This document shows positions 1-64,000 of a stretch of 64,000 nucleotides of DNA, in pieces. The notes under the pieces were generated by a model that was not told the origin of the DNA, did no database searches, and worked only from the letters and a program-made list of their open reading frames with translations. This DNA comes from Mesorhizobium sp. M3A.F.Ca.ET.080.04.2.1 (GTDB lineage: Bacteria > Pseudomonadota > Alphaproteobacteria > Rhizobiales > Rhizobiaceae): the NCBI RefSeq assembly GCF_003952525.1, contig NZ_CP034451.1, positions 3,224,001-3,288,000 of the forward strand. The letters are read 5' to 3'. Numbering within the stretch: the first letter of the stretch is position 1; the number at the start of each line of letters is the position of its first letter. A program made the position numbers and the translations under genes.

Positions 1-327
1 GGCGTCGGCGCGCAGATCGGCTCGTTCACCGGGATCATCCTGTTCGCGCTGCTGTGCGCAGGCGCCTTCCACATCGTCATCCTGCGCGAGGAGAAATTTC
101 TCAAGCAGGTGCTCGGCGCCCCTTACGAGGCCTATCTGGCGCGCGTGCCGCGCTTTTTTCCGAACCTCTCGCTCTACGACGAGGGCGACACCGGCAGCTT
201 CAAGCCGCGCCTGCTTCTGAACACGCTGCTCGACGGGCTGGTGTTCCTGGTGGCGCTGCCGGCCTTCGAGCTGATCGACGGCATGCAGCAGTCGGGGATG
301 CTGCCGGTGTGGTTCACGCTGCCTTAG
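1..327 (+). CDS. Isoprenylcysteine methyltransferase-like membrane protein (5' truncated)
   Basis: Only the C-terminal 108 residues are inside the window; the gene begins before base 1. The reading frame opens with a hydrophobic segment and continues with an R-E-E-K-F-L stretch followed by G-x-x-Y-x-x-Y-x-x-R-V-P-R-F, the pattern at the C-terminus of the isoprenylcysteine carboxyl methyltransferase / phospholipid methyltransferase membrane family. A second hydrophobic segment lies near the end. The family uses S-adenosylmethionine at the membrane; the substrate of this member cannot be told. Family assignment is fairly secure, function is not. Confidence 0.7.
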   Translation, partial: GVGAQIGSFTGIILFALLCAGAFHIVILREEKFLKQVLGAPYEAYLARVPRFFPNLSLYDEGDTGSFKPRLLLNTLLDGLVFLVALPAFELIDGMQQSGMLPVWFTLP

Positions 328-435
328 GAACGGATGATCTTCAGGTGGCGTCGGCCTGCAAATGGCGGCCTCACCTGAATCCCAAACGATCCTGTCGGTG
401 CATCGCGAGGACACCGCGTCGCATGGCTTGAGGTG

Positions 436-464
436 TTGCGCAGCGGCCCTGTTTGATCTATAGG
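436..464 (+). promoter_or_regulatory. Candidate promoter for rpmI-rplT
   Basis: TTGCGC at 436-441 and TATAGG at 459-464 are separated by 17 bases, which fits a sigma-70 type promoter. It would start a transcript just before the tandem hairpins that precede rpmI. Seen by eye only, so moderate to low confidence. Confidence 0.35.
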
Positions 465-479
465 ACCGCCGTTCCAAGA

Positions 480-542
480 AAACCGCCCGGCAGGGCATGC
501 CGTGGCGGTTTCATTTGCTTTTCGGGCTTTGGTCGGCCCGAA
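480..542 (+). promoter_or_regulatory. Tandem hairpins in the rpmI-rplT leader
   Basis: Two adjacent stem-loops lie between the candidate promoter and rpmI. The first pairs AAACCGCC (480-487) with GGCGGTTT (504-511) and has an inner stem CGGCA/TGCCG (488-492/498-502). The second pairs TTCGGGC (521-527) with GCCCGAA (536-542). Ribosomal protein L20 operons in other bacteria are autoregulated through structured leaders, so this could be such an element, or an upstream terminator. The sequence shows the structure; the role is inferred. Confidence 0.5.
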
Positions 543-586
543 GCGAGAAAGAAGCGCGATGGTGCGCCACATTACGGAGTAGCAAA

Positions 587-790
587 ATGCCCAAGATGAA
601 GACCAAATCGGCCGCCAAGAAGCGGTTCAAGATTACTGCCACCGGCAAGGTGCTGTCGGCCGCCGCCGGCAAGCGCCATGGCATGATCAAGCGTTCCAAC
701 AAGTTCATTCGCGATGCCCGCGGCACGATGGTTCTGGCTGAACCGGACGGCAAGAAGGTCATCAAGAATTTTCTGCCGAACGGCCTCTAA
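587..790 (+). CDS. rpmI: 50S ribosomal protein L35
   Basis: A 67-residue, very basic protein beginning [15 protein letters not shown], the invariant start of bacterial L35, and ending in NFLPNGL. The length is normal for L35. The ATG at 587 is preceded by a purine-rich ACGGAGTAGC that serves as ribosome binding site. rplT follows 93 bases downstream, the usual rpmI-rplT pair; infC, which precedes this pair in many bacteria, is not in the 259 bases before it. L35 is a component of the large ribosomal subunit. Confidence 0.97.
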
Positions 791-821
791 ACCCTCGGCC
801 TGGACAGCTTTTTGTTTTTAC

Positions 822-865
822 GCAATTCCGAACGGAAAACCGCTAAGCACTTTTCCTGGAATTGC
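822..865. repeat. Dispersed hairpin repeat, GCAATTCC type (copy A1)
   Basis: GCAATTCC (822-829) and GGAATTGC (858-865) flank a core that reads CGGAAAACCGCT...CACTTTTCC. The same ends and core recur at about 30347, 49806 and 52831. It sits between rpmI and rplT, so it would be transcribed inside the operon and form an RNA hairpin. Confidence 0.75.
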
Positions 866-883
866 TTTTAAGGAGATCATGAC

Positions 884-1285
884 ATGGCACGCGTAAAGAG
901 AGGCGTTACCGCCCACGCCAAGCACAAGAAGGTCCTGAAAGCCGCCAAGGGTTTCTACGGCCGCCGCAAGAACACCATCCGCATCGCCAAGCAGGCGGTG
1001 GAGAAGTCGCTGCAGTACGCCTACCGCGACCGCAAGAACCGCAAGCGCTCGTTCCGCGCGCTGTGGATCCAGCGCATCAATGCGGCGGTGCATGAGCACG
1101 GCCTGACCTATGGCCGCTTCATCGACGGCCTCAACAAGGCCGGCATCGAGATCGACCGCAAAATCCTTTCCGACATGGCCATCCACGAGCCGCAGGCTTT
1201 CGCCGCGCTTGTGGCCAAGGCCAAGGTCGCGCTCGAATATCTGAAGAACTCCACGCCGAATGCCTTTGAGAGCGCTGTCGCCTAA
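884..1285 (+). CDS. rplT: 50S ribosomal protein L20
   Basis: A 133-residue basic protein starting [19 protein letters not shown], typical of L20, with the conserved [19 protein letters not shown] region. Length is normal for alphaproteobacterial L20, which carries a short C-terminal extension. AAGGAG precedes the ATG at suitable spacing. L20 binds 23S rRNA early in assembly of the large subunit and in some bacteria represses its own operon. A clear terminator follows, so rpmI-rplT can form a unit separate from pheST. Confidence 0.97.
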
Positions 1286-1324
1286 GCCAGCGCTTCCCAA
1301 GCATTCGCAATTCTGACTTTGGGG

Positions 1325-1357
1325 AACCCGCGCTGGCACGGCTGGCGCGGGTTTTTC
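1325..1357 (+). terminator. Rho-independent terminator after rplT
   Basis: AACCCGCGC (1325-1333) pairs with GCGCGGGTT (1345-1353), and the stem runs into a T-rich tail. The position 40 bases after the rplT stop supports a terminator between rplT and pheS. Confidence 0.85.
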
Positions 1358-1427
1358 TTATGCCCGATGTAACCAAAATGGCGACGCACCGGCTCCTGGT
1401 GGTTGCCCGACCGAAGAGAGTTTCGCC

Positions 1428-2525
1428 GTGAACGCCACCGCTGGAAATCTTGAAACCCTTGAAGCCTCCCTGCTTGCCGAGATCGCGGCGGCGGCCGACG
1501 AGCCGGCGATCGAGGCGGTGCGGGTCTCGGCACTGGGCAAGAAGGGATCGGTCTCCGAGATGCTGAAGACGCTCGGCGCGATGAGCGCAGAGGAACGGCA
1601 AGTGAAGGGCCCTGCCATCAACGGCCTGAAGAACCGCGTCAGCGATGCGCTGGCGGCGCGCAAGGCGGAGTTGAGGGACGTGGCGATCACGGCCCGGCTC
1701 GCGGCCGAGAGGGTCGACGTGACGCTGCCGGTGCGCCAATCGCCGGCCGAGCGCGGCCGCATCCATCCGATCAGCCAGGTGATCGACGAGATCGCCGCGA
1801 TCTTCGGCGATCTCGGCTTCGCCATCGCCGAAGGTCCGGACATCGAGACCGACTATTACAATTTCACCGCGCTGAACTTCCCGGAAGGACATCCGGCGCG
1901 CGAGATGCACGACACCTTCTTCTTCCAGCCGGACGAGAAGGGCGAGCGCAAGCTGTTGCGCACGCACACCTCGCCGGTGCAGATCCGCACCATGGAGCGG
2001 CAGAAGCCGCCGATCCGCATCGTCATCCCCGGCAAGACCTACCGGCAGGATTCCGACGCCACGCACTCGCCGATGTTCCATCAGGTCGAGGGCCTGGTGA
2101 TCGACAAAACCGCCAACATCGCCAACATGAAGTGGGTGCTGGAGGAATTCTGCAAGGCCTTCTTCGAGGTGCCGAGCGTGAAAATGCGCTTCCGGCCGTC
2201 CTTCTTTCCGTTCACCGAGCCCAGCCTCGAGGTCGACATCCAGTGCGACCGCTCGCGGCCCGGCGAAGTGCGCTTCGGCGAAGGCTCCGACTGGATGGAA
2301 ATCCTGGGCTGCGGCATGGTGCATCCCAACGTGCTGCGCCACGGCGGCCTCGACCCCGATGAATACCAGGGATTTGCCTGGGGCCTGGGCATCGACCGCA
2401 TCGCCATGCTGAAATACGGCATGCCGGACCTGCGCGCCTTCTTCGACGCCGACGTGCGCTGGCTGTCGCATTACGGTTTCAGGCCGCTCGACCTGCCGAC
2501 GCTGTTCGGAGGGCTCTCCGCATGA
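1428..2525 (+). CDS. pheS: Phenylalanine-tRNA ligase alpha subunit
   Basis: A 365-residue class II aminoacyl-tRNA synthetase subunit. It has the N-terminal coiled-coil domain (about residues 1-95), motif 2 around [12 protein letters not shown], and motif 3 with [13 protein letters not shown] near the C-terminus. With PheT it forms the alpha2-beta2 enzyme that charges tRNA-Phe in the cytoplasm. The start used is GTG at 1428. Its stop overlaps the start of the next gene by four bases (ATGA at 2522-2525), indicating translational coupling. Confidence 0.97.
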
Positions 2526-2944
2526 CGGCCCCACACACCGGCGGATGCCGCTGCGGGGCGGTTCGCTTCGAGGCCTCGGCCGAGCCGCACCACATCAGCT
2601 ATTGCCATTGCAGCGACTGCCGGCGCGCCAGCGGGGCGCCGGTGTCAGCCTTCGTCGGCTTCATGACCGACCAGATCGCGCTCGAAGGCAAGTCGCTGAA
2701 GGGCTATCAGAACGGCCCGGTGGAGCGCAGCTTCTGCGGCATCTGCGGCTCGCCGATCGCCTATACCGACGAGCGGCTTGCCGGCCACATCTACTTCACG
2801 CTCGGCGCCATGGACATGCCAGCCTATTTCAGGCCGACGCTGCATGCGCATGTGCGCGAGCAGCTGCCCTTCCTGCATATGCCCGATTCACTGCCGCGTC
2901 ATTTGAAGACGAGCGTGCCCAGACCTTCGGAAACACAGTCATGA
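2522..2944 (+). CDS. GFA-family (CENP-V/GFA domain) zinc-binding protein
   Basis: A 140-residue protein with the zinc-binding cysteines of the glutathione-dependent formaldehyde-activating (GFA) fold: GGCRCG near residue 10, CHCSDC near residue 30 and CGICGSP near residue 75. Members are often annotated as glutathione-dependent formaldehyde-activating enzyme, but that activity is doubtful for most of them. It is embedded between pheS and pheT with ATGA overlaps on both sides (2522-2525 and 2941-2944), so the three genes are translated as one unit. Its role there is unknown. A second GFA gene lies at 57991-58395. Confidence 0.88.
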
Positions 2945-5349
2945 AATTCACCCTCTCCTGGCTCAAGGACCATCTCGAGACCGACGCCTCGCTTGCCGAG
3001 ATCGTCGAGCGGCTGACCGCGATCGGCCTCGAAGTCGAACGTGTCGACGACAAGGCGGGGCTGAAACCCTTCGTCATCGCCAAGGTGCTGACGGCGGTGC
3101 AGCATCCCGATGCCGACCGGCTGCGCGTGCTCACCGTCGACACCGGCGACGGCAAGCCGCCGGTGCAGGTCGTGTGCGGCGCACCCAACGCCCGCGCCGG
3201 CCTCATCGGGGCCTTCGCTGCACCCGGCAGCTATGTTCCCGGCATCGACGTGACGCTGTCGGTCGGCAAGATCCGCGGCGTCGAAAGCCACGGCATGATG
3301 TGCTCCGAGCGCGAGCTGGAAATCTCGGACGAGCACAACGGCATCATCGATCTGCCCGCGGATGCGCCGGTCGGCACCAGCTTCGCCGCTTATGCCCATC
3401 TCGACGATCCGGTGATCGAGATCAACTTGACGCCGAACCGGCCGGACGCGACCAGCGTCTACGGCATCGCCCGCGATCTCGCGGCGAGCGGGCTCGGCCG
3501 CCTGACCGGCGGCGGGATCATGCCGCATGCCGGCGAGGGCTTATGCCCGGTCAAGGTGAAGATCGAGGCGCCTGAACTCTGCCCGGGCTTCGCGCTCAGG
3601 CTGGTCAAGGGCGTCAAGAACGGCCCGTCGCCGAAATGGCTGCAGCAGCGGCTGATGGCCATCGGGCTTCGGCCGATCAGCGCGCTGGTCGACATCACCA
3701 ACTACGTCACCTTCGACCGCGGCCGGCCGCTGCATGTCTTCGATGCCGCGAAGGTCGCCGGCAATCTTACCGTGCGCCGCGCCAAGGACGGCGAAAAGGT
3801 GCTGGCGCTCGACGGCCGCGAATACACGCTAACGCCGGAAATGTGCGTCATCGCCGACGAGGACGGCGTCGAATCGATCGCTGGCATCATGGGCGGCGAG
3901 CATTCCGGCTGCGACGAGAACACCACCGATGTGCTGATCGAATCGGCGCTCTGGGACCCGATCACCACGGCCCGCACCGGCCGCACGCTCGGCATCATCA
4001 CCGACGCGCGCTACCGGTTCGAGCGCGGCGTCGACCCCGAATTCATGGTTCCCGGCGTCGAGCTGGCAACCAAGCTGGTGCTCGATTTCTGCGGCGGCAC
4101 GCCGAGCGAAATGGAAGTGGCCGGCTATGCCGGGCATAAGCCGAAGATCGTCTCCTTCCCGCTCTCGGAAGTGAAGCGGCTGACCGGCATTGAAGTGCCA
4201 CGTGAAGAGGCGCTGGACATCCTGACCCGCCTCGGCTTCCAGCCGCAGGGCGCGGGCGACCTCGTCCAGGTGAAGGTGCCGTCCTGGCGGCCGGATGTCG
4301 ACGGCAAGGCCGACCTGGTCGAGGAAGTGATGCGTATTCACGGCGTCGACAACATCGCGCCGCAACCGCTCACCTCTCATGGCGCAGTCAACGGCAAGAT
4401 CCTGACCACGCTGCAGGTGCGCACCCGAGCGGCCAAGCGCGCGCTGGCCGTGCGCGGCATGATGGAGGCCGTCACCTGGTCATTCATCCCGGCCAGGCAC
4501 GCCGAGCTGTTCGGCGGCGGCCAGACCGCGCTCAAGCTCGCCAACCCTATCGCCGCCGACATGTCGGACATGCGGCCGTCGCTGCTGTCCGGGCTGATCA
4601 GTGCCGCGCAACGCAATGCCGACAAGGGCATCGGCGATGTGGCCCTGTTCGAGGTCTCCGGCACCTATGAGGGCGACGCTGCCGACCAGCAGCGGCGTGT
4701 CGCCGCCGGCGTGCGGCGCGGCACGGCCAAGCTCGACGGCTCGGGCCGCAGCTGGGCCGGCAATGCCGGCGCGGTCGGCGTGTTCGACGCCAAGGCCGAC
4801 GCGATCGCGGCGCTCGAAGCCTGCGGCGCGCCGATCGACCGGCTGCAGATCGAGCCCGGCGGCCCGGCCTGGTATCATCCCGGCCGCTCGGGCACGATCA
4901 AGCTCGGGCCGAAGACGGTGCTCGGCACTTTTGGCGAATTCCACCCGAAGACGCTTGAGGCGCTCGATGTCTCCGGCCCCATCTGCGGCTTCGAGATCTA
5001 TGTCGACGCCGTGCCGGAGCCGAAAGCCAAGCCGACGCGCACCAAGCCGAAGCTCGAGCTGTCGCCCTTCCAGGCGGTGAAGCGCGACTTCGCCTTCGTC
5101 GTCGACAAGGCGGTCGAGGCCGGCACGCTGGTGCGGGCAGCGTTAGCCGCCGACAAGAAACTGGTCACCGGCGTGTCGGTGTTCGACGTCTTCGAGGGTG
5201 CCGCGCTCGGCGCCGCCAAGAAGTCGATCGCTATCGAAGTCTCGATCCAGCCGGTCGAGAAGACGCTGACCGACGAGGATTTCGAGGCGCTGGCAAAACG
5301 CATCGTCGAGAACGTCAACAAGCAGACGGGCGGCGTTCTGCGCGCGTAA
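2941..5349 (+). CDS. pheT: Phenylalanine-tRNA ligase beta subunit
   Basis: An 802-residue protein of normal PheT length starting [14 protein letters not shown]. In order it shows an N-terminal tRNA-binding (EMAP-like) domain around residues 40-150 with VCGAPN, the B3/B4 editing domain, B5 domain, a catalytic-like core, and a C-terminal ferredoxin-fold anticodon-binding domain beginning around F-Q-A-V-K-R-D. The open frame extends upstream to 2545, but the ATG at 2941 gives the canonical N-terminus and a 4-bp overlap with the GFA gene. Confidence 0.97.
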
Positions 5350-5388
5350 GGCATTGCCGAGCGGTGGCGAATCGCCCTCCATTGGGCG

Positions 5389-5991
5389 ATGCACCATCTG
5401 CGCTATTCCGGCCTGCCTTTCGAGGAGCAACGCGCGGCGTTCCTCGCCATCGTCGCGTCCGATCCCCTGCTTAGCGAGACGCTGGCGCGGGTACGCGCGC
5501 TGGCCTTGCCCGACTGGCTGGTGGTTTCCGGCGCGCTCTACAACAGCGTGTGGAACCATCTGACCGGAAAGCCGCCGGGCTACGGCATCAAGGATGTCGA
5601 TCTGTTCTATTTCGACGATGCCGACCTCTCTTACGAAGCCGAGGATGCGGTGATCCGCCGGGCGGCCAAGCAGCTCCAGGGATTGGCGCTGCCGGTCGAG
5701 GTGCGCAACCAGGCGCGGGTGCATCTGTGGTATCCGGCGAAGTTCGGACGGGAGTGTCCGCGCTACACGAGCGCCAGCGAATCCGTCAGCTATTTTGCCT
5801 CTAAGACGCATGCGGTCGGGGTGCGGTTCAACGACGCCGGAGAGTTGGATTTGGTGGCGCCGTTCGGGCTCGACGATATTTTTTCGTTCCGCATCACCCC
5901 GAACCGGGTGCTGGACAACCAGCGGACGCACGAAGCGAAGGGGAAGAGGGCGAGGGAGACCTGGCCGGAGATTCGCGTGGTGCCGTGGTAG
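5389..5991 (+). CDS. Nucleotidyltransferase-family protein (NTP_transf_6 type)
   Basis: A 200-residue soluble protein. The segment VSGALYNSVWNHLTG followed by GIKDVDLFYFDD matches the bacterial nucleotidyltransferase family PF06042, in which a D-x-D acidic pair would bind metal. It starts 39 bases after pheT and runs the same way, so it could be read through from that operon. Substrate and product are not known. It converges with the aldo/keto reductase gene, and a strong hairpin lies between them. Confidence 0.8.
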   Translation: MHHLRYSGLPFEEQRAAFLAIVASDPLLSETLARVRALALPDWLVVSGALYNSVWNHLTGKPPGYGIKDVDLFYFDDADLSYEAEDAVIRRAAKQLQGLALPVEVRNQARVHLWYPAKFGRECPRYTSASESVSYFASKTHAVGVRFNDAGELDLVAPFGLDDIFSFRITPNRVLDNQRTHEAKGKRARETWPEIRVVPW

Positions 5992-6061
5992 TACCATCGA
6001 AATAGGAAATGTCGGTGCGAGGCCTCGCGCCACGTCTCACATCGCTGCACTCGCGGCGCTA

Positions 6062-6088
6062 GAAAGGGGACGCCGAAGCGCCCCTTTC
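6062..6088. terminator. Bidirectional terminator between convergent genes
   Basis: GAAAGGGG (6062-6069) pairs with CCCCTTTC (6081-6088), with an inner CGC/GCG stem closing on a CGAA tetraloop. It lies between the plus-strand nucleotidyltransferase gene and the minus-strand aldo/keto reductase gene, so it can serve both. Confidence 0.7.
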
Positions 6089-6100
6089 CCTTGCCGTCGC

Positions 6101-7177
<1,077 letters not shown>

Positions 7178-7192
7178 CTAAAGAATAGATCA

Positions 7193-8083
7193 ATGAATCG
7201 CGCCAACCTCTCGCAGCTTGCCGTGCTCGCCACCGTGGCTCAATGCGCCAGCTTCCGCGGCGCAGCGCGCGAGCTCGGCATCGCGCCGTCAGCCGTGAGC
7301 CACGCGGTGTCGAGCCTGGAGGCGCGGCTCGGCGTGCGGCTTTTGTCACGCAGCACACGCAGCGTCGCCCCGACCGAGGCAGGCACGCAGTTGCTGGAGC
7401 GGCTGCGGCCGGCGCTTTCCGAGATCGACCTCGCTCTGGAGACGGCGGTCGAGGCGCGCGACCAGCCGGCCGGCAATCTCAGGCTCAGCGTGCCACGCAC
7501 GGCAGCACATCTGGTGCTGACGCCGCGTCTCGGCGCTTTCGCCGCCGCCTATCCCGACATCGCGCTGGAGATCGTCATCGAGGACCGCTTCACCGACGTG
7601 GTCGAAGGCGGTTTCGATGCCGGCGTGCGGCTCGGCGAAAGCCTGCAGCGCGACATGATCGCGGTGCGCATCGGGCCGGATATGCGCGGAGCAGTGGTCG
7701 GCGCGCCGTCCTATTTCGCGACCATGCCCAGACCTCGCCACCCGCGTGAGCTCGCCGAGCATCGCTGCATCCGGTTCCGCTTCTCCAGCGGCATTCTCTA
7801 TCGCTGGGAATTCGAGAAGGACGGCGAGGAAATCGAGTTCGCCGCGCAAGGGCCGCTGATCCTCGACGAGGACCATTTGATTGCCCAGGCCGCCATCGAT
7901 GGCGCAGGACTGGCCTTCGTCTTCGAGCCTTATGTCCGCGCCCCGCTCGCCGATGGCCGGCTGATCCGGGTGCTTGAGGACTGGTGCCCGTCCTTCGAAG
8001 GCTTCTTCGTCTACTATCCGAGCCGCCGCCAGATGCGGCCGGCGCTGAGGGCTTTCGTGGATTTCTTCAGGGTGAGCGGGTAG
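7193..8083 (+). CDS. LysR-family transcriptional regulator
   Basis: A 296-residue protein with an N-terminal winged helix-turn-helix (residues 3-60, including SFRGAARELGIAPSAVSHAVSSLE) and a substrate-binding domain with the GGFDAGVRLGE motif common to the CrgA/DmlR-like LysR group. The ATG at 7193 aligns with the usual LysR start. It is divergent to the aldo/keto reductase gene, the classic arrangement in which LysR controls its neighbour. The inducer is unknown. A similar regulator occurs at 35955. Confidence 0.93.
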   Translation: MNRANLSQLAVLATVAQCASFRGAARELGIAPSAVSHAVSSLEARLGVRLLSRSTRSVAPTEAGTQLLERLRPALSEIDLALETAVEARDQPAGNLRLSVPRTAAHLVLTPRLGAFAAAYPDIALEIVIEDRFTDVVEGGFDAGVRLGESLQRDMIAVRIGPDMRGAVVGAPSYFATMPRPRHPRELAEHRCIRFRFSSGILYRWEFEKDGEEIEFAAQGPLILDEDHLIAQAAIDGAGLAFVFEPYVRAPLADGRLIRVLEDWCPSFEGFFVYYPSRRQMRPALRAFVDFFRVSG

Positions 8084-8147
8084 GCGCGCGGCGGGCCGGT
8101 AGCAGGCAAATCGTTTCGGCGTCGCTCGCAATCCTGTCGCACGTCGG

Positions 8148-8331
8148 CGCTGCCCCTCATCTGCCTGCCGGCATCTTCTCCCCGTTGAACGGGGAGAAGG
8201 GGCTGACCGCAACGCCGGCGCCCTTGTTGCGACTTCAGACACCAGCGACAGGGCGCAGGCTATTTTCTCCCCGTCACTATACAGTCACTACACGGGGAGA
8301 AATGCCCGGCAGGGCGATGAGGCGCGGCGCT
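8148..8331. repeat. RIME-like intergenic mosaic repeat
   Basis: The left part contains CTTCTCCCCGTT (8175-8186) paired with AACGGGGAGAAG (8188-8199). The right part contains ACGGGGAGAAATGCCCGGC and GCGATGAGG, the inverse of CCTCATCTGCC...GGCATCTTCTCCCC at the left edge, so the whole element is a large imperfect inverted repeat. It resembles rhizobial intergenic mosaic elements (RIME) that carry CTTCTCCCC palindromes. It separates the lysR gene from the cytochrome b561 gene and codes for nothing visible. Confidence 0.7.
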
Positions 8332-8406
8332 GGCGTCTGGAGTCTTTTTGAGAACCAGGCCTGGGATGCCTTGGAAGAAAGCCGAAGCCGTTAGCGTTTT
8401 TGGGCC

Positions 8407-8979
8407 ATGCGACCAACCATCACCAACACCACGACCCGCTACGGATGGCCAAGCATCGTGCTGCACTGGCTGATCGGGGTGATCTTCATCGGCCAGTTCG
8501 GGCTCGGTTTCGTCATGATGCGGACGCCTAGCCAGCGCACCGCCTTCGAGCTGATCCAGCTGCACAAGTCCTTCGGCTTCCTGCTGCTTGGGCTGATCAT
8601 CCTGCGCATCGCCTGGCGGCTCGGCAATGCGGCGCCGGCGCTGCCGGCCTCGGTCGGCACCCTGGAGCGGCGCACGGCGCCGCTGGCGCATTTCGCACTC
8701 TACGCCTTCCAGATCGCGCTCCCCCTTTCCGGCTGGGCCTTGGTATCGGTGTCGACGCTGGAGATCCCGAGCATGCCGTTCAACCTGTTTGTAATGCCAA
8801 ACCTGCCGCTCACCGAATCCGACGCCGCCGAAAGCTTCTGGTCGGCCGCGCATTGGTATCTCGCCTATGCCGGCATCGCGCTGGTGGCGCTGCATGCAAT
8901 GGCGGCACTGCGCCATCATTTCCTGCTCCGCGATACGGTGCTGACGCGCATGATCACGCCTTCATCGGGCGGGGAATAG
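8407..8979 (+). CDS. Cytochrome b561-family protein
   Basis: A 190-residue integral membrane protein with four predicted transmembrane helices and histidines suited to b-type haem ligation (LHWLIG near residue 19, QLHKSFGF near 55, WYLAYAGIALVALHAMAA near 160). The family (often called CybB-like) moves electrons between quinol and other carriers, for example superoxide. It is followed 65 bases later by a YceI gene, a very frequent pairing in proteobacteria. The start is the ATG at 8407. Confidence 0.92.
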   Translation: MRPTITNTTTRYGWPSIVLHWLIGVIFIGQFGLGFVMMRTPSQRTAFELIQLHKSFGFLLLGLIILRIAWRLGNAAPALPASVGTLERRTAPLAHFALYAFQIALPLSGWALVSVSTLEIPSMPFNLFVMPNLPLTESDAAESFWSAAHWYLAYAGIALVALHAMAALRHHFLLRDTVLTRMITPSSGGE

Positions 8980-9044
8980 AAGGGCCCCATGGTTCGTTGG
9001 TGGCGAGACGACAGCAATGAGCTGCCTCAGGAAAGGACCATCCC

Positions 9045-9620
9045 ATGCATGCGCGCAGCCTCGGATTGGCGGCTTTGGCCGCTTGCCTTGCCGTGCCCGT
9101 TTACGCGGCGGCGGCGCTCAGCGACGCGGCCGGCAGCTACGCGATCAGCCCGGCGGGCTCCAGCATCCGCTTCACCATCGGCAAGGCGGGCGGTGGCGGC
9201 TTCGACGGCGCCTTCGGCCGCTTCAAGGGCACGATCCGCATCGACAATGCCGATGTCGGCCGCTCGAAGGTCGACCTCACCATCTATCCGGAAAGCGTCG
9301 GCACCGGCCAGGCGCGCATCGACGCCTTCCTGCGCTCCGACGCGGTGTTCGACAGCGCCAACAATCCGGAGATCGAGTTCCGCTCGACAGGCGTGACCCG
9401 CACCGGGGAGACGACGGCCGTGGTCAGCGGCCGGCTGACGGCGCGCGGCAAGACGTTTTCGGAAAAATTCACCGCTGAACTCAATGGATTGAAGGGCGGC
9501 ACGATCAGGTTCCACGTCACCGGCAAGGTGCTGCGGTCACGTTACGGCATGGATGTCGGCACGCCGATCTATTCAAATGTCGTCGACTTCGACATGACGC
9601 TGATGGGGAAGAGGGGCTAG
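9045..9620 (+). CDS. YceI-family periplasmic protein
   Basis: A 191-residue secreted protein: a Sec signal peptide (about residues 1-23, ending in a V-Y-A-A-A region) followed by a lipocalin-like YceI domain with GSSIRFTIGKAGGGGFDG and repeated beta strands. YceI proteins bind polyisoprenoid molecules in the periplasm. AGGA precedes the ATG at good spacing. The neighbour cytochrome b561 suggests a shared redox or stress role, which is inference from frequent co-occurrence. Confidence 0.92.
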   Translation: MHARSLGLAALAACLAVPVYAAAALSDAAGSYAISPAGSSIRFTIGKAGGGGFDGAFGRFKGTIRIDNADVGRSKVDLTIYPESVGTGQARIDAFLRSDAVFDSANNPEIEFRSTGVTRTGETTAVVSGRLTARGKTFSEKFTAELNGLKGGTIRFHVTGKVLRSRYGMDVGTPIYSNVVDFDMTLMGKRG

Positions 9621-9641
9621 TTCCGGTCGCGCGTCCTCGGG

Positions 9642-9802
9642 TTCGTCATCCTAGGGCGAAGCAAGGAGCGAAGCGACGCGCGTAGACCCTAGGATCCATG
9701 CTGTGACGCTAAGGCGTTGCAACAATTACAGAATTCTGCACCGCTCCACCCTGCTACCGAAGTCACGGAATGGATCCTCGGGTCAAGCCCGAGGATGACG
9801 AA
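9642..9802. repeat. 161-bp dispersed element with terminal inverted repeats (copy D1)
   Basis: Ends are TTCGTCATCCT (9642-9652) and AGGATGACGAA (9792-9802), a perfect 11-base inverted repeat. Inside are GAAGCAAGGAGCGAAGCGAC and, near the right end, a CTCGGG/CCCGAG hairpin. A second full copy lies at 57803-57952 and a left-half copy at about 28183. No coding sequence is visible, so it is MITE-like or REP-like. Confidence 0.75.
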
Positions 9803-9888
9803 GGTGCTTTGTGACCGGCGTCCCGCATTGGCTTTTCCAGCGATTTCGGGCAAACCTCGTCGCCTGTTAATCGACATGGAGAAGCACA

Positions 9889-10875
9889 ATGTTCCGATGG
9901 GGTGTTCTGTCGACGGCCAAGATCGGCCGTGAGCAGCTTTTGCCGGCGATCGTCGACTCGGAAAACGGCGTGCTGTCGGCGATCGCCAGCCGCGACCTGG
10001 CGAAGGCGCGGGCATTGGCCGACCGCTTCGGCGCGCCGCATGCCTTCGGCTCCTATGAAGAGCTGCTCGCATCCAAGGTCGTCGATGGGGTCTACATTCC
10101 GCTGCCGACCTCGCAGCATGTCGAATGGACGGCGAAGGCCATCGAGGCCGGCAAACACGTGCTGGTCGAGAAGCCGCTGGCGCTCGATGCCAAGGACATC
10201 GCGCCGCTGATCAAGCTGCGTGACCAACACAAGGTGCTGGTCTGCGAGGCCTTCATGGTCGTCTACCACCCGCAATGGATCAAGGTTCGCGATCTCATCG
10301 CCAGCGGCGCCATCGGCCGGCTGCGTCATGTGCAGGGCGCGTTCTCCTACTACAATGTCGACCCCAACAACATGCGCAACAAGCTCGACCTCGGCGGCGG
10401 CGCCCTGCCCGACATCGGAGTCTATCCGACGGTGTCGACACGCTTTTCGACCGGCAAGGAGCCGGTGCGCATCCAGGCCAACATCGAGCGTGACAAGACC
10501 TTCGGCACCGATATCTATTCCTCGGTGCGCGCGGATTTCGGCGACTTCGAGCTGTCCTTCTATCTGTCGACGCAGTTGGCAGCGCGGCAGGTGATGGTGT
10601 TCCACGGCGAGAAGGGGTTCATCGAGGTGCTCTCGCCCTTCAATGCCGGGCTCTACGACCACCACCGCATCGAACTGCACAACCAGAACCACACCGAGGC
10701 GCAGGTCTTCCGCTTCCCCGGCACGCAGCAATACCGGCTGGAATGCGAGGCCTTCGTGCGCGCAGCCCAGGGCGGCAAGGACCGCGTTTTCACGCTGGAG
10801 GAATCGGTGCTCAACCAGAAGGTCATCGACGCCATCTTCCGCGCCGGCGAAAGGGACGGCTGGGAGCCGGTCTGA
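9889..10875 (+). CDS. Gfo/Idh/MocA-family NAD(P)-dependent oxidoreductase
   Basis: A 328-residue protein with an N-terminal Rossmann nucleotide-binding domain, the family's [10 protein letters not shown] motif near residue 95 (catalytic Lys), and a C-terminal alpha/beta domain with [12 protein letters not shown]. Members oxidise or reduce sugars, inositols and related compounds; the substrate here is not evident. AGAAGC precedes the ATG closely. The FAD dehydrogenase gene follows after 40 bases, so the two are probably co-transcribed. Confidence 0.9.
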
Positions 10876-10915
10876 CTCGGAATCGATCTGCCGGCATCTT
10901 TGAGGGGAGGAGAAG

Positions 10916-12574
10916 ATGGCTGACGACGCTGACGTCATCATTGTCGGCGCAGGCCTGGCCGGGCTCGTCGCCGCGGTTGAGCTCGCCGAAGCCGGCAGGA
11001 AGATCATCATTGTCGACCAGGAGCCGGAGCAGTCGCTGGGCGGCCAGGCGTTCTGGTCGTTCGGCGGGCTCTTTCTCGTCGATTCGCCGGAACAGCGGCG
11101 CATGCGCATCCGCGATTCGCACGATCTGGCGCTCGAGGACTGGATGGGCACCGCCGCCTTCGACCGGCCTGAGGATTTCTGGCCGCGCCAATGGGCGGCG
11201 GCCTATGTCGGCTTCGCCGCCGGTGAGAAGCGCTCGTGGCTGGTCGAGAGGGGATTGAAATTCTTCCCCGTCGTCGGCTGGGCCGAGCGCGGCGGCGGCA
11301 ATGCCGTCGGGCATGGCAATTCGGTGCCGCGCTTCCACGTCACCTGGGGCACCGGGCCCGGTGTGTTGGAGCCCTTCGTGCAGCGCGTGCGCGAGACACA
11401 AAAGCGCGGGCTCGTGCAGTTCAGGTTCCGCCACCGGGTCAGCGAGATCACGCGGACAGGCAAAGTCGTCACCGGCGTGCGCGGCGACATGCTCGAACCA
11501 AGCAGCGTCGGGCGCGGCTGCAAGAGCTCGCGGGAAGTGACCGGCGACTTCGAGCTCGGCGCCCAGGCGGTGATCGTCGCTTCCGGCGGCATAGGCGGCA
11601 ACCATGAGCTGGTGCGCAAGAACTGGCCGCAGCGGCTGGGCCCAGCGCCCAAGCGCATGATCACCGGCGTGCCCGACCATGTCGACGGCCGCATGCTGGC
11701 GATCACCGAAGCCGCCGGAGGTTCGATCATCAATCGCGACCGCATGTGGCATTACGTCGAGGGCATCAAAAACTGGGCGCCGATCTGGACCGATCACGCG
11801 ATTCGCATTCTGCCAGGCCCGTCGTCGCTCTGGCTCGACGCACACGGCAGGCGCTTGCCGGTGCCGCTCTATCCGGGCTTCGACACGCTGGGCACGCTCA
11901 GCCACATCATGAGAACCGGCCATGACTATTCCTGGTTCATCCTGACGAAAAAGATCATCCAGAAAGAGTTCGCGCTGTCGGGCTCGGAGCAGAACCCGGA
12001 TCTTACGGGAAAAAGCTGGCGACAGGTGCTCGGCCGCGCGACGTCGGGCATTCCCGGCCCGGTCAGGGCGTTCATGGAAAAAGGCGAGGATTTCATCGTC
12101 GAGGCCGAGCTGCCGAAACTGGTGGCGCGGATGAACGCGCTGGCCGGCGGCGAGCCGCTGCTCGAGGTTACGCAGGTGGAGCGTGAGATCCGCGCCCGCG
12201 ACCGACAGCTCGACAATCCGTTCTCGAAGGACATGCAGGTGACGGCGCTGCGCGGCGCGCGCGCCTATCTCGGCGACAGACTGATCCGCACCGCCAAACC
12301 GCACAAGATGCTCGATCCGGCAAACGGCCCGCTGATCGCGGTGCGCCTCAATATCCTCACCCGCAAGACGCTTGGCGGCCTGCAGACCGATCTCGACAGC
12401 CGCGTGCTCGATGCCGAGGGCGAGCCGGTGCCGGGACTCTATGCTGTCGGCGAAGCCGCCGGCTTCGGTGGCGGCGGGGTGCATGGCTATGCGGCGCTGG
12501 AAGGCACCTTCCTCGGCGGCTGCATCTTTTCCGGCCGCAGCGCCGGGCGGGCGGCGGCACGCGCTGCGGCGTGA
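10916..12574 (+). CDS. FAD-binding dehydrogenase (KsdD/fumarate-reductase flavoprotein type)
   Basis: A 552-residue flavoprotein. The N-terminus has the dinucleotide-binding VGAGLAGLVAAVELAEAG motif, then GGQAFWSFGG, and near the C-terminus GLYAVGEAAGFGGGGVHG, the second FAD-contact region. It belongs to the group annotated as FAD-binding dehydrogenase related to 3-ketosteroid delta-dehydrogenases and fumarate reductase flavoproteins. GAGGGGAGGAG upstream is a strong ribosome binding site. Substrate is unknown; co-transcription with the preceding oxidoreductase hints at one catabolic route. Confidence 0.88.
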   Translation: MADDADVIIVGAGLAGLVAAVELAEAGRKIIIVDQEPEQSLGGQAFWSFGGLFLVDSPEQRRMRIRDSHDLALEDWMGTAAFDRPEDFWPRQWAAAYVGFAAGEKRSWLVERGLKFFPVVGWAERGGGNAVGHGNSVPRFHVTWGTGPGVLEPFVQRVRETQKRGLVQFRFRHRVSEITRTGKVVTGVRGDMLEPSSVGRGCKSSREVTGDFELGAQAVIVASGGIGGNHELVRKNWPQRLGPAPKRMITGVPDHVDGRMLAITEAAGGSIINRDRMWHYVEGIKNWAPIWTDHAIRILPGPSSLWLDAHGRRLPVPLYPGFDTLGTLSHIMRTGHDYSWFILTKKIIQKEFALSGSEQNPDLTGKSWRQVLGRATSGIPGPVRAFMEKGEDFIVEAELPKLVARMNALAGGEPLLEVTQVEREIRARDRQLDNPFSKDMQVTALRGARAYLGDRLIRTAKPHKMLDPANGPLIAVRLNILTRKTLGGLQTDLDSRVLDAEGEPVPGLYAVGEAAGFGGGGVHGYAALEGTFLGGCIFSGRSAGRAAARAAA

Positions 12575-12740
12575 ACCCGCGAAGATTCCGAATGGATGCC
12601 GCCAAGCTCCACCATATGGCTGTGTTCCTAACATTAGCAAAAGCGCATAAGTGTTTGCGAACGTGAGTTCGGTGCCGCCGATCTAACGCGCCGTCTGCTG
12701 GGTCAATCGGGCGCCCGACCGCCCTTGGCATGGTGGAGGA

Positions 12741-13571
12741 TTGAAAATTCAGGTGAGCTACTACTCGAAGCTCTATCATATTGAGGGCCTCGCGCGGGCC
12801 ATCGGGTGGAAGAAATCGATCTCGGTACTGCTCCGCCGTGTGTTGGGCATCGGAGCGCCCATGAAAGTCCGTTGCGGTGGACATGACCTGCTGGTCAGGC
12901 CCACCGACAGCGACCTGTTCGTGATCTCGCAGGTCTTCGGGCACTGCGAATACCAGATCGGCGAAGCGGGCCAGAACGCGCTCAACCGCCTCGCGAAGGA
13001 GTGGCGAAGAAAAGGCTTCGTCCCTGTGATTGTCGACGCCGGCGCCAATGTCGGCTACTCGTCAATCTTCTTCAGCGACAAGTATCCTGATGCCCTGGTG
13101 ATGGCTGTCGAGCCGGACCGCCGGGCCTTCGAAGCGTTGATTTCGAACTGCGCCGAATCGGAGCAGATCGTGTCGGTCTACGGCGCACTGTGGCGCCACG
13201 ACGGCCAGGTTGCACTGGTCAACACCGATCGCCCCTCATGGGCACGCGCCGTATCTGAAGGCCAAGGTGTGCCTTCGATCACCCTGAAGAGCCTGCTTGC
13301 CAAGGTGCCCAAGGCCAAACTGCTGATCCTGAAAATGGACATCGAAGGTGCGGAGCGGGAGGTCACGCGTGACTGCGGCAAGCTGCTCAGGGATGCGCCG
13401 TGCATCATTGTGGAGCCGCACGACTTCCTGTTTCCCGGCCGCGGCTGCCTCTCGTTCGTCTACGCATCGCTGACCGAAAGGAGCATCGACAGCCTTGTGA
13501 GCGGCGAGAACCTGATCTTCATAGCGTCGGAATTGCTGACCCCCAAAACCTCACGGCGGAGAGCCGGATGA
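12741..13571 (+). CDS. FkbM-family methyltransferase
   Basis: A protein of up to 276 residues. The SAM-binding motif VDAGANVGYSSIFF sits near residue 98 and the family signature KMDIEGAEREV near 200, both typical of FkbM O-methyltransferases that modify polysaccharides or secondary metabolites. The start is uncertain: TTG at 12741 lies directly after GGTGGAGGA, while GTG at 12753 has more normal spacing from that site. No glycosyltransferase or other polysaccharide gene is adjacent, so its target is unknown. Confidence 0.87.
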   Translation: MKIQVSYYSKLYHIEGLARAIGWKKSISVLLRRVLGIGAPMKVRCGGHDLLVRPTDSDLFVISQVFGHCEYQIGEAGQNALNRLAKEWRRKGFVPVIVDAGANVGYSSIFFSDKYPDALVMAVEPDRRAFEALISNCAESEQIVSVYGALWRHDGQVALVNTDRPSWARAVSEGQGVPSITLKSLLAKVPKAKLLILKMDIEGAEREVTRDCGKLLRDAPCIIVEPHDFLFPGRGCLSFVYASLTERSIDSLVSGENLIFIASELLTPKTSRRRAG

Positions 13572-13805
13572 AAGACCGTCCAGACTGTGTCCAAAAGCGC
13601 GTCGCGCTGAAGCGGCTTCAGCCGGCGCGCTTTAGTAGCACCGAGACTTCTTCGGCGCGTCTGGAGGCTACCGATCGACGACAAGGCGCGGCACTCTTGA
13701 CGCCATGCAGTCGATCGAATTTTCGCGGCTCTTTCCCCCTGGAACGCGACGCAGGTCTGTGCGTTTGGACATCAGCCGCGGCGGTGAAGACGGAGTGCGC
13801 GCACA

Positions 13806-14169
13806 ATGGCCTCCATCCGATACATTGCGACGGACGTCGATAAATCCGTCGCATTCTATCGCGACAAGCTCGATTTCTCGGTGAACATGCACAATCCCGG
13901 CAAGTTCGCAGCGCTTGTTCGTGACGATCTGACGCTCTATTTGAGCGCCCCGGGGTGCGGGCAGTGGCGGAACTGCGGGCGGCGATCCGGAGCCTGGCGG
14001 GTGGAACCGGTTCATGATCGTCACGAAAGACCTGGATGGCCTCGTCGGCCGGCTGAACACCGGCGGGGCAGACTTCAGAGGAGAAATCAGCGAGGCGGGA
14101 GCCGGGCGCGCCAGGCTCCTGGAAGATCCCTCGGGCAATCTGATCGAGCTGTTTGAATTCAAGACATAA
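13806..14169 (+). pseudogene. VOC-family (glyoxalase/bleomycin resistance) protein, frameshifted
   Basis: The first 48 codons read as a VOC-fold protein (IRYIATDVDKSVAFYRDKLD). At the GGGG run at 13952-13955 the frame must shift by one base for the rest to make sense: it then continues with W-N-R-F-M-I-V-T-K-D-L and ends LLEDPSGNLIELFEF before a TAA at 14167-14169. The length of 364 bases equals 120 codons plus stop plus one base, consistent with one extra G. Repaired, it is a normal 120-residue VOC protein. Either a recent pseudogene or a sequencing error. Confidence 0.8.
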
Positions 14170-14318
14170 GTGATGCTTCTGCCTGTCTAGTTTGCTTGGA
14201 GCCGCTGCCTCCCAGCGAGGCCGAAGCACCCGGCTGTTCAGCCACCAAGTCATTAACAATTCATGCAGCGTGGCGCAGTATTGTCGGCCTGAAGAAGTCT
14301 GACAGATGAGCTCTTCCC

Positions 14319-15965
14319 TTGCGCGACAGCCCTGCCGAAGCGACCAATTTGCAGCTTGTCATCCACAACGACGATGAGACTCCGTGGCCGTTCGTCGTCG
14401 ACCTCGTCCGCTCGATCTTCGACCGATCGGAGGCGGAGGCTGAAGCCTTTGCCGCAATAGTGACGCAGCAGGGAAAGGCGGTGTGCGGCAGCTATCCTGT
14501 CGCCGTCGCAAAGGCGATGCTGGATACGGCGCAGCAGCGCATCAAGGCAGCCGGCCACCCGCTTCGCATCACGACCGCTGCCGGCGGAAGCGAAACCACG
14601 TCCAAGGACGGTCCTCCGGCACAGACTTTGCGCGACAGAAAGTTCAAATATGCCTATGAGGCCATCGCCTGGCATTTCGCGGGACTGGCGCAGGACGAGA
14701 TCGTCGCGACGTCCCGCCAGTTTCCCGGCCATATGCGCGCCGACGTGCAGGTCGCGCTCGACAAACTGTTCTCGACCTCGCCCATTCGCTTCTTCGGCCT
14801 CTACGAGCAACACCGCTACGAGACGCTGACCTATGCCGCGCTGACAAAAGACGGACAGTACGCGGTCACCATCTCGGCGGCGCAATACCAGGATGTCGAT
14901 ATCGGCGAGGACGAACCGATAAGGTGTCTCACCAACGGCTTGTGGCTCAATCGCGACCAGGACCTGCCCTACGCGGTGGTGCTGTCCTTTCACCGTGAGT
15001 ACGGCCGCGAGGCCGGAACCTGCGTCGAGATCGCCATCCCGGCCGGCGAGGGCGGCGTGGCGCTGGTGAACCGCTGCTTTTCGGAGCTGGAGGCCGCGAT
15101 CAATGCCGCGCGCTCCTATCGCGGCAAGGTTCTCTCGCTCGAGACCGAAAGCGACTATAGCGGCCGCTCCAAGGGCGTGATGGTGCATCGCTTGCCGCAA
15201 GTTCCGCGCGAGGCGGTCATCCTGCCGGAACGCACCCTGAAGCTTCTCGACCGCAACGTGATCCGGTTCATCGAGAGCCGGGAAGCCCTGAGGCGACTTG
15301 GGCAATCGACACGCAAGGGCATCCTGCTTTACGGGCCGCCGGGCACCGGCAAAACGCACACCATTCGCTATCTCGCCGCCAACCTGCCCGGCCATACGAC
15401 GCTCATCATAACGGCCGGCCAGATGGGCTTGCTGTCGCACTATATGACGCTTGCGCGGCTGCTGCAGCCGGCTACGGTGGTGATCGAGGACGTGGACCTC
15501 GTTGCCCGCGACCGCGAGACTATGGGGAGCCCGTGCGAAGAGTCTCTCCTCAACGCGCTGCTCAACGAGATGGACGGATTGAAGGACAACGCCGACATCC
15601 TGTTCATCCTGACCACCAACCGGCCCGAACAACTGGAAGCTGCGCTTACAGCGCGGCCGGGGCGTATCGATCAGGCCATCGAGGTGCCGCTGCCGGACGA
15701 CGGCAGCCGGGAGAAGCTGGTCCGCCTTTACGGCGGCGGCCTGAAACTGTCCGACAAGATCGTGAACGAAGCCGTTATGCGCACGAAGGGCGTCAGCGCC
15801 GCGTTCATCAAGGAGCTGATGCGCCGTACCGCGCAAACGAGCATCATGCGTGGCGACGGCGAGGCCGTCACCTCCAAGGACCTCGCCGAGGCCCTGGACG
15901 ACATGCTGTTCACGGGCGGCCGGCTCAACGTCAAGCTGCTTGGCGGAGCAGCCGAGGAGCCATGA
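14319..15965 (+). CDS. ClpS-domain / AAA+ ATPase fusion protein
   Basis: A 548-residue protein with an unusual architecture. Residues 11-85 look like the adaptor ClpS (HNDDETP at 16-22, then QGKAVCGSYP at 51-60). Residues 105-300 are an uncharacterised middle region. Residues 330-540 are an AAA+ module with Walker A GPPGTGKT (339-346), a Walker B of BCS1 type VVIEDVD (387-393), sensor 1 TTN (432-434) and RPGR (446-449). There is no protease or metal-binding HExxH motif. Aligned with E. coli ClpS, the N-degron residues N34-D35-D36 are kept but His66 becomes Thr49. The start is TTG at 14319; an ATG at 14306 would be in frame only if one C in the run at 14330-14332 were extra. It is a single-gene unit converging with the permease gene. 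Confidence 0.85.
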   Translation: MRDSPAEATNLQLVIHNDDETPWPFVVDLVRSIFDRSEAEAEAFAAIVTQQGKAVCGSYPVAVAKAMLDTAQQRIKAAGHPLRITTAAGGSETTSKDGPPAQTLRDRKFKYAYEAIAWHFAGLAQDEIVATSRQFPGHMRADVQVALDKLFSTSPIRFFGLYEQHRYETLTYAALTKDGQYAVTISAAQYQDVDIGEDEPIRCLTNGLWLNRDQDLPYAVVLSFHREYGREAGTCVEIAIPAGEGGVALVNRCFSELEAAINAARSYRGKVLSLETESDYSGRSKGVMVHRLPQVPREAVILPERTLKLLDRNVIRFIESREALRRLGQSTRKGILLYGPPGTGKTHTIRYLAANLPGHTTLIITAGQMGLLSHYMTLARLLQPATVVIEDVDLVARDRETMGSPCEESLLNALLNEMDGLKDNADILFILTTNRPEQLEAALTARPGRIDQAIEVPLPDDGSREKLVRLYGGGLKLSDKIVNEAVMRTKGVSAAFIKELMRRTAQTSIMRGDGEAVTSKDLAEALDDMLFTGGRLNVKLLGGAAEEP

Positions 15966-16347
15966 CGTTGCCGAGCGGTGACCAATAACGGGCTGGCGAC
16001 GGGCGACCCATTCGCTGCCGCGGCGGAACAACCAGGTTCGATAGAGCAGGAGATCCCAGCTCCACCTTGAACTGTCCGGACGTTTGATCTCGTCGATCTC
16101 CCAACCACAAGCACAGGCCCCTCGTTGCGATCTCTCAGTCGCTTATCGACCGTTGGCAAGCCGCTCATCGAGCCCGACGAGAATCTGCTCCCAAGACTTG
16201 CCGTGATGGTCGGCGCGTATTCGAAACGGAACAGTCGGGCCGCTTTCACAGCCATTGCCGCGCCGCGGATGCGATCCCCTATCTTGTCGCGGATTTGATG
16301 GCCGCCGCGGCGCTGACCCTGGGATTCGCCGTCTGCTTTTTCGCTGA
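15966..16347. other. Gene-free stretch of 382 bases
   Basis: Lies between the convergent AAA+ and SLC13 genes. I see no open frame with recognisable protein content, no strong terminator and no copy of the local repeat families. Base composition looks slightly less GC-rich than the flanks. Confidence 0.5.
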
Positions 16348-18120
16348 TCAGTTCATCGGCCACACGATCGTCAGCATCGGCACGGCGACAATGATGACCA
16401 GGAACGACAGCGGCAGTCCCAGGCGCGGATAGTCACTGAAACGGTAACCTCCCGGCCCCATGACGAGGGTGTTGCACTGGTGTCCGATCGGAGTGAGGAA
16501 GTCGCAGCCGGCGCCGATGGCGACCGCCATCAGAAATGCTTCCGGCCTGTAGCCCAGATCGCCGGCAAATTCTGAGGCGACAGGCGCCATGACAAGAACG
16601 GTGGCGGCATTGTTGAGGAATGGCGTGACGGCCATGGCGGCGACAAGGATGAGCATCAGTGCGCCGGGCGCTGGAAGAATGCTCGCGAGCTGGGCTAGTT
16701 CTCCGGCAACCAGTCCGGTCGCCCCTGTGCTGCGCAGCGAGTCGCTCACCGGAATGAGCACGGCGAGCATGATGAGAATGGGACCATCCAGCGATTGGTA
16801 GACGTCCCGCAGCGGGATGACCTGGAAAAGCACGATCCCCACCGCCGCCGCAAAGAAGGCGACGGAAACAGGCAGCAGACCAAAGGCCGTCGCCACCATC
16901 GCCAGAGCAAGGATTGCTACCGGCACGACGCCTTTGCGGACGCTGCCAAGAAGGATCGGCCTTTCCGCCAGTGGCAGGCAGCCGAATTCGCGCAGGATCT
17001 CGGGCATTGTCGCTGCGTTGCCCTGCAACACGACGACGTCGCCGAGCCTGAGTTCGACTTTGGCGAGCCTGCGGTCGAGGCGCTGGCCGCGGCGGCTGAC
17101 GGCCAGCAGATTGACATTGAAGCGATCGTAAAGGGCAAGGCGCTGCGCGGTCCAGCCGATCAACGAGGAGCTTTCGCCGATTACGGCCTCGATAGCTACC
17201 CTTTCGCCGGTGGTGGCGTCCTCATCCACCCGATCCCCGGTGACGCTTAGCTTACCCTGCGAGACAAGGCGATCGAGCGCCGCCGGGTCGCCTTCGAGCA
17301 ACAGGATGTCATTCTCCTTCAGGACGGCATCGGGCAGCGGCGTCATCCGCATAGTTCGATTGCGCAAGATCGATGTCACGACGGCATCGCCGCCGGCGAG
17401 TTTTATGAGGTCGGCGACGGTTTTCCCAAGCACGGTGGAATCGCTGACAATGCGAGCCTCTGTGAGGTAATTCCTGATGTCGAGGGCTTCATTCAGCGCC
17501 GCGCCGAGCTTTTCGCGCGCCGGTACCAGCCAATAGAAGAACAGCAGGAAGATCATTCCTGCGACGGCTACAGCAGCTCCGACGGGTGCGAAGTCGAACA
17601 TGGTGAACGCGGTTCCGGTCAACTCCTCTCGCACTCGGGACACAACGATGTTGGGGGAAGTTCCCACCTGCGTCATGAGACCGCCGAGCAGTGATCCGAA
17701 CGCCATCGGCATCAGGAATATCGACGGTGAAATGCTGGATCGGCGCGCGAACTGAAAGGCGATCGGGATCATGATGGCCAGCGCACCGATATTCTTGACG
17801 AAGGCAGACAGTAAGGTCACCACGATCACCAGCAGCGCCAGTTGCGACCGAACACCCGACAATTTCGGAGCAAAGCGCTCGATGGCAACTTCCATGATGC
17901 CCGAGCGCGCTATGCCTGCGCTCACCAGCAGAGCGCTGCCGACGATGATCACGATATCGTCGCTGAAGCCGCTGAAGGCTTCGTCGAAGGGCACAATGCC
18001 AACGGCGAGAGCAAGCAGGAGTGCCGCCGCCGCGACGAGATCATATCGATAGCGACCCCACACGAACGCTGCCATCATCACGAAGGTGACGGCGAACGAC
18101 AGAATTTGCGGCGTGGTCAT
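16348..18120 (-). CDS. SLC13-family permease with two RCK_C domains
   Basis: A 590-residue membrane protein with about ten or more transmembrane helices split by a cytoplasmic block near residues 210-370. That block holds two TrkA-C (RCK_C) like domains (around LGKTVADLIKLAGGDAVV and LRLGDVVVLQGNAATMPEI). This is the layout of the SLC13/DASS-like carriers such as sodium/sulfate or dicarboxylate symporters. The C-terminal motif FLTPIGHQCNTLVMGPGGY is well preserved. Substrate cannot be told. No partner gene adjoins it. Confidence 0.9.
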   Translation of the reverse strand: MTTPQILSFAVTFVMMAAFVWGRYRYDLVAAAALLLALAVGIVPFDEAFSGFSDDIVIIVGSALLVSAGIARSGIMEVAIERFAPKLSGVRSQLALLVIVVTLLSAFVKNIGALAIMIPIAFQFARRSSISPSIFLMPMAFGSLLGGLMTQVGTSPNIVVSRVREELTGTAFTMFDFAPVGAAVAVAGMIFLLFFYWLVPAREKLGAALNEALDIRNYLTEARIVSDSTVLGKTVADLIKLAGGDAVVTSILRNRTMRMTPLPDAVLKENDILLLEGDPAALDRLVSQGKLSVTGDRVDEDATTGERVAIEAVIGESSSLIGWTAQRLALYDRFNVNLLAVSRRGQRLDRRLAKVELRLGDVVVLQGNAATMPEILREFGCLPLAERPILLGSVRKGVVPVAILALAMVATAFGLLPVSVAFFAAAVGIVLFQVIPLRDVYQSLDGPILIMLAVLIPVSDSLRSTGATGLVAGELAQLASILPAPGALMLILVAAMAVTPFLNNAATVLVMAPVASEFAGDLGYRPEAFLMAVAIGAGCDFLTPIGHQCNTLVMGPGGYRFSDYPRLGLPLSFLVIIVAVPMLTIVWPMN

Positions 18121-18319
18121 TCTTCGGATGCTCCGCTAAGCGGCTGATCAGAACGCCCAGACTGCCCTTTCGTTGCTTTGGCTGTCGACGGCCCTGCCAG
18201 CCTCCGTTCCGAACGGCCACCGGCGGGATGGCCGATCGGCTCAACCCGGCCTCAAGCGCAGTCGCCTGCGATCGTCAGCTTACAGGAAGACCCCTGCCTC
18301 TGACTTCAAGCCGCTGCAT

Positions 18320-18766
18320 CTATTCGGTTGTCACCTCGACCAGAGCGGTGACCGGCTTGCCATCCGCAAGGATTGGTTGGTGACGATCGTCTGCAAGCAG
18401 AATGCCGATGACGTGCCTACCGGTCGGGCTGGGGCAATGGCCGAAGCGCGCCTTGATCAGATCACCGCCGAAGTCGCTGTTCATGCTGTTGTAGGGACGG
18501 CCAGGAATGTTGCATGTGTTGCCCTCGGGATCGATCTTCATGTGTATGTGGCCGCATTGACGGTTCGCTCCACATTGCCCGGCAGGAAGAAGCGCGAAGT
18601 TGCTTTTCACGACGACACCGATCACGCCTTCCGGATCGCTGCTCAACCGGACCACAGTCTCGGCTTGAGGCCAGACGATTTCCAGCGTCGGAACTTCCTG
18701 CGCTTGCGCGGTCACCAGGCAAAGCGCCGTGAATGCAAAGCCGACCATCGAGATGGAACGAAGCAT
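18320..18766 (-). CDS. Small secreted protein of unknown function
   Basis: A 148-residue protein with a Sec signal peptide of about 22 residues (ending A-Q-A-Q) and a mature part rich in beta-strand pattern. Four cysteines (two within QCGANRQCGHIHMKID, one each in TCNIPG and HCPSPTG) suggest disulfides, and the CGHIHMKID stretch has histidines that could bind metal; it loosely recalls the GHHH region of DUF4399 proteins. A clear AGGAGG precedes its start. It is divergent from a TetR regulator with a dyad operator between them, so it is likely regulated by it. Function unknown. Confidence 0.75.
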   Translation of the reverse strand: MLRSISMVGFAFTALCLVTAQAQEVPTLEIVWPQAETVVRLSSDPEGVIGVVVKSNFALLPAGQCGANRQCGHIHMKIDPEGNTCNIPGRPYNSMNSDFGGDLIKARFGHCPSPTGRHVIGILLADDRHQPILADGKPVTALVEVTTE

Positions 18767-18782
18767 TGGGAACCTCCTATGT

Positions 18783-18799
18783 TGTAATCATCGATTACA
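18783..18799. promoter_or_regulatory. Candidate TetR operator
   Basis: TGTAATC (18783-18789) and GATTACA (18793-18799) form a perfect 7-base inverted repeat with a 3-base spacer. It sits in the region between the small secreted protein gene and the divergent TetR gene, next to the former's ribosome binding site. Size and location fit a TetR operator. Confidence 0.6.
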
Positions 18800-18868
18800 T
18801 TCGTGCGCATCCGGGCGCAAGGAAAATAATCGGTGCTTACATCGCTATTCTGTGATAGCCGTCCCCGC

Positions 18869-19507
18869 ATGGATGCGAACCATCAGATGAGCAAGGAAAG
18901 CACCAGACGCTATCATCACGGGAACTTGGTCGAGGCTCTCGTCGCGGCGACGGTAGAGATCATCGAAGAACGGGGCGTCGAGCATGTTTCCGTTCGCGAA
19001 GCGGCCAAGCGGGCAGGTGTTTCGCCCGGAGCTCCGTTTCGCCATTTCCGTTCAAAGACGGCTCTGATGACTGCGGTAGCGGAGCAGGCCATGGGCAGAC
19101 TGACCGAAGCGGTCACAGAAGCTCAGTCAAATGCCGGCGGCTGCGACCCCCTGACGGCTTTCGAGGCTATCGGTCACGGCTATTTGCGGTGGGCGCTCGC
19201 CAATCCCACGCATTTTGAGATCCTCAGCTCCCGAACACTGATCGATTTCGATTCATCCGACAGCCTGCGTGAGCAGAACAATGCCATTCGTCATCTGATG
19301 GTCGAACTGCTGACCGAGGCGCGCGTGCAGGGGCAGATTTCGAGCGGCCTGAATTTCGATCACCTCCTGCTTGGCGCGCGGGCTCTGGTCTATGGTCTGG
19401 CACGAATGGCGATCGACGGCCATTTTCCGGAGTGGCATGTCGCCGAGCCTCCCTCGGAGGCAATGAGGCACACGCTTCACCTCTTCATAAGGGAGATCGC
19501 CAAATGA
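18869..19507 (+). CDS. TetR/AcrR-family transcriptional regulator
   Basis: A protein of 212 residues from the ATG at 18869. The N-terminal helix-turn-helix reads RGVEHVSVREAAKRAGVSPGAPFRHF in two parts, then KTALMTAVAEQAM, and a C-terminal TetR_C domain with LTEAVTEAQ follows. An in-frame GTG at 18833 or ATG at 18887 are other possible starts. The R-Y-H-H-G-N-L start before the HTH is common in one TetR subgroup. It is divergent from the small secreted protein gene, its most likely target. Confidence 0.9.
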   Translation: MDANHQMSKESTRRYHHGNLVEALVAATVEIIEERGVEHVSVREAAKRAGVSPGAPFRHFRSKTALMTAVAEQAMGRLTEAVTEAQSNAGGCDPLTAFEAIGHGYLRWALANPTHFEILSSRTLIDFDSSDSLREQNNAIRHLMVELLTEARVQGQISSGLNFDHLLLGARALVYGLARMAIDGHFPEWHVAEPPSEAMRHTLHLFIREIAK

Positions 19508-19616
19508 TGAGGCGCCTCACCTGGAATTAGCGCCGCAATCGGCGGCGTTCAGCGTTCGCAATGAGAGCAAATCTAGAAGGTCGTCCGCCAACAAACTCGA
19601 CGAGTTGGAAACGAAA

Positions 19617-19693
19617 TGGCGCGCCCGAAGAGATTCGAACTCCTGACCCCCAGATTCGTAGTCTGGTGCTCTATCCAGCTGAGCTACGGGCGC
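19617..19693 (-). tRNA. tRNA-Arg(ACG)
   Basis: Read on the minus strand this is a full 77-base cloverleaf with encoded CCA (19617-19619). The acceptor stem is GCGCCCG/CGGGCGC, the anticodon stem is CCAGA/TCTGG, and the loop CTACGAA gives anticodon ACG, which decodes CGN arginine codons after A34 deamination. The T arm has TTCGAAT. There is no integrase or repeat of its 3' end nearby, so no sign of an integrated island here. Confidence 0.95.
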
Positions 19694-19848
19694 GCAACAG
19701 GCCGTGGATGACACAAGCCCCGCGATCCGATCGTGACGACCGGACGCGACGAGACGTGTTCCCTAACGACTGAATTCCGGAAAAGCAAGCCGATCCGGCA
19801 AAAGTTTTGTAGCAGGCGTTTTGGCGGCGCGGATCAGGTCGACACACC

Positions 19849-21342
19849 TCAGGCCGGGCGGCGCAGACTGCCTCGCGCTTGGTCGAGCCGCACCGGCTGA
19901 TCCGGAATGGTGACGGCGAAGGTGGTGCGGCCGCCGATCGATTCGACGAGCTCGACCGTGCCGCCATGGGCGCGGATCAGCTCATGGGCGATCGCCAGGC
20001 CGAGACCGGTGCCGCCGCTGCGCGCCGAGCCGCGGAAGGCCGCGAACAGGTTCTCGCGCGCCTTGGGCGGCAGGCCGGGGCCGGTATCGGTGACAGTGAT
20101 GCGGCTGACGCTGCCGACGCGCTCGGCCGAGACCGCCAAGCGGCGCACCACCGCGCTCTCGGTGTCGGCGGCCATCGCCTGCACCGAGTTGCGGCAAAGA
20201 TTGGTGAGCACGCGGAACAGCTGGTCGGAATCGGCGTCGACCTCGAAGGCGAGCTCGACGGCGTTGATGAACTCGATGCCTTCCTCGATGTCGAGCAGGC
20301 CATGCACATCATCGACCAGCTGGCGCAGCCGCAGGCGGCGGCGCGACGGCGCCGGCTCCTGGGTGCGGCCATAGGCGAGCACGCCCTCCGAATAGGCGAC
20401 GGCGCGATCGAGCGCGCGCAAGAGCTTCGGCGCGAAGGACTGCACGGTCGGATCCTTCACCTGGCGCAGGCGGTCCGACATCAGCTGGGCGGAGGCCAGA
20501 ATGTTGCGCATGTCGTGGTTGATCTTCGAGACCGCCAGCCCAAGGTCGGCGAGATGCTTCTGCTCGGACAGCATCTTCTGCAGCCGCTCCTGCATCTGCG
20601 ACAGCTCGCGCTCGGCGACGCCGATCTCGTCGGCGCGGGCAGCGGGACGAATGATGCGCCCGGGATCGTCGGGCGCTTCGGAAAAGGACAGGATCGAGCG
20701 CGTCATGGTGCGGATCGGCCCGATCATGATGAGGTCGATCGAGGCATAGACCAGCATGGCGGTGAACAGCGATATCAGCAGCGAGACGACGGCGACGTTG
20801 CGCGAATAGCGCAGCATCGCATTGCGGAGGCTGTAATCCGGCATGATCAGCTCGAATTCCTTGTCGCTGTCGCCGACCGGACCGAAGACGCGCAGCATGC
20901 GATTGCCGCCGAAGAACAGCGTGTCGAGCGCCCCGGTCATGCCGTTGACCAGCCCGACATTGGCGATGTCGATATGCTCGTCGACCTGCGGGGGCATGTC
21001 GGCCACGACCAACAGCCGCGAGACGCCGCCGTCGCGCACCGCGATCGCCCTGGCGCCGATGGCCATCAGCACGTCGTTCTGGGCGGCATGCGACAGCGAG
21101 TTGGGCTCGCCCTGCAGCAAAACGATCGACACCGCGGCGGCGGTGTTCAGCCGCTCCTTCAGCCAGCTCACACGGTAGCTGGCGATCCAGGGCAGGAAGA
21201 TCAGGATTTCGGCCAGCAGCACGAAGACGATGGTGAGCAGCAGAAGCTTGGTCGACAGGCCGCGCGACAGCGGCACCCGGCGCGCCGCGTTTGCCGCCGG
21301 CAGCCGTTGCTTTTCATCCGTGGGCAGAGCTTCGCTGGTCAT
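19849..21342 (-). CDS. Membrane sensor histidine kinase
   Basis: A 497-residue kinase. Two transmembrane helices (about residues 30-52 and 180-205) enclose a periplasmic sensing region, followed by a HAMP-like linker, a dimerisation helix with the phospho-acceptor His in SKINHDMRNILAS, an N box LCRNSVQAM, and G boxes DTGPGLPP and GGTGLGLAIAHEL. No response regulator is adjacent, so it is an orphan kinase in this window. It lies divergent from rpmH. Signal and target are unknown. Confidence 0.92.
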   Translation of the reverse strand: MTSEALPTDEKQRLPAANAARRVPLSRGLSTKLLLLTIVFVLLAEILIFLPWIASYRVSWLKERLNTAAAVSIVLLQGEPNSLSHAAQNDVLMAIGARAIAVRDGGVSRLLVVADMPPQVDEHIDIANVGLVNGMTGALDTLFFGGNRMLRVFGPVGDSDKEFELIMPDYSLRNAMLRYSRNVAVVSLLISLFTAMLVYASIDLIMIGPIRTMTRSILSFSEAPDDPGRIIRPAARADEIGVAERELSQMQERLQKMLSEQKHLADLGLAVSKINHDMRNILASAQLMSDRLRQVKDPTVQSFAPKLLRALDRAVAYSEGVLAYGRTQEPAPSRRRLRLRQLVDDVHGLLDIEEGIEFINAVELAFEVDADSDQLFRVLTNLCRNSVQAMAADTESAVVRRLAVSAERVGSVSRITVTDTGPGLPPKARENLFAAFRGSARSGGTGLGLAIAHELIRAHGGTVELVESIGGRTTFAVTIPDQPVRLDQARGSLRRPA

Positions 21343-21445
21343 GACGCGGTCTTCACGAAGGCTTGATCGCCAAGATTATGCGATTTGCGGCTTTTTTCCA
21401 ATTTTGTCCCTGGCGTTATGAAAAATTCCCCGCCGCGGGGCCGGA

Positions 21446-21474
21446 TTGACTTCCAAAAACCTTCTTTCTATAAG
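21446..21474 (+). promoter_or_regulatory. Strong sigma-70 promoter for rpmH-rnpA
   Basis: TTGACT (21446-21451) and TATAAG (21469-21474) are exactly 17 bases apart. This near-consensus promoter points at rpmH, which starts 118 bases later, and leaves an untranslated leader of about 110 bases. Confidence 0.7.
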
Positions 21475-21591
21475 CCCGCTCACGCTCGGGCCGTTCGTCC
21501 GGCGCGGTTTCGATCGCGCCCAAGGTCCGGCGAAGCTCCTGTTACACAGTGACAGAATCAAGAAGGGCCGCACGCCGCGGTATTAAAACAA

Positions 21592-21726
21592 ATGAAGCGT
21601 ACCTACCAACCGTCCAAACTCGTCCGCAAGCGCCGGCACGGTTTCCGTGCCCGTATGGCTACCAAGGGTGGCCGCGGCGTCGTTGCTGCCCGCCGCAACC
21701 GCGGCCGCAAGCGGCTCAGCGCCTGA
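21592..21726 (+). CDS. rpmH: 50S ribosomal protein L34
   Basis: A 44-residue basic protein starting [18 protein letters not shown] and ending GRKRLSA, the full-length sequence pattern of L34. It is followed 16 bases later by rnpA, the conserved bacterial pairing. L34 is a component of the large ribosomal subunit. Confidence 0.97.
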
Positions 21727-21742
21727 ACGAAAGACGAGATCG

Positions 21743-22096
21743 TTGCCCGCAACCGGCAAGCCAAAGGGACAAACTCCCGGGCGGCTTCTGAAACGCGCGG
21801 ATTTCCTAGCTGTGCGCGGCGGCGAAAAGCGCCGCGGACGGCTTTTTCTCGTCGAGGTTCTCGACCGCGGCGACCAGCTTGCGCCACGCGTCGGCTACAC
21901 CGTCACCAAGAAGGTCGGCAACGCCGTGGTGCGCAACCGCGTCCGGCGGCGGCTCAGGGAAGCCGTGCGCGTCCATGCCGCCGATGACATGGCGCCCGGT
22001 AATGACTATGTCATCGTCGGGCGCGAAGACGTGCTCGCCATTCCGTTCGGCCAGTTGAAGGCCGAACTTTCCCGCCGGCTGCGCGGCACACGATAG
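21743..22096 (+). CDS. rnpA: Ribonuclease P protein component
   Basis: About 117 residues. The basic RNA-binding signature [28 protein letters not shown] is present in the middle (the RNR motif). RnpA is the protein subunit of RNase P, which trims the 5' ends of tRNA precursors. The frame is open further upstream over rpmH, but the TTG at 21743 gives a normal N-terminus before [13 protein letters not shown]; no early in-frame ATG exists. yidC follows after 13 bases. A yidD gene, often between the two, is absent. Confidence 0.93.
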
Positions 22097-22109
22097 GCCA
22101 AGGCTTTCG

Positions 22110-23927
22110 ATGGAAAACAACCGCAATTTCTTCATCACCATTGCGCTGTCGGTGCTGATCCTGACGCTGTGGCAGGTGTTCTACATGAACCCGAAAATGG
22201 AGCAGCAGCGCGAGGCGGCCCGTATCGAGCAGCAGCGCGTGGAGGCGCAGAAGAAGGACGCGGGCACCGCCAATTCCGGCGCCGCCTCGACGCAGGCTCC
22301 GGCGCCGGGCGCCATCCCCAACGCGCCGGGCGGCGAAGCCGTCACGGCGGCCAGCCGCGACCAGGCTATTGCGGCGACGAAGCGCATCAGGATCGACACG
22401 CCGAGCCTCGAGGGCTCGATCAACCTGACCGGCGCGCGCCTCGACGACATCAAGCTCAAGCACTACACCGAGACGGTCGACAAGAACTCGCCCGAGATCC
22501 AGTTGCTCAACCCGCAGGCGCTGCCCACCGGCTATTTCGCCGAGATCGGCTTCGTCGGCAGCGACAAGACCGGCACGGTGCCGGGCGCCGACACGGTGTG
22601 GAGCGTCGACGGCAATCCGACGCTGACGGCATCGTCGCCGGTGACGCTGACCTTCACCAACGACAAGGGCCTGACCTTCAAGCGCACCATCTCGGTCGAC
22701 AATGATTACATGTTCACCGTGTCCGACACGGTGCAGAACTCGGGAACCGCTGCCGTCAGCCTGTTCAACTATGGGCGCGTCACACGCTACGACAAGCCTG
22801 CCGTCGCCAGCACCTATGTGCTGCATGAAGGCCTGATCGGCGTCACGGGGACGGAGGGGCTGACGGAATACAAATACGCGGCGATCGAAAAGGACAAGGA
22901 AGTCAAGCCAGGCAAGTCGACCGACGGCTGGCTGGGCATCACCGACAAATACTGGGCCGTCACCCTGGTGCCGACCGAGAAGCAGCCCTTCCAGCCGCGC
23001 TACGGGTTTTTCGAGGACGGGCGCCACCGCTATCAGTCCGACTTCCTCACCGACGCGATCAATGTCGACGCCGGCCAGTCCGCGACTGTCGAGACGGAGA
23101 TTTTCGCCGGCGCCAAGGAAGTCGCCAAGATCAACGCTTATGAGGCTGACCGGCACATTCGCCAGTTCAACCTGCTGATCGACTGGGGCTGGTTCTATTT
23201 CATCACCAAGCCGATGTTCTGGCTGATCGACACGCTGTACAAATTCTTCGGCAATTTCGGCCTGGCCATCCTGGCCACCACCGTCATCGTCAAGGCCATC
23301 TTCTTCCCGCTCGCCAACAAGTCCTACGCGTCGATGGCGAACATGAAGAAGGTGCAGCCGAAGATGCTCGAGATCCGCGAGAAATACGCGGACGACAAGA
23401 TGAAGCAGCAGCAGGCGATGATGGAGCTCTACAAGACGGAGAAGATCAATCCGCTGGCCGGCTGCTGGCCGGTGGCGCTGCAGATCCCGGTCTTCTTCTC
23501 GCTCTACAAGGTGCTCTACATCACCATAGAGATGCGGCACGCGCCGTTCTTCGGCTGGATCCATGACCTTGCGGCGCCCGATCCGACGTCGGTCTTCAAC
23601 CTGTTCGGCTTGCTACCCTTCGCGGCTCCGGCTTTCCTGCCGCATATGGGCGCCTGGGCGGTGGTGATGGGCATCACCATGTTCCTGCAGATGCGCATGA
23701 ACCCAGCGCCGCCGGACCCGACCCAGGCCATGATCTTCACCTGGATGCCGGTGGTCTTCACCTTCATGATGGGCAGCTTCCCGGCCGGCCTGGTCATCTA
23801 CTGGGCCTGGAACAACCTGCTCTCGATCCTACAGCAGGGCGTGATCATGAAGCGCCAGGGCGCCAAGATCGAGTTGTGGGACAATCTGGCGGCGATCTTT
23901 CGCAAGAAACCATCGCCGGCGGAGTAG
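22110..23927 (+). CDS. yidC: Membrane protein insertase YidC
   Basis: A 605-residue protein with an N-terminal transmembrane anchor (about residues 6-24), a large periplasmic domain (residues 60-350) and the conserved five-helix insertase core starting near residue 365, including KKVQPKMLEIREKYADD and NPLAGCWPVALQIPVFFSLY. YidC inserts inner-membrane proteins alone or with SecYEG. It is the third gene of rpmH-rnpA-yidC and is followed by a strong terminator. Confidence 0.97.
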   Translation: MENNRNFFITIALSVLILTLWQVFYMNPKMEQQREAARIEQQRVEAQKKDAGTANSGAASTQAPAPGAIPNAPGGEAVTAASRDQAIAATKRIRIDTPSLEGSINLTGARLDDIKLKHYTETVDKNSPEIQLLNPQALPTGYFAEIGFVGSDKTGTVPGADTVWSVDGNPTLTASSPVTLTFTNDKGLTFKRTISVDNDYMFTVSDTVQNSGTAAVSLFNYGRVTRYDKPAVASTYVLHEGLIGVTGTEGLTEYKYAAIEKDKEVKPGKSTDGWLGITDKYWAVTLVPTEKQPFQPRYGFFEDGRHRYQSDFLTDAINVDAGQSATVETEIFAGAKEVAKINAYEADRHIRQFNLLIDWGWFYFITKPMFWLIDTLYKFFGNFGLAILATTVIVKAIFFPLANKSYASMANMKKVQPKMLEIREKYADDKMKQQQAMMELYKTEKINPLAGCWPVALQIPVFFSLYKVLYITIEMRHAPFFGWIHDLAAPDPTSVFNLFGLLPFAAPAFLPHMGAWAVVMGITMFLQMRMNPAPPDPTQAMIFTWMPVVFTFMMGSFPAGLVIYWAWNNLLSILQQGVIMKRQGAKIELWDNLAAIFRKKPSPAE

Positions 23928-23952
23928 CCGGCCCCCGAGAACCTCGATTGCA

Positions 23953-23979
23953 AGAACCCCGGCTCGACCGGGGTTTTTG
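23953..23979 (+). terminator. Rho-independent terminator after yidC
   Basis: AACCCCGG (23955-23962) pairs with CCGGGGTT (23968-23975) around a 5-base loop and is followed by TTTTT. Classic form and position 27 bases after the yidC stop. Confidence 0.9.
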
Positions 23980-24262
23980 CTGTCGTCGCTTCCTCGAGGC
24001 AATTCCCGCACGGACGACATTACTCATGCTGGAATAGCCTTGGCTGAAACTCCGGCCCGCCATCTCTCGTAGCTTTCCAGTCCTCCCCACTAAGGCCGCG
24101 ACGGCTTCCGGCGCAGCGTCGCCGGTGTTTGGGAGGCCGTGCGGCAGGGGTCCCGCGCTGCTTCGCGGGATCCCGACTCATCGCGCCTGTCTGCGCCAGG
24201 TAGACCACCGGTCGCGCATCGCTATAAGCTCCATCCCCTGCAAGGGTGGACGGAGCCAGCCG
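23980..24262. other. Gene-free remainder of the yidC-acetyltransferase gap
   Basis: The full intergenic gap is 335 bases and includes the yidC terminator. In the remainder I see no convincing coding frame and no member of the repeat families; it probably holds the promoter for the acetyltransferase-engB pair, which I could not place. Confidence 0.45.
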
Positions 24263-24901
24263 ATGACCGGACCCAATCCCAATATCAAGCATCCGATCCC
24301 GATGCATCCGCGCGTCGGCTTTTTGAAAGGACTGGTGAGCGCGCCCAACATCGAGGTCGGCGACTTCACCTATTATGACGACCCCGACGGTCCCGACAAA
24401 TTCGCCGAAAAATGCGTGCTGCATCACTACCCCTTCATCGGCGACAGGCTGATCATCGGCAAATTCTGCGCCATCGCCGAGGGCGCACGCTTCATCATGA
24501 ACGGCGCCAACCACGCGATGTCAGGCTTCTCGACCTATCCGTTCAACATCTTCGGCCATGGCTGGGAGCAAGGTTTCGACCCGCAGACATGGTCGAAGGA
24601 GATCCGCGGCGACACGATCGTGGGCAACGACGTATGGATCGGCATGGATGCGGTGATCATGCCCGGCGTAAAGGTGGGCCACGGCGTCATCGTCGCCGCG
24701 AAATCGGTTGTCACGCACGACGTGCCGCCCTATGCGATCGTCGCCGGCAACGCGGCCAAGGTGGTAAAGATGCGCTTCGACGATTTTACGGTGCGACGGC
24801 TTTTGAAGGCGGCCTGGTGGGATTGGCCGGTCGACAAGATCGGCCGCAACCTCGACGCCATCCGTGGCGCCGACATTTCAATGCTGGAGGCCGCGGTTTG
24901 A
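24263..24901 (+). CDS. CatB/Vat-family hexapeptide-repeat O-acetyltransferase
   Basis: A 212-residue left-handed beta-helix protein. [16 protein letters not shown], then [12 protein letters not shown] with the catalytic His, and [16 protein letters not shown] match the xenobiotic acetyltransferase (Vat/CatB) family, which acetylates virginiamycin or chloramphenicol in some members. Many chromosomal members have unknown substrates, so resistance should not be assumed. The ATG at 24263 follows CGGAG. Its TGA overlaps the TTG start of engB. Confidence 0.88.
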
Positions 24902-25569
24902 ACGCGCAGGATAAAACCACGACCGAAACTGCGATAAGTCCGGAGCTGTTCAGCCGCGCGTGGATCTTCATCCGCGGCGTGCCTTCGATGAAGTTCCTGC
25001 CGCCGGAAGGGCCGCCGGAGATCGCCTTTGCCGGCCGTTCCAACGTCGGCAAGTCGTCGCTGATCAATGCGCTGGTCGGCCACAAAGGCTTGGCCCGGAC
25101 CTCCAACACGCCGGGTCGCACGCAGGAGCTAAACTATTTCGTGCCGGACGGATTCTCCGGCGAAGGCGCCGACCTGCCGCCGATGGCGCTGGTCGACATG
25201 CCGGGCTACGGCTATGCCAGCGCGCCGAAAGACAAGGTCGACGCCTGGACGAAGCTGATCTTCGAATATCTGCAGGGGCGCGTGACGCTGAAGCGCGTCT
25301 ATGTGCTGATCGACGCCCGCCACGGCATCAAGGCCAAGGACGAGGAAGTGCTGTCGCTGCTCGACAAGGCAGCGGTGTCCTACCAGATCGTGCTGACCAA
25401 GACCGACAAGATCAAGGCGGCGGGCGTGCCGAAGCTGATCGAGGAGACATTGGCCAAGATCAGGAAGCGGCCGGCGGCGTTTCCGGCGGTTCTGGCGACC
25501 TCTTCGGAAAAAGCCGCAGGGCTCGAGGAGCTGCGCGCGGCGATCGCGCTGGTGGCGAACGGCGGCTGA
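24898..25569 (+). CDS. engB: Ribosome biogenesis GTPase EngB/YihA
   Basis: A 223-residue GTPase of EngB length. G1 [17 protein letters not shown]2/G3 [11 protein letters not shown] and [13 protein letters not shown]4 LTKTDKIK and G5 ATSSEK are all present. EngB helps assemble the large ribosomal subunit. The start is TTG at 24898, which overlaps the previous stop (TTGA) and means the two genes are coupled; the frame is open further upstream but only as a shadow of the acetyltransferase. In many rhizobia argB follows engB; here argB lies about 13 kb away at 38637. Confidence 0.95.
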
Positions 25570-25592
25570 AGACCCTTCCTGCGGCCATCTTT

Positions 25593-25617
25593 GGATCGGA
25601 CTCCACTCGCCCGATCC
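25593..25617. terminator. Possible weak terminator between convergent engB and ftsK
   Basis: GGATCGG (25593-25599) pairs with CCGATCC (25611-25617). No T run follows on either strand, so a role in termination is uncertain. Confidence 0.3.
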
Positions 25618-25626
25618 ACGCCCTGC

Positions 25627-28029
25627 TCAATCCGTCTCGTCGCGTTCCGGCGCAGGCTCGCGCCGGCCGGTCAGGATCTCACGCTTGCCGACATGGTTGG
25701 GGGCGCCGACCAAGCCTTCCTTCTCCATACGCTCGACCAGCGAGGCGGCGCGGTTGTAGCCGATGCCGAGGCGGCGCTGGATGTAGGAGGTCGAGCATTT
25801 CTTGTCGCGCTTGACCACTTTGACCGCCTCCTCGAAAAGGCCGTCGCCATCCTCGGCGTCGATCGAGCCCTTGTCGAAGACCGGGCCAGTATCGGCCGTC
25901 TCTTCCTCCGTTTCCTCCTCGGCAGTGACCGTATCAAGGTATTCGGGACGGCCTTGCGCCTTCAGATGCGCAACGACGTGCTCGACCTCGAGGTCGGAGA
26001 CGAAGGGGCCATGCACGCGCGCGATGCGCCCGCCGCCGGCCATGTGCAGCATGTCGCCCTGGCCGAGCAGTTGCTCGGCCCCTTGCTCGCCCAGGATGGT
26101 GCGGCTGTCGATCTTGGAGGTCACCTGGAAAGAGATGCGGGTGGGGAAATTGGCCTTGATCGTGCCGGTGATGACATCGACCGAGGGGCGCTGCGTTGCC
26201 ATGATCAGATGAATGCCGGCGGCACGGGCCATCTGCGCCAGCCGCTGGATGGCGCCCTCGATCTCCTTGCCGGCCACCATCATCAGGTCGGCCATCTCAT
26301 CGACGATGATGACGATGTAGGGCATAGGCGCGAGGTCGATCTCCTGATCCTCGAACAGCGGTTCGCCGGTGCCCTTCTCGAAACCGACCTGCACCTGCAT
26401 GACGACGGTCTCGCCCTTGTCGCGGGCGGTCGCGGCGCGCTGGTTGTATCCGTCTATGTTGCGCACGCCGAGGCGCGCCATCTTGCGATAGCGGTCCTCC
26501 ATCTCGCGCACCGCCCATTTGAGCGCGGTGACCGCCTTCTTGGAATCGGTGACGACGGGCGTGAGCAGATGCGGAATGCCGTCATAGACGGACAGTTCCA
26601 GCATCTTGGGATCGACCATGATGAGGCGGCATTCCTCCGGTTTCATCCGGTAGAGCAGCGACAGGATCATGGTGTTGATGGCGACCGACTTGCCCGAACC
26701 GGTGGTGCCCGCGACCAGCAGATGCGGCATCTTGGCCAGTTCGGCGATCACCGGCTCGCCGCCGATCGTTTTGCCGAGGCCCAGCGCCAGCTTGCAGGAC
26801 GTGTTGCGGAAGCCGGGCGATTCGATCAGCTCGCGGAAATACACCGTTTCACGCGTTTCATTGGGCAGTTCGATGCCGATGACGTTGCGGCCCGGCACCA
26901 CGGCAACGCGGGCCGAGACGGCCGACATCGAACGGGCGATGTCGTCGGCCAATCCGATGACGCGGCTGGATTTCACGCCTGGCGCCGGCTCGAACTCGTA
27001 GAGGGTGACGACCGGACCCGGCCGGACGTGGATGATCTCGCCCTTGACGCCGAAATCCTCCAGCACGCTTTCAAGCAGATCGGCATTCTGTTCCATCCGC
27101 TCCTGCGACATGTAGAAGCCCTGGCCTTCCGGCGGCATCTGCAGCAATTCCTCGGAAGGAAGCGCATAGCCCTCCGAAACGGCCGCCGGCACCGCCTTGC
27201 CGGCGACAGGCAGGGAGGGCGCCGGCTTCGCGGGCCGGGCGCGCTTTGTCTCGGAAACCGGCACAACGGCTGCCGCTGCGGGGGCGCGCGATGCAACCTC
27301 CTCATGGTCGGCCGGGAGAACGGCGGGCGCGCCGGCCGGGGGCGTCACCGAAGCAGGGCTTGCGGCCGACCCGTTCGAACGCCATTCGATGACGCGGTAG
27401 AGCGAGGTTGCCTCTCCGCTGGAGACGGAGCGCGCGGGGCCCGGCTGCGCCGAAGGATGCGCCGTTGCGGCAGCGACAGGCCGCGCCGGTTCGTTCAGGC
27501 GGGCCCGCGCCAGGCGCTCGGCGAGGAAAGGCATGCTGAACTCGAAAAACGCATGATCGGAAAGATAGGACCAACGCATTTTCGGCTGCGGCTTCTGCGC
27601 GGGCGCGGCGACCGCGCACGGCGGCCCGGCTGCAGCGGCGGAAGCCGCGGCGGGAGTTGCACTGACTGGATTGGTAGCCTGAGCCGGCGTCGCGGGGCGG
27701 AGGGAATCAGCGGCGGTGGCGGCCGCCTTGGCTGGCGCCTCATCGTCCGGCTGTGGCGCAGGCCGCTTGTCGCAATCCGGCGTGCGGGTGAACCGCACAT
27801 TGGGGGCGAGGAAGAAATATTGCTGCCAGGCGGCACCGCCGAACTCGCCGCCAGGCGAATCGGACGAGGCGGTATGCGATTCGCTTCCGACCGCCGTGCG
27901 CAGCGGGACGACCTCTCCCTGCGGCGAAGCCGCGCTGTGGCGCCGCGCCTCTTGCGGACGGCGGAAATCGTCATTGCCGTCCGTGGAAACACCGGGAGGA
28001 TTGGCACGGGAAAAGCGCATGGAAGTCAT
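25627..28029 (-). CDS. ftsK: FtsK/SpoIIIE-family DNA translocase lacking membrane helices
   Basis: An 800-residue protein. The first ~300 residues are Pro/Ala-rich and low in complexity with no transmembrane helices. Then come the FtsK alpha domain, the motor with Walker A GTTGSGKS (about residues 440-447) and Walker [15 protein letters not shown], and a C-terminal gamma winged-helix domain ([19 protein letters not shown]) that reads KOPS polarity sites. FtsK moves chromosome ends at division. The standard four-helix anchor is missing, so this may be the second, soluble paralogue seen in some rhizobia. ATG at 28029 or 28020 could be the start. Confidence 0.92.
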
Positions 28030-28182
28030 ACTCGGGACTCTTCAAAGGAACAGGTCCCGAGACATAGGAAGCGATGGTTAACAAGCTCTTCCGATCGGCT
28101 CGGCCAACAGGCTGATCCACGAGCCAATTTTCGAACGAGGAGAGCGCGTGCCATTGCCCGGACACCGTGCTTGATCTGTCGA

Positions 28183-28236
28183 CGTCGTCCTAGGCGAAGC
28201 AAGGAGCGAAGCGACGTGGGCAGACCATAGGATGAA
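28183..28236. repeat. Half copy of the 150-160 bp dispersed element (D3)
   Basis: CGTCGTCCTAGGCGAAGC, then AAGGAGCGAAGCGACG and ATAGGATG match the left half of the elements at 9642 and 57803. The right half with the CTCGGG/CCCGAG hairpin is missing. It lies between ftsK and the tetR gene at 28263. Confidence 0.65.
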
Positions 28237-28262
28237 GAACTGACAGGCATAAGGCGCCTGGA

Positions 28263-28958
28263 TCATGCGGTCCGTGCCTGCTCCTCGGCGGCAAGCTTCT
28301 CGGTGCCGTAGGCCTTCAGGAAGACATCGACTCCCGACTTCACCACATGCTCGATCTCGGCCTGGCTCGGCGCCTTGCTGCGATAGGAAAAGATGCACTG
28401 GCGGAACAGGCCGGCAAGGCAGAGTTCGGTAAATTGATAGGCGGCAAGATCGACGTCGTCGATCTTGAGCAGGCCGCGTTCGATGGCCGCGTTGAGGAAC
28501 AGCATGACCTTGTCATGGCCGCGCTTGGGGCCACGCTCGTAGAAGCGCGCGCCGAGCTCGGGAATCCGGTCGGCGGCGCCAACGACGGTGCGCTGCGCCT
28601 GGATGACCTTGGCAGAAGTGATCTTGACCGACAAAATCGTGCCGAACTTGACCAGCGTCTTGCGCAGGTCGTCGAAATGGTCGAGCACCTCGTACATGTT
28701 CTTGAAGATGGTGCCGCGCTCTTCCTCGATGAGCGCCTCGAACAGCTCTTCCTTGTTGGCGAAATAGACATAGATCGTGCCCTTCGACACGCCGGCCTCG
28801 CGCGTGATGTCGTTCATCGACGCGGCCTCGAAACCCTTGTCGATGAAGACACGGCGTGCGCCTTCGATGATCTGGGCGCGCTTTATCGGATCCTGCCCGG
28901 CGGCCGGGCGGCCTTTGCGCGTGTCCAGCAGATCGCGATCGGCTGTCGTTTCGACCAT
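28263..28958 (-). CDS. TetR/AcrR-family repressor of the efflux operon
   Basis: A 231-residue TetR protein: HTH at about residues 30-60 (SMNDITREAGVSKGTIYVYF) and the effector-binding C-terminal domain after KNMYEVLDHFDDLRKT. Start ATG at 28958 has GAGGT at proper spacing; an in-frame GTG at 28967 overlaps that site. It is divergent from the HlyD/MFS efflux genes, and two near-identical dyads in the gap give it probable operators for itself and the efflux operon. Confidence 0.93.
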   Translation of the reverse strand: MVETTADRDLLDTRKGRPAAGQDPIKRAQIIEGARRVFIDKGFEAASMNDITREAGVSKGTIYVYFANKEELFEALIEEERGTIFKNMYEVLDHFDDLRKTLVKFGTILSVKITSAKVIQAQRTVVGAADRIPELGARFYERGPKRGHDKVMLFLNAAIERGLLKIDDVDLAAYQFTELCLAGLFRQCIFSYRSKAPSQAEIEHVVKSGVDVFLKAYGTEKLAAEEQARTA

Positions 28959-28982
28959 TAAAGTCACACCTCACGAAATATT

Positions 28983-29000
28983 TCGAACCAAGCGGTTCGA
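28983..29000. promoter_or_regulatory. Candidate TetR operator 1
   Basis: TCGAACC (28983-28989), a 4-base spacer and GGTTCGA (28994-29000) form a perfect inverted repeat. It lies 25 bases from the TetR start, so it could mediate autorepression. A near copy is at 29047. Confidence 0.65.
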
Positions 29001-29046
29001 TTTGCACTTGATATGATCCTCTTTACGCGCTATGTCAATCTCCAAT

Positions 29047-29064
29047 TCGAACCGAACGGTTCAG
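29047..29064. promoter_or_regulatory. Candidate TetR operator 2
   Basis: TCGAACC (29047-29053), a 4-base spacer and GGTTCAG (29058-29064), the same motif as the site at 28983 with two changed bases in the right arm. It lies just upstream of the efflux adaptor gene, so repressor bound there would block transcription of the pump. Confidence 0.65.
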
Positions 29065-29092
29065 TATGACTGACTTGCCCAGAGAGATTATC

Positions 29093-30277
29093 ATGTCCTC
29101 GAATGCGCCCGCTACAGCCGAAGTCCGCACGTTCCCGAACGCCAAGGTCCAGCCCTCGACCGAAGCGCCGGAAATCCCTATCCAGCCCGCTCCCGTCGCG
29201 CCGGCCGAAGCTCCCCCGAAGAAGAAGCGTTCGCTCCGTTCGCTGCTCCTGCCGATCATCGGGCTCGGCCTGCTCGGCGCCGGTTCCTGGTATGGCTACA
29301 ACTTCTGGACCGACGGCCGGTTCATGATCTCCACCGACGACGCCTATGTCCAGGCCGACATGTCGTTCGTGTCGCCGAAGATTTCCGGCTATGTCGACAA
29401 GGTGCTGGTGGGCGAGAACCAGCAGGTCAAGGCCGGCGATCCGCTGTTCATCATCGAGGACGGCGACTACCGGATAGCCGTCGCCCAAGCCGAGGCGCAG
29501 ATCGCCACGCTGGCAAAGACGCTCGACCGCATCGACGCCCAGACCAAGGCCGCACAGGCCTCGCTGGCGCAGGCAGAAGCGCAAAAGAGCGCCGATCAGG
29601 CCGCCGCCGACAACGCCGCGCGCGCGCAGGATCGCGCCGCGCAGCTGCTCAAGACCCATGTCGGCACGCAGGCGCAGCTCGACGACGCGCAGACGGCACT
29701 CGACCAGGCCAAGGCGGCACTTGCCGGCGCCGATGCGCAGATCACCGCCGCGCAGGCCAATATCGGCGTGCTGGAGGCGCAGCGCGCCGAATCGGCGAGC
29801 ACGCTCGCTTCGCTGCAGCTCACCCGCGACAAGGCCCAGCGCGACCTGTCCTTCACGGTGCTGAAGGCGCCTTATGACGGCGTCGTCGGCAACCGCTCGG
29901 TCGAGCAGGGCGATCTCGTCAGCCCCGGCCAGAAGCTCGCCGTGGTGGTGCCGATGGACAAGCTCTACATCGTCGGCAACTTCAAGGAGACGCAGCTTGG
30001 CCGGCTGGTGCCCGGCGAGAAGGTCCGCATCACGGTCGACGCGATCGACGGCCAGAGCTTCGAGGGCAAGGTCTCGTCGCTGGCGCCGGCCTCCGGTGCC
30101 GTCTTCTCGCTGCTGCCGCCGGAAAACGCCACCGGCAACTTCACCAAGGTCGTGCAGCGCGTGCCCGTGCGCATCGACGTGCCGGCCGCCGTGCTCAAGA
30201 CCGGCAAGCTGCGCGCCGGCCTGAGCGTCGTCGTCGCCGCCGACAGCCGCACCGCGCCCGCCGCGACGACCAACTAG
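29093..30277 (+). CDS. emrA-like: HlyD/EmrA-family membrane fusion protein
   Basis: A 394-residue periplasmic adaptor from the ATG at 29093 (AGAGAGA upstream). It has a short cytoplasmic N-terminus, one transmembrane helix (about residues 49-70), a lipoyl/biotinyl half-domain (TDDAYVQADMSFVSPKISG), a long Ala/Gln-rich coiled coil (about residues 135-240), and a C-terminal barrel. It links the inner-membrane pump to an outer-membrane channel. An in-frame ATG at 29066 directly abuts the operator and seems less likely. Co-transcribed with the MFS gene. Confidence 0.93.
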   Translation: MSSNAPATAEVRTFPNAKVQPSTEAPEIPIQPAPVAPAEAPPKKKRSLRSLLLPIIGLGLLGAGSWYGYNFWTDGRFMISTDDAYVQADMSFVSPKISGYVDKVLVGENQQVKAGDPLFIIEDGDYRIAVAQAEAQIATLAKTLDRIDAQTKAAQASLAQAEAQKSADQAAADNAARAQDRAAQLLKTHVGTQAQLDDAQTALDQAKAALAGADAQITAAQANIGVLEAQRAESASTLASLQLTRDKAQRDLSFTVLKAPYDGVVGNRSVEQGDLVSPGQKLAVVVPMDKLYIVGNFKETQLGRLVPGEKVRITVDAIDGQSFEGKVSSLAPASGAVFSLLPPENATGNFTKVVQRVPVRIDVPAAVLKTGKLRAGLSVVVAADSRTAPAATTN

Positions 30278-30287
30278 CTGCTTTGGC

Positions 30288-30368
30288 GGCGGCTCAGCGG
30301 CCGATTGAGCGCTGAGCCGCCCAGCCTGCCAACGATCTGTTCGGACGCAATTCCTTTCCTGGAATTGC
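30288..30368. repeat. Dispersed hairpin repeat, GCAATTCC type (copy A2, shortened)
   Basis: First part: GGCGGCTCAGC (30288-30298) pairs with GCTGAGCCGCC (30311-30321). Second part: GCAATTCC (30347-30354) pairs with GGAATTGC (30361-30368) over a 6-base loop, so the usual core is deleted. It lies in the gap between the adaptor and pump genes, close to the AGGAGG of the latter, and would fold in their shared mRNA. Confidence 0.65.
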
Positions 30369-30384
30369 TGTAGGAGGCCAGGAT

Positions 30385-31986
30385 ATGGCAACCGCAACCA
30401 TAACCGCAGGATCACTACCAGCACGGCCGGCCGCCGCCGCACCCGCAGACCACATGCCGGTTCGCCGCGTCGTCGCCTTCCTGGCGATGGTGTTCGGCAT
30501 GTTCATGGCGATCCTGGACATCCAGATCGTCTCGGCATCGCTGGCCGAAATCCAGGCCGGCTTGAGCGCCAGCTCCGACGAGATCCCGTGGGTGCAGACG
30601 GCCTATCTGATCGCCGAGGTGGTGATGATCCCGCTGTCGGGCTTTCTCAGCCGGATGCTGTCGACGCGCGTGCTGTTCACGATCGCCGCTGCCGGCTTCA
30701 CGGCGGCCAGCGCGCTCGCCGCGACCGCGACCAACATCGACCAGATGATCGTTTACCGCGCCATCCAGGGGTTCATCGGCGGCGGCATGATCCCGAGCGT
30801 CTTCGCGGCAGCGTTCACCATCTTCCCGCCGTCGCGTCGCGCCGTCGTCTCGCCGATGATCGGCCTGGTGGCGACGCTGGCGCCGACCATCGGGCCGACG
30901 GTCGGCGGCTATATCAGCCACGCCATGTCCTGGCACTGGCTGTTCCTGGTCAATGTCGTGCCGGGCATACTGGTGACGACGGCGGCCTGGTCGCTGATCG
31001 ATTTCGACAAGCCGAACCTCAAGCTGTTCAGCAAGTTCGACTGGTGGGGGCTGGCCGGCATGGCCGCCTTGCTCGGCTGCATGGAATATGTGCTGGAGGA
31101 GGGGCCGAACAATGACTGGCTGCAGGACCAGGCAGTGTTCATCAGCGCCATCGTCATGACCATCGGCGGGATCGTCTTCTTCTGGCGCGTCTTCACCGCC
31201 GAGGAGCCGATCGTCGACCTCAAGGCGTTCAGGAACATCAACTTCGCCTTCGGCTCGATATTCTCCTTCGTCATCGGCATCGGGCTCTACGGACTTACCT
31301 ACCTCTATCCGGTCTATCTCGGCCGCATCCGCGGTTATGATTCGATGATGATCGGCGAGGCGCTGTTCGTCAGCGGCCTGGCGATGTTCTTCACCGCGCC
31401 CATCTCCGGCATCCTGTCGCGCAAGATGGATCTGCGGCTGATGATGATGATCGGCTTCTTCGGCTTCGCCACCGGCACCTGGTGGATGACCCACCTGACA
31501 GCAGACTGGGATTTCTACGAGCTGCTGATCCCGCAGATCCTGCGCGGCTGCTCGATGATGCTGTGCATGGTGCCGATCAACAACATCGCGCTCGGCACCT
31601 TGCCGCCGGAGCGGCTGAAGAACGCGTCCGGCCTGTTCAACCTGACCCGCAATCTCGGCGGCGCCGTCGGCCTGGCCATCATCAACACGGTGCTGATCGA
31701 CCGCAACGCGTTCCACTACGCCAGGCTTTCCGAGCATGTGCAGTGGGGAAGCGCCGAGGCTCAGGCCAAGCTGCAGAACATGACGCTGAATTTCCAACAG
31801 ACCGCCGGGCTCGATGCCCCCAGCGCTGCGATCTCGAAACTGTCAGGCATGGTGCAGCAGCAGGCCTCGCTGCTGTCCTTCATGGATGTGTTCTTCATGC
31901 TGACAGTGCTGTTCGCGACGCTCGGGCTTTTCGTGCTGTTCATCAACAAGCCCGCCGAACAAGCCGGCGGCGGCGGAGGCCATTGA
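30385..31986 (+). CDS. emrB-like: DHA2-family MFS multidrug exporter (EmrB-like)
   Basis: A 533-residue proton-driven antiporter with about 14 transmembrane helices, as usual for the DHA2 group. Helix 1 has the LDIQIVSASLAEIQ signature (position of the conserved motif D1), and loop motifs such as SGFLSRMLSTRVLF are present. It pairs with the adaptor before it, giving an EmrAB-type tripartite pump that likely expels hydrophobic compounds. Expression is probably controlled by the TetR at 28263. TAGGAGG precedes the ATG. The C-terminus is Gly-rich. Confidence 0.94.
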   Translation: MATATITAGSLPARPAAAAPADHMPVRRVVAFLAMVFGMFMAILDIQIVSASLAEIQAGLSASSDEIPWVQTAYLIAEVVMIPLSGFLSRMLSTRVLFTIAAAGFTAASALAATATNIDQMIVYRAIQGFIGGGMIPSVFAAAFTIFPPSRRAVVSPMIGLVATLAPTIGPTVGGYISHAMSWHWLFLVNVVPGILVTTAAWSLIDFDKPNLKLFSKFDWWGLAGMAALLGCMEYVLEEGPNNDWLQDQAVFISAIVMTIGGIVFFWRVFTAEEPIVDLKAFRNINFAFGSIFSFVIGIGLYGLTYLYPVYLGRIRGYDSMMIGEALFVSGLAMFFTAPISGILSRKMDLRLMMMIGFFGFATGTWWMTHLTADWDFYELLIPQILRGCSMMLCMVPINNIALGTLPPERLKNASGLFNLTRNLGGAVGLAIINTVLIDRNAFHYARLSEHVQWGSAEAQAKLQNMTLNFQQTAGLDAPSAAISKLSGMVQQQASLLSFMDVFFMLTVLFATLGLFVLFINKPAEQAGGGGGH

Positions 31987-32021
31987 GGCGCGCCGGATCC
32001 CCCGCCCGGCGCCCTCGTGCA

Positions 32022-32062
32022 TGACCCCGGAGATCGGCAACGATTTCCGGGGTTATGTTTTT
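32022..32062 (+). terminator. Terminator after the efflux operon
   Basis: ACCCCGGA (32024-32031) pairs with TCCGGGGT (32046-32053) and an inner ATCG/CGAT stem closes on a GCAA tetraloop. The stem is followed by TATGTTTTTG, a fair T-rich tail. It sits 40 bases after the pump gene. Confidence 0.8.
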
Positions 32063-32095
32063 GAAAGCTTCAAATTCCTGCAGCTCAGGCGCCGC

Positions 32096-32593
<498 letters not shown>

Positions 32594-32788
32594 GGCCTTT
32601 CCTCCTGACGTCATCTTAGCAACTATGGCGCCGCCGGAAAATCAAAAGCCGGTGACGGCCCGCGCGCCACTCCGCATCGACCCAAGCCCTTGGCGGTGCG
32701 GAGCGGCGCTAGACGACAGCACGGATCATGGGAGGACGATCGTGCGGCCGGCGGAGACAATCTATCTTCGACGGCCGCGCGCGCTTTG

Positions 32789-33346
32789 TTACATCTTCGG
32801 CAGAAGAACCTTGTCGATGACGTGGATGACGCCATTCGACTGGCGCACATCGGCGATGGTGACATGGGCGACATTGCCGTTCTCGTCGGTCACCGTGACC
32901 TTGCCCTTCTGCGACTTGAGCGTCAGCTCGCAGCCGCCGACGGTCTTGACCTCATGCGCACCGCCATCGGCCTTGGCCATCTTGGCGACGTCGGCGGCCA
33001 TCGCCTTGGCGGCAATGACATGGCAGGTGAGTATCTTGGTCAGCTTGTCCTTGTTCTCGGGCTTGAGCAGCGTCTCGACCGTACCGGCGGGAAGCGCCGC
33101 GAAGGCTTCGTTGGTCGGCGCGAAGACGGTGAACGGACCGGCGCCCTCCAGCGTGTCGACCAACCCGGCGGCCTTGACGGCGGCGACCAGCGTGGTGTGA
33201 TCCTTCGAATTGACGGCATTCTCGATGATGTTCTTCTTGGCATACATCGGTGCGCCGCCGACCATCGGATTGGCGGCATAGGCAGCCACGCCGAGCGTGG
33301 AAAAACCGATGATGGAGGCAAGCAAAAGGGTGGCGAGTTTACGCAT
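32789..33346 (-). CDS. Secreted fasciclin (FAS1) domain protein
   Basis: A 185-residue protein with a Sec signal peptide (about residues 1-24) and one FAS1 domain (residues 45-184), with H1-type motif FTVFAPTNEAFAALP and the H2-type VHVIDKVLLP-like C-terminus. FAS1 proteins serve in adhesion or matrix binding. It is next to a SigK-like sigma and anti-sigma pair, as in mycobacteria where SigK controls FAS1 genes, so it is probably a target of that sigma. The start at 33346 has GGAGACTGACACC upstream. Confidence 0.9.
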   Translation of the reverse strand: MRKLATLLLASIIGFSTLGVAAYAANPMVGGAPMYAKKNIIENAVNSKDHTTLVAAVKAAGLVDTLEGAGPFTVFAPTNEAFAALPAGTVETLLKPENKDKLTKILTCHVIAAKAMAADVAKMAKADGGAHEVKTVGGCELTLKSQKGKVTVTDENGNVAHVTIADVRQSNGVIHVIDKVLLPKM

Positions 33347-33395
33347 GGTGTCAGTCTCCTCGGGTTGTTTTTCCCGTCCTTTGGGAACGCGAGGA

Positions 33396-33424
33396 GATAC
33401 GCTGCAAGAAAAACTTAGTTTCAC
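33396..33424 (-). promoter_or_regulatory. Candidate ECF-type promoter of the fasciclin gene
   Basis: On the minus strand TGAAAC (33418-33423) and CGTATC (33396-33401) are 16 bases apart, resembling an extracytoplasmic-function sigma promoter. It would start transcription about 50 bases before the fasciclin ATG. Weak, eye-detected evidence. Confidence 0.3.
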
Positions 33425-33559
33425 GTGGTGATGAAGATTTTTTCAGCCAGGAAAGCTGAATGGCCATCGCCGGTTGGCGCCTGAAACTGGCGGTTCTGCG
33501 CGAGGAGCCCCCGAATAGACTTACTCTAGTCTCGGAAATTCCCCTTGGCAGGATATCGA

Positions 33560-34279
33560 TCAGATGCCCTTGAGGTCGCCTGCGGCGACGACGGGCCCGG
33601 TCGGCTGACCGGTCGGCGAACCGCCCGCCGGCTCGAGGCTGACGGCGAGCACGGCGCCTTGCGCGAGCTTCTGCTGAACGATCGGCGAGACGGCCATGCG
33701 TGCGGTCTGCCCGGCGGGGATGACGCCCATCGAGACAGGCGCGTTCTTGCCCTCGATCATCCACAACTCGAAATCCTTGCCGGTGCCCCGGTCGCCGGAA
33801 ACCAGCGACAGGCCGACCTCACGGCGGGCGGCATCGTAGACGGCGAGGTATTTGACTGGGCTGTTGTCGGCGGCGAGCGAGGCGACCAGCCTGGTCCCGG
33901 GCTGCGGCGCCGGGGGGCTGAGATAAGGCAGCGCGATATAAAGCGCGAGCGCAGCAATCGCTACTGCGGTCAGGCTGCGCCAGAAGGCGAGGCTCGACCA
34001 CAGGCCGGCGCGCGGTTCGGCGGAAGCGGCCGGCGAGGCAAACAGCCGCCGGTCGATCGCCGCCTTCACTGCCGGCGGTGGCTCGACCGCGGCATAGGCC
34101 GCCGCCATCGGCGCAAAATGGGCCTCCCAGGCCTCGACGAGGCGAGCGAAAGCCGTATCGGTGTCGATGCGGCGCAAAACGATCTGGCGTTCGTCGGCCG
34201 GCAGAACGCCGAGAACGTATTCGGCGGCGAGCAGGTCGTCGCCTCCGCGTTCCGGTCCGTTGTCTTCCGCCAGGGTCAT
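33560..34279 (-). CDS. Anti-sigma factor (RskA/anti-sigma-K type)
   Basis: A 239-residue membrane protein. The N-terminal part (LAAEYVLGVLPADERQ) is the cytoplasmic sigma-binding ZAS-like region, followed by a transmembrane helix (about residues 95-113) and a periplasmic anti-sigma-K (RskA) domain with LVSGDRGTGKDFELWMIEG. ATG at 34279 overlaps the sigma gene's TGA by four bases; ATG at 34291 is another option. It holds the partner sigma inactive at the membrane until a signal arrives. Confidence 0.9.
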   Translation of the reverse strand: MTLAEDNGPERGGDDLLAAEYVLGVLPADERQIVLRRIDTDTAFARLVEAWEAHFAPMAAAYAAVEPPPAVKAAIDRRLFASPAASAEPRAGLWSSLAFWRSLTAVAIAALALYIALPYLSPPAPQPGTRLVASLAADNSPVKYLAVYDAARREVGLSLVSGDRGTGKDFELWMIEGKNAPVSMGVIPAGQTARMAVSPIVQQKLAQGAVLAVSLEPAGGSPTGQPTGPVVAAGDLKGI

Positions 34280-34815
34280 CTTTCCAGACATTCTCTCAGT
34301 TTGAGCAGGCTTCGCCGCAGCCAAGTCCGCATCGTGTTCAGCGGAACCTTGTGGCGTTCCGCCAGCTCGGCATAGCTTTCGCCGTTCAGATAGGCGCCCC
34401 GGACGGCCGCCGCCCGGTCTTTCTCCAGTTCGTCGAGGCAATGGTGGATGCGTTCGGTCTCGCCGCCCGCCACGGCTGCGGCCTCGGGTCCCGGCGTCGG
34501 ATCGGCGACGTCAAGTGCGTTATCGATGCTGGCGGAAGGACTGCGCCGCGCCCTGATGCGATCGATCGAATGGTTGCGCGCAATGGCCACCAGCCAGGAA
34601 ATCGGGCTCAGCTCGGAAACGGCGAAACGGTCCGCCTTCGTCCAGATCTTGACGAAGACCTCCTGCAGCGCTTCTTCCGCATCTGCCCTGTCCCTCAATA
34701 CACGAAGGCAGACGCCGAAGAGTTTCGCGCTGGTCTGCCGGTAGAGCAGATCGAACGCGGCCCGGTCCTTCATCGAAGTCCGGACAATCAGCTTGCTGAT
34801 ATCCTGAGGCCCCAT
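34276..34815 (-). CDS. ECF RNA polymerase sigma factor (SigK-like)
   Basis: A 179-residue sigma-70 family ECF factor. Region 2 contains LFGVCLRVLRDRADAEEALQ and region 4 contains LNTMRTWLRRSLLKL. The group resembles SigK/ECF19, matching the adjacent anti-sigma-K protein and the FAS1 gene. ATG at 34815 is chosen; an in-frame TTG at 34824 is possible, and neither has a strong ribosome binding site. Transcribed first, followed by the coupled anti-sigma gene. Confidence 0.93.
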   Translation of the reverse strand: MGPQDISKLIVRTSMKDRAAFDLLYRQTSAKLFGVCLRVLRDRADAEEALQEVFVKIWTKADRFAVSELSPISWLVAIARNHSIDRIRARRSPSASIDNALDVADPTPGPEAAAVAGGETERIHHCLDELEKDRAAAVRGAYLNGESYAELAERHKVPLNTMRTWLRRSLLKLRECLER

Positions 34816-34930
34816 GGCGGGCAAATTAGAAGATTGCGATCTATTTGCAACGGGCGCCCAGGGCTATCCACCAGAGGTTGCCGAACTTTCGATGCCTCCG
34901 TGGCGCTCGCCGGGGAATTCGAAGCACCTG

Positions 34931-35860
34931 TCAAACCGCAACGGTGGATGGCGTTCTTCGGCTCGTTGCGCGCAGGACGATCAACCCTGCAGCCGCGATC
35001 AACGCCATGCCAAGTACGGTCCAGAGATCCGGGATCTCGCCGAAGAAGACAAAGCCCCATAATGCGGCGAACGGCAGGTAGGCATAGTCGAATGTCGCGA
35101 TGACCTGCGGCCGCGGCGACTGGTAGGCCTTCGCCAACCCGACACTGATCCCGACCATGAGCCCGGCAAGAATGAAGATCACTTGCCAGTTGTGGCCGTC
35201 CATTGTGGCCCAGCTTGCGGACAGGAATGGATAATGCATCGCGGAGCCAATGCCCGCATATGCGATCGACAAGCTCGCGACGCTTCCAAAGGCAAGCAGC
35301 ACCAGGTTCAGCCAAAGGGTCAGCGTCAGCGCCGGAACGTGGCTGCATTTTGCGCGCGTGAGCACCGCGGCAAGCGCGTAGAGAAAAGCCGCGACTATCG
35401 GGACAAGAGCCAGAGGGGTGAACCCGGATGCCGCCGGCCGAACGATGAGAAGCACGCCGGCAAAGCCTGTCGAAATGGCAAGCCAATGCCGCGCCGAAAT
35501 CGGCTCATGCAGAAAGACCGCCGACAACCCAACGATGAAAAGCGGTCCGGTATAAAGCGATGCCGCCAGCACCGGCAGGCTCAAGAAGGGGATCACCCCG
35601 TATATGGCCAGATACATCAGCGTGAGGGCGAGGCTGCGCAGCAGGATCCATCTCAGCCCCGACGGCCAGGAGCGGCGTCCGGCCAGCAAAGCCAGGACTG
35701 GAACAACGAAGAGCGACCTCAGCACGTAGATTTGCCATAGCGTCATGTCGGCGCTGACGAACTTGATGAATGCGTCGGCAAGCGCCATGGCGAAGACGGT
35801 GACCAGGATGGTGATGACACCTGACCCGATCCTTAGAGAGGGACTTTTCGATCCTGGCAT
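34931..35860 (-). CDS. EamA-family DMT superfamily transporter
   Basis: A 309-residue membrane protein with ten predicted helices arranged as two EamA repeats (the second starting near residue 150), including LHEPISARHWLAISTGFAGVL. These proteins export metabolites or amino acids. The start at 35860 has GGAGGCCCGG before it; an in-frame TTG at 35872 is unlikely. It is divergent from a LysR gene 94 bases away, the typical layout for a LysR-controlled exporter. Confidence 0.92.
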   Translation of the reverse strand: MPGSKSPSLRIGSGVITILVTVFAMALADAFIKFVSADMTLWQIYVLRSLFVVPVLALLAGRRSWPSGLRWILLRSLALTLMYLAIYGVIPFLSLPVLAASLYTGPLFIVGLSAVFLHEPISARHWLAISTGFAGVLLIVRPAASGFTPLALVPIVAAFLYALAAVLTRAKCSHVPALTLTLWLNLVLLAFGSVASLSIAYAGIGSAMHYPFLSASWATMDGHNWQVIFILAGLMVGISVGLAKAYQSPRPQVIATFDYAYLPFAALWGFVFFGEIPDLWTVLGMALIAAAGLIVLRATSRRTPSTVAV

Positions 35861-35954
35861 CCGGGCCTCCAATGCAATGGACCCTGTTTTCGCAGGATGG
35901 CATAATGGCGGGTAGGCGCCTCAATTGAACTTCACTAATCGAGAAAATCGAACA

Positions 35955-36845
35955 ATGGACCGCTCTGACCTGCCCGCCCTTCAGGCCTTCGTGGTCATTG
36001 CCAGGCAAGGCTCGTTGCGTGCGGCGGCACGGGTTCTAGGCGTAAATCCGCCAGCGATCTCGCATCAGTTGAAGACCTTCGAGGAGCGCCTTGGAACGGC
36101 GCTTTTCCTGAGAAGCACGAGGTCGGTCACCCTGACCGACGCGGGGAGAGCCCTGTATGAAAGCAGCAGCCATTTGCTGGCAGCCCTCGATGAGGCTCTG
36201 GGCTCGGTCCGCAACGCTGCGAGAGCGCGGTCGGGCCGGCTGCGGATAACGCTGCCCTTTCGAGCCTGGCAGGTGATCCTGGCGCCGAGGATCGCCGCGT
36301 TCCAGCAGGCTTATCCCGAGATCGTGCTCGACTTGACGATCGACGAGGCCTTGACGGACGTCGTCGCTCGCGGCTTTCATGCCGGCATCCGTCTTGGCGA
36401 TTACCTGCAGGACGAGATGATTGCCGTTCGCCTGTCGCCTTTCGAAGAGGCGGCATACGTTGCTGCGCCGGACTACCTGAAGCGCTACGGCGTTCCATCT
36501 CGCCCGCAGGACCTACTCGATCACGTCTGCATCCGCCATCGGCAGGTCACGTCGGGCCGCCTGTCGGAATGGCGGTTCAACGGTCCCGAAGGTGATCTAT
36601 CGGTCGAGGTGGATGGCCCGCTCATCATGGACGACATGCGAGCCGTGGTCGACGCCGCGCGCTTGGGCCTGGGCATCGGCTGGTCGCTGAGGCGCGGGGT
36701 CCAGCAGGATCTGGACAATGGAGCGCTCCTCCAGGTTCTGTCTCGTTTCACACCATCGCGGCCGGGATTCTTTGTCTATTTCCCCAAGTCGCTCCAGCAT
36801 CTCGGGCCGCTTCGCGCCTTCATCGAACATTTCCGCTGCGCCTGA
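35955..36845 (+). CDS. LysR-family transcriptional regulator
   Basis: A 296-residue regulator with an HTH at about residues 16-60 (SLRAAARVLGVNPPAISHQL) and an effector domain with RGFHAGIRLGDYLQDEMIAV. It belongs to the same LysR subgroup as the protein at 7193. The ATG at 35955 matches the usual start. Divergent placement suggests it controls the EamA exporter. Codons and GC look like those of its neighbours. Confidence 0.93.
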   Translation: MDRSDLPALQAFVVIARQGSLRAAARVLGVNPPAISHQLKTFEERLGTALFLRSTRSVTLTDAGRALYESSSHLLAALDEALGSVRNAARARSGRLRITLPFRAWQVILAPRIAAFQQAYPEIVLDLTIDEALTDVVARGFHAGIRLGDYLQDEMIAVRLSPFEEAAYVAAPDYLKRYGVPSRPQDLLDHVCIRHRQVTSGRLSEWRFNGPEGDLSVEVDGPLIMDDMRAVVDAARLGLGIGWSLRRGVQQDLDNGALLQVLSRFTPSRPGFFVYFPKSLQHLGPLRAFIEHFRCA

Positions 36846-36934
36846 GCGAGCGATTTCTACCTAGCCTTGCCGGCGATCGTTTCCTACGGTGATGATTGCA
36901 AAGTGGTTTGGCCTTCCGGGGCGGGAAAACAGCG

Positions 36935-38430
36935 ATGTCGATCGAGCGCGTGCTTTGGGAACAGGATGCGACCGGGCTCGCGGAGCTCGTGCACAAGGGG
37001 GAAATCTCGCCGCCGGAGCTAGTCGATGCGGCGATTGCGCGGGCCGAGGCGACACGGCCCGACATCAACGCCATCGCCGAGCCGCTCTACGACGCCGCGC
37101 GGACGCGCGCACGAACAGTCGACCGCAAGCTGCCGCTCGCCGGCGTGCCCTTCGCGCTGAAGGATCTCGGCATCGGCATCAAGGGCGTGCCGGTCCATGG
37201 CGGCAGCCGCGTCCCGGCTTTCACGGCGGATTTCAACTCCGTGATGGTGGAGCGCTATCTGACTGCCGGCCTGATCCCGATCGTCACCAGCACGTCGCCG
37301 GAGCATGGGCTGCGGCTGATGACGGAGTCCGCCCGTTTCGGCGTCACCCGCAACCCCTGGAACACCGGACACACCACCGGCGGCTCATCCGGCGGCTCCG
37401 CGGCGCTGGTGGCGGCGGGCGTGGTGCCGGCCGCGCACGCCTCGGACGGCGGCGGCTCGATCCGGGTGCCTTCCGCCTGCAGCGGCCTCGTCGGGCTCAA
37501 GACCTCGCGCGGCCGGGTGCCGTTGACGCCGCTGGTCAGCGAGAGCTGGTACGGCATGGTCGTCGACCACGCCGTCAGCCGCTCGGTCCGCGACACGGCA
37601 CTCTTGCTCGACCTGACGCATGGCGCCGATCCGCTCTCGCCCTATGCGGCGCCGGCGCCGAAAGGCTCCTTCGCCGCGGCGGCGGCGCGCGACCCGGGCA
37701 AGCTCAGCCTCGCCGTCTACAGGAAATCACCGGTCGGCCTGCCGGTATCGGCCGAGACGTTGCAAGCGCTGGATCGGGCGGTCGCGCTGGCACGCGAGGG
37801 CGGCCACACGGTCGAGGAGATCGACCTGCCCTATATCGACCGCGACTTCATGGCCGACTTCTGCAAGTCGGTCGTCTCGGCGGTGGCCGGCACCATGCGC
37901 GCCGAGACCCTGCGCGTCGGCCGCAGTGTGATCGGCGACCTCGAGCGCGCCACGCGCGTGCTCGCCCGCTTCGGCGAGATCATCCCGGCCGGTGAGATCT
38001 ACCAGGTGCTGCAGCGGCTCAGCGCCGCGTCGCGCCGCCTGATCACCGAAACCGCGCGCTACGACGCGGTGCTGATGCCGATCATTGCCCACCCGCCGCT
38101 TGCCTGCGGCTCGATGGACCCGAAAGGCGCCGACGAACTGATCGAGAACCTGCTCGACAAGCTGCATTTGACCCGGCTCCTCAACATCAAGTCGCTGTTC
38201 GGGCAATTGATGGACAAGAGCCTTGGTTCACCCACTGGCCGGCGATCCAGAATGTCAGCGGCCAGCCGTCGATCGCGCTGCCGGTGCATGTCACGGCCGC
38301 CGGGCTGCCGCTCGGCATCCAGGCGGCCGGACGTCCGGGCGACGAGGAGACGCTGCTGTCGCTTGCCGCGCAAATGGAGAAGCTGTCGGGCTGGCTCGGG
38401 CGGCGCGCGCCATTGAAGACGCCTGGTTAG
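36935..38430 (+). pseudogene. Amidase-signature family hydrolase, frameshifted near its C-terminus
   Basis: The frame from 36935 reads as an amidase for about 429 codons, with the catalytic Lys in FALKDLGIG and Ser residues in TTGGSSGGSAALVAAG (Ser-cisSer-Lys triad), plus GGSIRVPSACSGLVGLK. Around 38222-38228 (CCTTGGTTC) it needs one extra base; the other frame then continues WFTHWPAIQNVSGQPSIALP-like and ends at TAG 38428-38430. Total length is 1496, one short of a multiple of three. Repaired it is about 498 residues, normal for the family. All catalytic residues lie before the break. Confidence 0.82.
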
Positions 38431-38565
38431 AACTGCAAGCACGATTTCGTCATTGTGACCGCAAAGCCGTTTGCGGCCTGCGGCAATTCCCGTTAAGACG
38501 CGCGCCATCCCAAAGCGCATCGCGACCTACAGATTCGCGCGACGCGCTTTAGATCTTTGTTTTGA

Positions 38566-38612
38566 TGCATGTCGTTCTCCCAAAACCGCTGCGCACTTTT
38601 GGGCGACATGCA
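38566..38612. repeat. Dispersed hairpin repeat, TGCATGTCG type (copy B1)
   Basis: TGCATGTCG (38566-38574) and CGACATGCA (38604-38612) flank CAAAACCGCTGCGCACTTTT, the same core that occurs in the GCAATTCC family. Preceded by GACGCGCTTTAGATC. It lies 25 bases before argB, so it would be in or near the argB leader. Confidence 0.75.
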
Positions 38613-38636
38613 CTAGCCACTTTGGGAGCCGTATCG

Positions 38637-39530
38637 ATGACGGACATCGCCGCCACCGCCGAAATGCAGGCCGCGCTGCTTTCCAGAGCGCTGCCCTACA
38701 TGCAGCGCTACGAGAACAAGACCGTGGTGGTGAAATATGGCGGCCACGCCATGGGCGACAACGAGCTCGGCAAGGCCTTTGCCCGCGACATCGCGCTTCT
38801 GAAACAATCCGGCGTCAATCCGATCGTCGTGCATGGCGGCGGGCCGCAGATCGGCGCCATGCTCAGCAAGATGGGCATCGAATCCAAGTTCGAGGGCGGG
38901 TTGCGCGTCACCGACCAGAAGACGGTCGAGATCGTCGAAATGGTGCTGGCCGGCTCGATCAACAAGGAGATCGTGGCGCTGATCAACGCCGAGGGCGAAT
39001 GGGCGATCGGCTTGTGCGGCAAGGACGGCAACATGGTGTTCGCCGAAAAGGCGCGCAAGACGATGATCGATCCGGACTCCAACATCGAGCGGGTGCTCGA
39101 TCTCGGCTTCGTCGGCGAGCCGGTCGAGGTCGACCGCACGCTGCTCGACCTTCTGGCGCGCTCGGAGATGATCCCGGTGCTGGCGCCGGTGGCGCCGGGC
39201 CGCGACGGCCACACCTACAACATCAACGCCGACACGTTTGCGGGCGCGATTGCCGGGGCCTGCCGCGCTTCGCGCCTGCTGTTCCTCACCGACGTGCCCG
39301 GCGTGCTCGACAAGAACAAGAAGCTGATCGACGAGCTGACGGTCGCCGAGGCCAGGGCGCTGATCAAGGACGGCACGGTGTCGGGCGGCATGATCCCGAA
39401 GGTCGAGACCTGCATCGAGGCGATCGAACGCGGCGTCGAAGGCGTCGTCATCCTCAACGGCAAGACGCCGCATTCGGTGCTGCTCGAACTGTTCACCGAG
39501 CACGGCGCCGGCACGCTGATCGTGCCGTAG
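38637..39530 (+). CDS. argB: Acetylglutamate kinase
   Basis: A 297-residue amino acid kinase, normal for Arg[13 protein letters not shown] near residue 29 is the phosphate-binding start, [13 protein letters not shown] near 60 binds substrate, and [19 protein letters not shown] is the C-terminal signature. It phosphorylates N-acetyl-L-glutamate in arginine synthesis. GGGAGCC precedes the ATG at 38637. In many rhizobia it follows engB; here it stands apart, next to an amidase pseudogene and a convergent BchE-like gene. Confidence 0.96.
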
Positions 39531-39537
39531 CAAATCT

Positions 39538-41106
39538 TCAGCCGACTAATCTTCTTTCACCCGACACATGCCCAGCTTCGATGACGGGCGCGGCCGGCTT
39601 TCGCGCCGGGTGCCGAAAGATCATCGATTCCTCCTCGACATCCTGCGGCGCGCCCCAGAATTCGGCTAGCGTCGGGCCGTCCTTCACGCGACGATCGCGG
39701 GCGAGAAAGCCCCAGACCTCGCGGAGCCAGACCCGGCGCCCCATCTTGGTGTACCAGCGCATCGAATGCCGCTGCTCGGGATCGGGGTGGAAAAGGATGC
39801 GCGCCAGCGCCTTCGGCCGTGACTGCACGGCGAGCTCGATCAGCTTGACGGTGAAGAACAGCATCCACGGTTTCAGCCGCGTCATCGCCAGCACCTGGTG
39901 CTTGTAGTCCCAGAGGCGCGCGTCCCTTTGGATCACCTTGCGATCCTTGGCGATGCGGAAGAACGGAGTCCAGCGATGCGGCGTGACATAAAGGGCCTGG
40001 ATCTGGTCCGGGTCATAGGCGATGAGCTGGCGGAAGCCGCGCCAGAGATCGCGAAAACCTTCGTCCTCGAAGCCGGCCACCCAGGTCGCCATCGACAGGA
40101 TGCCGTGCCGGCGCAGCAGCCGGATCGCCTCACGATCGGATCTGGTGCTGCCGCCCTTGCGGATCAGTGACAGCGTCTCCTCATCGGTGTTCTCCATGCC
40201 GAGCAGCCAGCGGATGACGCCGGCCTTGCGATAGAGATGCAGGATGTCGGCGTCGCGCACGATGTCGTCGGCGCGGGTCGAGCCGACGATCAGCACCGGC
40301 ACGTTTTCAGCGATCATGGCATCGAGGAAGGCGCGCCAGGCCTTCTTCGAGGATGTCGGGTTCTCGTCGGCGAGGTTGACCAGTTCGACGCCATGCTGCC
40401 GGTGCAGCCAGGCGATCTCCTTGGCGAACTTGACAGGGTCGCGGTGCCGCCAGCGGGTCCAGAAGCCACGCTGGCCGCAATAGTTGCAAAGATGCGGGCA
40501 GCCGCGCGAGAACTGCATGACCACGGCCCGCTTGCCGCCCCAATAGCTGTAGCGGCCATGATCGATCAGTTCCCAGCCGATGCGGTAGGCATCGAGGCCG
40601 GCGATCGTCGTCGCCGGCGGCGTGGCGAAGGGGCGGCCGAGATCGTCGCGATAGGCGATGCCGGCAACGCCCGAGAACGGCCGGTGCTTTTCCAGCGCCT
40701 CGAGCAGCGCGACGATGGTCGCCTCGCCCTCGCCGCGCACGATGAAGTCGAAGGCATGTGTCTGGCTCAATATGTCGCGCCAGTGATAGGTCGGGAACAC
40801 GCCGCCATAGATGATGATCGCTCCCGGCGCGCGGAGCTTGATCATCTCAGCGATCCGCAAGGCGGTCGGATGCGCCGAGGTCGAGCCGGAATGGCCGATG
40901 AGGACGACGTCGGCATCGTCGCGCAACGCCTCATCGACGAGCATCCCAAGCGGCATCGGGCCGAACTCGGCATCGACCAGGCGCACCCGATGGGCGGCGT
41001 CGAGCAGCGGGCCGCCGATCGCCAGGAGCCCGAGCGGCGGCAGGTGATCATCGGGCACCCGGCTGCCGATGGCGGTGTGCGGCGGATTGACCAGCACGAT
41101 GTTCAT
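39538..41106 (-). CDS. bchE: BchE-like B12-dependent radical SAM protein
   Basis: A 522-residue protein. Residues 1-140 form a B12-binding Rossmann-like domain (VNPPHTAIGSRVPDDHLPPL; GHSGSTSAHPTALR), and the radical SAM core has CxxxCxxC in CPHLCNYC (Cys203, 207, 210). The sequence closely resembles BchE, the anaerobic Mg-protoporphyrin IX monomethyl ester cyclase, by recall of that family (for example GKRAVVMQFSRGCPH and NPTSSKKAWRAFL). It is somewhat shorter than photosynthetic BchE (about 550-575). No other bacteriochlorophyll gene is nearby, so its substrate in this organism is open. Confidence 0.82.
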   Translation of the reverse strand: MNIVLVNPPHTAIGSRVPDDHLPPLGLLAIGGPLLDAAHRVRLVDAEFGPMPLGMLVDEALRDDADVVLIGHSGSTSAHPTALRIAEMIKLRAPGAIIIYGGVFPTYHWRDILSQTHAFDFIVRGEGEATIVALLEALEKHRPFSGVAGIAYRDDLGRPFATPPATTIAGLDAYRIGWELIDHGRYSYWGGKRAVVMQFSRGCPHLCNYCGQRGFWTRWRHRDPVKFAKEIAWLHRQHGVELVNLADENPTSSKKAWRAFLDAMIAENVPVLIVGSTRADDIVRDADILHLYRKAGVIRWLLGMENTDEETLSLIRKGGSTRSDREAIRLLRRHGILSMATWVAGFEDEGFRDLWRGFRQLIAYDPDQIQALYVTPHRWTPFFRIAKDRKVIQRDARLWDYKHQVLAMTRLKPWMLFFTVKLIELAVQSRPKALARILFHPDPEQRHSMRWYTKMGRRVWLREVWGFLARDRRVKDGPTLAEFWGAPQDVEEESMIFRHPARKPAAPVIEAGHVSGERRLVG

Positions 41107-41222
41107 GGCGGACCTCCATTGCGGTTGGTCCGCCGGTCCTAGCGGTCGATGGCGAAGCCGGCTTGGCGCGGTTCAGCAGTTTCCGAGCAGCTTTTGCAGA
41201 GAATTGGCGAGGTTGGCCTCTC

Positions 41223-41302
41223 GAGCGGTTCAGCTTCTTGCCCGCTCCAAAGTTTGTTTTCGTGCAAGTCCGGACGGAAAACGCTGTTTACCTTTGCTGG
41301 AA
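41223..41302. repeat. Dispersed hairpin repeat, degenerate GAGCGGTTCAGC type (copy A3)
   Basis: GAGCGGTTCAGCTTCTTGCC at 41223, followed by CCGCTCCAAAG, then GTCCGGACGGAAAACGCTG and TTTGCTGGAA, a decayed version of the element at 49751. It lies between the bchE-like gene and the Lrp regulator and has no visible coding potential. Confidence 0.55.
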
Positions 41303-41307
41303 GGCCG

Positions 41308-41784
41308 CTAGCGCCGCAGATGCGCGAGCGGCACGTGGCCGGGCCCCTTGATGTTCTGCAGCACCAGCTGTGTGTGGACATCGCGCACGCCGGGAAAACG
41401 CATCAGCCGGTGCATGACGAAGGCGTTGAGGTCGTCCACCGACGGCACCATCACATGCAGCAGGAAGTCGTAGTCGCCGGTCATCGTCCAGCAGGACGAG
41501 ACCTCATCCATGCGCTGCACGGCGGCGATGAAGCTTTCCGGCGAGCCGTCGCTGTGGCTGACCAGGCGGACCTGGACGAAAACCTCGACCATCAGGCCGA
41601 GCGAGCGGCGGCTGAGAATAGCGGCGAAGCCCTTGATGATGCCGGCGCCTTGCAGGGCCTCGAAGCGGCGCGCGCACGGGGTCGTCGACAGGCCGATTTC
41701 CTGCGCCAGTTCGGACACCGGTTTTCGGCCGTCGCGCTGCAGGATGTCGAGCATCTTTATCTCGAACTCGTCAAGCTGAGGCAT
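41308..41784 (-). CDS. Lrp/AsnC-family regulator
   Basis: A 158-residue regulator: N-terminal HTH (KPVSELAQEIGLSTTPCARRF at about residues 21-41) and a C-terminal RAM/ASNC ligand domain with TGDYDFLLHVMV. The ATG at 41784 follows GGGAGCAGAA. It is divergent from phhA with 139 bases between, so it likely responds to aromatic or other amino acids and controls phenylalanine breakdown. That link is inference from position. Confidence 0.93.
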   Translation of the reverse strand: MPQLDEFEIKMLDILQRDGRKPVSELAQEIGLSTTPCARRFEALQGAGIIKGFAAILSRRSLGLMVEVFVQVRLVSHSDGSPESFIAAVQRMDEVSSCWTMTGDYDFLLHVMVPSVDDLNAFVMHRLMRFPGVRDVHTQLVLQNIKGPGHVPLAHLRR

Positions 41785-41923
41785 TTCTGCTCCCATTTCC
41801 GCAAATCGGAGCGAACTTTACCTCAAAAGCCGCCGTTATACCATCAACTAAGCTGATTTGCCTCGCGGGCCGCCGCTACTGTCATCCCCAATCCACCGAT
41901 CACGATGTTGAGGAGGAACTGCC

Positions 41924-42757
41924 ATGACGATCAGCGTTGCCGACTACGCCCGGGACTGCGCTGCACAGGGCCTTCGCGGCGACTATTCGGTCTGCCGCGC
42001 CGATTTCACCGTGGCGCAGGGCTATGATTATTCGGCCGAGGAGCAGGCGGTCTGGCGCACGCTCTGCGACCGGCAGACGAAACTGACGCGGAGACTGGCG
42101 CACCGCTCCTATCTTGACGGCGTGGACGCGCTCGGGCTGCTCGACAAGATTCCCGATTTCGAGGAGATCAGCGATAAGCTGCGCAAGCTGACCGGCTGGG
42201 AGATCGTCGCGGTGCCGGGCCTCATTCCCGCCGGGCCCTTTTTTGATCACCTCGCCAGCCGCCGCTTCCCGGTGACCAACTGGCTGCGGACACAGAAGGA
42301 GCTCGACTACATCGTCGAGCCGGACATGTTCCACGATTTCTTCGGCCATGTGCCGATCCTGACGCAGCCGGTCTTCGCCGATTTCATGCAGATGTATGGG
42401 CAGAAGGCCGAGGACGTGATCGCGCTCGGCGGTGACGAGATGATCACGCGGCTCTACTGGTACAGCGCCGAATACGGCCTCATCCAGGAACCGGGCCAGC
42501 CGGTGAAGGCCTTTGGCGCCGGGCTGATGTCCTCGTTCACGGAGTTGCAGTTCGCCGTCGAGAGCAAGGACGCGCATCACGTGCCGTTCGACCTGGAGAC
42601 GGTGATGCGCACGGGCTACGAGATCGACAAGTTCCAGCGCGCCTATTTCGTGCTGCCGTCCTTCGACGTTCTGCGCGATGCCTTCGCCAGCGGCGATCTC
42701 TCCGGCATCGTCACGCGATTCAAGGATCAGGCGGCGCTCGACCCGGCGACGGTTTGA
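41924..42757 (+). CDS. phhA: Phenylalanine-4-hydroxylase
   Basis: A 277-residue monomeric bacterial phenylalanine hydroxylase. The iron ligands are visible as His-His in EPDMFHDFFGHVP (about residues 130-142) and Glu in YWYSAEYGLI (about residue 182). It converts phenylalanine to tyrosine using tetrahydropterin and oxygen. GAGGAGGAAC lies just before the ATG. Divergent Lrp regulator suggests phenylalanine-responsive control. Length is normal. Confidence 0.95.
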   Translation: MTISVADYARDCAAQGLRGDYSVCRADFTVAQGYDYSAEEQAVWRTLCDRQTKLTRRLAHRSYLDGVDALGLLDKIPDFEEISDKLRKLTGWEIVAVPGLIPAGPFFDHLASRRFPVTNWLRTQKELDYIVEPDMFHDFFGHVPILTQPVFADFMQMYGQKAEDVIALGGDEMITRLYWYSAEYGLIQEPGQPVKAFGAGLMSSFTELQFAVESKDAHHVPFDLETVMRTGYEIDKFQRAYFVLPSFDVLRDAFASGDLSGIVTRFKDQAALDPATV

Positions 42758-42784
42758 GGTTGGCTTCGCCCGGCCGACCTTCGG

Positions 42785-42835
42785 AGCGGTTCAGCTGCCA
42801 TTGAGCGGCTGAACCGCTGTGGGCTCATGCCCCAC
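42785..42835. terminator. Hairpins between convergent phhA and GMC oxidoreductase
   Basis: AGCGGTTCAGC (42785-42795) pairs perfectly with GCTGAACCGCT (42808-42818), then GTGGG/CCCAC forms a second small hairpin. The first arm equals the start of the GAGCGGTTCAGC repeat family, so this is a repeat-derived element that may act as a terminator for both converging genes. Confidence 0.5.
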
Positions 42836-42941
42836 GGATTTCTCCAAAGGCGGCCAAGGCGGCGCCGGCTGCCATTCCTGGCACCGGCGCTGCCTGCCTT
42901 GTTTCCGCGGACGGAAGTCGCTGCAGGCTGTGCCGATTGCT

Positions 42942-44381
42942 TCACACGGTGATCAGCTTGCTGAGATGATCGCCGAGGCGGCAGGCCAGCGCGGTGATGG
43001 TCGTCGTGGGATTGCACTCGCCGGAGGTGCAGAAAACCGAGGAGCCGCCGACATAGAGATTGTCCATGCCGTGCACCTTGCAATTGGCATCGACGACACT
43101 CTTGGCGACATCGGTCCCCATGCGGGTACCGCCCATGTGGTGGTGACCGGCCGTTTCCTCGTCGGTCGGGTAGTCGCCGCCATTGCCGATCCAGTCGGCG
43201 ATGCGGACGCGGCCGAGATTCTTCTGCGCCATGGTGGCGCCGAAGAGTCTCAGCCCTTCGAGCAAGGTCCGCCGCTCGAGCGGCGACTTCTGCCAATGGA
43301 GCTCGATGCGGGGCACGCCGGCGTGGTCGACTTCGGTCCTTGAAAGTTCGATCCGGTTCGAGGCCAGCGGGGCCTGCTCCCAGGCGACATAGAGCTGGGC
43401 GGCGCAACGCAGGTTCTGGCTTAGCTTGTAGGCCGCCCATTCCGCCATGTCCGGCGCCGTGCAGGCAAGGTCCGCGATCAGCCGCTTGATGTTGGGATAG
43501 GGCGTCTCGATCAGGCGGATGCCGAAGTTCAGGATCTGCAGCCGCTCCATCGCGGGCAGGGTCGGCGAGAAGAACGCCTCGTTCGAGGCATCGACTTCGA
43601 ACTCGTCGTAATTGGCCAGAATGGCATTGCCGCCCTCGAAGGTCGGGTGCTCCATCCAGTAGCGGCCAAGTGCCGTGGCATGCGGCACCACCGCTCCATT
43701 CGAGCGCTGGTTGGACCACAGCAGCAGCCTGGAATTCTCCAGCCCGCCGGTGCAGGTGATGAAATAGTCCGCCGTAAAGGTCCCGGCATCCTGTCCGTTC
43801 GACCATAGCCTGGCGCCGGTGACGCGCTTGCCGTCGCCGGCAAGCTCGGTGGCATAGGTGTTGAGCACGACGGCGATGTTGCTGCTCTGGTCGAGTTCGC
43901 CAGCGAACTTCTCGGCGAAACGCACGGCCGGGCTCTTGATCAGCTGCACCCAGCGGATGTCGTCCGAAATTGGCACATCCGGCCGGAATTCGGGAAGTTC
44001 CAGTATATCGTGGACTTCGGACAGATAAGGCTCGATGTCGGCGCGGCTGATCGGCCAGCCCGTGTCCGGCGCCCAAGCCTTGGGCTCGAAATCCTGGCGG
44101 TCGAGCACGCGGCACCAGCCGGCCCAGTGGTTGGACGAGCCGCCCATGAAGCGCAGCCGCGTGATGTCGAGGTCGAAATAGTAGTCGCCGACCGTGTTGC
44201 CGCGGTAGAAGTCCTGCGATTCCTCGCTGAACTCGCGCGATCCGGCCTCCAGCACAACCACCGGAATGCCGGCGGCACCGAGCTTTCTGGCGATGGTGGT
44301 GCCGGCCGGGCCGGAACCGAGGATGCAGACCCTTGGCTTGAAGCTCGCCTGCTTGAACGCCTCATAGCTGTCGAAGATCAT
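42942..44381 (-). CDS. GMC-family oxidoreductase without signal peptide
   Basis: A 479-residue flavoprotein with N-terminal FAD-binding motif VCILGSGPAGTTIARKLGAAG near residue 18, the GMC-type FMGGSSNHWAGWC, and C-terminal catalytic His region TAGHHHMGGTRMG and CNPTTTITALACRLGDHL. It likely oxidises an alcohol or sugar. It has no secretion signal, but its ATG overlaps the stop of a tiny Tat-signal protein (44378-44547), suggesting export piggybacked on that partner, as in related sugar dehydrogenases. Convergent to phhA. Confidence 0.9.
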   Translation of the reverse strand: MIFDSYEAFKQASFKPRVCILGSGPAGTTIARKLGAAGIPVVVLEAGSREFSEESQDFYRGNTVGDYYFDLDITRLRFMGGSSNHWAGWCRVLDRQDFEPKAWAPDTGWPISRADIEPYLSEVHDILELPEFRPDVPISDDIRWVQLIKSPAVRFAEKFAGELDQSSNIAVVLNTYATELAGDGKRVTGARLWSNGQDAGTFTADYFITCTGGLENSRLLLWSNQRSNGAVVPHATALGRYWMEHPTFEGGNAILANYDEFEVDASNEAFFSPTLPAMERLQILNFGIRLIETPYPNIKRLIADLACTAPDMAEWAAYKLSQNLRCAAQLYVAWEQAPLASNRIELSRTEVDHAGVPRIELHWQKSPLERRTLLEGLRLFGATMAQKNLGRVRIADWIGNGGDYPTDEETAGHHHMGGTRMGTDVAKSVVDANCKVHGMDNLYVGGSSVFCTSGECNPTTTITALACRLGDHLSKLITV

Positions 44382-44547
44382 GCAAGATCGCTCCGCTTCA
44401 GGATCCAGCCATTGACCTCTATGATGTCGTCGGGGACGATCTCATCCGGGCGATGACCGGCTGGTTGCGGAACAGCGACAGCGCGGGCAGCGCGATCAGT
44501 GCCTGGACGATGCCGCGGCGCGATATTTTCTTGATGAAGACAGTCAT
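44378..44547 (-). pseudogene. Tiny Tat-signal partner of the GMC oxidoreductase, frameshifted
   Basis: As it stands the frame from 44547 gives 42 residues. It begins with a Tat motif KKISRRGIVQALIALPAL. One added G near 44446-44450 (CGG to CGGG on the minus strand) restores a 56-residue protein that continues VIARDEIVPDDIIEVNG and ends in WILKRSDLA. Its TGA then overlaps the GMC start as ATGA (44378-44381). The length of 170 is one short of 171. The repaired reading is so much better that a one-base loss or an error is likely. Confidence 0.65.
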
Positions 44548-44713
44548 GACAGATCTTTCGATAAGGCCTCTATCCACGCATGTCGTTCCCTGAACGGCAC
44601 ACGTTCCGCCCCAGAAGCCAGTTCCGTGCCAAACCGCGTGCAAACCGGGTCACACGCAGAAGTTTAGCGCGGTCGAATATAGAAATGGTTAGGACGGCCG
44701 AGCGAGTCGGCGC

Positions 44714-45475
44714 TCAGGCGGCCTCCGAGATGTCGCGGTCGAGGATCGAGAGATTGCGGCCGCGATGCTTGGCCTCGTAGAGCCGGCGGTCGGCTGCGCG
44801 CATCAGCTCGGAGACGGTAGCGCCCTCGCCGCAGGTGACGCCACCGATGGAGACGGTGAGGGGCACGGTCCGCTCGTCGATCGGACGGAATCGGACCAGC
44901 TCGACCTCGCGGCGGATGCGCTCGGCGACGCGCCTGGCCTCCTGTTCGGAGGCGCCGGCCAGGAAGGCGGCGAATTCCTCGCCGCCGATTCGGCCGAGCA
45001 CATCGCCGCTGCGCACGCCGCGCTGAATGGCCGCCGCGATCAGAAGCAGCGCCTCGTCTCCGGTCAGATGGCCGAAATTGTCGTTGATGGTCTTGAAGTG
45101 GTCGGCATCGATGATGAGCAGCGCGCCGCGGTCGGACTTGCGCCGCGAGCCGTCGAGCGCCGCAAAGAAGGTCTCGCGATTGAGCATGCCGGTCATGTCG
45201 TCGCGGCTGGCCTTTTCCGACAGGCGGCGATGCGCGGCGGCGAGCTGCGCGTGGGCGCGAGCGAGTTCACGATGCGCATTTTGCAACCGGTCGCTCTGCC
45301 AAAAGGCGCCGAAGCTGGCGATCCAGGCCAGCACCAGGGGACAAACCGTCGAGGTTAGCCAGATGGTGCGGCCGATCGTAAAGCCCATTCCCGGAACCAC
45401 GATCAATGTCAACAAAAGCGATGCTGCAACCGAGGCGAACGCCACGGCTGCGGACTTCAAAACTATGCGACTCAT
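44714..45475 (-). CDS. Membrane diguanylate cyclase (GGDEF)
   Basis: A 253-residue protein. Two N-terminal transmembrane helices (about residues 7-26 and 32-55), a short coiled coil (HRELARAHAQLAAAHRRL), then a GGDEF domain with the active GGEEF motif and an RSGD inhibitory site five residues before it (RxxD I-site). So the enzyme should make cyclic-di-GMP and be subject to product inhibition. The start at 45475 has GGGAGTCGGCGA before it. No partner gene is close. Confidence 0.92.
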   Translation of the reverse strand: MSRIVLKSAAVAFASVAASLLLTLIVVPGMGFTIGRTIWLTSTVCPLVLAWIASFGAFWQSDRLQNAHRELARAHAQLAAAHRRLSEKASRDDMTGMLNRETFFAALDGSRRKSDRGALLIIDADHFKTINDNFGHLTGDEALLLIAAAIQRGVRSGDVLGRIGGEEFAAFLAGASEQEARRVAERIRREVELVRFRPIDERTVPLTVSIGGVTCGEGATVSELMRAADRRLYEAKHRGRNLSILDRDISEAA

Positions 45476-45625
45476 TCGCCGACTCCCACCGGACTGCTTG
45501 TGTGCCAGCAAGCGCTGAAGGCGACCTTTCGGAGACGGTTAAAATTTGAAGGGAGACGCGTTTTCGCGGTGGCAGACGCGCAGAAGTTGTGGATAAAGCC
45601 GGCGTCGGCATGCCATAAGGACGGC

Positions 45626-46333
45626 ATGACGACCCTGCCCGATCCCGCCCGTTTCGCCCATGTCACCGACTGGGTGTTTGACCTCGACAACACGCTCTAT
45701 CCGCATCATTCGAACCTGTTCGCGCAGATCGATGTAAAGATGACCGCCTATATCGGCGAGTTGCTGACGCTGCCGCGCGAAGAAGCGCGCAAGCTGCAGA
45801 AGGAGCTCTATCAGGAATATGGCACGACGCTGAACGGCCTGATGACGCGCCACGGCATCGATCCAGACGACTTTCTCGAGAAAGTGCACGACATCGACTA
45901 TTCCTGGCTGGTGCCGGATCCCGTGCTCGGGGCCGCGATCCGCCAGCTTCCCGGCCGCAAGTTCATCTTTACCAACGGCGACCGTAGGCACGCCGAGCGA
46001 ACGGCGCGGCAGCTCGGCATACTCGAGCATTTCGACGACATCTTCGACATCGTCGCGGCGAGGCTCAATCCGAAGCCGGCGCGGCAGACCTATGAGCGGT
46101 TTGCCGAGCTGCATGCCGTGACCGGTCACAATGCGGTGATGTTCGAGGATCTGGCCCGCAATCTCTCGGTGCCGAAATCGCTCGGCATGACGACAGTGCT
46201 GGTCGTGCCGCGCAACTTCGAGCCGACATTCTCCGAAATCTGGGAGCGCGACCCGGAAAACGAGGACGACGTCGATTTCGTCACCGACGACCTCGCCAGC
46301 TTCCTCACCGCGATCGTCGAAGTCACGGCTTGA
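45626..46333 (+). CDS. HAD-family pyrimidine 5'-nucleotidase
   Basis: A 235-residue HAD hydrolase. Motif I FDLDNTLYPHHSNLF near residue 22, motif II FTNGDRRHAERTARQLG near 112, motif IV FEDLARNLSVPKSLGM near 170. It matches the rhizobial pyrimidine 5'-nucleotidase (SDT1-like) family, which dephosphorylates UMP or CMP. AAGGACGGC precedes the ATG at 45626. It lies upstream of dapD in many rhizobia, as here (with the LOG gene between). Confidence 0.92.
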   Translation: MTTLPDPARFAHVTDWVFDLDNTLYPHHSNLFAQIDVKMTAYIGELLTLPREEARKLQKELYQEYGTTLNGLMTRHGIDPDDFLEKVHDIDYSWLVPDPVLGAAIRQLPGRKFIFTNGDRRHAERTARQLGILEHFDDIFDIVAARLNPKPARQTYERFAELHAVTGHNAVMFEDLARNLSVPKSLGMTTVLVVPRNFEPTFSEIWERDPENEDDVDFVTDDLASFLTAIVEVTA

Positions 46334-46391
46334 GGCAACGTCAGGTTACCGGGACGCCCTCAGCATCCGCCTAGGCGAGCGGCCGACCCCG

Positions 46392-47231
46392 TCAGAGCTC
46401 GTAGAAGCGGCGCACGATCTCCCAGGCCTCGTCGGCGGTGTCGACGAAGTCGATGATGTCCTGATCGCCGGGCGAGATGGTGCCCTGCTCGGCGAGGAAA
46501 TCGAGGTCGATGGCCCTTCCCCAGAAGGCCTTGCCGAACAGGATCACCGGCACGCGCTCCATGCGGCCGGTCTGAATCAGCGTCAGCGTCTCGAAAAATT
46601 CGTCCATCGTGCCGAAGCCGCCGGGAAACACCGCGACGGCCTTGGCGCGCATGACGAAATGCATCTTGCGGATGGCGAAATAGTGGAAGTTGAAGCAGAG
46701 CTCGGGCGTGACATAGGCGTTCGGCGCCTGCTCGTGCGGCAGCACGATGTTGAGGCCTATCGACGGCGCGCCGACATCGTCGGCGCCGCGGTTGCCCGCC
46801 TCCATGACGCCGGGCCCGCCACCGGTGACGACGACGAACTCGCGGTAGTAGGACGCCGCCGACTGCTGCGAGCAGAGGCGGGCGAATTTGCGCGCCTCCT
46901 CATAGTATTTGCTGTTGAACTCGAGGTTCTTCTTCTGCGTCTCGTTCTTGGCCGCCCAGGCGGCGCCGCCCGGCTCTGGCAGACGCGCGCCGCCGAACAG
47001 GATCACCGTCGAGCGGATGCCCCGTTCGGCCAGGATCATCTCCGGCTTCAGCAGCTCGAGCTGCAGGCGCACGGGGCGCAGTTCGCGCCGCGTCATGAAA
47101 TCGGGATCGTTCCAGGCCAGCCGATAGGTGTCGGCGCGCGTCTGGGGGGTGTCCGGCACGCTTTTTGCCCGCTCCAGATCCTCGTCTGAATGCGGCAACG
47201 GCGTCCAGCCCGCCTTTTCCATGGGAGTCAT
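46392..47231 (-). CDS. LOG-family protein (TIGR00730-like)
   Basis: A 279-residue protein with the Rossmann-like LOG motifs TGGGPGVMEAGNRGA near residue 137 and FPGGFGTMDEFFETL near 205. LOG proteins are cytokinin riboside-5'-monophosphate phosphoribohydrolases or general nucleotide hydrolases. This longer subtype has an N-terminal extension of about 70 residues. Starts at GTG 47240, ATG 47231 or ATG 47222 are all possible; AGGACGG supports the first two. Divergent from dapD. Confidence 0.88.
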   Translation of the reverse strand: MTPMEKAGWTPLPHSDEDLERAKSVPDTPQTRADTYRLAWNDPDFMTRRELRPVRLQLELLKPEMILAERGIRSTVILFGGARLPEPGGAAWAAKNETQKKNLEFNSKYYEEARKFARLCSQQSAASYYREFVVVTGGGPGVMEAGNRGADDVGAPSIGLNIVLPHEQAPNAYVTPELCFNFHYFAIRKMHFVMRAKAVAVFPGGFGTMDEFFETLTLIQTGRMERVPVILFGKAFWGRAIDLDFLAEQGTISPGDQDIIDFVDTADEAWEIVRRFYEL

Positions 47232-47333
47232 TCGATCCACCCGTCCTAATCCTTTGCTTGCGCCGTCCCGTGACGCAACCGCGATTGACCCCCATCACAC
47301 CTTCACATAGGGTCCGCGCGACTTTCGGAACAG

Positions 47334-47354
47334 GTTAAGGGGCAGCCCCTTAAC
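47334..47354. promoter_or_regulatory. Near-perfect 21-bp palindrome before dapD
   Basis: GTTAAGGGGC (47334-47343), one central A, and GCCCCTTAAC (47345-47354) form a perfect 10-base inverted repeat. It lies 22 bases before the dapD ATG and in the divergent region with the LOG gene. It could be a protein-binding operator or fold as an mRNA hairpin near the dapD ribosome binding site. Confidence 0.6.
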
Positions 47355-47376
47355 AGCTTGGTAATGGAGCGAATTC

Positions 47377-48231
47377 ATGTCGAAGCCAGATCTTGCGAGC
47401 CTCGAAAAGACCATCGAAAAGGCCTTCGAGGAACGCGACACGATCTCGACTGCGACCCGCGGCGAAACGCGCGACGCCATCCAGTCGGCACTCAATCTGC
47501 TCGACCGGGGTGAGGCGCGCGTCGCCGAACGGCAGGAAGACGGCAAGTGGCACGTCAACCAATGGCTGAAGAAGGCGGTGCTGCTCTCCTTCCGCTTGAA
47601 CCCGATGGAGATCATCAAGGGCGGTCCGGGCCATGCGGTATGGTGGGACAAGGTGCCGTCGAAGTTCGACGGCTGGGGCGCCGTCGATTTCGAGAAGGCC
47701 GGCTTCCGCGCCGTGCCGTCGTCGGTGGTGCGGCGCTCCGCCTATGTGGCGCCGGGCGCGGTGCTGATGCCGTCCTTCGTCAATGTCGGCGCCTATGTCG
47801 ACTCGGGCACCATGGTCGACACCTGGGCCTCGGTCGGCTCCTGCGCCCAGATCGGCAAGAACGTGCATCTGTCGGGCGGCGTCGGCATCGGCGGCGTGCT
47901 GGAGCCGATGCAAGCCGGCCCGACCATCATCGAGGACAATTGCTTCGTCGGCGCGCGTTCCGAGGTGGTCGAAGGCTGCATCGTGCGCGAAGGTTCGGTG
48001 CTCGGCATGGGCGTGTTCATCGGCCAGTCGACCAAGATCGTCGACCGCGCCACCGGCGAGGTCTTTTACGGCGAGGTGCCGGCGAATTCGGTCGTGGTCG
48101 CCGGCTCGCTGCCGGGCAAGCCGCTGCCCAATGGCGAGCCGGGTCCCAGCCTCTACTGCGCGGTCATCGTCAAGCGCGTCGACGCCAGGACCCGCTCCAA
48201 GACCTCGATCAACGAATTGCTGCGCGATTGA
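47377..48231 (+). CDS. dapD: 2,3,4,5-tetrahydropyridine-2,6-dicarboxylate N-succinyltransferase
   Basis: A 284-residue left-handed beta-helix enzyme of normal DapD length, with hexapeptide repeats from about residue 110 ([38 protein letters not shown]). It adds succinyl from succinyl-CoA to tetrahydrodipicolinate in the lysine/diaminopimelate pathway. ATGGAGCG precedes the ATG. dapE of the same pathway is at 50974, with four genes between. Confidence 0.97.
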
Positions 48232-48303
48232 TCTTTTCCGGAAACGGACGCACCTTCCGCCAGCGCGACATTCCGTCGCGCTGATTGAATACGGAGGGGC
48301 GAC

Positions 48304-48666
48304 ATGGACTGGAAGTACCTGCTGACAAGTTTCGACGGTCGCATCAACCGCGCCAAGTTCTGGGCTGGCATCGGCGTGTTCATCGCCATCGCCATCCTTG
48401 CTTTCATTCTCGATTCGATCCTGGGCACACGTTTCACGACCGCCAGCGGCGCCGAGGTCGGCGTCATCGGCGTGCTCGTGGCACTGGCGTCGATCTACTT
48501 CGCGATTGCTCTCTACGCCAAACGCTGGCACGACCGGAACAAGTCGGGCTGGTGGACGCTGATCGGCCTCATTCCCATCATCGGCAGCATCTGGCTGCTG
48601 GTCGAACTCGGCATCCTCGAAGGCACACGAGGCGCTAATCAATACGGACCGGACCCGCTTGCCTGA
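48304..48666 (+). CDS. DUF805 membrane protein (first of a tandem pair)
   Basis: A 120-residue DUF805 protein with three to four transmembrane helices and the family signature FDGRINRAKFWAGIGVFI near the N-terminus and KRWHDRNKSGWW in the middle. Function unknown. A GGAGGGGC sequence precedes the ATG. It is overlapped by the next DUF805 gene, which starts at a TTG inside its last codons, suggesting co-translation. Confidence 0.88.
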   Translation: MDWKYLLTSFDGRINRAKFWAGIGVFIAIAILAFILDSILGTRFTTASGAEVGVIGVLVALASIYFAIALYAKRWHDRNKSGWWTLIGLIPIIGSIWLLVELGILEGTRGANQYGPDPLA

Positions 48667-49036
48667 AAAATCGGACCTCATCTGGCTCTTCTTCAAGACC
48701 TCGGGCCGCGTCAGCCGCGCGGCCTATTTTCTCGGCGGCCTGCTGGTCGCGCTCGTCCAAGCCTTCCCGCTCTACCGCTTCACGCTGGTGCCGGAAGGCT
48801 CGGCCGAGAGCAACATGTGGTCGTTCGTGTTCTTCATCACCTTTCTCGCCTCCTTGTGGTCGAACATCGTGCTGGCGGTGAAGCGGCTGCATGATCTCGA
48901 CAAGCCCGGCATCGCGGCGCTGGTGCTGTTCGTTCCCGTCATTTCGATCATCGCCTTCCTGGTGCTCTGCCTGTTTCCGGGCCAGCCGGGGGCCAACCGC
49001 TACGGCAGCCGCACGAACGCGCCGGCCGATCGCTGA
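48659..49036 (+). CDS. DUF805 membrane protein (second of a tandem pair)
   Basis: A 125-residue DUF805 protein: TSGRVSRAAYFLGGLLVAL, then VKRLHDLDKPGI, then a C-terminal FPGQPGANRYG. Its TTG start at 48659 overlaps the previous TGA by 8 bases. The two proteins share the same fold pattern and look like diverged duplicates. Role unknown. Confidence 0.86.
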   Translation: MPEKSDLIWLFFKTSGRVSRAAYFLGGLLVALVQAFPLYRFTLVPEGSAESNMWSFVFFITFLASLWSNIVLAVKRLHDLDKPGIAALVLFVPVISIIAFLVLCLFPGQPGANRYGSRTNAPADR

Positions 49037-49050
49037 GTGCCGGGACGCCG

Positions 49051-49752
49051 ATGCGCTACCGCACGCTCGACCCCAAGCTGATCATCGAGACCGCGGAAAG
49101 GCTGGCGGAGCGCGTGGGCGAGCGCTTCCCGGAAGCCGGCCTGCGCGGCGTCGCCGGCGAACTGGTGTCGCTGTCGCGGGACCTCGCCGAGGCAGCCAGG
49201 GAACTGGGAGCGCCGATCTGGTGGCTGCGCGGCGTGATCGCTGCGGCCTTCATTGCCGGCGCGGCGATGTTCCTCTTCGTCGGCACCATTCTGCCGCTCG
49301 ACCGCATTTCGGGGACCGAGGATGCCGTGCAGTCGGTGCAGGGCATCGAGGCGACGATCAATACGGTCATCCTGGCGGTGCTCGGCTTCCTGGCGCTGAT
49401 CCGCACCGAGGAGCGCATCAAACGCAAGCGCGTGTTTCGCGCGTTGCACGGGCTGCGCTCGCTGATCCATGTCATCGACATGCACCAGCTGACCAAGGAC
49501 CCGGCAACGCTGTCGGCCGACTTCACGCCAACCGCCCATTCGCCGGCGCGCATCACCAATGCCGCCGATCTTGCCCGCTATCTCGACTATTGTTCGGAGA
49601 TGCTGTCGATCACCGGCAAGGTCGCGGCGCTGTTCGCGCAATCGGTCAATGACGACGTGGTCATCAACGGCGTCAACGACATCGAGAATCTGAGCTCGAA
49701 CCTGTCGCGCAAAATCTGGCAGAAGATCACGCTGATCGAGGATCGCCGGTAG
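49051..49752 (+). CDS. Membrane protein of unknown function
   Basis: A 233-residue protein with two transmembrane helices (about residues 60-80 and 105-120) between a charged N-terminal stretch and a C-terminal cytoplasmic domain of about 110 residues. I recognise no family. It follows the DUF805 genes by 14 bases and is likely in the same transcript. The stop TAG at 49750-49752 is the first bases of a dispersed repeat that begins TAGAGCGGTTC. Confidence 0.8.
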   Translation: MRYRTLDPKLIIETAERLAERVGERFPEAGLRGVAGELVSLSRDLAEAARELGAPIWWLRGVIAAAFIAGAAMFLFVGTILPLDRISGTEDAVQSVQGIEATINTVILAVLGFLALIRTEERIKRKRVFRALHGLRSLIHVIDMHQLTKDPATLSADFTPTAHSPARITNAADLARYLDYCSEMLSITGKVAALFAQSVNDDVVINGVNDIENLSSNLSRKIWQKITLIEDRR

Positions 49753-49849
49753 AGCGGTTCAGCTTCTCACAAAATCGCTGACCCGCTCAACGCATTTGAT
49801 ATCACGCAATTCCGGACGGAAAACCGCTGCGCAGTTTTCATGGAATTGC
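49751..49849. repeat. Dispersed hairpin repeat, GCAATTCC type (copy A4)
   Basis: Starts AGAGCGGTTCAGCTTCTC, then GCAATTCC (49806-49813) and GGAATTGC (49842-49849) around GGACGGAAAACCGCTGCGCA. It is the most complete copy in the window, about 99 bases. Its start supplies the stop codon of the preceding gene and its right end overlaps the end of panE. Confidence 0.8.
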
Positions 49850-50857
49850 CCTGACGGCTTCCGGCGTGAGACCGGGCGGTCCGTGTTTGTCCGCCTCCGC
49901 CTGACGCACCAGCGCCGCGACGCGCTCGATCGTCGGCGCCGGCGTGCGGGTCTTGCTTGCGAGGCTGAGCACCACACCCTGCAACGCGTCGATTTCGGTC
50001 GAACGGCGGCGCTCGAGGTCGTCCCACATGGAAGAACGCGCCCGAGGATCGATCGCCAGCATGCGCCGGGCCAGGACTGCGAACAGCCAATCCGGCAGCC
50101 TCAGCACTTTCGGCAGCAGCGACGGGGACAGACCGGCGATCCGCGCCGTCCCGATGCCGGCTGCCTTCATCGCGGCGAGCGCCTCCTCGATCTGGGCGGC
50201 CAGGATGAGGCGCCAGCGGCGGTCGGCAAGTTCCGTCGCCAATGGCAGGCCGGAGAGCGCCACCAGCGCGTTGTTGAGGTTCATCAGTAGCTTGCTCCAC
50301 TGCACGGCCTTGATGTCGGAATGGGCTTCGACGCCAAGCCCTGCGACGTCGAGCAGCCTGGAAAGGCGCGCGTCCTCGACCATCACCTTGCCGTCGCTGG
50401 CGCGATGAACATGCAGCGGCGTCCCGCCGTCCGGCGACAGGACGACGTTGAACGGCACCATCCCGGCAAGCACACGCAGCCCTGGCAGTCCCGCGCGCAG
50501 CCTGGCCGCGTTGGAGACGCCGTTCTGCAGGCTGAGGACAATTGCATCGGGGCGGGCGTGCATCCCGACAAGCGCCGCCATCTCCTCGGTCGCGCCGCTC
50601 TTGACCGTGACGACAACGATGTCTGCATTGGACAGCGCAGCCGCGGGATCGTCGGTCACCGCAAGCGCGCCAGGGTCGAGGCGGCGATCGAGGCCGTCAA
50701 GATCGCTGACGCGAAGCCCGCTCTTGCGCATGGCCGCGACGATGCGGCCGCGCCCGAGGAAATTCACCTTGCGGCCCGCCAGCGCCAGGCAGCCACCGAC
50801 ATAGCAACCGATGCTGCCGGCGCCGGCAATCGCGATCGTCTTTGCGTCATTGGCCAT
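49838..50857 (-). CDS. panE: 2-dehydropantoate 2-reductase family protein
   Basis: A 339-residue ketopantoate reductase-like protein. N-terminal NADP-binding GAGSIGCYVGGCLALAG near residue 11, and the catalytic Lys in KLLMNLNNALVALSG. It reduces 2-dehydropantoate to pantoate in coenzyme A synthesis, if it is a true PanE; family members also act on other 2-keto acids. ATG at 50857 has GGGGTGATCGC upstream. It is divergent from dapE. Confidence 0.87.
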   Translation of the reverse strand: MANDAKTIAIAGAGSIGCYVGGCLALAGRKVNFLGRGRIVAAMRKSGLRVSDLDGLDRRLDPGALAVTDDPAAALSNADIVVVTVKSGATEEMAALVGMHARPDAIVLSLQNGVSNAARLRAGLPGLRVLAGMVPFNVVLSPDGGTPLHVHRASDGKVMVEDARLSRLLDVAGLGVEAHSDIKAVQWSKLLMNLNNALVALSGLPLATELADRRWRLILAAQIEEALAAMKAAGIGTARIAGLSPSLLPKVLRLPDWLFAVLARRMLAIDPRARSSMWDDLERRRSTEIDALQGVVLSLASKTRTPAPTIERVAALVRQAEADKHGPPGLTPEAVRAIP

Positions 50858-50973
50858 GCGATCACCCCGTCCTGGCTCGCAATTATACGGCATGACAACC
50901 ATATTGTCGGCGGCATGGTCGGCCATCGTGTCCGACCGTGACAGTCCTGCCGCTTTCGATTATCGCTTTGCCC

Positions 50974-52173
50974 ATGAGCTTGCCGACAGACCCCGCCCAG
51001 AATCTTGCCGCCTTGATCCGCTGTCCTTCCGTGACCCCCGCCGAAGGCGGCGCGCTGCAGGCGTTGGAGACGATGCTGATGCCGCTCGGCTTCTCGGTCG
51101 AGCGACCGGTGTTCGCGGAAAGCGATACGCCCGATATCGAAAATCTCTATGCCCGCCGCTCCGGCAACGGGCCGCATCTGATGTTTGCGGGCCATACCGA
51201 CGTCGTGCCGGTCGGCGACGAGGCGGCGTGGACGTATCCGCCCTTCGCCGCCGCGATCGCCCATGGCGAGATGTATGGCCGCGGCGCCGTCGACATGAAG
51301 GGCGGCATCGCCTGCTTCGTCGCCGCGGTGGCGCGCCATGTCGAAAAGAACGGCGGGCCGAAAGGCTCGGTCTCGCTGCTGATCACCGGCGACGAGGAAG
51401 GACCCGCCATCAACGGGACCACCAAGCTGCTGGAGTGGGCGGCCGCCAAGGGCGAGAAATGGGATGCCTCGATCGTCGGCGAGCCGACCAATCCGGACGC
51501 CCTCGGCGACATGGTCAAAATCGGCCGGCGCGGCTCGATTTCCGGAATCGTCATCATCAACGGCCGCCAAGGGCACGCCGCCTATCCGCAGCTGGCCGAC
51601 AACCCGGTGCGCGGACTGATGAGCCTGGTCGACGCGCTGCTCCATCCGGTGTTCGACAAAGGGACCAAGGATTTCCAGCCGACCAATCTGGAAGTGACTT
51701 CGATCGACGTCGGCAACCCGGCCACCAACGTCATTCCAGCCAGGGCGACGGCCGCCTTCAACATCCGCTTCAACGACAGTTGGACTGCCGAGACGATCCA
51801 GGCCGAAATCCACAACCGGCTGGACCAGGCGGCCGGGCGCAAAAAATACCGGCCGGGCAAGACGGCCCCAATCGACTACGAGCTCGTGTGGCGTGACCGG
51901 CCGAGCCATGTCTTTCTCACCCGCGACGAGAAGCTGATCGACACGCTGAGCGCGTCGGTTGCCGCCGTGGTCGGCAAGACGCCGGCGCTGTCCACCTCCG
52001 GCGGCACCTCCGATGCCCGCTTCATCAAGGATTATTGCCCGGTGGTCGAGTTCGGGCTGGTCGGCAAGACCATGCACATGGTCGACGAACGCGTGGCGCT
52101 GGCCGACCTCGAGACGCTGACGCGGATCTACGAGCGCTTCATCGAAGACTGGTTCGGACAAGGCCTGGCGTAA
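50974..52173 (+). CDS. dapE: Succinyl-diaminopimelate desuccinylase
   Basis: A 399-residue M20-family metallopeptidase: [12 protein letters not shown] (first metal ligands), [28 protein letters not shown], and [18 protein letters not shown], all DapE signatures. It removes succinate from N-succinyl-L,L-diaminopimelate for lysine and peptidoglycan synthesis. The ATG at 50974 gives the standard N-terminus [19 protein letters not shown]; an in-frame GTG at 50938 adds 12 residues. Next gene starts 2 bases after the stop. Confidence 0.96.
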
Positions 52174-52175
52174 CC

Positions 52176-52778
52176 ATGCTTTCGGCGGAAGAAACCTTTG
52201 CCTCGCTGGCCGGCGCCTGGCGGCTGATGTTCGGCAAGGCCGACGGCCTGCGCATGCTCGACCTTTCGGCTGATGGTTTCTGGAACTCGTTCTTCGCTAT
52301 CGTCGTCGCGGCCCCGGCACTGATCGTCGGCTGGGTCGGAATCGCCAACGAGATCGGCGATCCAACCGCCTTCGCCGGGCGCTTGGGCATATTGCTCCGG
52401 CTGGCGGCCGTGGATATCGGTTCATGGGTGCTGCCGCTCGTGGCGCTTGCGCTTGTCGCGCCGCGCGCCGGCATCGGCGGCCGCTTCGTCCACTATGTCG
52501 TCGCTTCCAACTGGGCGTCGGCGATCATTGCCTGGCTGATGCTGCCGTCTGCGCTGCTCAGGCTGTTCCTGCCCGCCACGGATGACGCAACCGGGCTGGT
52601 GGCGCTGGTGCTGTTTGCGCTGTCGATGGTGCTGACCTGGCGCATGACCAATGCGACGATCGGCAAGGGTGCTGCCGTCGGCACCGCCGTCTTTGCCGGC
52701 ATGTTCGTTGCCTCGCTGCTGGTGCTGTTCGGGCTGCAGGCGCTGCTCGGCATCGACATACCTGATCCCGGCACTTAG
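52176..52778 (+). CDS. Membrane protein of unknown function downstream of dapE
   Basis: A 200-residue integral membrane protein with five or so transmembrane helices (starting near residue 35). It has no recognised domain. It starts 2 bases after dapE and likely shares its mRNA, a pairing seen in rhizobia. The stop TAG at 52776-52778 is the start of a TAGAGCGGTTCAG repeat. Confidence 0.82.
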   Translation: MLSAEETFASLAGAWRLMFGKADGLRMLDLSADGFWNSFFAIVVAAPALIVGWVGIANEIGDPTAFAGRLGILLRLAAVDIGSWVLPLVALALVAPRAGIGGRFVHYVVASNWASAIIAWLMLPSALLRLFLPATDDATGLVALVLFALSMVLTWRMTNATIGKGAAVGTAVFAGMFVASLLVLFGLQALLGIDIPDPGT

Positions 52779-52865
52779 AGCGGTTCAGCTTTTCACAGAA
52801 TCGCTATCCGCTCCAACCAGTTGGTTCCACGCAATTGCGAGACCGCTACGCTTTCCTGGAATTGC
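52777..52865. repeat. Dispersed hairpin repeat, GCAATTCC type (copy A5)
   Basis: Begins AGAGCGGTTCAGCTTTTCAC and ends at GGAATTGC (52858-52865); the left arm has changed to GCAATTGC (52831-52838) and the core is partly lost (GACCGCTACGCTTTCC). It overlaps the stop codon of the previous gene. Confidence 0.7.
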
Positions 52866-52907
52866 TCCAGGTCCGCCGCTGCCTGGTCTGTTGATGCAGC
52901 CGTGCTG

Positions 52908-52926
52908 GGTATGATATTATCATACC
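52908..52926. promoter_or_regulatory. Candidate ParD operator
   Basis: GGTATGAT (52908-52915), 3-base spacer ATT and ATCATACC (52919-52926) are a perfect inverted repeat 19 bases long. It also contains a TATGAT that could be a -10 element. It lies 20 bases before the parD ATG, the usual site for antitoxin autoregulation. Confidence 0.65.
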
Positions 52927-52945
52927 ATCTACCGAGGAGGCAAAC

Positions 52946-53227
52946 ATGTCTGCTGCCGAGAAACGTACGTTCAGCCTACCGGCCGAACAATCTGCCTTCA
53001 TCGACAAGCTTGTACAATCCGGCGCATATGCAACCAGCAGTGAGGTCATCCGCGCAGGACTCCGAGCCCTGCAGGAGCGCGACGCCGCCGTCGAGCGTTG
53101 GCTGCGCGAGGAAGTCGCTCCGACTTACGATGCCTGGAAGGCAAACCCCGGCAAGGGCATTTCTCCGGAGGAGATGGCCGAACGTGCGCGCAAGCGTCGT
53201 GAGACCCGTTCGCAGAAGAAGCCGTGA
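52946..53227 (+). CDS. parD: Type II antitoxin, ParD family
   Basis: A 93-residue protein with an N-terminal ribbon-helix-helix motif (KRTFSLPAEQSAFIDKLVQSG; SEVIRAGLRALQERD) and an acidic/basic C-terminal tail that would bind toxin. GAGGAGGC precedes the ATG. It overlaps the toxin gene by four bases (ATGA-like GTGA at 53224-53227). It represses its own promoter, probably through the dyad upstream. Confidence 0.92.
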   Translation: MSAAEKRTFSLPAEQSAFIDKLVQSGAYATSSEVIRAGLRALQERDAAVERWLREEVAPTYDAWKANPGKGISPEEMAERARKRRETRSQKKP

Positions 53228-53541
53228 AGCGTCGGGCGGTCGTCTACACGCCTGCTGCCAGCGACGATCTCGATCGTATCTACCACCTCATTGCGGAGGC
53301 CAGCAGCGCGACCACGGCAAGCAGCTATGAAGGTCGGATCCGAGCGTTCTGCGAGCGCCTCGAATACGGCTCGGAACGCGGCACCGTCCGCGATGACGTG
53401 CGGCCGGACCTTCGGGTTGTCGGATTTGAACGCCGAGTAGCCGTTGCTTTCACCGTGGAGCCCGAACGCGTGGTGATTCTACGTCTATTCTACGGCGGAG
53501 CCAGCTGGTCGGATGACATCGCCGAGGACGACCTCGGCTAA
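53224..53541 (+). CDS. parE: Type II toxin, RelE/ParE family
   Basis: A 105-residue RelE/ParE-fold protein: [20 protein letters not shown] at the N-terminus and [22 protein letters not shown] at the C-terminus. ParE toxins poison DNA gyrase. The start is GTG at 53224, which overlaps parD's TGA. Converges with truA, whose stop (53538) overlaps this gene's last bases. Confidence 0.92.
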
Positions 53542-54308
53542 TCGACCCGCCCAACGGACGTCTGGAGATAATCCACCCCGACAAGAAACAGCCCGTCGGG
53601 CGGAGCAACCTGGCCGCAAGCGGCGCGGTCGCGCGCTTCCAGCGCCGCCTTGAGATCGGCAGCGCTCCAGGAGCCGTCGCCAATACGCCTCAGCGACCCC
53701 ACCATCGATCGCACCTGGTTGTGCAGGAAGGAGCGCGCCGAGGTCCGCACCTCGATGAGATCGCCGGCACGGCCGACATCGAGCCGGTCTAACGTCCTGA
53801 CCGGGCTTTCGGCCTGGCACTGGGTGGAGCGGAAGGTGGTGAAGTCATGCCGACCGAGCAGCAGCTTCGCCGCCTCGTCCATGGCCTCGGCATCGAGCCG
53901 TTTCGGCACCCACCAGACCTTGCCTTTTTCCAGGGCCGAAGGCGCACGACGATTGAGGATACGGTAGAGATAGTGCCGCCCCGTTGCGGAGAAGCGTGCA
54001 TCGAAGTCGTCGGCAACAACCGCTGCCTTCAGAATGGCGATGCGCGCGCCGGCCGCCTGAAGATGGGCGTTGACGGCATCGCGCACCTTGTCGCCGGGCC
54101 AGGCCTTGGCGAGATCGACATGCGCCACCTGGGCGGTGGCGTGCACGCCGGCATCGGTGCGGCCGGCGGCGCGCAACCGCAGCTCTTCGCCGCAGAACTT
54201 GGCGATCGCCTGCTCGATCGCCTGCTGCACCGAAGGCTGGTCCGCCTGGTGCTGCCAGCCTGCGAATTGGCTGCCGTCATATTCGATATCGAGACGAAAA
54301 CGCGGCAT
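53538..54308 (-). CDS. truA: tRNA pseudouridine(38-40) synthase
   Basis: A 256-residue TruA. N-terminal [16 protein letters not shown], the catalytic Asp in [12 protein letters not shown] near residue 52, and [13 protein letters not shown] near residue 205 are diagnostic. It modifies U38-40 in tRNA anticodon stems. ATG at 54308 is preferred (an in-frame ATG at 54332 adds 8 residues). It is last in the def-fmt-GNAT-truA group, separated from the GNAT gene by a repeat element. Confidence 0.95.
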
Positions 54309-54346
54309 GCTCGTCGGTTGGTTCGCGCTCAAAAAGTGGTCTTGCG

Positions 54347-54395
54347 GAGCATGATCCTCTCCGAAAACCGGTTCCCACTTTTCGCGATCATGCTC
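54347..54395. repeat. Dispersed hairpin repeat, GAGCATGATC type (copy C1)
   Basis: GAGCATGATC (54347-54356) and GATCATGCTC (54386-54395) flank CCGAAAACCGGTTCCCACTTTTCG, a variant of the core found in the GCAATTCC and TGCATGTCG families. On the minus strand it begins TAGAGCATG, whose TAG is the stop codon of the GNAT gene. Confidence 0.75.
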
Positions 54396-54901
54396 TAGGC
54401 GGCGAGCGCGGTGAAGGCCGAGGCGTAGACCAGCTTGCCGGCTTCGGGCGCGTCACCCCAGGCCAGAGCCTGCAAAGCCTCGCCCTGATACTCGCTCTCG
54501 AACTTCTCGGCGCGCCCGTGGCTGTAGCCGAAGCGGCCGTAATAGGCCGGGTCGCCCAGCACCACGGCCAGCCGCTCGCCGGCTTCCTTGAGGCGGAGAT
54601 GCGCCTCGCGGATCAGCGCGCCGCCGATGCCGGTGCCATGGAAGGACGGCTCGACCGCCAGCGGCGCCAGCGCCACGGCGGCGAAGCGCTTGCCGCCATT
54701 CTGCACGAACAGCCTGGAAAACAGGATATGGCCGACGACCTGGCCGTCTTCTTCCGCCACCAGCTCGACCACGGTGTCGCCACCGGCGACCAGCGCGTCG
54801 ACCAGGCCGGCCTCCGCCTGCTGGCCGAATGCATGCTCTTCGACGAGGCGGATCGCCTCGCGATCCCGCGGCGTCGCCGCGCGTATCGACATCATGCTCA
54901 T
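54395..54901 (-). CDS. GNAT-family N-acetyltransferase
   Basis: A 168-residue GNAT protein: motif [21 protein letters not shown] near residue 75 (acetyl-CoA pyrophosphate loop) and [17 protein letters not shown] near 112, typical of the YhbS-like GNAT subgroup. Its ATG overlaps the fmt stop (54898-54901), so it is translationally coupled to fmt. Substrate unknown. The stop lies in a repeat. Confidence 0.9.
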
Positions 54902-55833
54902 GAGAGTTTCATTCCTTTTTCGATCTTGGCCCCGCGCAGGAACTCCTGCGCGGCGGCGGGCCTTCCACCCGCCCGTTGAACTTCGACCAGCCGGACCGCG
55001 CCTGACCCGCAGGCGACCGTCAGCCGGTCATCGAGAATTCCTCCCGACTCGCCGACGCCATCCGAGAGCGTCGAGCGAAGCAGTTTCAGCCGCTCTGGGC
55101 GGCCGCCAATTTCGACCTCGCACCACGCGCCCGGAAAGGGCGAGAGGCCGCGGATGTGGTTGTGGACTTCGCCGGCAGGCCGCGTCCAGTCTACGCGTGT
55201 CTCCGATTTATCGATTTTTCGGGCATAGGTCACCCCCGTAGTCGCCTGTGAGGCAAATGTCAGACAATTTATCCCCAACTGCGCGAGGGCTTCCACCATC
55301 AGCGGAGCGCCGATCGTCATCAGGCGGTCATGCAATTCACCGGCGGTGATATCGGGTCCGATGGCACATTTTTCAACCAATGCCACCGGACCGGTGTCGA
55401 GGCCTTCCTCCATGCGCATCACCATCATGCCGGTCTCCGCATCGCCGGCCATGATGGCGCGCTGGATGGGCGCAGCACCACGCCAGCGCGGCAGAAGCGA
55501 GGCGTGGCCGTTGAGGCAGCCTAGCCTGGTTGCCTCGAGAACCGCTTTCGGCAGCAGCAGGCCATAGGCGACGACTACGGCGACATCGGCCTGCAAGGCG
55601 GCGAACGCCTGCTGCTCGGCCTCGCCTTTGAGCGAAGCCGGCGTCCGCACCGCGATGCCCAGCCGTTCGGCCTCGCGCTGCACGGGCGAGGGCGTCAATT
55701 CCAGTCCGCGGCGGCCGGCGGCGCGCGGCGGCTGCGTGTAGACGGCGGCGACGTCATGGCCCGCCTCGGCGACGGCGCGCAGCGTCGGCACCGAAAACTC
55801 CGGCGTGCCCATGAAGATGACGCGAAGGGGCAT
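54898..55833 (-). CDS. fmt: Methionyl-tRNA formyltransferase
   Basis: A 311-residue enzyme: N-terminal formyl-transferase fold with [12 protein letters not shown], the catalytic region [17 protein letters not shown] (Asn and His) near residue 105, and [11 protein letters not shown] (Asp) near 142; C-terminal OB-like domain with [16 protein letters not shown]. It formylates initiator Met-tRNA. Starts 6 bases after def and is coupled to the GNAT gene that follows. Length is normal. Confidence 0.97.
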
Positions 55834-55839
55834 GATCCC

Positions 55840-56370
55840 CTAGCCCACCATCTTGCCCGGCGCCTTGTCCTTGGCGAGCTTCTTGAACTTCTTCACCACC
55901 ATGTCGCGCTTCAGCTTGGATATGTGGTCGATGAACAGCACGCCGTTGAGATGGTCGATCTCATGCTGCAGGCAGGTCGCCATCAGCCCTTCGGCCTGCA
56001 TCTCCTGAAGCTTGCCGTCGCGGTCGAGATATTTCACCCGCACGGCGGCGGGACGCTCGACCTCGGCATAGTAGTCCGGGATCGACAGGCAGCCTTCCTC
56101 ATAGACCGAGCGCTGGTCGGAGCTTTCGAGGACTTCCGGATTGATGAAAACATGCGGGGCCGGCGGCTCGCCTTCCTTGGCAAGGTCGATGACCAGCATG
56201 CGCAGCGGCTCGCCGATCTGGACCGCTGCCAGGCCGATGCCCGGCGCGTCATACATGGTCTCCAGCATGTCGTCGGCGAGTCTGCGGAGGTCGCCATCGA
56301 CGCGCTCGACCGGCTTCGAAACCTGGCGCAGGAGAGGATCGGGAAGAATGATGAGCGGCTTGATCGACAT
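55840..56370 (-). CDS. def: Peptide deformylase
   Basis: A 176-residue metalloenzyme: motif 1 [10 protein letters not shown], motif 2 [10 protein letters not shown] with the metal Cys, and motif 3 QHEIDHLNG with the HExxH metal ligands. It removes the N-formyl group from new proteins. First gene in the minus-strand def-fmt-GNAT-truA group and divergent from rmuC. The lack of a longer gap before fmt supports one transcript. Confidence 0.97.
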
Positions 56371-56473
56371 GGCGTCTCACCTAAGACCTCGCTGGAAAAG
56401 CGTCAACCGGGGCTCCGGTGGACTGTTCACGTTTTGATCTGTGCCGGGCGACCGAATCGGCTATGGTGCCGCC

Positions 56474-57727
56474 ATGAACGACACGACCTCGATCTTTTCA
56501 GAACCGGTCGCGCGGCTCGGCGCCACCACGATCACGCTGGGCCAAGCGCTGTTTGTTGGCGCGCTTCTGCTGCTGGCTCTGTTCGTGGCGCTCGTCGTGG
56601 CGCTATGGCGCGCCGCCGGGGCGCGCGCGATCGCAGCGAGCGAAGCCGCCGACCATGCGCGCGACACCGAGGCCCGGATGGCCGACATCCTGCAGGCCCA
56701 GGCCGAGATGCAGGGGCGCATGGGGGCGATCGCCGAAGTGTTCGGCGCCAGACAGGCCGAACTCACCCAGTCGCTCGGCCAGCGTCTCGATGCCATGACC
56801 GGTCGCCTCGGCCAGACCATGGCCGAACAGACCAGGTCGACGCATGAAAGCCTGGCCAGGCTGCAGGAGCGGCTGGCGGTGATCGATACCGCGCAGGGCA
56901 ACATCCAGTCGCTCGCCGGCCAGGTGGTGCAGTTGCAAGCGATCCTGTCCAACAAGCAGACGCGCGGCGCCTTCGGCCAATCGCGCATGGAGGCGATCAT
57001 CGCCGACGGCCTGCCGCACGGCGCCTACGAGTTTCAGGCAAGCCTCTCCAACGGCAGCCGGCCAGACTGCCTGGTGCGGATGCCCAACGGCGCACCGATG
57101 CTTGCCATCGACGCGAAGTTTCCGCTCGAAGCCTGGAACGCCATCCGTGCCGCCGAAGGCGCCGACCTGCAGAAGTCGGCGGCACAGGCCTTCCGGCGCG
57201 ACATCGAGGTGCATATCCGCGATATCGCCGAGAAATACCTGATCCAGGGCGAGACGCAGGACACCGCTTTCATGTTCGTGCCTTCTGAATCGGTATTCGC
57301 CGAGATCCACGAGAATTTCGAGGCGGTCGTGCAGAAGGCGCATCGCGCCCGGGTCGTCATCGTTTCACCGTCGCTGCTGATGCTGTCGATCCAGGTCATA
57401 CAGGCTATCCTCAAGGATGCCCGCATGCGCGAGCAGGCGCATCTGATCCAGGGTGAAGTGATCCGCCTGATGGAGGATGTGGGGCGCGTCGACGAGCGGG
57501 TGCGTCGCCTGCAGACGCATTTCGGTCAGGCAGCCAAGGACATAGACGACATCCTCGTCTCGACCTCGAAGGTCACCAAGCGCGGCCAGAAGATCGAGGC
57601 GCTGGAATTCGCCGAAGGCGAAACCGAGCCGGCCCGCGGCGGTCCGGCCAGGATCGAGCCAAGCGCGCGGGTGGCGGATTCCAAGACAGGCCAGTTACGG
57701 CTTAGGGTCGTGGAAGACAGCGAGTAG
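56474..57727 (+). CDS. rmuC: DNA recombination protein RmuC
   Basis: A 417-residue RmuC: one N-terminal transmembrane helix (about residues 22-45), a coiled coil (residues 50-150), then the PD-(D/E)xK-like RmuC domain with IDAKFPLEAW and HIRDIAEKYL, and AFMFVPSESVFAEIHE. It is linked to DNA recombination or phage-defence-like roles, limiting inversions. ATG at 56474; an in-frame GTG at 56441 is less likely. Divergent from def. Confidence 0.92.
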   Translation: MNDTTSIFSEPVARLGATTITLGQALFVGALLLLALFVALVVALWRAAGARAIAASEAADHARDTEARMADILQAQAEMQGRMGAIAEVFGARQAELTQSLGQRLDAMTGRLGQTMAEQTRSTHESLARLQERLAVIDTAQGNIQSLAGQVVQLQAILSNKQTRGAFGQSRMEAIIADGLPHGAYEFQASLSNGSRPDCLVRMPNGAPMLAIDAKFPLEAWNAIRAAEGADLQKSAAQAFRRDIEVHIRDIAEKYLIQGETQDTAFMFVPSESVFAEIHENFEAVVQKAHRARVVIVSPSLLMLSIQVIQAILKDARMREQAHLIQGEVIRLMEDVGRVDERVRRLQTHFGQAAKDIDDILVSTSKVTKRGQKIEALEFAEGETEPARGGPARIEPSARVADSKTGQLRLRVVEDSE

Positions 57728-57802
57728 CTGCTCGACGCGGAGGTTGGAAAGAGCGATTCTTCCTAGGTGCATACCTTGGAGATAGGTCAGAACGCCCATC
57801 GC

Positions 57803-57952
57803 TTCGTCATTCTATGGCGGAGCAAGGAGCGAAGCGACGCGCGCCAACCCTAGAATCCATTCCGGCGTTGCCGCGGTGCAGAGTTCTGTGCCGCCGCGCG
57901 CTTCAAGAGACGTCACGGAATGGATGCTCGGGTCAAGCCCGAGGATGACGAA
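57803..57952. repeat. 150-bp dispersed element with terminal inverted repeats (copy D2)
   Basis: Ends TTCGTCATTCT (57803-57813) and AGGATGACGAA (57942-57952), inside GAGCAAGGAGCGAAGCGAC and a CTCGGG/CCCGAG hairpin. It matches the element at 9642 along most of its length, in the same orientation. Located between rmuC and a GFA gene. Confidence 0.75.
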
Positions 57953-57990
57953 GGTGAGAAGGCTTCCGCCAATCGCCAAGGGCTTCGCTG

Positions 57991-58395
57991 CTACTGCTCC
58001 TCGATCGTCGTCATGCCTTCGAATTCAGGCAGCCAATGCAGCGCCGAGCGGTGCCAGACCTGTCTTCTGGGAACGAGCTCCTCGCGCTGACGCGCTGTGC
58101 CGACCCTGATGCCATAGATTTTCGGTCCGTCGCCCACCGACGTGGCATAGAGATGCGACCCGCACTCGCCGCAAAAGCCCTGCGCGCGCTTGGCCCCGCT
58201 CGAGCCGGTCTTGATGTAGACCTTCGGCGTGCCGCTGGTGATCCTGTAGTTGCTTTCCGGCGCCGGGACCGTCACGCGGAAAGCGGTGCCGGTCAGTTGC
58301 TGGCAATCCGTGCAGTGGCAGATCGAGGTCTTTTCCGGATCGACCTCCGCCTCATAGGTGATGGCGCCGCAATGGCATCCGCCGTCGATCTTCAT
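57991..58395 (-). CDS. GFA-family (CENP-V/GFA domain) zinc-binding protein
   Basis: A 134-residue GFA-fold protein: GGCHCGAITYEAEV at the start, CHCTDCQQLTGTAF near residue 27 and CGECGSHLY near 74 give the zinc-binding cysteines. It is the second GFA protein of the window (the other is between pheS and pheT), and only moderately similar to it. Function in this organism unknown. Transcribed alone, with repeat D2 after it. Confidence 0.9.
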   Translation of the reverse strand: MKIDGGCHCGAITYEAEVDPEKTSICHCTDCQQLTGTAFRVTVPAPESNYRITSGTPKVYIKTGSSGAKRAQGFCGECGSHLYATSVGDGPKIYGIRVGTARQREELVPRRQVWHRSALHWLPEFEGMTTIEEQ

Positions 58396-58426
58396 CAGCC
58401 TTCCTCCTCAAGAGTTTGTCCTAAGC

Positions 58427-59386
58427 CTAGTCCTCGCCGGCCGCCTCGGCGATGGCCCTGCGCCGCAGCTCCCATGTGCCAGTCGCCTGCGGCTTGACGA
58501 ACAGTCTGGTGATCTGCGGCATCTCTTCTTTCAGCCGCGCCTCCAGCCGCTCGACGCAAGCTTCGATATCGGGAGCGGTGAGGTGATCCTCGAACTCGAT
58601 GCTCAAGCCGGCGACGATCTCCTCCGGGCCGATATGGACGCTCAATATACCGTTCGCCTGCTGCACGGCCGGGTCCTGGCCGGCAATCGCCAGCACCTTC
58701 CTCTGCACCTCCGGTGAAGCGGGCTCGCCAAGCAGCAGGCCCTTGCTCTCGCGCGCCAGGAAGATGGCGGTCGCGCCGAGGATGATCGCGATGCCGATCG
58801 AGCCGAGCCCGTCGAGCTCGGGGATTTCCAGGAGTTCGGCTGACAGGATGCCGGCAAATGCGACCATCAGTCCGAGCAGCGCCGCACTGTCCTCGAACAG
58901 CACGGTATAGACGCTCGGATCCTTGCTGCGGCGCACCGCCTCGAGCCAGCCCTGCCGGCCCTTTTGGCGACGGAACTCCTTCAGCGCCACCAGCCAGGAA
59001 CTGCCTTCGAACAGGAAGGACAAGGCGAGCACGACATAGTTGACCTTGGCGTTGACGACCGGTTCGGGCGTCATGATGTGGATGATGCCCTCATAGAAGG
59101 AAACGCCGGCGCCGAGCGCGAAAACCAGAAGCGCGACGATGAAGCTCCAGAAATAGAGCTCGCGTCCATGTCCGAGCGGATGCGTGTGGTCGGCGGGGCG
59201 CGCGGCGCGATGCATGCCATAGAGAAGCAGTGCGCCATTGCCTGTGTCGACCAGCGAGTGAACGCCTTCCGACAGCATGGCGGACGAGCCGGTGAAGAGG
59301 GCCGCGGCGAACTTGGTCAACGCGATCGCAAGGTTGCCGGCGAGCGCGGCATAGATCACCCTTTTCGAACCGGCATGCCCTGCCAT
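58427..59386 (-). CDS. Cation diffusion facilitator (CDF) transporter
   Basis: A 319-residue metal transporter: six transmembrane helices in residues 1-215, site-A type motif EGVHSLVDTGN, loop DHTHPLGHGRELYFW with conserved His, and a cytoplasmic ferredoxin-like CDF domain at the C-terminus. It exports divalent cations such as zinc or iron; the metal is not predictable. Not in an obvious operon. Confidence 0.92.
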   Translation of the reverse strand: MAGHAGSKRVIYAALAGNLAIALTKFAAALFTGSSAMLSEGVHSLVDTGNGALLLYGMHRAARPADHTHPLGHGRELYFWSFIVALLVFALGAGVSFYEGIIHIMTPEPVVNAKVNYVVLALSFLFEGSSWLVALKEFRRQKGRQGWLEAVRRSKDPSVYTVLFEDSAALLGLMVAFAGILSAELLEIPELDGLGSIGIAIILGATAIFLARESKGLLLGEPASPEVQRKVLAIAGQDPAVQQANGILSVHIGPEEIVAGLSIEFEDHLTAPDIEACVERLEARLKEEMPQITRLFVKPQATGTWELRRRAIAEAAGED

Positions 59387-59634
59387 TCGCGTTCCTGACC
59401 TGTCTGACGCCGACGAGCTTAGCGGCGCGGCGACCTAAGCTCCACAGACAATGCGCCAGCGGTCCCGAGGTTCACGGCGGGGTTAGCGCTATAGTTCAGT
59501 CGCTGCTTTCCGAGTCCGCGCCGTGCCGAGCAAACTGATCGAAATCGCCGAAACCGGCTCCGACCATGCGCAGCCACTTGCGGTCGGGCGCTTCTCTTGT
59601 TTCACTTGGCTGCCCACAAGCGGAGGAGCGAATC

Positions 59635-59760
59635 ATGGCTAAAGGTGCGATGAAGGCGGGCAAGGAACCCCGCAAGCCGAAGAAGGACGCGAAGAAGCCT
59701 GCCGCGGCCCCGGCCCTCAAGGCGCCGCCCGTCAAGGCGATCAGGATCAAGGAAAAATAG
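59635..59760 (+). CDS. Small lysine- and proline-rich protein
   Basis: A 41-residue protein starting MAKGAMKAGKEPRKPKKDAK, about one third Lys, with Ala/Pro in the middle. CGGAGGAGC precedes the ATG at a good distance, which supports real translation. I recall similar small basic proteins annotated as hypothetical in rhizobia. Could bind nucleic acid, by charge only. Isolated gene. Confidence 0.65.
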   Translation: MAKGAMKAGKEPRKPKKDAKKPAAAPALKAPPVKAIRIKEK

Positions 59761-59869
59761 CCTCTCACGATCCTTCTCGACTCAATTTGCAGCCGGCAGC
59801 ATGGACAGTGCTGCCGGTGCTTTGTTGATCGGGGAACTGGGCAGCGACGCGCTCTAGACCTTTGTTTTA

Positions 59870-59916
59870 TGCATGTCGTTTTCGCAAGACCGCTGCACAG
59901 TTTTGCGTGACATGCA
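59870..59916. repeat. Dispersed hairpin repeat, TGCATGTCG type (copy B2)
   Basis: TGCATGTCG (59870-59878) and TGACATGCA (59908-59916) flank CAAGACCGCTGCACAGTTTTG, again the shared core. Preceded by GCGCTCTAGACC like copy B1. It lies just upstream of the guanidine riboswitch. Confidence 0.7.
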
Positions 59917-59927
59917 GTATTTCAGCG

Positions 59928-59978
59928 CAGCGAGGACGACCTCGCTTTTCATGAAACTTGGCCGGGACGACCCGCCAC
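59928..59978 (+). ncRNA. Guanidine-II (mini-ykkC) riboswitch
   Basis: Two hairpins with identical ACGA loops: GCGAGG-ACGA-CCTCGC (59930-59945) and CGGG-ACGA-CCCG (59963-59974), 15-17 bases apart. Two stems with ACGR loops are the defining pattern of the mini-ykkC/guanidine-II riboswitch. It is 50 bases before a small multidrug-resistance gene of the guanidinium exporter type, the standard target. Ligand binding would expose the ribosome binding site. Confidence 0.85.
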
Positions 59979-60024
59979 TTCCCGCATTCGCAACACGCGA
60001 TGCCGGATCGATGGGGTGACTGTG

Positions 60025-60339
60025 ATGTCCTGGATTTTTCTGTTCTTCGCCGGTCTGTTCGAGATCGGCTGGGCGGTCGGCCTCAAATACACGGACGGCT
60101 TCTCGAGGCTGATGCCGACCGTGCTGACAATTGCCTCGATGATCATCAGTCTCGGCTTGCTCGGCCTGGCGCTGAAGACGCTGCCGGTCGGTACGGCCTA
60201 CGCGGTCTGGACCGGGATCGGCACCGTCGGCACGGCCTTGCTCGGCATCTGGCTCCTCGGCGAGCCGGCGACCGTGGTGCGACTTGCCTGCATCGGCCTG
60301 ATCGTCTGCGGCATCGTCGGGCTGAAGCTGGTCGCCTGA
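60025..60339 (+). CDS. gdx: Guanidinium exporter Gdx (SugE-type SMR protein)
   Basis: A 104-residue four-helix small multidrug-resistance protein. Residues that distinguish guanidinium exporters are present: Gly10, Glu13 (proton/substrate site), Trp16, Ser42, Tyr59 and Trp62, counting from the ATG at 60025. It would export guanidinium in exchange for protons as a dimer. A GTG at 60016 would add three residues. The upstream guanidine-II riboswitch strongly supports the role, so the older name SugE is superseded. Confidence 0.92.
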
Positions 60340-60420
60340 CACGCCCGAGCAAAGACACCAGGACAAACGCCTTCAGGGCCGCCACTGGCGACCCTGAGCC
60401 ATCTTGGAACGAAACCGCTG

Positions 60421-60849
60421 TTAGCGGGCGGAGAAGCCTGGCGGCGTCCGGCCGACGCGCGCCTTGCGGGCAGCGTAGCGCGCATCGCGCTTGGCCTTAC
60501 GCTCGGCCTCGTCGGCGAGCAAGCGCGCGATGCGCTCGTTCTCCTCGGCTTCGCGGATCTTGGCCTCGGCTGCCGCCACTTCTTCGGCGGCTATGCGAGC
60601 CGCTTCAGCCGCTGCCTCGCGCTCGGCCCTCTCGGCCGCTTCGCGCGCCAGCTTTTCCTGCTTCAGCCTGGCCTTCTCGGCCTCGCGGATAGCGCGGGCC
60701 TCGAGAATTGCCTTGCGCTCGGCCTGACGCGCCAGCACCGCTGGGTCGTCGGCGGCCGGCCTTGCCTTGAAGCGCTCAAGGAGCGCCTTCTTTGCCTCGT
60801 TCGCGGCGTTGCGCCGCTCGAAAATGTCTTTTTCCCTGTAGATAGCCAA
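60421..60849 (-). CDS. Alanine/glutamate-rich coiled-coil protein (DUF6481-like)
   Basis: A 142-residue highly charged protein, mostly one long Ala/Glu/Arg/Lys helix (about residues 40-120) of coiled-coil type with repeated AEAAR-like units. It resembles rhizobial hypothetical proteins such as DUF6481 (a tentative match). AAGGAA fits a TTG start at 60849 better than the GTG at 60855. Function unknown. Monotone composition means similarity searches would be misleading. Confidence 0.65.
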   Translation of the reverse strand: MAIYREKDIFERRNAANEAKKALLERFKARPAADDPAVLARQAERKAILEARAIREAEKARLKQEKLAREAAERAEREAAAEAARIAAEEVAAAEAKIREAEENERIARLLADEAERKAKRDARYAARKARVGRTPPGFSAR

Positions 60850-61070
60850 GTCCACTTCCTTGCAGTCAATTCGCGACGCTTACATACGCGCGAAAGTCAT
60901 GAGTTCAAGCGCCAAATCGGTATGCCAGCCATGAAATTCTGAGCTGTTGCCGGCGGGATACGTCCTGGTTCGCGCGATGCACTGTTCACGAATCGCGCCA
61001 CTGGCGGGCGGCACCGCCGATCGCTACCTCTAGCGCCGAGAGACAACGCGCAAACAGCGCACCAGGATGC

Positions 61071-62132
61071 ATGAAAATGGAACTCGGCCTCTACACTTTC
61101 GCGGATGTCAGCCCGGAACCGGGTCCCGGCGCCATCGGCCCGCATGAACGGCTGCGCAACCTGATCGAGGAAATCGAGCTGGCCGACCAGGTCGGCCTCG
61201 ACGTGTTCGGCCTCGGCGAGCATCATCGTCCCGACTACGCGGCCTCGGCGCCCGCCGTGGCACTGGCCGCTGCGGCGGAGCGCACGAAGCGCATCAAGCT
61301 GACCAGCGCGGTCACCGTGCTCTCATCCGACGATCCAGTGCGCGTCTTCCAGCAGTTTGCCACACTCGATCTCTTGTCCGGCGGCCGCGCCGAGATCATG
61401 GCCGGCCGCGGCTCTTTCATCGAGTCCTTTCCGCTGTTCGGCTACAAGCTCGAGGACTATGACGAGCTGTTCGCCGAAAAGCTCGACCTGCTGCTCGCCA
61501 TCCGCGACAGCGTGAAGGTCACCTGGTCCGGCAAACTGCGGGCGCCGATCAACGGTCGCGGCGTCTATCCACGACCGCACCAGGAGAAGCTGCCGATCTG
61601 GATCGCGATTGGCGGCACGCCGCAGTCCGCCGCCCGCGCGGGCGCGCTCGGCCTGCCGCTGGCGCTCGCCATCATCGGCGGCGAGCCGGCGCGCTTCGCG
61701 CCGCTGTTTCAGATTTATCGCGAAGCGGCAAGGCGGGCCGGCAACGACCCGGGCTCGCTTGCCACCAGCCTCAACGTGCACGGCTTCATCGCCGAGTCGA
61801 CCGAGAAGGCGGCCGACGATTTCTACGCGCCGCAGGCCGAGGTGATGAACCGGATCGGCCGCGAGCGCGGCTGGGGGCCGACCTCGCGGGCGCATTTCGA
61901 CCAGTCGCGCGGACCGAACGGCGCGCTGTTCGTCGGCAGTCCCGAGCAGGTCGCGGAAAAGATCGTCGCGCAGCACAAGATCTTCGGCAACGACCGCTTC
62001 CTGGTGCAGATGGCGATCGGCACCATGCCGCATGCCAAGATCATGAAGGCGATCGAGCTCTACGGCACCAAGGTGGCGCCGATCGTGCGCAAGGAGACGG
62101 CAAAGCCCGTCCCGGCTGTGGCGGCGCAGTAG
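61071..62132 (+). CDS. LLM-class (luciferase-like) flavin-dependent oxidoreductase
   Basis: A 353-residue TIM-barrel flavin monooxygenase-like protein: [18 protein letters not shown] near residue 46, the [11 protein letters not shown] motif near 100, [14 protein letters not shown], and a C-terminal [10 protein letters not shown]. Uses reduced FMN; substrate unknown. ATG at 61071 or 61077 with AGGATGC upstream. A related gene lies at 63697. Confidence 0.9.
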
Positions 62133-62147
62133 CCTGGCCGACATTCT

Positions 62148-62180
62148 GAGGGCGACGGACCCGATGCTTCCGTCGCCCTC
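62148..62180 (+). terminator. Perfect 12-bp hairpin after the LLM oxidoreductase gene
   Basis: GAGGGCGACGGA (62148-62159) pairs perfectly with TCCGTCGCCCTC (62169-62180) around a 9-base loop. No T run follows at once, but ACTTTT comes 11 bases later. Probably a terminator of the preceding gene. Confidence 0.55.
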
Positions 62181-62252
62181 GGCTAACGGAACTTTTGGCG
62201 CGTCAGGGGCGTTTCCGCCCATGCCGCCCATTGCGGCGCCTGAGGGGAAAGG

Positions 62253-63419
62253 ATGAAAGCCGAGTCGACCACCTCGGGCGCAGGCATGGCCGAAACCCCT
62301 GATCCGCCCAAGGTCGGGCCGGAAGTGCGGCTTATGCGTTCGCTGCTGATCGGCATTTTCCTGCTGATGAGCGTCTATGCGCTTTATTTCGGGCGCGACT
62401 TCTTCATGCCGGTCATCCTGGCTTTCCTGCTGGCGCTGACGCTGACGCCGATCGTGCGCTTTCTGCGCAAGCACGGCATACCCGATGTGGTCTCGGCGAC
62501 ACTGCTGGTGCTGCTCTCGGTCTTCCTGATCGCGTCGGCCGGCTACCTGCTCAGCGGTCCGGTCATCGAGCTCATCAACAACTCCTCCTCGATCGGCATG
62601 CAGCTGACCGAGCGGCTGGCACAGCTCAAACGGCCGCTCGAAAAGATCATGGAAATTTCTCACCAGCTGGGCGGGCTCACCGAGACGTCCCAGGAACCCG
62701 GCGTGCAGAAGGTCTCGGTGGCGCCCTCCGGCATCCTGTCCACTGCCGCGGGCAATGTGCTGTCGGCCGGCACCAGCATCACCATCGTCTTCGTGCTGTC
62801 GCTGTTCCTGCTCGCCTCCGGCACGCTCTTCTACGAGAAGATCATCCAGTCCTTCGCCAGCCTCAGCCAGAAGAAGCGGGCGCTGCGCGTGGTCTACGAC
62901 GTGGAGCGCGAAATCTCGCATTACCTGCTCACGGTGGCCGTCATCAATGTGGGGCTGGGCACGGTGATCGGAATGGGCCTTTGGGGGCTCGGCATGCCCA
63001 ACCCACAGGTGTGGGGCGCGGCGGCGACGCTCCTCAACTTCCTGCCTTATGTCGGGGCGCTGATCACCCTTCTGCTGGTAACGATAATCGCGCTGATCAG
63101 CTTCGACAGCATTTCCTACGCGCTGCTGGCGCCGAGCTTCGTCTTGCTCTGCGATCTGGTCGAGGGCCAGTTCGTGACGCCGATAATGGTGGGACGCAGG
63201 CTCGAGATCAATGCGGTCGCAGTCTTCATCGCCATCGCTTTCTGGTCGTGGCTGTGGGGCTTCATCGGCGCGTTGATGGCGGTGCCGCTGCTGGTGGTGG
63301 TGAAGGTGTTCTGCGACCATTTCGAAGGCTTGAGCCACGTCGGCAACTTCCTGGCCGCGCAGCAGACCATCGTCGTCGACGACGAGGCGGACGAGAACAA
63401 CCACAAGCCTGCTGCCTGA
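62253..63419 (+). CDS. AI-2E-family transporter (PerM-like)
   Basis: A 388-residue membrane protein with about eight transmembrane helices and the family's C-terminal signature: ATLLNFLPYVGALI, then EGQFVTPIMVGRRLEINAV and FWSWLWGFIGALMAVPLLV. Family members export small molecules (autoinducer-2 in a few) or act as sodium/proton antiporters; here unknown. GGGGAAAGG precedes the ATG. It has a 23-residue Thr/Pro-rich N-terminal tail. Confidence 0.9.
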   Translation: MKAESTTSGAGMAETPDPPKVGPEVRLMRSLLIGIFLLMSVYALYFGRDFFMPVILAFLLALTLTPIVRFLRKHGIPDVVSATLLVLLSVFLIASAGYLLSGPVIELINNSSSIGMQLTERLAQLKRPLEKIMEISHQLGGLTETSQEPGVQKVSVAPSGILSTAAGNVLSAGTSITIVFVLSLFLLASGTLFYEKIIQSFASLSQKKRALRVVYDVEREISHYLLTVAVINVGLGTVIGMGLWGLGMPNPQVWGAAATLLNFLPYVGALITLLLVTIIALISFDSISYALLAPSFVLLCDLVEGQFVTPIMVGRRLEINAVAVFIAIAFWSWLWGFIGALMAVPLLVVVKVFCDHFEGLSHVGNFLAAQQTIVVDDEADENNHKPAA

Positions 63420-63696
63420 AGACGCGTCGGGAAAACCGAAAGACAGCGGCTTAGGTCGCTGGCAATGGCATGTCCTCAAGGACCGCTGCGCATTGGGGGA
63501 CAAGCGTTGTATCTGGCCCAATCCTTGGTCCGCTCCCCTTGTTTGCGGCGGCCAGGGCGAGTGCCTATATCGGGCCGGTCAAAGCCCGGACCTTCATGAC
63601 CGCGGTCCCCTTCGACATCGATCCACAATCGCCCCGCATCGGCGATCGCGGAGCGACCGATGCTCCGCAGCAAAAAACATCGTGGAGAGGTAAGAC

Positions 63697-64000
63697 ATGA
63701 CGGCCCTTTCGGTTCTCGACCTGTCGCCGATCACCCATGGCGGCAACGCCTCGCAGTCGCTCGCCAATTCGCTCGACCTCGCCCGCCATGCCGAACGGCT
63801 CGGCTACAGGCGCTACTGGCTTGCCGAGCACCACAACATGCCGGGTATCGCGAGTGCCGCGACTTCCGTGGTGATCGCGCATGTCGCCGGCGGCACCAAG
63901 TCGATCCGCGTCGGCGCCGGCGGCATCATGCTGCCCAACCACGCGCCGCTGGTCATCGCCGAGCAGTTCGGCACCTTGGCCGCGCTCCACCCCGGCCGCA
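63697..64000 (+). CDS. LLM-class flavin-dependent oxidoreductase (3' truncated)
   Basis: The first 101 residues are in the window; the gene runs past base 64000. They show the luciferase-like barrel: [35 protein letters not shown], and [20 protein letters not shown], ending LHPGR. This matches the MsnO8/alkanal-monooxygenase-like subgroup. GGAGAGG lies 8 bases before the ATG. The 277-base gap before it has no recognised feature. Confidence 0.88.

Follow-up and report, generated by a model that had tools for sequence, protein, structure and literature searches.

A ClpS domain fused to a Bcs1/YjoB-like AAA ATPase in Mesorhizobium, and its relatives near nitrogen fixation genes

What does a degradation adaptor do when it is built into a single chain with an ATPase motor and no protease? 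The question is raised by a gene at 14319..15965 on the forward strand of the window, a stretch of 64,000 nucleotides from a Mesorhizobium genome that forms a single contig of 6.17 Mb. The gene is an open frame for 548 amino acids which begins with TTG (its relatives start with ATG, GTG or TTG) and joins a Pfam ClpS domain to a Pfam AAA domain. A first-pass annotation had described the product as a ClpS adaptor fused to a BCS1/Cdc48-like motor, an adaptor plus unfoldase in one chain, and had allowed that it might belong to a family already known and studied. Literature searches, made mainly in open-access text and with most subscription papers outside their reach, found no paper on a fusion of a ClpS domain with an AAA ATPase and none joining Bradyrhizobium, the NifA regulon and an AAA ATPase; our claim of novelty rests solely on those searches.

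The fusion gene and its chromosomal site

Both domains are genuine. ClpS (PF02617) matches residues 10-85 (E = 1.3e-15; 57.4 bits against a cut-off of 23) and AAA (PF00004) matches residues 335-458 (E = 1.3e-21). The ClpS domain proper (residues 11-85; 14349..14573, forward strand, as for all parts of the gene) is modelled with a pLDDT of 80-91 by ten-residue blocks over residues 11-90, and its elements follow the order beta-alpha-alpha-beta-alpha-beta that is right for ClpS. It is followed by a low-confidence linker (residues 86-111; 14574..14651), with a pLDDT below 50 at residues 90-103; in many relatives a zinc finger of the CxxC...CxxC pattern is found here. Next comes a beta-rich middle domain of alpha/beta build with a long sheet (residues 112-300; 14652..15218), which stands where Bcs1 has its own middle domain, and then the AAA module with its lid (residues 319-530; 15273..15908). 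The motor motifs lie where they had been annotated: Walker A GPPGTGKT at residues 339-346 (15333..15356), Walker B VVIEDVD, in the order E-D, at residues 387-393 (15477..15497) and RPGR, of the second region of homology, at residues 446-449 (15654..15665). In an alignment of 45 rows (A4), which includes 10 of the 14 Mesorhizobium fusions, G339, G344, K345 and T346 of Walker A, D391, G448 and R449 are invariant, and R446 is kept in at least 90% of rows.

Of 146 Mesorhizobium genomes, 13 have the full domain order uninterrupted by stops, at 86-100% identity, although in three of the 13 the search matches begin after ClpS and the whole frame was found on reading the locus; ten named Mesorhizobium records also have the full order, at 83-89% identity. 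Across 45 Mesorhizobium pairs dN/dS is 0.165 for ClpS, 0.485 for the linker, 0.106 for the middle domain and 0.066 for AAA, and in a second genus, most likely Bradyrhizobium, it is 0.292, 0.169 and 0.132 for ClpS, middle domain and AAA, respectively. The fusion gene is real and under selection. Its recurrence in 13 genomes, coupled with the low dN/dS, rules out a chance or frameshift fusion.

The syntenic context consists of genes for a histidine kinase (reverse strand), rnpA and yidC (both forward) at 19849..23927, as established by comparison of neighbouring genes, which at the neighbour loci were called with a custom codon score. This block lies near the gene in six of 14 Mesorhizobium loci (the window included), in all of which the fusion gene points towards the histidine kinase, and in five of 40 other loci, four of them from the second genus and one (G387) from a third family, with changed orientation. 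That the block is shared across genera suggests that the site on the chromosome is ancient and that the gene has been lost many times.

A scan of positions 13500-16400 of the window for sigma70 promoters and terminators found none. A close downstream neighbour on the same strand (less than 60 bases away) occurs at three loci only (L033, L122 and L134); in L033 it is the duplicated end of another gene, and in L134 the second half of the broken family gene itself. In L033 (8131-11802) an FAD-dehydrogenase gene that is nearly complete (residues 4-542) lies on one side of the fusion and a repeat of its 3' end (residues 481-548) on the other, an arrangement that looks like an insertion with partial duplication of that gene. 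Just upstream of the fusion in the window, at 13806-14156 on the forward strand, is a VOC/glyoxalase-like gene whose reading frame seems to shift past residue 47 or so. Its N-terminal piece also precedes the fusion in L030, L060 and L061, continued there in another frame, and the gene in the window is either truly broken or carries a sequence error.

The motor and the ClpS domain

The canonical pore loop 1 is missing from the motor at residues 365-376 (15411..15446), as seen both in alignment and in the model. The Walker A lysine and the Walker B acid are 45 residues apart in all 45 rows, as against 53 in FtsH (five loci) and 46 in yeast Bcs1, and it is this spacing that indicates the loss of the loop. 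An eight-residue gap stands opposite KYYG of the first VCP-like domain, and in the model the strand 360-364 runs straight into the helix 366-381, with no loop in between. The aromatic pore loop 1 of threading unfoldases of the Clp/Cdc48 type is absent by both gap and spacing. The Walker B acids are E-D in 43 of the 45 rows (E390-D391 in the window protein) and D-D in L150 and L151; yeast Bcs1 has LLLEDID. By plain sequence score the motor is nearest to Cdc48, PAN and FtsH. The whole chain finds its best structural match in Bacillus subtilis YjoB (PDB 7w42 and 7w46), a match that covers the middle domain and AAA at about 20% identity; structure searches with the middle domain alone return weak helix-grip-like matches and a weak match to Bcs1.

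The likeness to BCS1 in the first-pass annotation is borne out by the short spacing and the E-D Walker B; the likeness to Cdc48 holds for the sequence score but not for the pore loop, in which respect the motor looks Bcs1/YjoB-like and not Cdc48/Clp-like, because the canonical loop is missing. ClpS and AAA do share one chain, but the name of unfoldase is not supported for a motor that lacks this loop in every row. The N-terminal membrane helix of Bcs1 is absent from the window protein, which has ClpS in its place, and the fusion can be described as a Bcs1/YjoB-like AAA with Clp-type recognition modules. There is no protease in the chain, as annotated, and motifs of ClpP, FtsH, Lon and subtilase were all absent when gene calls up to 5 kb either side of the family gene were scanned at 70 loci, seven of which fall short of that distance on one flank.

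Realignment with E. coli ClpS gives the correspondences that had been proposed for the window protein: N17-D18-D19 equal N34-D35-D36, W23 equals M40 and T49 equals H66. In addition, A62 and M67 replace Glu79 and Lys84, which we take to be the residues by which ClpS docks on the N-domain of ClpA. Residues were tabulated over the 35 ClpS-bearing rows of A4 (10 from Mesorhizobium and 25 others). His66, to which the first-pass annotation had drawn attention, is retained in none: the Mesorhizobium rows have Ser (6), Thr (2) or Ala (2), and the others have Glu (18), Leu (3), Trp (2), Asp (1) or Ser (1), so that 19 of the 25 are acidic. Tyr37 and Met40 are likewise retained in none, with Trp at position 40 in all ten Mesorhizobium rows, and the same is true of Glu79 (Asp in 2 of 35) and Lys84 (Met or Leu throughout); Met62 is retained in five. 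Thr38, Cys73 and Leu99 are kept in all 35 rows, Val43 and Asp35 in 33 and Asn34 in 27, and position 65 is Val or Ile in 34. The N-degron pocket set Asn34/Asp35/His66 is incomplete in the window protein, which has the first two. Two further ClpS genes, both free and located elsewhere in the host genome, encode proteins of which ClpS1 has all of H66, M40, E79 and K84, and ClpS2 has H66 and K84 with Arg at position 40 and Asp at position 79.

With Glu79 and Lys84 gone from all 35 ClpS domains, docking on ClpA is unlikely. In E. coli ClpS the N-terminal extension (residues 2-26) enters the ClpA channel (PMC9663308). The window ClpS is not a free protein with such an extension: it is fused, its core starts at residue 11, and the ten Mesorhizobium rows have 8 or 10 residues ahead of the core. 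The loss of His66 does not by itself rule out N-degron binding, as the N-domain of UBR1 has Asp at that position and yet binds type 2 N-degrons (PMC8346999). Altered N-degron binding by the fusion domain is possible. Judged by its residues, the domain has most likely given up docking on ClpA and binds a ligand that is altered from, though related to, that of ClpS.

Relatives and their link to nitrogen fixation genes

Searched with a profile built on the middle domain, 11 of 397 genomes sampled by order and seven of 398 sampled by phylum contain the family (own genome counted; the samples share genomes), as do 116 of 242 genomes of one genus (g41), most likely Bradyrhizobium. Among 40 loci picked by hand from the profile matches, 24 encode ClpS with the CxxC...CxxC finger, 11 ClpS with no finger and five no ClpS, a split that is not a genus rate and that counts L123 and L134 from broken frames. 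Against zf-C4_ClpX the finger scores 22.4 bits in L080 and 16.2 bits in L085, both under the 27-bit cut-off, and there is no match at E 0.01 in L083, L084 or L086. In plasmid records no match covers 80% of the query, and the best 40 matches listed are ClpS-less relatives at 40-52% identity, from Rhizobium, Sinorhizobium, Mesorhizobium and Paraburkholderia.

A midpoint-rooted tree of the 55 different rows of alignments A1 and A4 places the window protein within a Mesorhizobium clade of 14 rows (100/100), the sister of which is G387, a row with the zinc finger. The rhizobial rows that lack ClpS, 12 in all, group together (100/100). A Pirellulales relative (L034) has a hydrophobic N-terminal stretch and no ClpS; its row is a long branch and may be misplaced. 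Its gene, at 7799-9232 of that locus, comes after what looks like an asparagine synthase gene. Most ClpS-less rows of A1 (L062, L063, L064, L065, L070, L036, L072, L037, L038 and L040) end in an acidic, cysteine-bearing tail, for example EEDDSDCCG, that the fusions lack and that is a possible metal site. Three copies without ClpS sit on one Mesorhizobium plasmid (G160; L071-L073), and one of the three is broken or partial.

In the host genome nifH lies 0.58 Mb from the fusion gene. Within Mesorhizobium, a link of the fusion itself to nifH was considered and rejected (11/13 versus 88/133, p = 0.22); the ClpS-less form is associated with nifH (10/10 versus 89/136, p = 0.03). A ClpS-bearing group that is likely to be from Bradyrhizobium (L127, L135, L147 and L149-L152; 98/92) includes copies adjoining nif genes, with nifB, nifN, nifS, an IscA-type carrier, a NifU-like protein (under cut-off) and a NifX-associated protein as neighbours, and with no nif-type neighbours within the 18 kb of L149 or of L152. 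In Paraburkholderia sprentiae the family gene, annotated as two overlapping pieces, stands between nifK and nifE, and in R. leguminosarum Norway it is upstream of fixAB-type genes and nifA; no nif gene is annotated within 6 kb of the copies in S. garamanticum, S. meliloti and R. leguminosarum Ta6k.

Promoters were scored as a NifA site (TGT-N10-ACA) 60-200 bases ahead of a -24/-12 element. Such predicted NifA/sigma54 pairs precede 12 of 68 family genes and nine of 583 neighbour genes (p = 9e-8, with the count inflated by relatedness), and at least three of the nine are true nif genes (two nifB and one nifH). The family genes concerned are L037, L038, L062, L063, L064, L066, L127, L135, L142, L147, L150 and L149, the last a weak match that is not reliable. 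None of the 14 Mesorhizobium fusions, the window copy included, has the pair; in L029 and L031 the -24/-12 element matches strongly, with no NifA site. On these predicted sites, the sister genes have probably been recruited to the NifA/sigma54 regulon.

Copies split into several frames or cut short (L067, L068, L073, L035, L066, L123 and L134) come mostly from nif-type or symbiosis-plasmid loci. A protein of about 200 residues is encoded near the family gene at the Bradyrhizobium-type nif loci L127, L135, L142, L150 and L151 (for example at L150 10615-11292, L135 6407-6997 and L151 6454-7077) and another lies on the margin of L035; the copies in L150 and L135, which were the two scanned, match nothing in Pfam at E 0.001.

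Possible roles and known systems

Several roles can be weighed against these findings. The fusion might be a true N-degron machine, with ClpS reading N-terminal Leu, Phe, Tyr or Trp and the motor unfolding the client for ClpP or another protease. Several pocket positions are indeed retained, the acidic residue at position 66 of 19 of the 25 domains from outside Mesorhizobium recalls the UBR1 Asp that is compatible with type 2 N-degrons (PMC8346999), and Cdc48, PAN and FtsH are closest to the motor by score; it is the missing pore loop, the lack of a protease in the chain or of a protease motif nearby in the scan, and the Thr, Ser or Ala at position 66 with Trp for Met40 in Mesorhizobium that make such a machine improbable. 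A plain ClpAP adaptor was rejected, the domain being fused to a motor and Glu79 and Lys84 being lost in every row. That same loss, with part of the pocket retained and both free ClpS proteins in the same genome, would suit a competitor of ClpAPS that sequesters N-degron clients, or the targets of free ClpS, from ClpAP as a store or regulator and spends ATP on release. However, this role assumes that the pocket binds the same ligands, and relatives with no ClpS keep the motor (five of the 40 hand-picked loci, and the plasmid copies), so that we would give this role an equally small chance.

PADLOC and NCBIfam models of IetA, from the IetAS anti-phage system, match the AAA part (E = 4.5e-22 and 1.7e-20), but the best matches cover only residues 272-524, which is AAA and a little before it, and the 73.5 bits obtained compare with an NCBIfam cut-off of 510. 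The scan of 70 loci found no subtilase (IetS) motif within 5 kb, the chromosomal site is syntenic and sister genes are nif-linked, all of which makes a defence ATPase related to IetA very unlikely; an IetAS defence system as such was rejected on the score and on the absence of a subtilase motif beside the gene. Scarcely credible is a neutral fusion or decaying gene with no job, despite the patchy presence (13 of 146 genomes) and the broken state of some nif-linked relatives: the selection test, with low dN/dS in all three domains, largely refutes it, as do the invariant Walker A, D391 and R449.

The role that we favour, with moderate confidence, is that of a soluble chaperone of the Bcs1/YjoB class in which ClpS would read the client in cis, with neither ClpA nor a protease involved. 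It is based on the domains and their conservation, the residue losses in ClpS, the missing pore loop, the fold match and, for the sister genes, their linkage to nif and their promoter-like sites. The protein would be a cytosolic ring ATPase with the captured ClpS domain as its client-recognition end, so that ClpS, or ClpS with a ClpX-like zinc finger in many relatives, would occupy the place of the Bcs1 membrane helix. The pocket would bind an exposed N-terminus or a hydrophobic peptide of the client, and the binding and hydrolysis of ATP would drive opening and compaction of the ring, with the folded or partly folded client inside, leading to the client's remodelling or release and no longer to delivery to ClpA. 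Because the motor lacks canonical pore loop 1, the chain would be neither threaded nor unfolded. Given the recruitment of sister genes to nif clusters, nitrogenase, or a protein that takes part in its assembly, is the probable client in nif-linked strains, and the chromosomal copy in the window would act in like manner on another client.

A more general proposal, possible but doubtful, is that the family is a bacterial, soluble counterpart of Bcs1 for folded metal-cluster proteins, in which a ClpS front end (with or without the ClpX-type finger) has been turned from destruction to service at a non-destructive chamber for folded proteins, and which at least two lineages, the ClpS-less rhizobial and the ClpS-bearing Bradyrhizobium, have brought under the control of NifA for work on nitrogenase, be it assembly, repair or protection. 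If our reading is true, a folded-protein machine that does not degrade has taken over a degradation adaptor to read its clients, and ClpS-type recognition in bacteria is not bound to ClpAP. It would also mean that nitrogenase assembly in some rhizobia gains an unrecognised AAA chaperone, probably controlled by NifA, and that the Bcs1 clade widens to soluble bacterial members with recognisable client-binding modules.

Comparison with known systems sets the parts of the fusion in relief. IetA is alike in the AAA part, but its models include neither ClpS nor most of the middle domain. The N-terminal C4 zinc-binding domain of ClpX resembles, below cut-off, the CxxC...CxxC finger that follows ClpS in many relatives, although the window protein lacks it. 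In UBR1 and UBR2 a ClpS-type reader likewise lies within one chain with its machine, and in UBR1 residue 66 is changed, but that machine is a ubiquitin ligase with no AAA motor. ClpS, the N-degron adaptor of ClpAP, shares the PF02617 fold and largely the residues at positions 34, 35, 38, 43 and 99; it is free and has no motor of its own, whereas the fusion has lost His66, Tyr37, Met40, Glu79 and Lys84. YjoB, for the structure of which our literature search found no paper, matches the fusion best in structure, over middle domain and AAA; it is reportedly a putative chaperone of the Bcs1 clade, and it is not known to have a ClpS domain or a zinc finger. Bcs1, the mitochondrial translocase of the folded Rieske protein, is alike in its middle domain followed by AAA, its short Walker A-B spacing and its E-D Walker B. 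It differs in being a heptamer with an N-terminal membrane helix, where the fusion carries ClpS.
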